A DNA stretch of 32,519 nucleotides. Origin: Bryobacteraceae bacterium. Its GTDB lineage: Bacteria; Acidobacteriota; Terriglobia; Bryobacterales; Bryobacteraceae. The translations under genes and the position numbers were made by a program. The DNA lies in the NCBI GenBank assembly GCA_030039005.1, contig JASHQT010000053.1:1-32519 (forward strand). Direction: 5' to 3'. The notes beneath the pieces were generated by a model, which was not told the DNA's origin, ran no database searches, and saw nothing but the letters and a program-made list of their open reading frames with translations. Of the stretch, positions 1 through 32,519 are shown in pieces (the stretch's first letter is position 1; the number at the start of each line of letters is the position of its first letter).

Positions 1-95
1 AAACCACTAGCGGCCAATGAAGCTCGGATGACTTTGCGCAAGGCGGCCTCATCATCCACGACGAGAACTCTACACGGCGGTTGCGACGAGGTCAT
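1..95 (-). CDS. OmpR/KdpE-type response regulator, N-terminal fragment
   Basis: Only the first 31 codons lie in the window; the gene runs off the left edge. From ATG at 95 the product begins MTSSQPPCRVLVVDDEAALR, the first beta strand and acidic pair (VVDDE) of a receiver domain. It closely matches the N-terminus of the regulator starting at 3181 (VLIVDDEPPLRK, then the same SLAASG), so the two are paralogues. The start overlaps the end of the upstream kinase gene (stop at 70-72) by 26 bp, which indicates translational coupling. By analogy with its paralogue it should be a DNA-binding winged-helix regulator phosphorylated by that kinase. The output domain is not visible. Confidence 0.85.
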   Translation of the reverse strand, partial: MTSSQPPCRVLVVDDEAALRKVIRASLAASG

Positions 96-1560
96 GGCGT
101 TCACTGTCGGCCGTCGGTAAAGCCAGGCGGAAGGCGACGCCGTCGAAAGCCTCGAATTCGGCGTCGAGCTCCAGGCTGCCTCCCAATGCCAGTGCGATTT
201 TTCGCGCCACAAAGAGCCCCAGCCCGGAGCCGGGCACACTGCGGCGGACGTCCGTGCCGCGGTAAAAGCGATCGAAGATTCTGTGCCTTTCCCCCGGCGG
301 AATCGGCTTGCCAGGGCTGATGACACGCACCACAATGTGTTGTTCGCGGCGCGCGATGGTGAGGGTGATGGTGCTCTTCGGATCCGAATACTTGCACGCG
401 TTATCGAGCAACTGGCTGACTGCCAGGCGTAGGAGCTCCGGATCGGCCATAATCTCCGCGGAATCGCATTCCCGGATCACGGAAATCTCGCGCCCCGACG
501 ACACGCGGGTGTAGTAATCAACGGTATCGGAGATGGTGGCGCCGAAGTCGATCAGTTCCATCCAGGGCTTGATTTCCTCGCGCTCCAGGCGCGCGGTACG
601 CAGAAGGCGCGAGGTAAGCCGGCTCAGGCGCGCGGCTTCCGATTCGACGGTTTCCGCCATCTCGCGGTGAAACTGTCCCATGGAGCCGGCTTCCCGCAGG
701 GCTCCCGCGGCGGCCATGATCGTGGCCAGAGGCGTTTTGAATTCGTGCGCCAACGCATCCAGAATCGCGGTGCGGTAGGACTCGGATTGAGCGGTTGCGG
801 CGGCCCGGCTGGCATGGGCGAAGGAATGCCTGCGTTCCACTTGCGCGCCGGCGAGAGCGCTCAATGGGCCGGCGGTCACGCTGGGTTCTTCCAAGCCTTC
901 AAATCCGATGGCGCCAATGTTTCGTCCCGCGATTCGAATGCACCGCACGGTGATGTTGTGCGCGGGATCGTCGATATCATGGCCTCGGATGAATGCGTCA
1001 CCGGTCCTGGTCTCCAGATGATCGCTGGCCGGACCGGCCATGTAGACCTCGGCGCTCACGGCGTCCAAGACACAAGCGGCCCGAATCCCGAAGGCGCCGA
1101 CAAACGGCTCCAAAAACCTGCTTCCCTTGGCCGGCTCCAGCTCCAGCGCCAGCAGTTGTTGTGCCAACTCGTATAAGCGCTGCAATTGTTGCTGTTGCAA
1201 TAGGGACGACTCCGTTTTCGCACGGACCTTCGTCACCAGGCGCGTAATGACCAGACCGATGACCAAGAAACAGATCAGGCCGAGTAAGTCGAATGGGCTA
1301 GAGACATCGAAAGAGAAGAGGGGATCCGTGAAGAAATAATCCAGGCACCCCACGGCCGCGACGGCAACCACGGCGGAGGCGGCAAAGCATCCTGCCAGCG
1401 ATTGCAGCACCAGAAGCAGCAATAAACAGAAGCTCACCGTAGAAAGGCTAAAGTGCATCCGGATTCCGAGTGCGGTAACCGCGGCCACGCCAGCCAACCC
1501 TATCGCACACCACATCGCAGCGTTCCAAAAGTTGGAGAACTTGAGGCGTTGCATGGGCAT
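70..1560 (-). CDS. KdpD-like membrane sensor histidine kinase (DUF4118)
   Basis: A 496-residue inner-membrane sensor kinase. Residues ~15-110 form the four-helix DUF4118 unit of KdpD, including a GCLDYFFTDPLFSF stretch typical of that domain. A GAF-like segment (~125-245) follows, then HisKA with H272 in ALAHEFKTP, and HATPase_c with an N box (LLDNACKYS), F box (FDRFYRG) and G2 box (GSGLGLFVARKIA). The usual D-x-G-x-G of the G1 box reads SPGKP, so the adenine-contacting Asp is missing. The cytoplasmic KdpD and Usp domains of true KdpD are absent, so this is a short KdpD relative. It is paired with the regulator starting at 95 and diverges from a paralogous pair at 1689-3930. The stimulus is unknown, and no kdpFABC genes are in view. 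Confidence 0.9.
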   Translation of the reverse strand: MPMQRLKFSNFWNAAMWCAIGLAGVAAVTALGIRMHFSLSTVSFCLLLLLVLQSLAGCFAASAVVAVAAVGCLDYFFTDPLFSFDVSSPFDLLGLICFLVIGLVITRLVTKVRAKTESSLLQQQQLQRLYELAQQLLALELEPAKGSRFLEPFVGAFGIRAACVLDAVSAEVYMAGPASDHLETRTGDAFIRGHDIDDPAHNITVRCIRIAGRNIGAIGFEGLEEPSVTAGPLSALAGAQVERRHSFAHASRAAATAQSESYRTAILDALAHEFKTPLATIMAAAGALREAGSMGQFHREMAETVESEAARLSRLTSRLLRTARLEREEIKPWMELIDFGATISDTVDYYTRVSSGREISVIRECDSAEIMADPELLRLAVSQLLDNACKYSDPKSTITLTIARREQHIVVRVISPGKPIPPGERHRIFDRFYRGTDVRRSVPGSGLGLFVARKIALALGGSLELDAEFEAFDGVAFRLALPTADSERHDLVATAV

Positions 1561-1607
1561 CCTGGAGGTGCAGCTACAGGGACAACCAAAGTTTGCGGCA
1601 TAAGCTG

Positions 1608-1670
1608 TGAAAAAGGCATAAAGTTAGGGGGCAACTGGTTGGAGGCACGGGATCTTTATAAATTTTTTAT
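1608..1670. promoter_or_regulatory. Divergent kinase control region with KdpE-like boxes
   Basis: The 128-bp gap between the two divergent kinases holds two AT-rich boxes. One is TTTATAAATTTTTTAT on the plus strand (1655-1670), facing the rightward kinase. The other is CTTTATGCCTTTTTCA on the minus strand (1623-1608), facing the leftward kinase. Both occur again, in the same order relative to the gene, upstream of the VWA gene (3975-4030): the second is identical over 16 bases and the first differs at 1 of 16. From memory, the boxes resemble the E. coli KdpE operator (TTTATA followed by a T tract). Use as operators by the neighbouring KdpE-like regulators is inference. Confidence 0.5.
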
Positions 1671-1688
1671 GAGCCACGGCCCGGTGGA

Positions 1689-3212
1689 ATGCTGCGCGGT
1701 AAACTGGTAACGAGCAAAACCAAGATGCACGCTCGCGGGCTGAAGTCCACCCTCCGGCACATGGCGATTGGCGCGATTGCAGTAGCGTTACTGACTTTCG
1801 TCGCCTTTCGGACGCACCTGAACCTTGCCTCCGCGATCCCGCTTTACCTGTTTGTGATCGTGCTGGAATCCCTGACCGGCGACTTCCCGTCGGCCTTGTT
1901 CGTTGCGGCCATCTCGGCTGGCTGTTTAGACTTCTTTTTCACCGATCCGCTGTTTTCGCTGTATATCGCCAACCCACGGAGTGTGCTGGCGTTGATTGCG
2001 TTTGCGTTTACCTCGCTGGTCATTACAAAACTGGTATCCCGGTTCCGCAAGGAAGCGATCTCGTCGGCCACGCAGAAGGAGCGGCTGGACCGTTTGTACC
2101 AGCTCTCGCAGGAACTGCTGCATCTGGAACCGGATGCCGCTACGGCCGGACAACGGTTACTGGATCCTTTCCGGCGGATTTTCGGCGTAACCGCGATCTG
2201 CTTCTTCGAAGCGCAAACCATGCAAGTGCGCGCTTGGGGTGACTCGGAAACCTTGCCCAACCAGACGCGGGATGCTTATATCCGCGGAGCCGATCTCGAC
2301 GAACCCGGCTCGGCCACATCCGTGCGGTGCCTTCGGGTGGGGGGGCATCTGAGTGGAGCCATCGGCTTTCAGGGGCTGAAGGAACCGGCTGAGACCGCGA
2401 GTGCATTGGCGGCTCTGACGGCGGCGTTGCTCGAAAGAACGAAGTCTTTTCACGACGCCAGCACCGCGTCGGCGGCGGCGCAAGCGGAAGTTTATCGCTC
2501 CGCCATCCTGGACGCGCTGGCACACGAGTTCAAAACCCCGCTCGCCACGATTCTGGCGGCCGCGGGCGGAATCCGGGAAGCAGGACCGTTGGGGCCGGCG
2601 CAAACGGAAATGGCGGATACGGTGGAGAGCGAGGCCACACGGCTCGGCAACCTCACTTCGCGCTTATTGCGGACCGCAAGGCTCGAAAAGCAGGACATCC
2701 GGCCGAGAATGGAACTCACCGATCTGGGCTCGCTGATCAGCCGCGTGGCCCGCCAATACGCGGAACGCTCGCCGGACCGGCGGATCGTCACGCCGGCGAG
2801 TGAGAGGGTCGAAGTGATGGCGGATGCCGAATTACTCCGGCTCGCCATCGGTCAGATCCTGGAGAACGCCTGCAAATACTCCGAGCCCGGGTCGACGGTC
2901 ACGATCCGCATGGACCGCCAGCCGGATGCGGTGGTCATTCGTGTGGCTAACGACGGCAGCAGCATCCGGCCGCAGGAGCGGCAGCTCATCTTCGAGCGAT
3001 TCTACCGCGGCGCGGATGCGCGACGATCGACATCCGGTTCCGGCCTAGGGCTCTATGTCGCGCGCAAGATCGCCACAGCGCATGGCGGCGGCCTGGATCT
3101 GGAATCCAATGAGGCCCAAGACGGCCGCGTGACGTTCTCGCTGAAATTACCCGCGGCAAACACCGAGGTTGAGATTAAGGATGAGTTCAACCATGTCGTT
3201 ACCGCCGAATAG
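1689..3212 (+). CDS. KdpD-like membrane sensor histidine kinase, paralogue 2
   Basis: A 507-residue paralogue of the divergent kinase at 70-1560 with the same layout: DUF4118 four-helix membrane domain (~25-118, with CLDFFFTDPLFSLY), GAF-like region (~130-250), HisKA with H279 (ALAHEFKTP), and HATPase_c with N box (ILENACKYS), F box (FERFYRG) and G2 box (GSGLGLYVARKIA). The G1 position reads NDGSS instead of D-x-G-x-G, again without the canonical Asp. A second in-frame ATG at 1725 is an alternative start, since no strong ribosome site marks 1689. The 3' end overlaps the response-regulator start, so the two are probably co-translated. It likely autophosphorylates and passes phosphate to that regulator; the signal is unknown. 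Confidence 0.9.
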   Translation: MLRGKLVTSKTKMHARGLKSTLRHMAIGAIAVALLTFVAFRTHLNLASAIPLYLFVIVLESLTGDFPSALFVAAISAGCLDFFFTDPLFSLYIANPRSVLALIAFAFTSLVITKLVSRFRKEAISSATQKERLDRLYQLSQELLHLEPDAATAGQRLLDPFRRIFGVTAICFFEAQTMQVRAWGDSETLPNQTRDAYIRGADLDEPGSATSVRCLRVGGHLSGAIGFQGLKEPAETASALAALTAALLERTKSFHDASTASAAAQAEVYRSAILDALAHEFKTPLATILAAAGGIREAGPLGPAQTEMADTVESEATRLGNLTSRLLRTARLEKQDIRPRMELTDLGSLISRVARQYAERSPDRRIVTPASERVEVMADAELLRLAIGQILENACKYSEPGSTVTIRMDRQPDAVVIRVANDGSSIRPQERQLIFERFYRGADARRSTSGSGLGLYVARKIATAHGGGLDLESNEAQDGRVTFSLKLPAANTEVEIKDEFNHVVTAE

Positions 3213-3930
3213 CGTCTTGATTGTGGACGACGAACCCCCGCTGCGCAAAGCGTTGCGGAGTTCTTTAGCCGCCAGCGGGTTCGAGGTCGAGGAAGCACGC
3301 AACGGCGAAGAAGCGCTGCACACTGTGCAGCAGCAGCGCTTCGATCTGGTATTGCTCGACATTAACATGCCCGGAATCAGCGGCATCGATGCCTGCCGGC
3401 GCATTCGCGGCATGTCTCCGGAATCGGGAATCATCATGGTCACAGTGCGGGACCTGGAAGAAGACAAAGTCCGGGCGCTGGAGGCGGGGGCGGACGATTA
3501 CATTACCAAGCCCTTTAAGCTGCGCGAGTTGACGGCGCGTCTGCGCGCGGTGCTGCGCCGCACGCATGCCAACGTGCCGGCCGAACCTGCGATTTTCGAG
3601 GCCGGAAACTTGAAACTGGATGTCGAACGCCGGCAACTCTGGCGGGGGGATGAGGAGATTCATTTGTCCCCCAAGGAGTTTGAGTTACTGGCGTTCATGA
3701 TGAAGCATGCGGGGGCGCCGCTCACGCACGTGAAACTGCTGCGAACCATTTGGGGCCCGGAGTACGGCGGCGAGTTGGAGTACCTGCGTTCGTACGTGCG
3801 CATGCTGCGCAAGAAGATCGAAAAGGATCCCGCGCAACCGGAGTACATTTTGACCGAGCCGTGGGTGGGCTACCGCTTCCGGAATCCTTCGGATCCCGAT
3901 GCTCCGTCGGTACCGGAGGAAGATGAGTAG
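3181..3930 (+). CDS. OmpR/KdpE-family response regulator
   Basis: A two-domain regulator of 249 residues. The receiver (~11-125) has the acidic pair D16/D17 (VDDE), phosphoacceptor D60 (LVLLDINMPG), T88 and K110 (ITKPF). The winged-helix output domain (~140-235) ends with the EPWVGYRF motif typical of OmpR/KdpE proteins. The start overlaps the kinase gene by 32 bp. ATG 3181 directly follows TTAAGG, and ATG 3193 (four codons later) is better spaced from AAGGA, so either may be used. It is the expected partner of the kinase at 1689-3212. AT-rich boxes at the kinase promoters and downstream at 3975-4030 are candidate targets, which would imply autoregulation. A short hairpin plus T-rich tract after the gene may terminate transcription. 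Confidence 0.92.
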   Translation: MSSTMSLPPNSVLIVDDEPPLRKALRSSLAASGFEVEEARNGEEALHTVQQQRFDLVLLDINMPGISGIDACRRIRGMSPESGIIMVTVRDLEEDKVRALEAGADDYITKPFKLRELTARLRAVLRRTHANVPAEPAIFEAGNLKLDVERRQLWRGDEEIHLSPKEFELLAFMMKHAGAPLTHVKLLRTIWGPEYGGELEYLRSYVRMLRKKIEKDPAQPEYILTEPWVGYRFRNPSDPDAPSVPEEDE

Positions 3931-3974
3931 CGATCCCCAGCGGCAACGCCTCTAACCCGGAATTCCGCGCCAAT

Positions 3975-4030
3975 ATAAAAATTTTATAAAGGGCATCTAG
4001 ACGCGCGGGCGTCTCTTTATGCCTTTTTCA
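3975..4030 (+). promoter_or_regulatory. KdpE-like boxes upstream of the VWA gene
   Basis: This stretch holds ATAAAAATTTTATAAA (3975-3990) and CTTTATGCCTTTTTCA (4015-4030), 33-87 bases before the VWA start codon. The second is identical over 16 bases to the box facing the leftward kinase (minus strand 1623-1608); the first matches the other kinase box at 15 of 16. Order and orientation relative to the downstream gene are the same as at the leftward kinase. This suggests a shared operator/promoter and places the VWA gene in the same regulon. The second box also sits directly behind a hairpin and could double as a terminator T-tract. Confidence 0.45.
3999..4028 (+). terminator. Possible intrinsic terminator after the response regulator
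   Basis: Perfect 6-bp stem AGACGC (3999-4004) and GCGTCT (4009-4014) with a GCGG loop, followed by CTTTATGCCTTTTT. The T tract is broken by GCC, so termination may be partial. It lies 68 bases past the regulator stop codon. It overlaps a proposed operator box, so the two interpretations compete. Confidence 0.4.
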
Positions 4031-4062
4031 TTGATCGTGGGCCACACTGAATCGGTATTTCG

Positions 4063-5019
4063 ATGTTTGGCTTCACGATTCCCCGGCTTTGTGGCGTTGC
4101 CTTAGTCTGCGCCGTCTTCGTAACTGACTTACAGGCGCAACGGCTGCTTCCTACTACCTTCCAAAGTAACTCGGCCATGGTGCTGATCCCGGTGAACATC
4201 ACGGACCGCGACGGCAAAACCATCCAAGGGTTGCGGGCGGAGGACTTTACGGTCTTCGATGAACAGGCGCCGCAGCAAATCGCCAGCTTTTCAAGCGAAG
4301 ACGCGCCCTGTTCGGTCGGCTTGGTGCTCGATATCAGCGGCAGCATGCGCTACGCTCTCACCACCACAAAGCGAATCGCCGATGTCTTTTTGAAGGCTTC
4401 GAATCCCGAAGATGAATTCCTGATGCTCACAGTATCGTCCGTGCCGGATGCGGATTCCAGGTTCACCACCGAGACGGAAGCGCTCGCGCAGGACGTCCAG
4501 GCGACTACGCCCGGCGGGATGACGGCTCTGTTGGACACGGTCTACCTGGGCCTGAATCGCATGCGCAAAGCCACGCGTCCGCGCAGAGCCCTGCTGATCC
4601 TCTCCGATGGCATGGACAACCAAAGCCGGTACTCGAAGCGCGAGTTGATGAGACTGGCGCTGGAGACCGATGTGCAGGTGTACACGATTCTGGTGGACGG
4701 GCTTACCGGCGCTTCCGCGGGTCCAGGTCCGTTCGTCCCGAGCATGGCGGCGAAGCCCTGGCAGCAGGCCTCCGAGCGCGAAGGCCCCCAGACGCTCAAG
4801 GAATTGTCGGAGAAGACCGGCGGTCTCTATTTCCACGTGCGCAACGACGCTGAGGGAGCGGAAGCCGCGGCGCGCGCTGCCCGCGCCTTGCGAAACGAGT
4901 ACATCATCGGATATCGGGCACCGAATTCCGGTGCGTCCGGGAAATGGCATCGCGTTCAAATAAAATCGACGGTGCCCAAAGCGCGTATTTTCGCGCGAAG
5001 CGGCTACTACGCTCAGTAG
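4063..5019 (+). CDS. Secreted VWA-domain protein (acidobacterial VWFA-related)
   Basis: A 318-residue exported protein. A signal peptide (FGFTIPRLCGVALVCAVFV, cleavage near AQA) is followed by a beta-rich N-terminal segment (VNITDRDGKTIQGLRAEDFTVF) typical of the VWFA-related family common in Acidobacteriota. A von Willebrand A domain (~84-285) carries a complete MIDAS motif D90-x-S92-x-S94 (LDISGSM), plus TPGGMTAL and ILSDGMDN, which supply the remaining metal ligands. The end reads YIIGYRAPN...ARSGYYAQ, the usual end of this family. Such proteins are periplasmic or surface metal-dependent adhesion/scaffold proteins whose partners are generally unknown. It is a single gene convergent with the cytochrome P460 gene. 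Shared AT-rich boxes upstream suggest control by the adjacent two-component systems. Confidence 0.88.
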   Translation: MFGFTIPRLCGVALVCAVFVTDLQAQRLLPTTFQSNSAMVLIPVNITDRDGKTIQGLRAEDFTVFDEQAPQQIASFSSEDAPCSVGLVLDISGSMRYALTTTKRIADVFLKASNPEDEFLMLTVSSVPDADSRFTTETEALAQDVQATTPGGMTALLDTVYLGLNRMRKATRPRRALLILSDGMDNQSRYSKRELMRLALETDVQVYTILVDGLTGASAGPGPFVPSMAAKPWQQASEREGPQTLKELSEKTGGLYFHVRNDAEGAEAAARAARALRNEYIIGYRAPNSGASGKWHRVQIKSTVPKARIFARSGYYAQ

Positions 5020-5065
5020 GCGCGTAGAACTCCGCCCAGGGCCGGCGCCGCTCCACGCAGTTCAG

Positions 5066-5620
5066 TTAATGCTGAACCGTGTCCTTGTATGTTCCGTGCT
5101 TCTTCGCGGCTGCGATGAGGGTGGGATAATACTGCACGAACGTGGTGTCCACCGCCCCGTGATCGGCGTGGCAGGCGAAGCATTTCGCGGTCTTGTCGAA
5201 AGCCTTGCCGCTCGATGCGTCCTTCGGAATGGAATAGAACGCCCAACCACCGCGCGCGGAATCCTTTACGTGCGCCACATAGCCCATCAGGTCCGTCTGG
5301 AACTGCCCGTCCTTGTTCAAAAACGAATCGTCCGCCGCGGGGCGGCCCACGTCGCGTAGCTCCATCAGCAGCACTGTCTTGTCGGGCCAGGTCCCCGTAT
5401 TCTCAAACCGTTCACGCACGGAGTGCTGTACAAAGATGTTGGCGAACATGGGATGGCCGGCCGGGCCTTCTTCCGGATAGTTCAGGCCGACGCTGGAACT
5501 CAGGAAATCCCACTGCCGGTAATCCTTCGGAAGCACCAATTCGCCGTTTTTGGTGTATTGCTGGGCGTAGCAGCCAACAGCCATGAGGGCGAGCAGTATG
5601 GCGGTCTTCGCCGTTTTCAT
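5066..5620 (-). CDS. Cytochrome P460-family c-type haem protein
   Basis: A 184-residue exported protein with an N-terminal signal (KTAKTAILLALMAVG, likely cleaved after CYA). The fold signature is that of the cytochrome P460 family: LVLPKDYRQWDFL near the start, a central HPMFANIFVQ strand, and a haem-binding C147-x-x-C150-H151 (CFACH) near the C-terminus. P460 proteins are periplasmic haem enzymes that oxidise hydroxylamine or detoxify NO-related compounds in the best-known members; most environmental homologues are uncharacterised. The gene is divergent from the LytS-type kinase at 5744 with ~120 bp between starts, and convergent with the VWA gene. The substrate here cannot be read from sequence. 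Confidence 0.85.
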   Translation of the reverse strand: MKTAKTAILLALMAVGCYAQQYTKNGELVLPKDYRQWDFLSSSVGLNYPEEGPAGHPMFANIFVQHSVRERFENTGTWPDKTVLLMELRDVGRPAADDSFLNKDGQFQTDLMGYVAHVKDSARGGWAFYSIPKDASSGKAFDKTAKCFACHADHGAVDTTFVQYYPTLIAAAKKHGTYKDTVQH

Positions 5621-5743
5621 ATGTGGTACCTAGTATCGGAAACCAAATGAGGAACCGCCAGCCCCTTCCCTGCATAGGTCCGTGGATTGGCTGCATGGGC
5701 GCGCGCACTCCGCCTTTCAGGCATAAACTTTGATAAGACCACG

Positions 5744-6847
5744 ATGTCTTATCTGAACCGCATGCGGCAAGCCCGGTCCGGCCATACCTGGTGGGTGGCT
5801 GTCCTCTGGCTCGCCGTCGGTCTGATCACAGCCACGCAGGTGGTGGTGGGTATGGCCGCCGTCGGGATGCAGCACAACTGGACGGCGCTATTCTTCACCA
5901 CCGTCGGCGCCTGGCTGATCTTCCCGCTCGCCACGCCGCTGATCCTATCTCTGAGCCGCCGCTTTCCTTTGGCGAAGGCGGGCGACTGGAGAAACATCCC
6001 CCTGCACCTGGCCGCCGCCTTAGCGCTCGGCATCGCGCACATCGTGTGGTCCGCTACGCTCGAGTGGGTATTCAATCCGCTGGCCAATCATCCGCCTGCT
6101 TCTTTTCGCCACGTGTTCTTCACCACCGTGTACATGCAATTCCACACCGGGATTCTCATCTACGCGGCTACTGTGGCGATCGGGAATACCATCGATTCGA
6201 TCCGCCGCCTGGTTCGCCGCGAAGCCGAAGCGGCCAAGCTGGCGGGCGAGTTATCGAAGGCCCAATTGCAAGCGCTGCGCCGTCAACTGGAGCCGCACTT
6301 TCTGTTCAATGCCCTGAACGGAATCTCCGGACTGGTGCGGGAACACCGCAACGAAGCGGCGGTGGAAATGATCGCCGGCTTAAGCGACCTGTTGCGGCGC
6401 GTGCTGGAAGACTCGGGCCGGCAACTGGTCCCGCTGGCCGAGGAAGTGTCCTTTCTCGAAAGCTACATCGACCTGCAAGCGATGCGCTTCGGAGACCGTC
6501 TGAAGGCCGTGGTGGATATTCCGGTCGAGCTGTATGGCGCGTTGGTCCCGCAGCTTCTATTGCAGCCGCTGGTGGAGAACGCGATCGTGCATGGCATCGG
6601 AAAGCTGGTGGAAGGCGGAGAGATCCGCGTAACGGCGCGCGAGGTGGATGGAATCCTCGCGATCTACGTCTACAACGACGGCCCGGCATTCTCGCTGGCG
6701 GGCGGTGATCGAACGGGCGTGGGTTTGTCCAATACGCGTGGACGGCTGGTCACATTGTACGGCGCGGGCAGCAGCGTGGAGCTTCGGAACGAGGGCGAGG
6801 CGGGCGTGGAAACGATCATCAAAGTTCCTTACAGGACCGGAGTGTGA
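5744..6847 (+). CDS. LytS/YehU-type membrane histidine kinase
   Basis: A 367-residue kinase of the His_kinase (PF06580-like) class. Four hydrophobic segments occupy roughly residues 17-150. A linker helix follows, then phosphoacceptor H185 in LEPHFLFNALNGISG and a HATPase domain with the class-specific N box LLLQPLVENAIVHGI and a GVGLSNTRGRL G2 box. I chose ATG 5744 over an upstream in-frame TTG at 5687 because the membrane helices begin just after it. Its stop overlaps the GTG start of the LytTR regulator (GTGA), a tight two-gene operon. Such pairs sense envelope or small-molecule signals and act through LytTR-bound promoters. Targets are not identified, but the DUF3179 gene lies 56 bp behind the operon. 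Confidence 0.92.
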   Translation: MSYLNRMRQARSGHTWWVAVLWLAVGLITATQVVVGMAAVGMQHNWTALFFTTVGAWLIFPLATPLILSLSRRFPLAKAGDWRNIPLHLAAALALGIAHIVWSATLEWVFNPLANHPPASFRHVFFTTVYMQFHTGILIYAATVAIGNTIDSIRRLVRREAEAAKLAGELSKAQLQALRRQLEPHFLFNALNGISGLVREHRNEAAVEMIAGLSDLLRRVLEDSGRQLVPLAEEVSFLESYIDLQAMRFGDRLKAVVDIPVELYGALVPQLLLQPLVENAIVHGIGKLVEGGEIRVTAREVDGILAIYVYNDGPAFSLAGGDRTGVGLSNTRGRLVTLYGAGSSVELRNEGEAGVETIIKVPYRTGV

Positions 6848-7566
6848 GTCAAATAGGCGCGGTGGTGGTGGATGACGAACCGCTGGCGCGCGCCAACATC
6901 CTGAGTTTGCTGCGGACGGATCCTGAAATCTCGGTGCTGGCCGAATGCAGCTCCGGCGCGGACGCGGTGAAGGTAGTGCGCGAAGTGAGGCCTTCCCTGC
7001 TCTTTCTCGATGTCCAGATGCCGGGCCTGGACGGGTTTGGCGTACTGGAAACGCTAGGCGCCGACGTGCCTCCGGCGATTGTGTTCGTCACAGCCTTCGA
7101 CCAATATGCGCTGAAGGCTTTCGAAGCCGAAGCACTCGACTACCTGCTCAAGCCTTATGACAATGCGCGGTTCTTCCGCGCGCTCTCCCGCGCGAAAGCG
7201 TCATTGACGCATCGTCCTCGCGAAAACCGCCGCTTGGAACGGATCATGATCCGCGGCGCCGGCCGCATCTCCTTCCTGACGGTGGAGGAAATCGATTGGA
7301 TCGAAGCCGCCGATTATTATTCGTGCCTGCACTCCGGACCGAAAACACACCTGCTGCGCCGCAGCATGGGGGAACTGGAGCGCGATCTGGAGGCGGAGCG
7401 TTTCTGCCGCATTCATCGATCGACGATTGTGAACCTGTCGCGGGTGCGCGATCTGTGCCTTGACAGCAGCGGGGAATACGAAGTCGTGCTGCGGGATGAG
7501 ACGAGATTGAAGGTGAGCCGCGGATATCGCGAGAAACTGCAGTCGGCGATTCAGCGAATGCACTGA
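6844..7566 (+). CDS. LytTR-family response regulator
   Basis: A 240-residue regulator starting at GTG 6844, overlapping the kinase stop by 4 bp. The receiver domain has D10/D11 (VVDDEPLAR), phosphoacceptor D56 (LFLDVQMPG), T83 (VTAFDQYA) and K103 (LLKPYD). The C-terminal LytTR DNA-binding domain (~135-238) shows ISFLTVEEIDWIEAADYY, the CRIHRSTIVNL motif and the terminal KVSRGYREKL. It resembles the AlgR/LytR/BtsR group. It should be activated by the kinase upstream and bind paired direct repeats at target promoters. I could not identify such repeats with confidence. The selenoprotein candidate that follows on the same strand could be co-transcribed. Confidence 0.93.
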   Translation: MSQIGAVVVDDEPLARANILSLLRTDPEISVLAECSSGADAVKVVREVRPSLLFLDVQMPGLDGFGVLETLGADVPPAIVFVTAFDQYALKAFEAEALDYLLKPYDNARFFRALSRAKASLTHRPRENRRLERIMIRGAGRISFLTVEEIDWIEAADYYSCLHSGPKTHLLRRSMGELERDLEAERFCRIHRSTIVNLSRVRDLCLDSSGEYEVVLRDETRLKVSRGYREKLQSAIQRMH

Positions 7567-7622
7567 AATTTGCAGGGAACGGCCTTCCCCCCCGCGCGCA
7601 TTCTTTCGATACTGGGAATACG

Positions 7623-9290
7623 ATGTTCCCGACGGCGAAAACGCTCCCCATCGTTGCGACCCTCGCGCTGGCTGCGCGTCTGCTCGCGCAAACAGGCCAG
7701 GGGCCGAAGATATTGATGCAGGAGCCGCTGGGCGATGTTTCCGACCCCAAGATGTCGCTGTTCATCCTCAATGTTTCGCCGGGTGTGACCTTCCCTTCGC
7801 ATTCGCACCAAGGCACGGTCTTCGCATACGTGCTTGAAGGCGACATCGAGAATCAGATAGATCCGGACCCGCCAAAGATTTACCATCCTGGTGATTTTTT
7901 CCACGAGCGTCCGATGCAGGTGCACCGGCTCCTCAAGAACTTGAGCCAGACGGAACCGGCGAAGATCCTGATCTTCCAAAACACCGGCACGTTGCCTTCC
8001 AGCATCCAGCCGCTGCTGCAGGAGCCGCTCGAAAACACCGCCAATCAGCAGGTGAGCGCAATTCTGCTGGTCGCGGCCCCGGGGTCGGCGCCATCGAGCC
8101 CGCACCAACATCCCGGGCCAGTGTTCGCCTACGTGGTGAAGGGCGAGCTCGAGAATCAGGTGGCTCCAGATCCGCCCAAAGTCTACCGCGCGGGCGATGT
8201 CTTCTATGAGCCCCCGATGCATGCGCACCAACTGTTCCGGAATCTGAGCAAAACGGAGCCCGCCGAGGTATTGGTTTTCGAGGTAACTGAAAAGGGACGG
8301 CCGCTAGTGCTGCCCGTGGCTCAGGCGCCTGCCGCGAAACAACCCCAGGGCATGATGCCCTATACGGCGGTACTGGACCCTCAATTCGTTCCCGCATACG
8401 AGGCAGGTTTTCTTCACGACGATGATACGGTGATCGGCGTCTCCCGCGGCGCAGTGGCGCGGGCTTACCCAGGCGCCGACCTCACGCAGCACGGCGTTGT
8501 GCTGGACCACATGCCGGATGGTCCGATCGCGGTCACTTGGTGAGGGGTCTGCAACACGGCCCTCGTGTTCAGGGCCGAAGTCAAGCGTAAGCATCTCCAT
8601 CTCGATTACGACAGCATGGTGGCCGCGAACGAGGTGTTCAAGGATTCCGAAACAGGCAGCCGCTGGCAGCAGTCGACGGGAGAAGCCATCTCCGGACCGC
8701 TGAAGGGCGCGCACCTAGCGATCTATCCGTTCCTGCGCACCACTTGGGGCGAATGGAAGAAACAGCATCCCGATACGCTGGTGTTGAAACCGCTGCCCGG
8801 CTACGCGGAAAACATGGCGGGTTTGAATCGGCTGATTAGTCGCGCGAAGCTCGGCGAGGGCGCGGCGCCCAAGGGAGCGCAGGGCCATGACGATCGACTG
8901 CGCCCGAGGGAAACGGTGGCCGGCCTGCGGATTGGCAACGACACGGTTGCATTTCCATTCTCGGAGTTGCGGACGGCGCGCGTGGTCAATTATCCGCTGG
9001 GCGGAGTGCCGGTGGTGGTGGTTCACCAGCCCTCGTCCGACACGACAACGGCATTCGTAGCGCGCGCGAAGGGCAAGGTTCTCAAATTTCAAGCGGCGGA
9101 CACAGATGCGAGCTCGTTAGTGGATCTGGAGACGCACTCGGCATGGAACGCGTACGGGCTTTGTCTCAGCGGGCCGCTGAAGGGAACGCAGTTGAAACCA
9201 CTGGTGCTGGAGCCGGAGTTCTGGTTCGCGTGGTCGGAGTTTCACCCGCGAACGAAAGTGTTCACCGCGAGCGGCGCCCCGTCGCATTAG
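7623..9290 (+). CDS. Tandem-cupin DUF3179 protein, probable selenoprotein (UGA at 8541)
   Basis: Read through one in-frame TGA, this is a 555-residue exported protein. It has a signal peptide (to ~A22), cupin 1 (~30-118, H60-x-H62 and H101), cupin 2 (~130-220, H161-x-H163 and H202), then a DUF3179 domain (~245-553). The TGA at codon 307 falls in IAVTW-[TGA]-GVCNTALVF, exactly where DUF3179 relatives have the first Cys of TWCxxC; the second Cys is C310. The frame stays open for 248 more codons with clear family motifs (WQQSTGEAISGPLKG, SAWNAYGLCLSGPL, FWFAWSEFHP). A 7-bp hairpin follows at SECIS distance. I therefore read TGA as selenocysteine, giving a U-x-x-C redox motif. Alternatives are a nonsense-mutated pseudogene or a base error (TGC to TGA). 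DUF3179 biochemistry is unknown to me. The Glu of the first cupin motif is missing in both cupins. Confidence 0.8.
8541..8577 (+). promoter_or_regulatory. Candidate Sec UGA and bacterial SECIS hairpin
   Basis: After the TGA (8541-8543) come 13 bases, then a perfect 7-bp stem CGGCCCT (8557-8563) / AGGGCCG (8571-8577) closing the loop CGTGTTC (8564-8570). The loop begins 20 nt after the TGA and has G as its second base. This fits the published bacterial SECIS rule as I recall it: an apical loop of 3-14 nt, G in the first two loop positions, 16-37 nt from the UGA. A competing stem AACACG/CGTGTT (8553-8558/8564-8569) overlaps it. A GC-rich coding region gives hairpins by chance, so the evidence is supportive rather than decisive. 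Confidence 0.6.
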
Positions 9291-9338
9291 CGCCCAAGGC
9301 CGGTCCCAGCGCGCGAATTCGATCATACTGGTCCTATT

Positions 9339-11828
9339 GTGCTGGATGCGGCTTCTCAGGACCTTCGCTATGCGCTTCGCACTCTGAGAAAGAGTCCTGG
9401 CTTCGGCGCTGTCGCGATTCTCTCGCTGGCTCTCGGCATCGGAGCCAACACCGCGATCTTCAGCCTGATCGACGCGGTGATTCTCAAATCTCTGCCGGTC
9501 CCTCATCCCGAAGAGCTGCTGCAAGTGATGATGGGCAAGGACAGCGATTTTGCTTTCACCAATCCCACCTGGGAGCAACTCCGCGACCGTCAGGACGTCC
9601 TTTCGGGAATCTTCGCCTATGGCCGCTGGGGATTCAATCTCGCCTCTGGCGGCCAAGCTCATTCCGTCCATGGCAATTATGTTTCGGGGCAATATTTCGA
9701 AACGCTAGGTGTACACGCCATACTGGGCCGCACGCTAACGCCCGCCGACGACACACGCGGGTGCGCCGGAAGCGCGGTGTTGAGTTATGGCTTCTGGCAA
9801 CGCGAATACGGCGGCCGCGCCGGCATCCTTGGCAAGCCGATTTCTGTTGACCGGCATCCCATCGAAATCGTTGGCGTCACGGAACCGGGATTTAACGGAG
9901 CCGAAGTCGGCGGTTCTGCCGACGTCATGCTCCCGCTTTGCGCGGTCGCCGTCATCGGGAGCGGTTACGCCGGCATGCTCGATATGAACTCTTATCCGGT
10001 GGGATGGTTGCAGGTCATGGGACGTTTGAAGCCCGGCGTTTCGGCCAGCCAGGCGACGGCCCGATTGAAGATCCTTGCGCCGCGGATTTATCGATCGGCA
10101 TTCGAGCAACGCGGGCTAATCACGGAAACCGGTCACCCGGTGCGGCCGGAATGGCGGGAGGAGTACCTGCATCGGACCTTCGATACGCGGCCGGCTGCGA
10201 ATGGAATCTCCTATGTGCGCCGCGAGTACACCCGAGTCCTGGCGGTCCTGATGGCGATCGTCGGCGTGGTGCTGTTGATAGCATGCGCCAACGTAGCGAA
10301 TCTGTTGCTGGCGCGGGGAGCCGGCCGGCAGCGGGAAATCGCGATTCGTATGGCCGTAGGCGCTCGGCGCGGCCGCCTGATTCGCCAATTGCTTACCGAA
10401 AGCTTGCTGCTGTCAGGAATCGGGGCTGCGTTGGGTATTCTGTGCGCTCAATGGGGCGCCCGTTTGCTGGTCCGGTTTCTCGATGTTCCTCTCGATCTCA
10501 GCGTGGACGCCCGTGTGCTCTCGTTCACAGCGGGTGTTGCCGTTCTCACGAGTCTGCTGTTTGGCGCTGCGCCTGCCTGGCGAGGCACTCGCGTCGAGCC
10601 TCAGTCCGCGATGAAGGCCAATTCCCGTGGCGCGATAGAAGGTTCGAAACTCGAGCTCGGCAAAATGTTGGTTGTGGGGCAGGTGGCTCTCTCGTTCCTG
10701 GTGATCGTGGGCGCCGGACTAATGGTCCGAACCTTCTGGAAACTGATCTCGCTCGATCCCGGGTTTGAGCGCGAGCACGTTCTGCTGGTGAACGTCGATC
10801 TTCGTACGGGAAATTATCCGCGCGAGCGATGGTCCGCCGTGTATCAGCAGATGCTGAATGAATTGCGCACCATTCCGGGTCTGCGCTCGGCCAGCCTTTC
10901 CTCTGTTACGCCCATATGCCACTGCCGCTTCGCCGGCGAAGTGGCCGTCGATGGTTACACGCCGAAATCACATGAAGACGCACTGGTCTCCTTCAACAGC
11001 GTCAGCGATGGCTACTTTGAGACTCTCGGTAGTTCGATCGTGAAGGGCCGCGATTTCAATCGCCACGACACGTCCGTTTCGACAAAGATTGCCATCGTCA
11101 ATGAATCCCTGGCAGCGAAATATTTCGGCGCGGAGAATCCTGTGGGACGGCATTTCCGCATCCAGGGCGCAAACGGCGCCAGCGACTCCATCGAGATCGT
11201 CGGCGTAGTCAAGGATGCAAAATACGGTTCGTTGCGCGATGAACCATCGCCCGTTGCCTTCTTCCCGTGGAGCCAAGGTGGGCCGCCCGGTCCGCTCGCC
11301 GGTTTCGAATTGCGAGCGGCCGGCGCGCCAACGGCGCTCATCCGCGGCGTGATTTCCGCGATCGGGCGAGTCAACCCGCACGTGTCGATCGAGTTCAAGA
11401 CGCTTACGGCCAAAGTGGACGCCTCCATCCAACGTGAAACGCTGCTCGCGATGCTCTCCGGATTCTTCGGCGGTCTCGCCCTCGTTTTGGCTACCGTCGG
11501 ACTCTACGGCGTTATGTCATACAACGTTGCGCGGCGGCGGAATGAAATCGGAATTCGCGTGGCGCTGGGCGCGGGCCGGTCCTGTGTCTTACGGACGGTG
11601 TTTGGAGAGATCGCGATGTTGCTCGCCGCGGGCCTGATGATTGGCTTGGGCGCGGCTTTGGCGACGACGCGGCTGGTCGCAAGCTTTCTTTACGGCGTCC
11701 AGCCCAATGATCCGTTGACGCAGGGCGTCGCGCTCCTGATGCTCATAACGGTTGCCGCCATCGCCGGATATTTGCCCGCTCGACGAGCTTTGTATCTCGA
11801 CCCGATGGCCGCTCTGCGCGAAGAATAA
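9339..11828 (+). CDS. MacB-like ABC transporter permease (ADOP type)
   Basis: An 829-residue permease starting at GTG 9339 (LDAASQDLRYALRTLRKSPGF, the standard start of acidobacterial duplicated orphan permeases). It has two MacB_PCD/FtsX halves. In the first, TM1 sits at ~22-42 (VAILSLALGIGANTAIFSLIDAVI), a periplasmic domain follows, and three helices lie at ~305-410. The second, ~430-829, has a TM at ~441-460, a periplasmic domain, and terminal helices containing LYGVMSYNVARRRNEIGIRVALGA and a YLPARRAL end. MacB permeases drive mechanotransmission export with a separate ATPase. No ATPase lies beside it, which is usual for ADOP genes. The substrate is unknown. It stands alone, facing the katG terminator. 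Confidence 0.92.
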   Translation: MLDAASQDLRYALRTLRKSPGFGAVAILSLALGIGANTAIFSLIDAVILKSLPVPHPEELLQVMMGKDSDFAFTNPTWEQLRDRQDVLSGIFAYGRWGFNLASGGQAHSVHGNYVSGQYFETLGVHAILGRTLTPADDTRGCAGSAVLSYGFWQREYGGRAGILGKPISVDRHPIEIVGVTEPGFNGAEVGGSADVMLPLCAVAVIGSGYAGMLDMNSYPVGWLQVMGRLKPGVSASQATARLKILAPRIYRSAFEQRGLITETGHPVRPEWREEYLHRTFDTRPAANGISYVRREYTRVLAVLMAIVGVVLLIACANVANLLLARGAGRQREIAIRMAVGARRGRLIRQLLTESLLLSGIGAALGILCAQWGARLLVRFLDVPLDLSVDARVLSFTAGVAVLTSLLFGAAPAWRGTRVEPQSAMKANSRGAIEGSKLELGKMLVVGQVALSFLVIVGAGLMVRTFWKLISLDPGFEREHVLLVNVDLRTGNYPRERWSAVYQQMLNELRTIPGLRSASLSSVTPICHCRFAGEVAVDGYTPKSHEDALVSFNSVSDGYFETLGSSIVKGRDFNRHDTSVSTKIAIVNESLAAKYFGAENPVGRHFRIQGANGASDSIEIVGVVKDAKYGSLRDEPSPVAFFPWSQGGPPGPLAGFELRAAGAPTALIRGVISAIGRVNPHVSIEFKTLTAKVDASIQRETLLAMLSGFFGGLALVLATVGLYGVMSYNVARRRNEIGIRVALGAGRSCVLRTVFGEIAMLLAAGLMIGLGAALATTRLVASFLYGVQPNDPLTQGVALLMLITVAAIAGYLPARRALYLDPMAALREE

Positions 11829-11843
11829 ACGAGCAAAACGAAA

Positions 11844-11870
11844 AAGGGCGTCGCCATGCGGGACGCCCTT
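11844..11870 (-). terminator. Intrinsic terminator of katG
   Basis: Perfect 9-bp inverted repeat AAGGGCGTC (11844-11852) / GACGCCCTT (11862-11870) with a 9-nt loop. Read on the minus strand the stem is followed by TTTTTCGTTTT, a typical Rho-independent signature, 28 bases after the katG stop codon. On the plus strand no T run follows the stem, so it serves katG rather than the permease gene. Confidence 0.85.
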
Positions 11871-11897
11871 CAGTGTTATCGATCCACGTTTGCCGAC

Positions 11898-14129
<2,232 letters not shown>

Positions 14130-14143
14130 TTAGTCCAAAATGA

Positions 14144-14593
14144 TTAGCGCGAAGCGTGCTTCATGTTAACGGAAGCATGCTTCCGGGCGCACTTCGTGCA
14201 AAGCCCTCGAAAAATGAGTTCGGATTCACGCAGAACCCGCTTGCCGAGGGAGGCCGCAGCGGGCCTGGGTACGTTGTACCACTCCATATCTTCCACGTTG
14301 CCGCAGCGATCGCAAATGAAGTGGTGATGCCGCACGCCTTTGGCGTCGAACCGCGCGGCGCGGCCTTCGACGGCCACTTCCCGCACCAAACCCGCCTCCA
14401 CCAGATCCCGCAGATTGTTGTAGGTGGTGCCTCTCGAAGAGCGCGGGTCCACTCGATTCACGGCTTCGAAAATTTCGGCAGCCGTGGGATGGTTCCCCAC
14501 ATGATCCATGAGGAAAGCCATCACGGCGTAACGCTGCGGAGTGCAGCGCAATCCGCTTTCGGCGAGCGAGCGCTTGATCGCGTCGGCGTCCAT
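14144..14593 (-). CDS. perR: PerR-type Fur-family peroxide regulator
   Basis: A 149-residue Fur-superfamily repressor. The N-terminal winged helix (~1-80, CTPQRYAVMAFLMDH...SRGTTYNNLRDLVEAGLV) is followed by a dimer/metal domain. The structural zinc site is C94-x-x-C97 and C132-x-x-C135. By alignment with B. subtilis PerR (offset -2) the regulatory metal ligands are H35, D83, H89, H91 and D102. The Asp at the last position is the one associated with PerR-type peroxide sensing. It precedes katG in one operon and probably represses both genes until metal-catalysed oxidation of its His ligands. A palindrome overlapping its own promoter is the likely operator. The predicted transcript start is only a few bases before the ATG. 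Confidence 0.9.
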   Translation of the reverse strand: MDADAIKRSLAESGLRCTPQRYAVMAFLMDHVGNHPTAAEIFEAVNRVDPRSSRGTTYNNLRDLVEAGLVREVAVEGRAARFDAKGVRHHHFICDRCGNVEDMEWYNVPRPAAASLGKRVLRESELIFRGLCTKCARKHASVNMKHASR

Positions 14594-14600
14594 GAACGTT

Positions 14601-14632
14601 TTTAGACTATATCTAATCTAAAAGTTTGTCAA
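14601..14632 (-). promoter_or_regulatory. perR-katG promoter with PerR-box-like palindrome
   Basis: On the minus strand a consensus -35 TTGACA (14632-14627) is followed after 17 bases by TAGTCT (14609-14604), or after 15 by TATAGT. Overlapping the -10 is an inverted repeat TTTAGA...TCTAAA (14601-14622) that contains a 7-1-7 element TTAGACT-A-TATCTAA, close in form to Fur/PerR boxes. Initiation would fall about four bases before the perR ATG, so the mRNA may be leaderless. Autoregulation by PerR is inference. Confidence 0.65.
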
Positions 14633-14678
14633 GAGTTCTTGGGGTGCCGCGCGAGTGCAGCGCAGGCGTTCCCGCGGC

Positions 14679-14686
14679 GCTACACT
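14679..14686 (+). promoter_or_regulatory. Possible -10 element of dinB
   Basis: GCTACACT 17 bases before the dinB start codon. The octamer G(C/T)TACACT recurs just upstream of khpA and of the gene at 31010. No convincing -35 is visible. Confidence 0.3.
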
Positions 14687-14702
14687 CTATTCGGACCGGC
14701 CA

Positions 14703-15938
14703 ATGAAGATCTACTTCCACGTCGACATGGACGCTTTCTTCGTCTCCGTCGAAGAACTCTTCGATCCGTCGCTCGCCGGGAAGCCCGTGGTGGTCGGCGG
14801 GCAGGCGAACCAGCGGGGCGTAGTTTCCGCGGCGTCCTATGCCGCGCGCAAATTCGGCGTCCATTCCGCGATGCCGCTGCGCACCGCGGCGCGGCTGTGT
14901 CCGCACGCCATTTTCGTGGACGGGCATCCCACGCGCTATCGCGAATACTCGCGCAAGGTCTACGAGATCCTCAAGACATTTTCACCCCAGGTCGACATGG
15001 CCTCGGTCGACGAAGCCTACCTGGATCTCACCGGCACTGAGCGACTTCACGGACCGCCGTTCTCGGCCGCGCACCGGCTGCACCAAGCCGTCAAGCGCCA
15101 GACCAATTTGAACTGCTCCATCGGCATCGCGACCGCTCGCATGGTGGCCAAAGTCGCATCCGACCAGGCCAAGCCCAATGGCATCCTCTGGGTGCTGCCG
15201 GGCGAAGAGGCGCGGTTCCTCGCGCCGCTCGACGTCCGCAAAATCCCCGGTGTCGGCAAGGTCACCGAAAAGAATCTCGCGGCCTGGGGCGTACGCAAGG
15301 TAGGCGATCTAGCCGCGCTCGAAGAGGATTTCCTGCGCCAGCATTTGGGGCAATGGGGGCTCGCGCTGGCCGGCAAATCGCGGGGCCTGGATGCCGGCGG
15401 CTGGTTCGATCACGAAGTGGGCGAGGATAACGCGCCCAAATCCATCAGCCACGAGTTCACCTTCAATGAAGACACCGCCGATGCCGACGCGCTTGAAGCT
15501 ACGCTCGCGCGGCTTTCGGAGATGGTGGCGCGCCGGCTGCGCGAGCACAATGTGCACGCGCGCACCATACAACTCAAGCTGCGCTATTCCGACTTCAGCA
15601 CCATCACGCGCGCGCACTCGCTCGATCACGGCACGCAGCTCGATACTGAAATTTTCCGCGAGGCCCGCGCGCTGTTTCGCGCCAATCGCAAGCCGAACTC
15701 GACCATAAGGCTGCTCGGCGTGCATGCCGGAAGCCTGGAACGCGTCGAAGGCCAGCTCAACATGCTCGAAGAAGGGAGCACCAGTCGTTGGCGCAAAGCG
15801 ATGACGGCGGTGGACCGGATGCGCGACAAATTCGGCGAAGAAAGCGTGTCGCTCGCCATGGGCCTCAAGGGCCGGTTTCGCGAGCGCGTGCACGAAAATC
15901 CGGCGGGTCTGCCGGGCAAAGATCCACGCGAGGATTGA
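14703..15938 (+). CDS. dinB: DNA polymerase IV (Y-family, DinB)
   Basis: A 411-residue translesion polymerase. ATG 14703 gives the canonical start MKIYFHVDMDAFFVSVEELF. Catalytic metal ligands are D8 and D103/E104 (SVDEAYLDL), and the steric-gate aromatic is F13. Palm/finger motifs (PVVVGG, SYAARKFGVHSAMP), a helix-hairpin-helix segment (KIPGVGKVTEKNLAAWGV) and the little-finger domain (SISHEFTFNEDT...LKLRYSDFSTITRAHSL) are all present. A QLNML pentapeptide at ~350 matches the beta-clamp-binding position of many DinB proteins, and a basic tail follows. It bypasses damaged bases with low fidelity. It sits immediately before khpA, 44 bp away, where rpsP is usually found. No LexA box was recognised upstream. 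Confidence 0.96.
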   Translation: MKIYFHVDMDAFFVSVEELFDPSLAGKPVVVGGQANQRGVVSAASYAARKFGVHSAMPLRTAARLCPHAIFVDGHPTRYREYSRKVYEILKTFSPQVDMASVDEAYLDLTGTERLHGPPFSAAHRLHQAVKRQTNLNCSIGIATARMVAKVASDQAKPNGILWVLPGEEARFLAPLDVRKIPGVGKVTEKNLAAWGVRKVGDLAALEEDFLRQHLGQWGLALAGKSRGLDAGGWFDHEVGEDNAPKSISHEFTFNEDTADADALEATLARLSEMVARRLREHNVHARTIQLKLRYSDFSTITRAHSLDHGTQLDTEIFREARALFRANRKPNSTIRLLGVHAGSLERVEGQLNMLEEGSTSRWRKAMTAVDRMRDKFGEESVSLAMGLKGRFRERVHENPAGLPGKDPRED

Positions 15939-15959
15939 CCTCACAAGCGTGTCGCAAGC

Positions 15960-15967
15960 GTTACACT
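15960..15967 (+). promoter_or_regulatory. Possible -10 element of the khpA operon
   Basis: GTTACACT 15 bases before the khpA ATG, identical to the octamer upstream of the gene at 31010 and one base different from that before dinB. It may drive the khpA-rimM-trmD cluster. No clear -35 at standard spacing (TTGACC at 15935-15940 is too far). Confidence 0.3.
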
Positions 15968-15982
15968 ACATGAAGGCACTCC

Positions 15983-16213
15983 ATGAAACAACTCATTGAA
16001 GACATTGCGAAGGCTCTTGTGGATTTGCCCGAGCAGGTGAACGTCAGCGAAGTTCAGGGCGAGCAGGTAACCGTGCTCGAGTTACGGGTCGCGGCCAGCG
16101 ACCTGGGTAAGGTCATCGGCAAGCAGGGCCGCACGGCGCGTTCCATCCGCACGCTGCTGGGGGCCGCGGGCATGAAGCTCAACCGCCGCTTCACGCTCGA
16201 AATTCTGGAATAA
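15983..16213 (+). CDS. khpA: KH-domain RNA-binding protein KhpA
   Basis: A 76-residue single-KH-domain protein of the YlqC/KhpA family. The RNA-binding GxxG loop is seen in [19 protein letters not shown], and the start [19 protein letters not shown] is typical. AAGG lies seven bases before the ATG. In Gram-positive bacteria KhpA pairs with KhpB (Jag) to bind RNA and affect cell elongation and division; a role in Acidobacteriota is inferred only. It usually lies between rpsP and rimM. Here rimM follows directly, but rpsP is missing and dinB lies upstream. Its stop codon (16211-16213) is 3 bases before the proposed rimM start, so translation is probably coupled. Confidence 0.95.
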
Positions 16214-16216
16214 AAT

Positions 16217-16732
16217 CTGAAGCTCGTCGCCATCGCACGTCTCCTTCGCGCGCGCGGAAACAAGGGGGAACTTGCGGCCGAGCCGCTGTCGAGCCGGCCC
16301 GATCGCGTGAAAACCGTCTTCGTCGGCGAAAAGCCCATGGAAGTGGAGCGCACGTGGATGCACGGCGACGAGTTGATCCTGAAGTTCGCCGGAGTGGACA
16401 CGATTTCCGACGCCGAGAAGTTGGCCGGCGCCGAGGTTGCGATCCCCTTCGAGCAGCGCGCCACGCTGGGCGGGGATGAATACTACGAATCCGATCTCAT
16501 CGGCTGCGAGGTTTTCGATTCCGCCGGCTGCTCGCTCGGGGCAGTCACGGAGTTTGAGGAAACCGGCGGCGCGCCTCTTCTGCATGTTGGCGACGACCTC
16601 CTGATCCCATTCGCTAAATCCATCTGCACCCAAATCTCCCCCGCAGACAAACGGATTATCGTGAATCTCCCGGACGGCCTCTTAAACCTGAATTTGCCGG
16701 CCCCCCAGCCCCCAATCCCTGATCCCCAATGA
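16217..16732 (+). CDS. rimM: Ribosome maturation factor RimM (probable CTG start)
   Basis: A 171-residue protein that binds S19 and helps mature the 30S subunit. The N-terminal barrel begins KLVAIARLLRARGNKGEL, equivalent to the GRI...HGxKGE start of RimM, and the PRC-barrel C-terminal half follows (YYESDLIGCEVFD...LLIPFAKSICTQI). This conserved start lies upstream of the first conventional start (GTG 16307). Between the in-frame khpA stop and that GTG there is no ATG, GTG or TTG. CTG 16217 is the only plausible codon, with GGAA seven bases before it inside the khpA end. Starting at 16307 would delete about 30 residues of the RimM barrel. The 3' end overlaps trmD (ATGA). Confidence 0.8.
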   Translation: MKLVAIARLLRARGNKGELAAEPLSSRPDRVKTVFVGEKPMEVERTWMHGDELILKFAGVDTISDAEKLAGAEVAIPFEQRATLGGDEYYESDLIGCEVFDSAGCSLGAVTEFEETGGAPLLHVGDDLLIPFAKSICTQISPADKRIIVNLPDGLLNLNLPAPQPPIPDPQ

Positions 16733-17406
16733 TTTTCCGCCTCCTCACAATTTTTCCCGACTTCTTCCGCGGCCCCTTCCAGTACGGCGTGGTCGCGAAA
16801 GCCGCCGAATCCGGCCTGGTCCAGATCCACATTCACGATCTCCGGGAATTTACGCATGACCGCCATCGCACCGTGGACGATCGCCCCTTCGGGGGTGGCG
16901 AAGGCATGCTGCTAAAGCCCGCGCCCATTTTCGAAGCCGTGGAAAGCATCTGGCCGCAACGCACGCCCGCCCAGCGCGTCATCCTGCTTTCGGCGCAGGG
17001 ACGCCGGTTCGACCAGGAAGCGGCGCGGCGGCTGGGCAGCTATGGGGAGATCTTGCTGATCTGCGGGCGCTATGAGGGCGTGGACGAGCGCGTCGCCGAG
17101 CACCTCGCGGATGAAGAGCTTTCGGTGGGCGATTTCGTGCTGAGCGGAGGGGAACTCGCCGCCGCGATGGTCGTCGATTGCGTCGCGCGGCTGCTCCGCG
17201 GCGTTCTGGGAAACGAAGATTCGGCGGCGCATGAATCCTTCACCGAGCCGGGGCTCCTGGACTGTCCGCAATATACGCGCCCCGCCGATTTCCGAGGCTG
17301 GAAGGTTCCAGAAGTACTATTGAGCGGCAATCATGAGGAGATCCGGAACTGGCGCCGTCAGGCTGCCCAGGACAAAACTGCGAAGAACCGCCCCGATCTT
17401 ACTTAA
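16729..17406 (+). CDS. trmD: tRNA (guanine-N1)-methyltransferase TrmD
   Basis: A 225-residue SPOUT methyltransferase that makes m1G37 in tRNAs reading CNN codons, preventing +1 frameshifts. Family motifs run in order: [11 protein letters not shown] at the start, [32 protein letters not shown], the trefoil-knot SAM site ([14 protein letters not shown]) and [17 protein letters not shown], then [10 protein letters not shown]. The start overlaps the rimM stop by 4 bp (ATGA). The linker and C-terminal domain are complete, ending with [20 protein letters not shown]. It belongs to the conserved khpA-rimM-trmD-rplS cluster. Confidence 0.97.
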
Positions 17407-17449
17407 AGAGGGCCGGATCTACTACAATGAAGTTTCAAGGAATTGTCAC

Positions 17450-17794
17450 ATGCCGAATCCCCTGCTGACCAAAGTTGCCGCCAAGTACCATCGCCAGGTG
17501 CCGGAGTTTCGCCCGGGCGACACCATCCGTGTCCACGTCAAGATTAAGGAGGGCGACAAAGAGCGCCTCCAGGCTTTCGAAGGCACCGTGATTGCCCGCA
17601 AGAACTCGGGGCTCGGCGAGACGGTCACCGTTAGAAAGGTCAGCTTTGGCCAGGGCGTTGAGCGTATCTTTCCGATTCACGCGCCCGTGATCGATCATAT
17701 TGACGTGGTCCGCACCGGCCGCGTGCGGCGCGCCAAACTGTACTATCTGCGCGATCTGAAGGGCAAAGCGGCGCGTTTGCGGGAACGCGAATAA
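17450..17794 (+). CDS. rplS: 50S ribosomal protein L19
   Basis: A 114-residue L19 protein of normal length. ATG 17450 is preceded by AAGGA eight bases upstream, and the product starts [20 protein letters not shown]. Family signatures are [51 protein letters not shown] and [21 protein letters not shown]19 lies at the 30S-50S interface. The frame is open further upstream, but those codons overlap trmD and look noncoding. TACAAT at 17423-17428 could be a -10 for an additional promoter within the operon. rnhB follows on the same strand. Confidence 0.97.
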
Positions 17795-17857
17795 TAGGGG
17801 CTCCTGCGCCGCTCCGTGTGGCGTGGTGCGTCTTTTGGGTTCCGGGTCCTCGATTTG

Positions 17858-18592
17858 ATGAGATGCCAGGGAAAATTCGAGCGCGACGCCCGGGCCGAAG
17901 GTTTCGAGCGCATTGCCGGCGTTGACGAGGTCGGACGCGGCGCGTTGTTCGGACCAGTTTTCGCCGCCGCCGTCATTTTATCCCCCGAGCGTCCCATTCG
18001 CGGGTTGCGCGACAGCAAGCTGCTGGATGCCGAGCGCCGCGAGGTCTTGTCCGCGCGAATCCGCGAGCGTGCGATGGGATGGGCCGTGGCTGCGGTGGAC
18101 GCTTTCGAAATCGACCGCATCAATATCCTGCAAGCTTCGCGCTTGGCCATGCGGCGCGCGATCGAACGGCTGAACCCCGCGCCGGATTATCTGCTAGTGG
18201 ATGCGGTCACCGTCGATTTACCGTTGGCCCAGCGCGCGCTGATTCACGGCGACGCGCTATCGCAATGCATCGCCGCCGCGTCTATATTGGCGAAGGTGGA
18301 GCGCGACGCCTGCATGCGCGAATGGGACCAGGTGTTCCCGCGGTACGGCTTGAGGAATCACAAGGGTTATTCGACGGACGAGCACTGGAAGGCGCTCGAA
18401 ACGCACGGCCCCACCCCCATGCATCGCTTCAGTTTTTGGCCCGTGCGGGAGCACTCGCCCCACACGGTCTGGACGGGATATCCGCGCCAGGGCGACCTGT
18501 TTGAAGGCGGCGCCCAAGACGGCGCCTTGGAATCCGATGACGAGTTATCGGTCGAAGAACTCGCCCAGGAAGCAGCCGCATGCACCCGGTAG
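17858..18592 (+). CDS. rnhB: Ribonuclease HII
   Basis: A 244-residue type 2 RNase H that cuts RNA-DNA hybrids and excises misincorporated ribonucleotides. The catalytic motif GVDEVGRGALFGP carries the D-E pair. It is followed by LRDSKLLDAERRE, the central Asp in DYLLVDAVTVDLP, the Ser-Ile-Lys stretch AAASILAKVERD and the late HKGYSTDEHWKAL helix. ATG 17858 is preferred, because an earlier in-frame GTG (17816) adds residues unlike the family. The C-terminus has an extra ~30-residue acidic tail after QGDLFEGG. The last 13 bp overlap the following small membrane-protein gene. Confidence 0.95.
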   Translation: MRCQGKFERDARAEGFERIAGVDEVGRGALFGPVFAAAVILSPERPIRGLRDSKLLDAERREVLSARIRERAMGWAVAAVDAFEIDRINILQASRLAMRRAIERLNPAPDYLLVDAVTVDLPLAQRALIHGDALSQCIAAASILAKVERDACMREWDQVFPRYGLRNHKGYSTDEHWKALETHGPTPMHRFSFWPVREHSPHTVWTGYPRQGDLFEGGAQDGALESDDELSVEELAQEAAACTR

Positions 18593-18900
18593 AACCCCAA
18601 CTCGCGAACGAACCCCGGCCAACTCCGGAGCCGGTGAAACACACCTGGGTGCACAAGTTGGGCGTGTTTCTGTTCATCATCATCTGCTTCGAAGTCGGGG
18701 CGTTCCTGTTGGTATTTCCCTGGATGCCGCAGTGGGACACGAATGCGGTGGGACACCTCTTCCCGGGGCTGCGCGGCGTGTGGCTCAGCTCGTACTTCCG
18801 CGGCGCGTTGAGCGGTTTGGGTTTGCTGAATATCTACATTTCGTTGGGCGAGCTTTCCCGGCTACGGCATCCGCGTGCTGATAGACTGCCCGCCTGTTGA
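18580..18900 (+). CDS. Small membrane protein of unknown function
   Basis: A 106-residue protein I do not recognise. It has a proline-rich cytoplasmic start (~1-22), a strongly hydrophobic helix (~28-48, KLGVFLFIIICFEVGAFLLV), a loop with FPWMPQWDTNAVGHLFPGLRG, and a second weaker hydrophobic helix (~70-90) that ends in a basic tail. The ATG lies inside the rnhB end, so translation is probably coupled. Position between rnhB and two signal peptidase genes suggests an envelope-related role, but this is only context. The last codons run into a short tandem repeat (18876-18930), so the true C-terminus may vary between strains. Confidence 0.75.
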   Translation: MHPVEPQLANEPRPTPEPVKHTWVHKLGVFLFIIICFEVGAFLLVFPWMPQWDTNAVGHLFPGLRGVWLSSYFRGALSGLGLLNIYISLGELSRLRHPRADRLPAC

Positions 18901-18930
18901 TAAACTGCCGCCTGCTGATAAACTGAAGGT
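18876..18930 (+). repeat. Three-copy 18-19-bp tandem repeat
   Basis: Three copies of a unit resembling TGYTGATAAACTGCCGCC: 18876-18894 (19 bp), 18895-18912 and 18913-18930 (18 bp, last one diverged). The array spans the stop codon of the small membrane protein and the gap before lepB. It may be a slippage product and could affect spacing to lepB. No function is apparent. Confidence 0.8.
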
Positions 18931-18956
18931 GTCGACGCTATGAAACCGGCTGCGCT

Positions 18957-19805
18957 ATGAAAACCCCAACGGAACGTGGAAAGGTTGGGGCAACGGCCGA
19001 CGCCCCCGCGCCTTCAGCGGTATCGCCCGGCACTACCGCGACCAAACCGCCGGCCAAGCAGGACCGGCCCCGCGGCACAATCGCCGAATGGACCATCACG
19101 ATTTTGCTGCTGCTGTTCGGCACGACGTTTTTGGTTCAGGCGTTCGTGATCCCCACCGGGTCGATGGAAGATACGCTGCTGATCGGCGATCATCTGCTGG
19201 TGGACAAACTCGCGTATTCGGCGCCCGGCTCGGTCACCAAGTACCTGCTGCCTTATGAGAACCCGCGCGATGGCGACATTATCGTTTTCCGCTATCCGGT
19301 GGATATCACGCAGACGTTCGTCAAGCGCGTAGTCGGCGTTCCTGGCGACCGCATCAAGATTGTCGATCAACAGGTCTATCGCAATGGCGTCAAGCTGATT
19401 GAGCCGTACGTCGTGCACAAGCAGCCCTACCCAGACTCCTTCCGCGATAACTTCCCCAACAGCGAGCCGAACCTCATGCTGATGGATCGCGCGCGGGAAA
19501 TGCTGGCGAACAACGTCGTAAACGGCTGGGTCGTGGTGCCGCCGGATTCATACTTCGCCATGGGGGATAATCGCGACAACTCGCTCGACAGCCGCTACTG
19601 GGGCTTCGTGCCGCGCGACAATATCATCGGCAAGCCGTTGATTATCTATTGGTCCTATAACGCCTCCACGGAGGACCTTGCGAGTTCGCATGTGGATACG
19701 CTGCTCAGCCACTTCCTGGATCTGGCCGAGCACTTCTTCACCAAGACGCGATGGAATCGGACGTTCAGGTTGATCCATGGCTACCACAACTACAACAAGC
19801 AGTAA
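18957..19805 (+). CDS. lepB: Signal peptidase I (first of two tandem copies)
   Basis: A 282-residue inner-membrane serine protease that cleaves Sec/Tat signal peptides. A disordered Pro/Ala/Thr-rich start (~1-38) precedes one transmembrane helix (~43-62). Box B contains nucleophile S69 (IPTGSMEDTLL) and box D the general base K123 (KRVVGVPGD). Box E reads GDNRDNSLDSRYWGFVPRDNI. The protein has an insert of ~50 residues between boxes D and E (YVVHKQPYPDSFRDNF...). The ATG overlaps a 6-codon frame (MKPAAL, 18940-18960). Its 3' end overlaps the second lepB by 29 bp. Confidence 0.96.
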   Translation: MKTPTERGKVGATADAPAPSAVSPGTTATKPPAKQDRPRGTIAEWTITILLLLFGTTFLVQAFVIPTGSMEDTLLIGDHLLVDKLAYSAPGSVTKYLLPYENPRDGDIIVFRYPVDITQTFVKRVVGVPGDRIKIVDQQVYRNGVKLIEPYVVHKQPYPDSFRDNFPNSEPNLMLMDRAREMLANNVVNGWVVVPPDSYFAMGDNRDNSLDSRYWGFVPRDNIIGKPLIIYWSYNASTEDLASSHVDTLLSHFLDLAEHFFTKTRWNRTFRLIHGYHNYNKQ

Positions 19806-20586
19806 TCCGGGCGCCTCCCCGCCGCCGGCCTCCAAGGCTCCAGCAGAGCCCAAGGCTCGCAACTCGGTGGCCGAATGGGCCATCATGATTCTGATCCTGC
19901 TGTTCGGGACCACCACCATCGCGCAGCCCTTCGTGATCCCCACCGCGTCGATGCACAATACGCTGCTCACCGGCGATCACCTGATCGTCGATAAGCTGGC
20001 CTATTCACCGTCCGACCGGGTGACGAAATATGTGCTGCCGTATGAAAACCCGCGGCGCGGCGACATCATCGTGTTCCGGCATCCCACGCTCAACCAGGAT
20101 TGGGTGAAGCGCTGCATCGGGCTCCCCGGCGATCACATCAAGCTCATCAACAAGCAGGTGTACATCAACGACAAACCGCTCTATGAGCCGTACGTGATCC
20201 ACCAGGACAATTCGCTGCAATATCGGGACAATTTTCCCCAAGGTGAACCGGAATTTATCCAAGATCCCAAGATGGCCGCACGCGCGGGGAGGATGCTGCG
20301 CGACAACGTAGTCAACGGCGAGGTGGTGGTGCCGCCGGGCAACTACTTCGCCATGGGCGATAACCGCGACGATTCGCTCGACAGCCGCTACTTCGGCTTC
20401 GTCCCGCGCGACAACATCGTCGGCAAGCCGCTGATCATTTTCTGGTCTTACGACGCTCCTACCGAGGACCTGCAAACCTACAACCTGCACCACATGTTCG
20501 ATCTGGCCGAGCACTTCTTCACCAAGACCCGTTGGAACCGCACGTTGAAGCTGGTGCGCGGCTATCACAACTACCAGCAGAATTGA
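19777..20586 (+). CDS. lepB: Signal peptidase I (second tandem copy)
   Basis: A 269-residue paralogue of the preceding gene, with the same layout: Thr/Ser/Pro-rich start, one transmembrane helix (~31-50), nucleophile S58 (IPTASMHNTLL), lysine K111 (KRCIGLPGD), box E (GDNRDDSLDSRYFGFVPRDNI), and the shared C-terminal stretch DLAEHFFTKTRWNRT followed by GYHNY. Both catalytic residues are kept, so both copies should be active. They differ in the box B context (GSMED versus ASMHN) and in the substrate-facing loops, which may mean different preferences. The ATG lies inside the first lepB gene in another frame, and its stop overlaps the manC start (TGATG). Confidence 0.95.
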   Translation: MATTTTTSSNPGASPPPASKAPAEPKARNSVAEWAIMILILLFGTTTIAQPFVIPTASMHNTLLTGDHLIVDKLAYSPSDRVTKYVLPYENPRRGDIIVFRHPTLNQDWVKRCIGLPGDHIKLINKQVYINDKPLYEPYVIHQDNSLQYRDNFPQGEPEFIQDPKMAARAGRMLRDNVVNGEVVVPPGNYFAMGDNRDDSLDSRYFGFVPRDNIVGKPLIIFWSYDAPTEDLQTYNLHHMFDLAEHFFTKTRWNRTLKLVRGYHNYQQN

Positions 20587-21665
20587 TGCCGCACCGCGCG
20601 AACTATTACGGCCTGATCCTGGCCGGCGGCCGTGGTACGCGCTTCTGGCCCCGCAGCCGGCGCAAACATTCCAAGCAAGTGCTGCGATTTCTCGGCGAGC
20701 GCTCGCTGATCCAACACACCGTGGATCGGCTCGCCGCGGTGATTCCACCGAGAAATCAGTGGATTCTCACCAACCAGCATCTGCGCGATGAAATCGTGCG
20801 CCAGTTGCCGGAAGTTCCGAAGAAGCAGATTCTGGCCGAGCCCGCGCAGCGCAACACCGCGCCCGCCATCGGTCTGGCCGCGCACATTCTAGAATCGATC
20901 GATCCCGAGGCCGTGATGGGCGTGTTCCCCTCCGATCACGTGATCTCGAAGCCCGCCCGCTATCTGCGCTTCGTGCGTCCAGCGCTGCGCGCCGCTGCTG
21001 ACGGCAACATGGTCGTGCTTGGCATTCAGGCGCGCTGGCCGGAGACCGGATACGGGTACATCGAATTTCCGAAGAACGTCGCAGCCGGATCGCTTGAGCC
21101 GGTAACCGTTCGACGGTTTCGCGAGAAGCCGGATCTCGCTACCGCGCGGCGTTACGTAAAAGCCGGAAATTTCTATTGGAACGCGGGCATGTTCTTTTGG
21201 AAAGCTTCGGTGCTGCTGGATGCGCTGCGCGAGTATCTGCCCAAGACCGCGACGTTGCTCGCGAGCCTGCCCGCGTTTTCCCACCGGCAGTTTGCCGCGA
21301 CGCTGAAGCACGCCTTTCCGCACTGCGAGAACATCTCCATCGACTATGCGGTGCTGGAGAAATCGCCGAATGTTATCGGCTTCGCCACTGATGATTTCGG
21401 ATGGAACGATGTCGGAAGCTGGAACGCGGTTTACGAATTGCTCGCTCGCGACCCCAACGGCAATGTCCTACATGCCGAAACGCTGGCGCGATCGAGCAGC
21501 GGCAACTATGTGCATGCCGACGGCAAGCTGGTCGCGCTGCTGGGCGTCAAGGATCTGGTGGTCGTAGACACCCCGGACGCGCTGCTGATTGCCGACCGTT
21601 CCCGTTCGCAGGAGGTCGGCGAGCTGGTCCAGGAACTCGAAAAGCATCACGGCCATCTGCTCTAG
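20586..21665 (+). CDS. manC: Mannose-1-phosphate guanylyltransferase
   Basis: A 359-residue nucleotidyltransferase making GDP-mannose from GTP and mannose-1-phosphate for polysaccharide or glycan synthesis. The pyrophosphorylase motif GLILAGGRGTRFWPRSR lies at ~9-25, with LAEPAQRNTAPAIGLAA, the GVFPSDHVI metal-site motif, ETGYGYIEF, FREKPDL and NFYWNAGMFFWKAS, and a late GWNDVGSWNAVYEL. It is the short form without the phosphomannose isomerase domain found in longer ManC proteins. The ATG overlaps the lepB stop, so it belongs to the same transcript. It is convergent with the S9 peptidase gene, with 7 bp between the stop codons and no visible terminator. Confidence 0.92.
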   Translation: MPHRANYYGLILAGGRGTRFWPRSRRKHSKQVLRFLGERSLIQHTVDRLAAVIPPRNQWILTNQHLRDEIVRQLPEVPKKQILAEPAQRNTAPAIGLAAHILESIDPEAVMGVFPSDHVISKPARYLRFVRPALRAAADGNMVVLGIQARWPETGYGYIEFPKNVAAGSLEPVTVRRFREKPDLATARRYVKAGNFYWNAGMFFWKASVLLDALREYLPKTATLLASLPAFSHRQFAATLKHAFPHCENISIDYAVLEKSPNVIGFATDDFGWNDVGSWNAVYELLARDPNGNVLHAETLARSSSGNYVHADGKLVALLGVKDLVVVDTPDALLIADRSRSQEVGELVQELEKHHGHLL

Positions 21666-21672
21666 GCCGCCA

Positions 21673-23640
21673 CTAGTCCGCAGGCATATTCTCGTTGAAC
21701 CACTCGACCACGCGGTCGAACCGGTCGCGAATGTGCTGCGGATCGTGAAACGCGTGACCTTCGCCGGGATAGAGCACAAACTCGGTCTTCACGCCCAACG
21801 TCTTCAGCGCATGCCAGAATTCGTAGGATTGCGCCGGCGGGCATTCCGCGTCGCGGTCGCCCACCATGATCAACGTGGGCGTCTCGACGTTCTTGATAAA
21901 CGTGATCGGCGAGCTTTTCGCATACACCGCGGGAGCGTCATACACCGACGCGCCGAAATACGGGATCATCCACTGGTCAATGCCATTCTCGCCATAATAG
22001 CTTTGCCAGTTCGCGATGCCCGCCCCCGCGAAGGCTGCGCGAAAACGGTGCGTTTGCGTGACGGTCCACATGGTCATGAAGCCGCCGTAGCTCCAGCCGC
22101 CGATGCCGACGCGCTTCGCGTCCACCGGATAATTCTTCACCACTTCATCCACGCCCGCGAGAATATCATCCAGATCGCCGTGCCCGAAATCTTTCACATT
22201 GCCGCGCGTAAAGCGCTCGCCCTGGCCATAGCTACCGCGCGGATTGGGCATGAACACGAAATAGCCCCGGCTCGAAAACAGTTGCAGCGGCAGGCCGGAT
22301 CTGGGCCAATTAGAACGGACCACCGAAGCCGGTCCGCCATGCACATCCACGAGCATCGGGTAGTGCTTCGACGGATCGTACGGCCGCGGAAACATCAGCC
22401 AGCCCTGTACGTCAAACCCGCCGCTCGACCAGTGGACATTCTTCACGTCGCCCCACAGGCGTGGCTGCGCCTGATTAGAGTGCGTGATCTGGCGCCATTT
22501 GCCGGTGGGGCCGGCCCACACTTCCGGAGGGTCGGTCCAGGAGCTCAGGATCACCGCGCTGTTCGAGGCGTCGCCTGAAAAGCGCTCGGTTTCGGCGCCT
22601 TTCCACAGGGTCTCCGTGCTGCCGGTGGCCAGGTCCAGCGTCGAGATGGCGGAATCGCCCGCGACGTTCTCGCCAAACAAAATTTGTTTGGACTCGGGCG
22701 ACCATTGAAACCAGTTGGGCGTCGATTTTCGATCAGGCGTCAAATCGCGCGGGGCACCCCCTTCGGCGGGAAAAGCGTAGATTTCTCCGCCAACGACCCC
22801 TTCATCGCTCATCAGACCACCGATATAAGCGATGGTCTTGCCGTCCGGCGACCAGCGCACGTTCGCCACCTGCAGCGGCGGATTCAGCAACTCCCGAGGT
22901 TCGCCGGATTCTACGCCGCCCGGTTCAGCGCTGATGGAATAAATTCTCGCAACGTACCAGTTGTCGTCGCCGTCGCCCGGCGCAGCCAGGTAAACGAGTT
23001 TCCTGCTGTCGGGCGACCAATCGAACTCGTAGACATACATGCCGGCTGGCGAGATGGCTCGCGCCGCGCCGCTGGTCACGTCAACGATCGCCAGGCGCTG
23101 CTCGACCGGCTTGGAATCAATGACGCCGGATGCGGGGGCGGTGGCTTGCGTCGGTCCGGGAATGCGCGTGAGGCCTTCGATCCACAGCAGCGCGATGCTT
23201 TTGCCGTCGGGGGACCAATGCGGGTCACCCACGTAGCCTTGCAATTCTCCGATCCTCCGAGGCTTGCCATGACCCGGCTTGTCGGCCACGTACAATTCCA
23301 TCTGACCGTGGGAATCGGTGTCGGATACAAAGGCGAGCCGGCCGTCGGAGGACCACGTCAAGCCTTGCACGCGGATCGCGGAATCGCCCACACGCTTCGC
23401 ACCGGCCGCGGAGTCCAGTTCTTTGACGTAGACGGATACGCCCGGCAAGCCGCCCAACATCTTGCCGGGATCGGATTCGATCCAAGCTACTTTGGTGCGA
23501 TCGGGCGAGAGCGCGACTTCGGAGAATTCATGCAGCGCGTCGAGCGAATCGAGCGCGGCGTCCAGAGCGGAAGGCGCGGGCGCTGCCGCCAACGAAACCC
23601 ACGTTGAGAGCAGAGCGAGAACGGAGAAAATCGAGCGCAA
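21673..23640 (-). CDS. Secreted S9-family prolyl oligopeptidase-like peptidase
   Basis: A 655-residue exported serine peptidase. A signal peptide (~1-19, ending AAA) leads to an N-terminal beta-propeller of WD40-like/TolB-type repeats (WSSDGRLAFVSD, WSPDGKSIALLW, WSPDSRKLVYLA, WSPDGKTIAYIG, WSPESKQILFG). The alpha/beta-hydrolase domain (~400-655) has the nucleophile Ser near 516 (GIGGWSYGGFMTMW), Asp near 594 (MVGDRDAECPP) and His near 629 (YPGEGHAFHD). It resembles dipeptidyl/acylaminoacyl peptidases that process short peptides outside the cytoplasm. It lies 44 bp behind a secreted-protein gene at the end of the Smr-sigma-anti-sigma run and may be co-transcribed. Confidence 0.95.
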   Translation of the reverse strand: MRSIFSVLALLSTWVSLAAAPAPSALDAALDSLDALHEFSEVALSPDRTKVAWIESDPGKMLGGLPGVSVYVKELDSAAGAKRVGDSAIRVQGLTWSSDGRLAFVSDTDSHGQMELYVADKPGHGKPRRIGELQGYVGDPHWSPDGKSIALLWIEGLTRIPGPTQATAPASGVIDSKPVEQRLAIVDVTSGAARAISPAGMYVYEFDWSPDSRKLVYLAAPGDGDDNWYVARIYSISAEPGGVESGEPRELLNPPLQVANVRWSPDGKTIAYIGGLMSDEGVVGGEIYAFPAEGGAPRDLTPDRKSTPNWFQWSPESKQILFGENVAGDSAISTLDLATGSTETLWKGAETERFSGDASNSAVILSSWTDPPEVWAGPTGKWRQITHSNQAQPRLWGDVKNVHWSSGGFDVQGWLMFPRPYDPSKHYPMLVDVHGGPASVVRSNWPRSGLPLQLFSSRGYFVFMPNPRGSYGQGERFTRGNVKDFGHGDLDDILAGVDEVVKNYPVDAKRVGIGGWSYGGFMTMWTVTQTHRFRAAFAGAGIANWQSYYGENGIDQWMIPYFGASVYDAPAVYAKSSPITFIKNVETPTLIMVGDRDAECPPAQSYEFWHALKTLGVKTEFVLYPGEGHAFHDPQHIRDRFDRVVEWFNENMPAD

Positions 23641-23684
23641 CTAGTTGTAGTATAGCGTCCCGCCCCGAGTAGCGAGCCGCCCGC

Positions 23685-24485
23685 TTACTGAGTGGGTGGC
23701 GGACCGCCGCGAAAATGCGCGCCTCGGCTCATCGGCCGCCCCTGCTCGACCGTGTAATCGGACGGGACGGTAAACAGAGCCGGGTCCGGCTCCGTGCGGC
23801 TGATCGAGTTCAGTTGGTAGACGCTGTCACCGAACCGCGGATCGCTGGTCTTGGTCATGACGTCGACTTGCAGGTCCGGGGAGTACCAGGTCTCGGTGAC
23901 GATATCAATCTCTTTCTCATTGCCCTCCTTGCCGGCGGGAATCACGCGTGTGATGCGCTTACCCTGCGCGCTGACGCCCTGGATGGTTTGAGTGCCCAAA
24001 TCTTCGGTCTTCAAGTTTGCCTGCGCGCGTGCGGCGCGGGCATCGGCCCGGTCCTCGGGAGGGGGACCCGAATGCGTGTGAATCTGCATGGAGCGCGCGG
24101 TGTGGCTGGCCGGATCGAGCGCGTAGCTCATGCCCACCACCGGATCCTGGATGACGACCGCCCGGCGCTCTCCGCCGGAGGCCGCAAGAGCGCCCACGGC
24201 CGCGATGGACCGGTCCATACGCGTGCGGCCCTGGCTGTCGCGCGCGACCGAAGCCGTGGTGGTCCGTTGAATGTGATCGCCGTTAGCGAGCGTCTGGGTG
24301 AATTGCGTCACAGCCTGCGCCGAATAGGGCGCACCGGTGACTACTTTACGGGAAAGGCCGAACTCAGGCCGGAGCATGGCGAAATCACCCGGCGGCGGGC
24401 CCATACGCGGTCCCGGCCCCTGAGCCAGTGCGCTTAGCGCCGCCAAACCGGCGGCCGCGGAAATCAACAATGCATTGCGAAGCAT
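23685..24485 (-). CDS. Secreted protein of unknown function
   Basis: A 266-residue exported protein with a clear signal peptide (LRNALLISAAAGLAALSALAQ) followed by a Gly/Pro/Met-rich linker (GPGPRMGPPPGDF). The mature part looks beta-rich (FTQTLANGDHIQRTTTASVARDS, RTRMDRSIAAVG, ITRVIPAGKEGNEKEI, TETWYSPDLQVDVMTKTSDPR), ending in ALFTVPSDYTV. This pattern is frequent in Acidobacteriota next to ECF sigma/anti-sigma pairs and recalls outer-membrane carrier-like folds, but I know no assigned function. It starts 19 bp after the putative anti-sigma gene, so it is probably a target or partner encoded in the same operon. Confidence 0.8.
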   Translation of the reverse strand: MLRNALLISAAAGLAALSALAQGPGPRMGPPPGDFAMLRPEFGLSRKVVTGAPYSAQAVTQFTQTLANGDHIQRTTTASVARDSQGRTRMDRSIAAVGALAASGGERRAVVIQDPVVGMSYALDPASHTARSMQIHTHSGPPPEDRADARAARAQANLKTEDLGTQTIQGVSAQGKRITRVIPAGKEGNEKEIDIVTETWYSPDLQVDVMTKTSDPRFGDSVYQLNSISRTEPDPALFTVPSDYTVEQGRPMSRGAHFRGGPPPTQ

Positions 24486-24504
24486 GACTCTCCTCCTTGC
24501 TAAT

Positions 24505-24987
24505 CTATGGCGCCAATCGCACCGCGCGCGCCAGACCGTCCTGACCCAACAGCAGGTCGGCTTGCACGCTTGCGCCGGCGCTCTCTTCCCCGATCGGAAC
24601 TCCCATCAACTGCAACGACGAAACCGGCAACTGCACCCGCACCACCATCGCGTTCTCCACCGGTGGCAGGCCTTCGGCTTCGGGCAACGGGTAAAAGCCC
24701 GCTTCCGCATCGTCGTCGGCCGCGGGTGCAACGGATTGCATCACCACTGCCGCGGGCTTTTGCGCCGCGGCCGGCTTGTGCTCGCGGCCCCAGAACAATA
24801 GCGCGAGGGCGGCCGCCGCCAAGCTCAGGGGAGGCGCCCAGATTCTTAGATCGCGACGGCGCTTGCGGCGTCGAAATTCAACCCTGAGCCGCGCCTCGAT
24901 GTGCGCGGGGGCTTCCTGTGGGCCGTCCGAGGCGAGCGCCCGCAAGTCATCTAAAAGCTCGGGCAATATTCCGTGATTCTCGTTCAT
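24505..24987 (-). CDS. Putative membrane anti-sigma factor
   Basis: A 160-residue single-pass membrane protein. The cytoplasmic N-terminus (~1-50, MNENHGILPELLDDLRALAS...IEARLRVEFRRRKRRRD) is short and has no zinc-binding HxxxCxxC. One transmembrane helix lies at ~56-70 (PPLSLAAAALALLFWG), followed by an Ala/Pro-rich periplasmic part with a beta segment (NAMVVRVQLPVSSLQLMGV). ATG 24987 overlaps the sigma factor stop by 4 bp (ATGA) and has AAAGG upstream. The arrangement and topology fit an anti-sigma factor controlling the ECF sigma encoded just before it. This role is inferred from position; there is no recognised ASD motif. Confidence 0.7.
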   Translation of the reverse strand: MNENHGILPELLDDLRALASDGPQEAPAHIEARLRVEFRRRKRRRDLRIWAPPLSLAAAALALLFWGREHKPAAAQKPAAVVMQSVAPAADDDAEAGFYPLPEAEGLPPVENAMVVRVQLPVSSLQLMGVPIGEESAGASVQADLLLGQDGLARAVRLAP

Positions 24988-25643
24988 ACCGCACACCTTT
25001 CGCCTGCCCGCATTTTTTCGGCCAGCAGCGCGCGCGCCCGATGCAGCCGGGAGCGGACCGTTCCGATGGCGCACCCTAAGGCGCCGGCGGCCTCGGCATA
25101 GTCCCGCTCATGCAAATCGCACAATACCACTACTTCGCGATAGGCGGGCGGCAACGCCAGCACAGCCTTGCGCAGCGTTTCCAGGCGCTCATTTTGAGCC
25201 AGATCGCCGACGATATCCTGCCCGGGAGCGACGCGCTCTTCGTAGTCGCCGGCCGCATCGTCTAAAGCCGCAACGTAAGGTTTCTCGCGTTCGAGCGCGT
25301 GCAGCACGAAATTCCGCGCTATGCCATACAGAAACGCCCGCGCCGAGCCGCGCTCGCTGTCGTAGCGGCCGGCTGAATGCATGAGCGCCACGAAAACGTC
25401 CTGCGTGACCTCTTCGGCGATCTCGGTTTTGCCACTCATCTGCAGGGCGAACCGATACACAACACCCTGGTGCCTCCGATAAAACTCCAGAAAAGCTTGC
25501 TCATCGCCGCCTGACAGCAGCCGAAGCAGATCGCTATCACTACGGGACGGGGATTCCAGCATTAGTTGATTAGCGCGATCTGCATCGGCTTTTGATAGGG
25601 ATTCATCCCCGGCGGCCGAAGAGTTCCAAAATATTTCGCGCAT
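24984..25643 (-). CDS. ECF RNA polymerase sigma factor
   Basis: A 219-residue sigma-70 family factor of the ECF (group 4) type. Region 2 (~37-105) contains DEQAFLEFYRRHQGVVYRFALQM, EIAEEVTQDVFVALMHSAGRYD and ARAFLYGIARNFVLHALERE. Region 4 (~155-210) contains LRKAVLALPPAYREVVVLCDLHERDYAEAAGALGCAIGTVRSRLHRARALL, with the helix-turn-helix. An N-terminal ~35-residue extension could be absent if Met at 25562 is the true start; GAGG near 25652 supports 25643. It overlaps the putative anti-sigma gene downstream and follows the Smr gene by 6 bp. It is probably controlled by that partner and drives its own operon. Confidence 0.95.
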   Translation of the reverse strand: MREIFWNSSAAGDESLSKADADRANQLMLESPSRSDSDLLRLLSGGDEQAFLEFYRRHQGVVYRFALQMSGKTEIAEEVTQDVFVALMHSAGRYDSERGSARAFLYGIARNFVLHALEREKPYVAALDDAAGDYEERVAPGQDIVGDLAQNERLETLRKAVLALPPAYREVVVLCDLHERDYAEAAGALGCAIGTVRSRLHRARALLAEKMRAGERCAV

Positions 25644-25649
25644 CCGGCC

Positions 25650-25946
25650 TCAGTCCTGCTTCAGGGTGACTACCGTCGCGCCCCATCCGCCGGCTTCCGC
25701 CGGAGCGTCGGAAAAACCTGCAACGAAAGGGGTTTTACTCAAGATGGAGCGCACGATCTCACGCTGCACGCCAATGCCGCGCCCATGGATGATGCGCACA
25801 GCGCGGAAACCCAGCCGGTGCGCTTCGTCTAAATAGTTCTCCACCACTGCCTTGACCTCGCGTGCCGGGACAGTGTGCAGATCGAAAACGTCCGTTACGG
25901 GGATGCGAATTGGCTCTTCGTCATCTAGTTCTTGGTGGTCCAGCAC
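25650..25946 (-). CDS. Smr-domain protein
   Basis: A 98-residue protein consisting essentially of one Smr domain: FDLHTVPAREVKAVVENYLDEAH with the conserved DLH, then the IIHGRGIGVQREIVRSIL core, and a GGWGATVVTLK end. Smr domains are nucleases or RNA-binding modules found at the C-terminus of MutS2 and as stand-alone proteins. The frame stays open upstream, but those codons overlap the divergent MutS-like gene. I chose GTG 25946, with AGG upstream, which places its start 18 nt from that of the divergent gene. The arrangement suggests a split MutS2-like pair. It precedes the ECF sigma gene by 6 bp. Confidence 0.85.
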   Translation of the reverse strand: MLDHQELDDEEPIRIPVTDVFDLHTVPAREVKAVVENYLDEAHRLGFRAVRIIHGRGIGVQREIVRSILSKTPFVAGFSDAPAEAGGWGATVVTLKQD

Positions 25947-25964
25947 TGCTGTTAGCCTAACATT

Positions 25965-27782
25965 GTGACTCCCTTGGAAGAGTACCGCGCGCGCCTGGGT
26001 GAGCGGCGTCAGGTAGCTCAGCAGCTCGAGCGCCAGTTTCGACGCATCGGTAATGTGCGGCTTGCCGCCGGGATCGCCGCGGTAGGCGTCGCTTTCCTGG
26101 TGTTCGGAGAAGTCTGGATCTCGGTGTGGTGGCTGTTGGTCCCGATCGCCGTGTTTGCGGTCCTGGTGGGCGTGCACGCCCGAATTGTGGAACGGCTGGA
26201 ACGCGCAAAACGCGCCATCCAGTTTTATGAGAGAGGCATCGCGCGCCTGGAGGACCACTGGGCGGGCAGCGGAGAAGCGGGCGAGCGTTTTCGCAATCCC
26301 CAGCATCTTTATGCGGAGGACTTGGATCTGTTCGGCAAGGGGTCGCTGTTCGAATTGCTCTCGCTCGCGCGAACACGCTCGGGCGAAGATTCCCTGGCGC
26401 GCTGGCTACTGGAACCGGGTTCCATCGAAGACGTCTCTATCCACGAAATCCAGGTGCGTCACGAAGCCATTCGGGAGCTCCGCGGCATGCTGGATTTGCG
26501 CGAAGATTTAGCCGTGCTGGGCGCCAGCGTGCGCGCGGGACTAGAGCCCGATGCCGCGGCGCGCTGGGGCGATGCGCCGGAAGTCCGGTTCCCGGCTGGA
26601 ACTCGCTACATCGCGCCATTGTTTGGAGCAGCGGTCGTGATTACGTTTGCCCTGTACATGGCCAGCGTGTTTACGCGCACGCCGTTTCTGATCGTGCTGC
26701 TCGCGGAAATGGCCTACGCCTTCTTCGTGGTGGGCACGGCTACCCGGCACGTGGTGGATGCCATGGAATCGCCCGCGCACGATCTGCTGTTGCTCGCCGC
26801 ACTCCTGGCGCGTTTGGAGCGCGAGAGTTTTCACGCGCCGCTGCTCCAGGATTTGCAAGCGCGATTGAAAACCCCATCGGAAACCAATAACGAACAGACG
26901 GCGGCGGCGCAAATCGCGCATCTCGGCAAGCTGGGCGAGCGTCTGGACTGGACCGAGAACATGATCTTCGGGCCCATCGCCTTCGCGCTCTTGTGGACCG
27001 CACAGGTGGCCGTGGCGATCGAGCGCTGGAGAAAGCGGCACGGCCGTCGCATTCGAACGTGGCTCGATACCGCCGGCGAGTTCGAAGCGCTTTGTTCGCT
27101 GGCCGGCTATTCTTACGAGCATCCGGGCGACCCGTTCCCCGAGCTGACCGATGCGCCCGGCGGGTGTTTCGAAGCCGAGGCTCTCGCGCATCCGCTGATG
27201 AAGGAGTCCCAGGCGATCCGCAACGATGTGCGGCTGGGAGGCCAGACGCGGCTGTGGATCGTCAGCGGGTCCAATATGTCAGGGAAGAGCACACTGCTGC
27301 GCACGATCGGGATCAACACCGTGTTGGCCTGGGCCGGCGCCCCGGTGCGCGCCGCTCGCATGAAGATTTCTCCGCTGAGCCTAGGCGCATCGATTCGGGT
27401 GCTGGATTCTCTGCAGGACGGCCGCTCGCGTTTCTATGCCGAGATCACGCGCCTGCGGGAAATTGTGGCTCTGACCGGCGGTGGACGGCCGGTGTTGTTT
27501 TTATTAGACGAGCTGCTCAGCGGCACCAATTCGCACGACCGCCGGATCGGCGCTTCCGCCATCGTGCGGGCGTTGATCGATCGCGGCGCGCTCGGGTTGA
27601 TCACCACGCACGACCTGGCGCTCGCTGACATCGCCGATTCCCTTCCCGGGCGCGCCGTGAATGTTCATTTCGCCGATACGCTGGAACAGGGCGAGCTGCA
27701 TTTCGATTACCGGCTGCAACCGGGCGTGGTGGAGCGCAGCAATGCTTTAGATTTAATGCGCTCGGTGGGACTGCAGGTTTAG
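25965..27782 (+). CDS. Membrane-anchored MutS-family ATPase
   Basis: A 605-residue protein starting at GTG 25965. It has an N-terminal helical hairpin of two transmembrane segments (~31-68), a MutS-core-like region (SLLELLSLARTRSGEDSLARWLL at ~125-150), a second membrane hairpin (~213-258), a helical lever, and a C-terminal MutS ABC-type ATPase domain. Walker A is SGSNMSGKSTLLRTIG (~435-450), followed by a Q-loop/signature region (LQDGRSRFYAEITRLREI), Walker B VLFLLDELLSGTNS (~510-523) and the H-loop LITTHDLAL. The DNA mismatch-binding domain is absent, so mismatch repair is unlikely. Related membrane MutS-like proteins occur in Acidobacteriota and Bacteroidota without assigned function. It is divergent from the Smr gene. 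Confidence 0.88.
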   Translation: MTPLEEYRARLGERRQVAQQLERQFRRIGNVRLAAGIAAVGVAFLVFGEVWISVWWLLVPIAVFAVLVGVHARIVERLERAKRAIQFYERGIARLEDHWAGSGEAGERFRNPQHLYAEDLDLFGKGSLFELLSLARTRSGEDSLARWLLEPGSIEDVSIHEIQVRHEAIRELRGMLDLREDLAVLGASVRAGLEPDAAARWGDAPEVRFPAGTRYIAPLFGAAVVITFALYMASVFTRTPFLIVLLAEMAYAFFVVGTATRHVVDAMESPAHDLLLLAALLARLERESFHAPLLQDLQARLKTPSETNNEQTAAAQIAHLGKLGERLDWTENMIFGPIAFALLWTAQVAVAIERWRKRHGRRIRTWLDTAGEFEALCSLAGYSYEHPGDPFPELTDAPGGCFEAEALAHPLMKESQAIRNDVRLGGQTRLWIVSGSNMSGKSTLLRTIGINTVLAWAGAPVRAARMKISPLSLGASIRVLDSLQDGRSRFYAEITRLREIVALTGGGRPVLFLLDELLSGTNSHDRRIGASAIVRALIDRGALGLITTHDLALADIADSLPGRAVNVHFADTLEQGELHFDYRLQPGVVERSNALDLMRSVGLQV

Positions 27783-27797
27783 TTCATCCGGTGTGGT

Positions 27798-29957
<2,160 letters not shown>

Positions 29958-30060
29958 TCGTCAAACTATCGTCCAAATGTCCTAAATCCTTTAGGCATAG
30001 TAAATTAACTCCACGGAGGGCTACCCAAGACCCCGCCGGAGGAGAGCATGTCTCGGAGTT

Positions 30061-30088
30061 TTAGCCGGCGGAGCGGGTTAGCCGGCGG
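30061..30088. repeat. Short GC-rich direct repeat
   Basis: TTAGCCGGCGG occurs at 30061-30071 and again at 30078-30088, just past the stop codon of the lipoprotein gene at 30092. With CCCCGCCGG at 30031-30039 it could form imperfect hairpins, but no T run follows on the minus strand. It may contribute weak termination; no other role is evident. Confidence 0.5.
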
Positions 30089-30091
30089 GCG

Positions 30092-30829
30092 CTAATCGGC
30101 GATCAGGTGAATGGCTCCGATTCCACCTTCGATATCCAGGTGGATGTTCGCGTTTGCCCGGCCGTAGGCGTCGTTGACATAACGGCCATCCCGTTTTTCA
30201 AGACCACTGACCTGGATGTCGCCAATGCCGCCCTTCACGTCGGCCTCAATTCCCGTTCCGCGGGGCAGATAGACCGTCGCTTCCCCGATTCCGCCGTGAA
30301 TGTGCACCGAATAATCTTGTTTGGGCTGGCCGCGCAAGTCCATTTTCAGCTCGCCCACGCCCATTTCGATATTCACGCGCCGCAACGTAAGGTCCTCCAG
30401 ATCCAGGTGCGATTCGCCCGCGCCGCATTTCACGTCAATATCCAGCGGCTTGTGATCGTTGAAACTGAGGTCCCACTCGTATCGGCGGGTGGATCCGCCC
30501 ACATGGCCTGGCTCTTCCACTTCCAGATGACCGCGGAAACCGCCGGTATTGTAAGAGATTTCCGGACGCAGCCGCAGCCGGTTGTAGGTGAAGCGGCCAT
30601 CCATCAAGTTGTCCGAGCCGCCGTGGACGCGCAACTCTCCGGCTCCCATTCTTAAGTCGACGCGAACCTCCTCGGACTGATCCAAGGGGATGCTGCGTGT
30701 TTCGGTGCGTTCGGGGCCCGGGGGACCAAAGTCCGGACCGCAGGAGATTAATAGAATCGAGCCGGCGGCCAGAGCGCAAAGCCCGCTCGAGGCGCGCGCG
30801 GGCGCCAGAAATTTGGAGCCAATCAACAT
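30092..30829 (-). CDS. Lipoprotein with LiaF/toast-rack-like glycine repeats
   Basis: A 245-residue lipoprotein (lipobox LLISC, Cys near 30). The mature part is beta-rich and built around recurring Gly-x-Gly turns: MGAGELRV, CGAGESHLDL, MGVGELKMDL, GGIGEATVYL, GGIGDIQV and GGIGAIHL, about 20-50 residues apart. This pattern is found in DUF2154/LiaF-like and toast-rack domains. Such proteins are envelope-associated and in Firmicutes linked to cell-envelope stress sensing. The organism here is Gram-negative-like, so function is inferred only. It has its own intergenic region, is not coupled to neighbours, and is followed by a hybrid histidine kinase gene on the same strand 134 bp further on. Confidence 0.85.
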   Translation of the reverse strand: MLIGSKFLAPARASSGLCALAAGSILLISCGPDFGPPGPERTETRSIPLDQSEEVRVDLRMGAGELRVHGGSDNLMDGRFTYNRLRLRPEISYNTGGFRGHLEVEEPGHVGGSTRRYEWDLSFNDHKPLDIDVKCGAGESHLDLEDLTLRRVNIEMGVGELKMDLRGQPKQDYSVHIHGGIGEATVYLPRGTGIEADVKGGIGDIQVSGLEKRDGRYVNDAYGRANANIHLDIEGGIGAIHLIAD

Positions 30830-30993
30830 TGGTTGAACACCCTAATCCAGCATACGTACAATGGCGTGGTGTATGTTCACAAAATTTGCGGATTGGCGAG
30901 ACTCTCTAAGGTCGTTTCCTTAGGCAGATCAGCCCGAAGTCCCACCTCCGCTGCCATTCTTGCCTTAGTACATTTCAATGTGGACGTTCGGTT

Positions 30994-31001
30994 GTTACAC
31001 T
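30994..31001 (+). promoter_or_regulatory. Possible -10 element of the gene at 31010
   Basis: GTTACACT ends 8 bases before the GTG start codon. Initiation at the usual distance would make a leaderless or nearly leaderless mRNA. A weak -35 (TTTCAA, 30973-30978) is 17 bases away. Confidence 0.35.
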
Positions 31002-31009
31002 AGGTCATC

Positions 31010-31990
31010 GTGAGTTCCAGTTCTATAGCCTGCTTGTATTGCAGGAAGAGTATCGGTCCGCTGCGCCGGATGCGGGACCGGAACTTTTGCTCCGCCCAAC
31101 ATCGCCAGAAATATCGTCAAAGCTCCGCCCGCGCAATTCGCGAGGCCGAGGATTTGTACGGGTATGAAGTCGCCGTCAATTCCGATGAGAAAGAGTATAA
31201 ACCGGATCGGCGCGCCGGCCTGGGAACCACGATTTTTGTCGGTATTACCGCAGTAGTATTGGTGCTGGCGCTCTCGCGCATTCCGTCAGCTGGCCACGCC
31301 CCGAAGGGAGTTTCCGCGCTCCCCGATACAAATCCGCACGCCAACCAGGGCGTCGGGTTCGGGCAAGTGCTAGGGAATCTCATCCAGGCTCAAACGGCTT
31401 CCACCTTACGCGACGATTTCCATTCGGGGCTGGGCGGATGGGAAGGGCTAAGGTCGATCGGTTCGGACTGGAAGGTCGAATCGGGTGACGTCCGCCCGGC
31501 GTCCTTGCGGCTGTGGAAACCTTCCACATCGCTTTCCAATTACGAATTCGAGTTCCTGGGCCAGATCGACCGCAAGAGCGTGGACTGGGCTTTTCGCGCC
31601 GCGGACCTGCATAATTACTACGGCACCAAGCTGGTGATTACCGGACCCGGGCCGCTGCCCAACGCCGGCCTGGTTCGCTTCGTTGTGCTGGACGGGCGGG
31701 AGCGCGAGCGCGTGGAGTTGCCGCTTCCTTTGACGCTCCAACGCGGTGTCGACTATAAAGTCCGCATGAGCGTACGCGGGAACCATTTCCTGACCTCGGT
31801 GAATGGGCAGTTGATCAGCTCCTGGATGGACGGCCGGATCAGCCGCGGGGGCGTCGGGTTCTTCTCCGACGATGGCGAAGAGGCGATGCTCAAGTGGGTG
31901 AGCGTGTCGGACCGCGACAGTTTCCTGGCCCGCATGGCCTCGCACTTCTCGCTGATCACGCTTCCCACGGCGGTCGCGGCCGCCCGGTAA
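31010..31990 (+). CDS. Membrane protein with N-terminal zinc finger and lectin-like domain
   Basis: A 326-residue protein of unrecognised family, starting at GTG 31010 (no ribosome site; see the adjacent -10). The N-terminus has C8-x-x-C11 and C27-x3-H31 (CLYC...NFCSAQHRQKY), a compact zinc-finger/treble-clef-like motif. A transmembrane helix (~72-91, TTIFVGITAVVLVLALS) leads through a ~40-residue linker to an extracytoplasmic beta-rich domain (~135-305). That domain (DDFHSGLGGWEG...WKVESGDVRPASLRLWKPS...FLTSVNGQLISSWMDGRISRGGVGFFSDDGE) resembles laminin-G/concanavalin-like jelly rolls (DUF1080 type) that bind sugars. Zinc finger inside, lectin-like outside is inferred from topology. The gene stands alone. 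Confidence 0.8.
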   Translation: MSSSSIACLYCRKSIGPLRRMRDRNFCSAQHRQKYRQSSARAIREAEDLYGYEVAVNSDEKEYKPDRRAGLGTTIFVGITAVVLVLALSRIPSAGHAPKGVSALPDTNPHANQGVGFGQVLGNLIQAQTASTLRDDFHSGLGGWEGLRSIGSDWKVESGDVRPASLRLWKPSTSLSNYEFEFLGQIDRKSVDWAFRAADLHNYYGTKLVITGPGPLPNAGLVRFVVLDGRERERVELPLPLTLQRGVDYKVRMSVRGNHFLTSVNGQLISSWMDGRISRGGVGFFSDDGEEAMLKWVSVSDRDSFLARMASHFSLITLPTAVAAAR

Positions 31991-32118
31991 GGTAAGAGTC
32001 GAGGGGCCGCTCGCATCGGGGGCCTGTCCGGGTGTCGATCGTCCAACTCCCCTTGACAGAGGCTCGCCACCAGAATCGCCGATGCGACGTACCTATTGCA
32101 GCGTAGGCGCTCGGCCGA

Positions 32119-32147
32119 TTCTCAGCCTGATAGTCTATTGATATAGT
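32119..32147 (+). promoter_or_regulatory. Candidate promoter of the TPR gene
   Basis: TTCTCA (32119-32124) and TATAGT (32142-32147) are separated by 17 bases, matching 4 of 6 and 5 of 6 positions of sigma-70 consensus. The predicted start would leave about 10 bases before the ATG at 32165. Confidence 0.4.
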
Positions 32148-32164
32148 CGAAACGGAATTGTTGC

Positions 32165-32519
32165 ATGTGTAGTTGCCGTCGTGGTTGGTTCGTCCTGGCA
32201 GCCCTGTCACTGGGCGCTTCATCAGCCGTCCTAGGAGCCGACTCCAAACAAGCGGAGAAGTCCTATAAGGAGGGCCTGCGCCTGGAAGAGGCTAGCCAGT
32301 GGCGGGAAGCCGAGGCTGCCTACTCGGAGGCCATTCAAGCCGCACCGGACACAGCCGAGTATTTCTTTCATCGCGGGCGCGTGCGTTTTTTCATGACTGA
32401 GTACCCGCAGGCGATCGAGGACTTGAACACGGCCACGCGCCTGGAACCTAAAGACGGCGATGCGTACCTGCTGCTCGCCGACATCGACGACCGCATGCGA
32501 AATCCCGCCAAGGCCGTGG
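32165..32519 (+). CDS. Exported TPR-repeat protein, N-terminal fragment
   Basis: The gene begins at ATG 32165 and runs off the right edge after 118 codons. The start MCSCRRGWFVLAALSLGASS is a signal peptide (cleavage near VLGA). Tetratricopeptide repeats follow: a first repeat around AEKSYKEGLRLEEASQWREA, EAAYSEAIQAAPDTAEYFFH, a second RGRVRFFMTEYPQAIEDLNT with ATRLEPKDGDAYLLLADI, and a third beginning at DDRMRNPAKAV. TPR arrays mediate protein-protein contacts; the partner and any C-terminal domain lie outside the window. There is no upstream neighbour on the same transcript. Confidence 0.85.
   Translation, partial: MCSCRRGWFVLAALSLGASSAVLGADSKQAEKSYKEGLRLEEASQWREAEAAYSEAIQAAPDTAEYFFHRGRVRFFMTEYPQAIEDLNTATRLEPKDGDAYLLLADIDDRMRNPAKAV

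Follow-up and report, generated by a model that had tools for sequence, protein, structure and literature searches.

The question raised by this locus is whether the lone in-frame TGA of a DUF3179 gene from a Bryobacteraceae bacterium ends the protein or is read as selenocysteine. The gene lies in contig JASHQT010000053.1 of assembly GCA_030039005.1, and we refer to the whole stretch of DNA that was analyzed (32,519 nucleotides) as the window. An initial annotation had described a single frame interrupted by one TGA, which standard annotation would split in two, with intact DUF3179 motifs 3′ of the interruption. These claims were borne out. Translation of 7623-9290 with the TGA taken as a residue yielded a 555-codon frame (555 aa) that terminates at TAG (9288-9290), its only in-frame TGA being codon 307 (8541-8543) in the context IAVTW-U-GVCNTALVF (U307). 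Standard ORF calling produced two pieces, 7623-8543 and 8565-9290, the latter starting from GTG. The 248 codons 3′ of the TGA are open, which has a chance probability of 6e-4 given the base composition. Pfam DUF3179 (PF11376) matched residues 249-544 of the read-through protein (E 1.4e-64; 218.8 bits versus a cut-off of 27). Furthermore, the residues on each side of the TGA gave a DUF3179 match of their own (profile positions 6-64, E 3.3e-9, on the N-terminal side and 67-292, E 4.4e-46, on the C-terminal side), and the two matches cover the profile almost end to end.

The read-through protein also carries matches to the cupin profiles Cupin_2, Cupin_7 and Cupin_1 of Pfam above their own cut-offs. 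Judging solely by its signal-like N-terminus, the protein is probably secreted. An NCBIfam search retrieved weak cupin-type matches, all of them below cut-off, and the PDB sequence search with the whole protein returned cupin-type proteins (best E 3e-4); the same search with DUF3179 gave nothing convincing (one match, E 0.56). ARAGORN found no tRNA in the window, and Rfam at gathering cut-offs had no match there. The window was also scanned for frames with one TGA that were cut stop to stop, a procedure whose output did not contain the DUF3179 gene itself. Two long frames of this type, 14606-15427 (+) and 14616-15308 (-), were taken as chance occurrences, as they overlap an IMS-family gene (14655-15938). 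The main features are collected in Table 1.

Table 1. Coordinates of the DUF3179 gene, its predicted parts and the upstream regulatory pair in the window.
Feature	Position	Strand	Basis
Sensor histidine kinase and LytTR response regulator, upstream of the DUF3179 gene	5687-6847, 6844-7566	+	Pfam
Read-through CDS, 555 aa: signal-like N-terminus, two cupins, DUF3179	7623..9290	+	Single in-frame TGA, ends TAG; Pfam
Possible signal peptide, residues 1-23	7623..7691	+	Hydrophobic N-terminus; low-confidence helix 12-21 in predicted model
Cupin 1, residues 49-116	7767..7970	+	Pfam Cupin_2; cupin-fold matches
Cupin 2, residues 143-225	8049..8297	+	Pfam Cupin_1; cupin-fold matches
DUF3179 domain, residues 249-544, tandem repeat	8367..9254	+	PF11376 E 1.4e-64; halves alike
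TGA codon 307, probable selenocysteine	8541..8543	+	Alignment column: TGA 70, Cys 63, other 10 of 143 usable rows (window included)
SECIS-like hairpin	8557..8577	+	Stem 8557-8563 / 8571-8577; 7-nt loop 8564-8570, G second; cross-copy pairing

The kinase and LytTR regulator genes also lie 5′ of the Cys version of the gene in locus L001 (78% and 83% identity, respectively, by tblastn). Pfam identified a cytochrome P460-family gene (5066-5620) 5′ of the sensor kinase and a heme peroxidase (11898-14108, with the peroxidase profile matched in two stretches), which is encoded on the opposite strand and separated from the putative selenoprotein gene by one gene. Two neighboring signal peptidase I genes (18957-20586) follow rimM, trmD, rplS and RNase HII. 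In other loci the cupin has a reading frame of its own that adjoins DUF3179: in L002-L007 this frame follows DUF3179 on one strand, and in L008 and L009 the two are encoded on opposite strands.

The initial annotation placed Cys at the position of the TGA in DUF3179 relatives (TWCxxC), and this was confirmed: 110 of the 120 proteins listed among 459 matches fit T-W/F-C-x-x-C. Nine of the listed proteins end exactly at the residue preceding the TGA codon, and one (P0075) fits neither the Cys motif nor the truncation. One of these nine, P0013, has only 2 differences from the N-terminal half of the window protein in 306 residues and stops at the same TGA, which argues against a sequencing error; P0013 and the eight other proteins that end there indicate that the TGA is real and recurrent. 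The names of the near relatives point to Bryobacteraceae, Terriglobia and Acidiferrales, all of them Acidobacteriota.

The initial annotation had also proposed comparing Cys with TGA at this site across homologs. We collected DNA copies with the PF11376 profile from 15 genomes reached via related loci (27 rows) and from a sample of 297 genomes from the phylum to which G002 belongs, in which 91 genomes had a match (139 rows). The alignment comprised the window and 143 copies, 12 from the first set and 132 from the second, with one row common to both sets. Left out of the first set were the fragment L039 and 14 rows of G010-G015, which by their titles belong to other phyla and have no internal stop in any row. 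The seven rows left out of the phylum sample (G225:C82, the second row of G018:C140, G171, G230:C216, G290:C13, G155:C15 and G212) were short, with a profile range mostly missing the site, or below cut-off; without G171 and G212 the sample falls from 91 to 89 genomes. Exclusion of the misaligned L159 left 143 usable rows including the window (142 relatives). The codon 307 column holds TGA in 70 of these rows, TGC in 51 and TGT in 12, the other 10 rows having a codon for Asn, His, Asp, Gly or Ser, with neither TAA nor TAG in any of the 143; among the relatives the counts are TGA 69, Cys 63 and another residue 10. The 132 rows of the phylum sample divide into 59 TGA, 62 Cys, 10 other and one artifact, suggesting that Acidobacteriota may make wider use of selenium than their annotation shows. 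The U-x-x-C redox pair put forward in the initial annotation is present in the window protein, but it does not hold for the family at large: of the 63 Cys copies, 60 have a further Cys three positions later, but only 41 of the 70 Sec copies do, so 29 Sec copies lack the second Cys. The ten copies in which Asn, His, Asp, Gly or Ser replaces Cys or Sec (L191, L193, L194, L195, L196, L199, L200, L201, L203 and L204) are possibly a non-redox subgroup.

Decoding of UGA as selenocysteine in bacteria involves a SECIS hairpin 3′ of the codon, for which the limits quoted in a review are a 3-9 nt loop, a 4-16 bp stem, a G in the first two loop positions, a loop 16-37 nt from the UGA and an MFE of at most -7.5 (PMC13188914). 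The hairpin at 8557-8577 has 7 bp and a 7-nt loop that starts after 20 nt from the TGA, and folds alone at -11.9 kcal/mol; it is within all of these limits, although a more stable competing fold exists in the window. Folding the RNA of 8535-8640 by itself revealed no signal (z -0.28), but the comparison across copies did. Relative to synonymous shuffles, the 51 nt downstream had a mean Z of -0.92 in TGA copies (n 70) versus -0.04 in Cys copies (n 63), whereas the values were -0.33 and -0.11 in a control 20 codons further on and -0.35 and -0.48 (n 62) in an upstream control. All seven stem pairs formed in one of three registers in 58 of the 70 TGA copies (window included) versus 1 of 63 Cys copies, compared with 0.4% of shuffled TGA sequences. 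Of 30 loci fetched later, five were not counted (L218-L220, in which the pattern could not be located, and the duplicates L211 and L217); among the others, the full stem was present in 19 of 20 new TGA copies versus 1 of 5 new Cys copies. The 33 copies of the U-P type have the stem 98% paired with 27 double changes, as opposed to 25-46% paired and 1-8 double changes when the stem is slid by 1-3 positions. Thus, the stem covaries through compensatory changes in the TGA copies of the family and is mostly not kept in the Cys copies. AGG, which is rare among the Arg codons of 15 window coding stretches (24 of 512), is present in 9 of 9 window-type Sec copies, and the Cys relative L023 has CGC instead; codon usage alone would give all seven pairs with a frequency of 1.2%.

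The genomes of relatives were also examined for selenium machinery. Window-type TGA relatives occur in eight genomes, G002-G009, of which all eight encode SelA (partial in G004), seven SelB over cut-off and six tRNA-Sec(UCA). By contrast, G001 contains the closest relative (71% identity), a Cys form with the same sensor kinase and LytTR regulator upstream, and searches of this genome gave no match to SelA and none over cut-off to SelB; its best tRNA-Sec match was unconvincing, being a tRNA-Ser according to ARAGORN. Of the 89 genomes of the phylum sample, 46 have a TGA copy and 43 of these carry selA, versus 33 of the 43 that lack one. In an order sample, where 63 of 257 genomes had a DUF3179 match at E 1e-30 and the TGA of rows beyond the later fetched loci was read from stop counts, the figures were 49 of 52 (two of the 49 being partial matches under cut-off) versus 7 of 11. 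The pooled counts (92 of 98 versus 40 of 54; Fisher p 0.0009) come from related genomes, many of them incomplete bins by their titles, and are indicative of a loose association between the TGA and selA. Five DUF3179 matches of the order sample contain two TGA codons (L216, L223, L239, G336 and G380) and three contain a TGA and a TAG (L222, L230 and G473); a second Sec, the end of the frame or decay are candidate readings of the extra stop.

A quick tree, which carried warnings on long branches and gappy rows, placed the window and L023, the Cys copy of G001, in a fully supported pair within a starred set of 10 copies, 9 of which are Sec. This nesting suggests a reversion from Sec to Cys in G001. 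Overall, the Sec label needs 9 changes on the tree, at least 6 of them by starred branches. G490 has the Cys form and no selA, but G487 has the Cys form with selA present, and reversion is therefore not always tied to the loss of selenium use. Such Sec/Cys switches beside a kept or lost selA, as in the window versus G001, make the loss of selenium use testable.

The pairing of Sec with Cys at one alignment column, the SECIS-like stem, the machinery in most near relatives with TGA and the near-identical P0013 lead us to infer, at a probability of about 0.92, that the gene encodes a selenoprotein and that the source organism reads UGA 307 as selenocysteine, as first proposed from the window. By the usual bacterial route, SelA would make a Sec-tRNA with anticodon UCA and SelB would deliver it to the UGA with the aid of the hairpin 3′ of it. 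The predicted product would have two cupins and one DUF3179 domain, with U-x-x-C in the first DUF3179 repeat, and may act in redox chemistry with its selenol as the reacting group. The active form of such proteins is readily missed because ORF calling cuts at the active site, where the 9 truncated proteins among the 120 matches listed also end.

The same TGA could instead mark a recent pseudogene or a sequencing or assembly error, with selenium use perhaps lost as in G001 and the codon now a true stop. The nearest relative on the tree is after all a Cys copy in a genome in which the machinery searches came out negative. We nonetheless consider this very unlikely, because P0013 and eight more of the 120 listed matches stop at the same codon, the stem is intact with the rare AGG codon retained and there is no further break across the 555 codons. 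Decoding of the UGA as another amino acid, such as Cys by a tRNA-Cys with UCA, Ser by an allo-tRNA, or Trp or Gly through a changed code, would agree with the Cys found in this column in relatives. tRNA-Sec-like tRNA-Cys with UCA is described in other phyla, and allo-tRNAs of the Ser type in Acidobacteria among others (PMC7609411). However, TGA ends 5 of 18 other window reading frames checked, which speaks against global recoding, and the TGA relatives have tRNA-Sec(UCA), SelA and SelB; with the stem inside the SECIS limits as well, we hold such decoding to be even less probable. Least of all do we favor a regulated stop that would make two proteins of the cupin and DUF3179 halves, with partial read-through, for example, at high selenium. 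The separate cupin frames beside DUF3179 in L001-L009 and the GTG at 8565, which could initiate the second half, are compatible with it. Yet the TGA is inside the DUF3179 domain rather than at the cupin border, a start at 8565 drops both motif residues and DUF3179 retains its TGA in L002-L009 though the cupin lies elsewhere, leaving this scenario a negligible probability.

The two halves of the DUF3179 domain are alike (BLASTP E 7e-9; hhalign probability 99.9%). The domain was folded alone, since fold searches with the whole model returned mostly cupins, and in the resulting model both halves tentatively resemble the Rieske fold without its cluster ligands; the hhalign probability of half 1 versus Rieske was just 2.4%, and Pfam gave no Rieske match on the window protein. 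Rieske [2Fe-2S] clusters are bound by C-x-H and C-x-x-H. Among 38 diverse rows, the Cys and His positions kept in at least 75% are C307, C310 and H290 alone, and DUF3179 differs from Rieske [2Fe-2S] domains in that this ligand set is missing from its conserved residues; we therefore rejected the reading of DUF3179 as a true Rieske [2Fe-2S] protein. A broader proposal, which we regard as doubtful, is that DUF3179 may be a duplicated Rieske-type fold that lost its cluster and carries a Cys/Sec nucleophile in a β-hairpin of the first repeat. It would form a class of redox (or selenol-ligand) enzymes that need only one Cys/Sec and have a neighboring or fused cupin partner, and in Acidobacteriota it would have switched between Sec and Cys several times as selenium use was gained and lost. 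If true, the Rieske-like fold would be a first structural handle on this family of unknown function.

The initial annotation was unsure whether DUF3179 selenoproteins had been described. They had: DUF3179 is entered in the tables of two reviews as a predicted family of selenoproteins with the motif UxxC/T, in both cases citing Zhang and Gladyshev 2007 (PMC9312934, PMC13188914), and DUF3179 appears once, in a table, in PMC9230427. Selenoproteins in Acidobacteria are known generally (tables in PMC1794560 and PMC12013277); the terms 'acidobacteri', 'cupin' and 'Rieske' are absent from the main text of PMC9312934 and PMC13188914. The names taken from NCBI for five of the 120 proteins listed among 459 matches already read 'DUF3179 domain-containing (seleno)protein'; each of these five has Cys, and P0003 is one of them ('DUF3179 domain-containing (seleno)protein [Bryobacteraceae bacterium]'). 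The window gene is thus a further case of a listed family, to which we add the Sec form in a double-cupin fusion, the frequency of the Sec form in Acidobacteriota, the covariation of the SECIS-like stem and, tentatively, an interpretation of the fold. Like the listed DUF3179 selenoproteins, the window protein belongs to PF11376 and has the UxxC motif with one Sec; unlike them, it adds two fused cupins at the N-terminus and its relatives are Acidobacteriota. The cupin-DUF3179 fusions P0001 and P0003 share its domains at 69-70% identity but have Cys at position 307.
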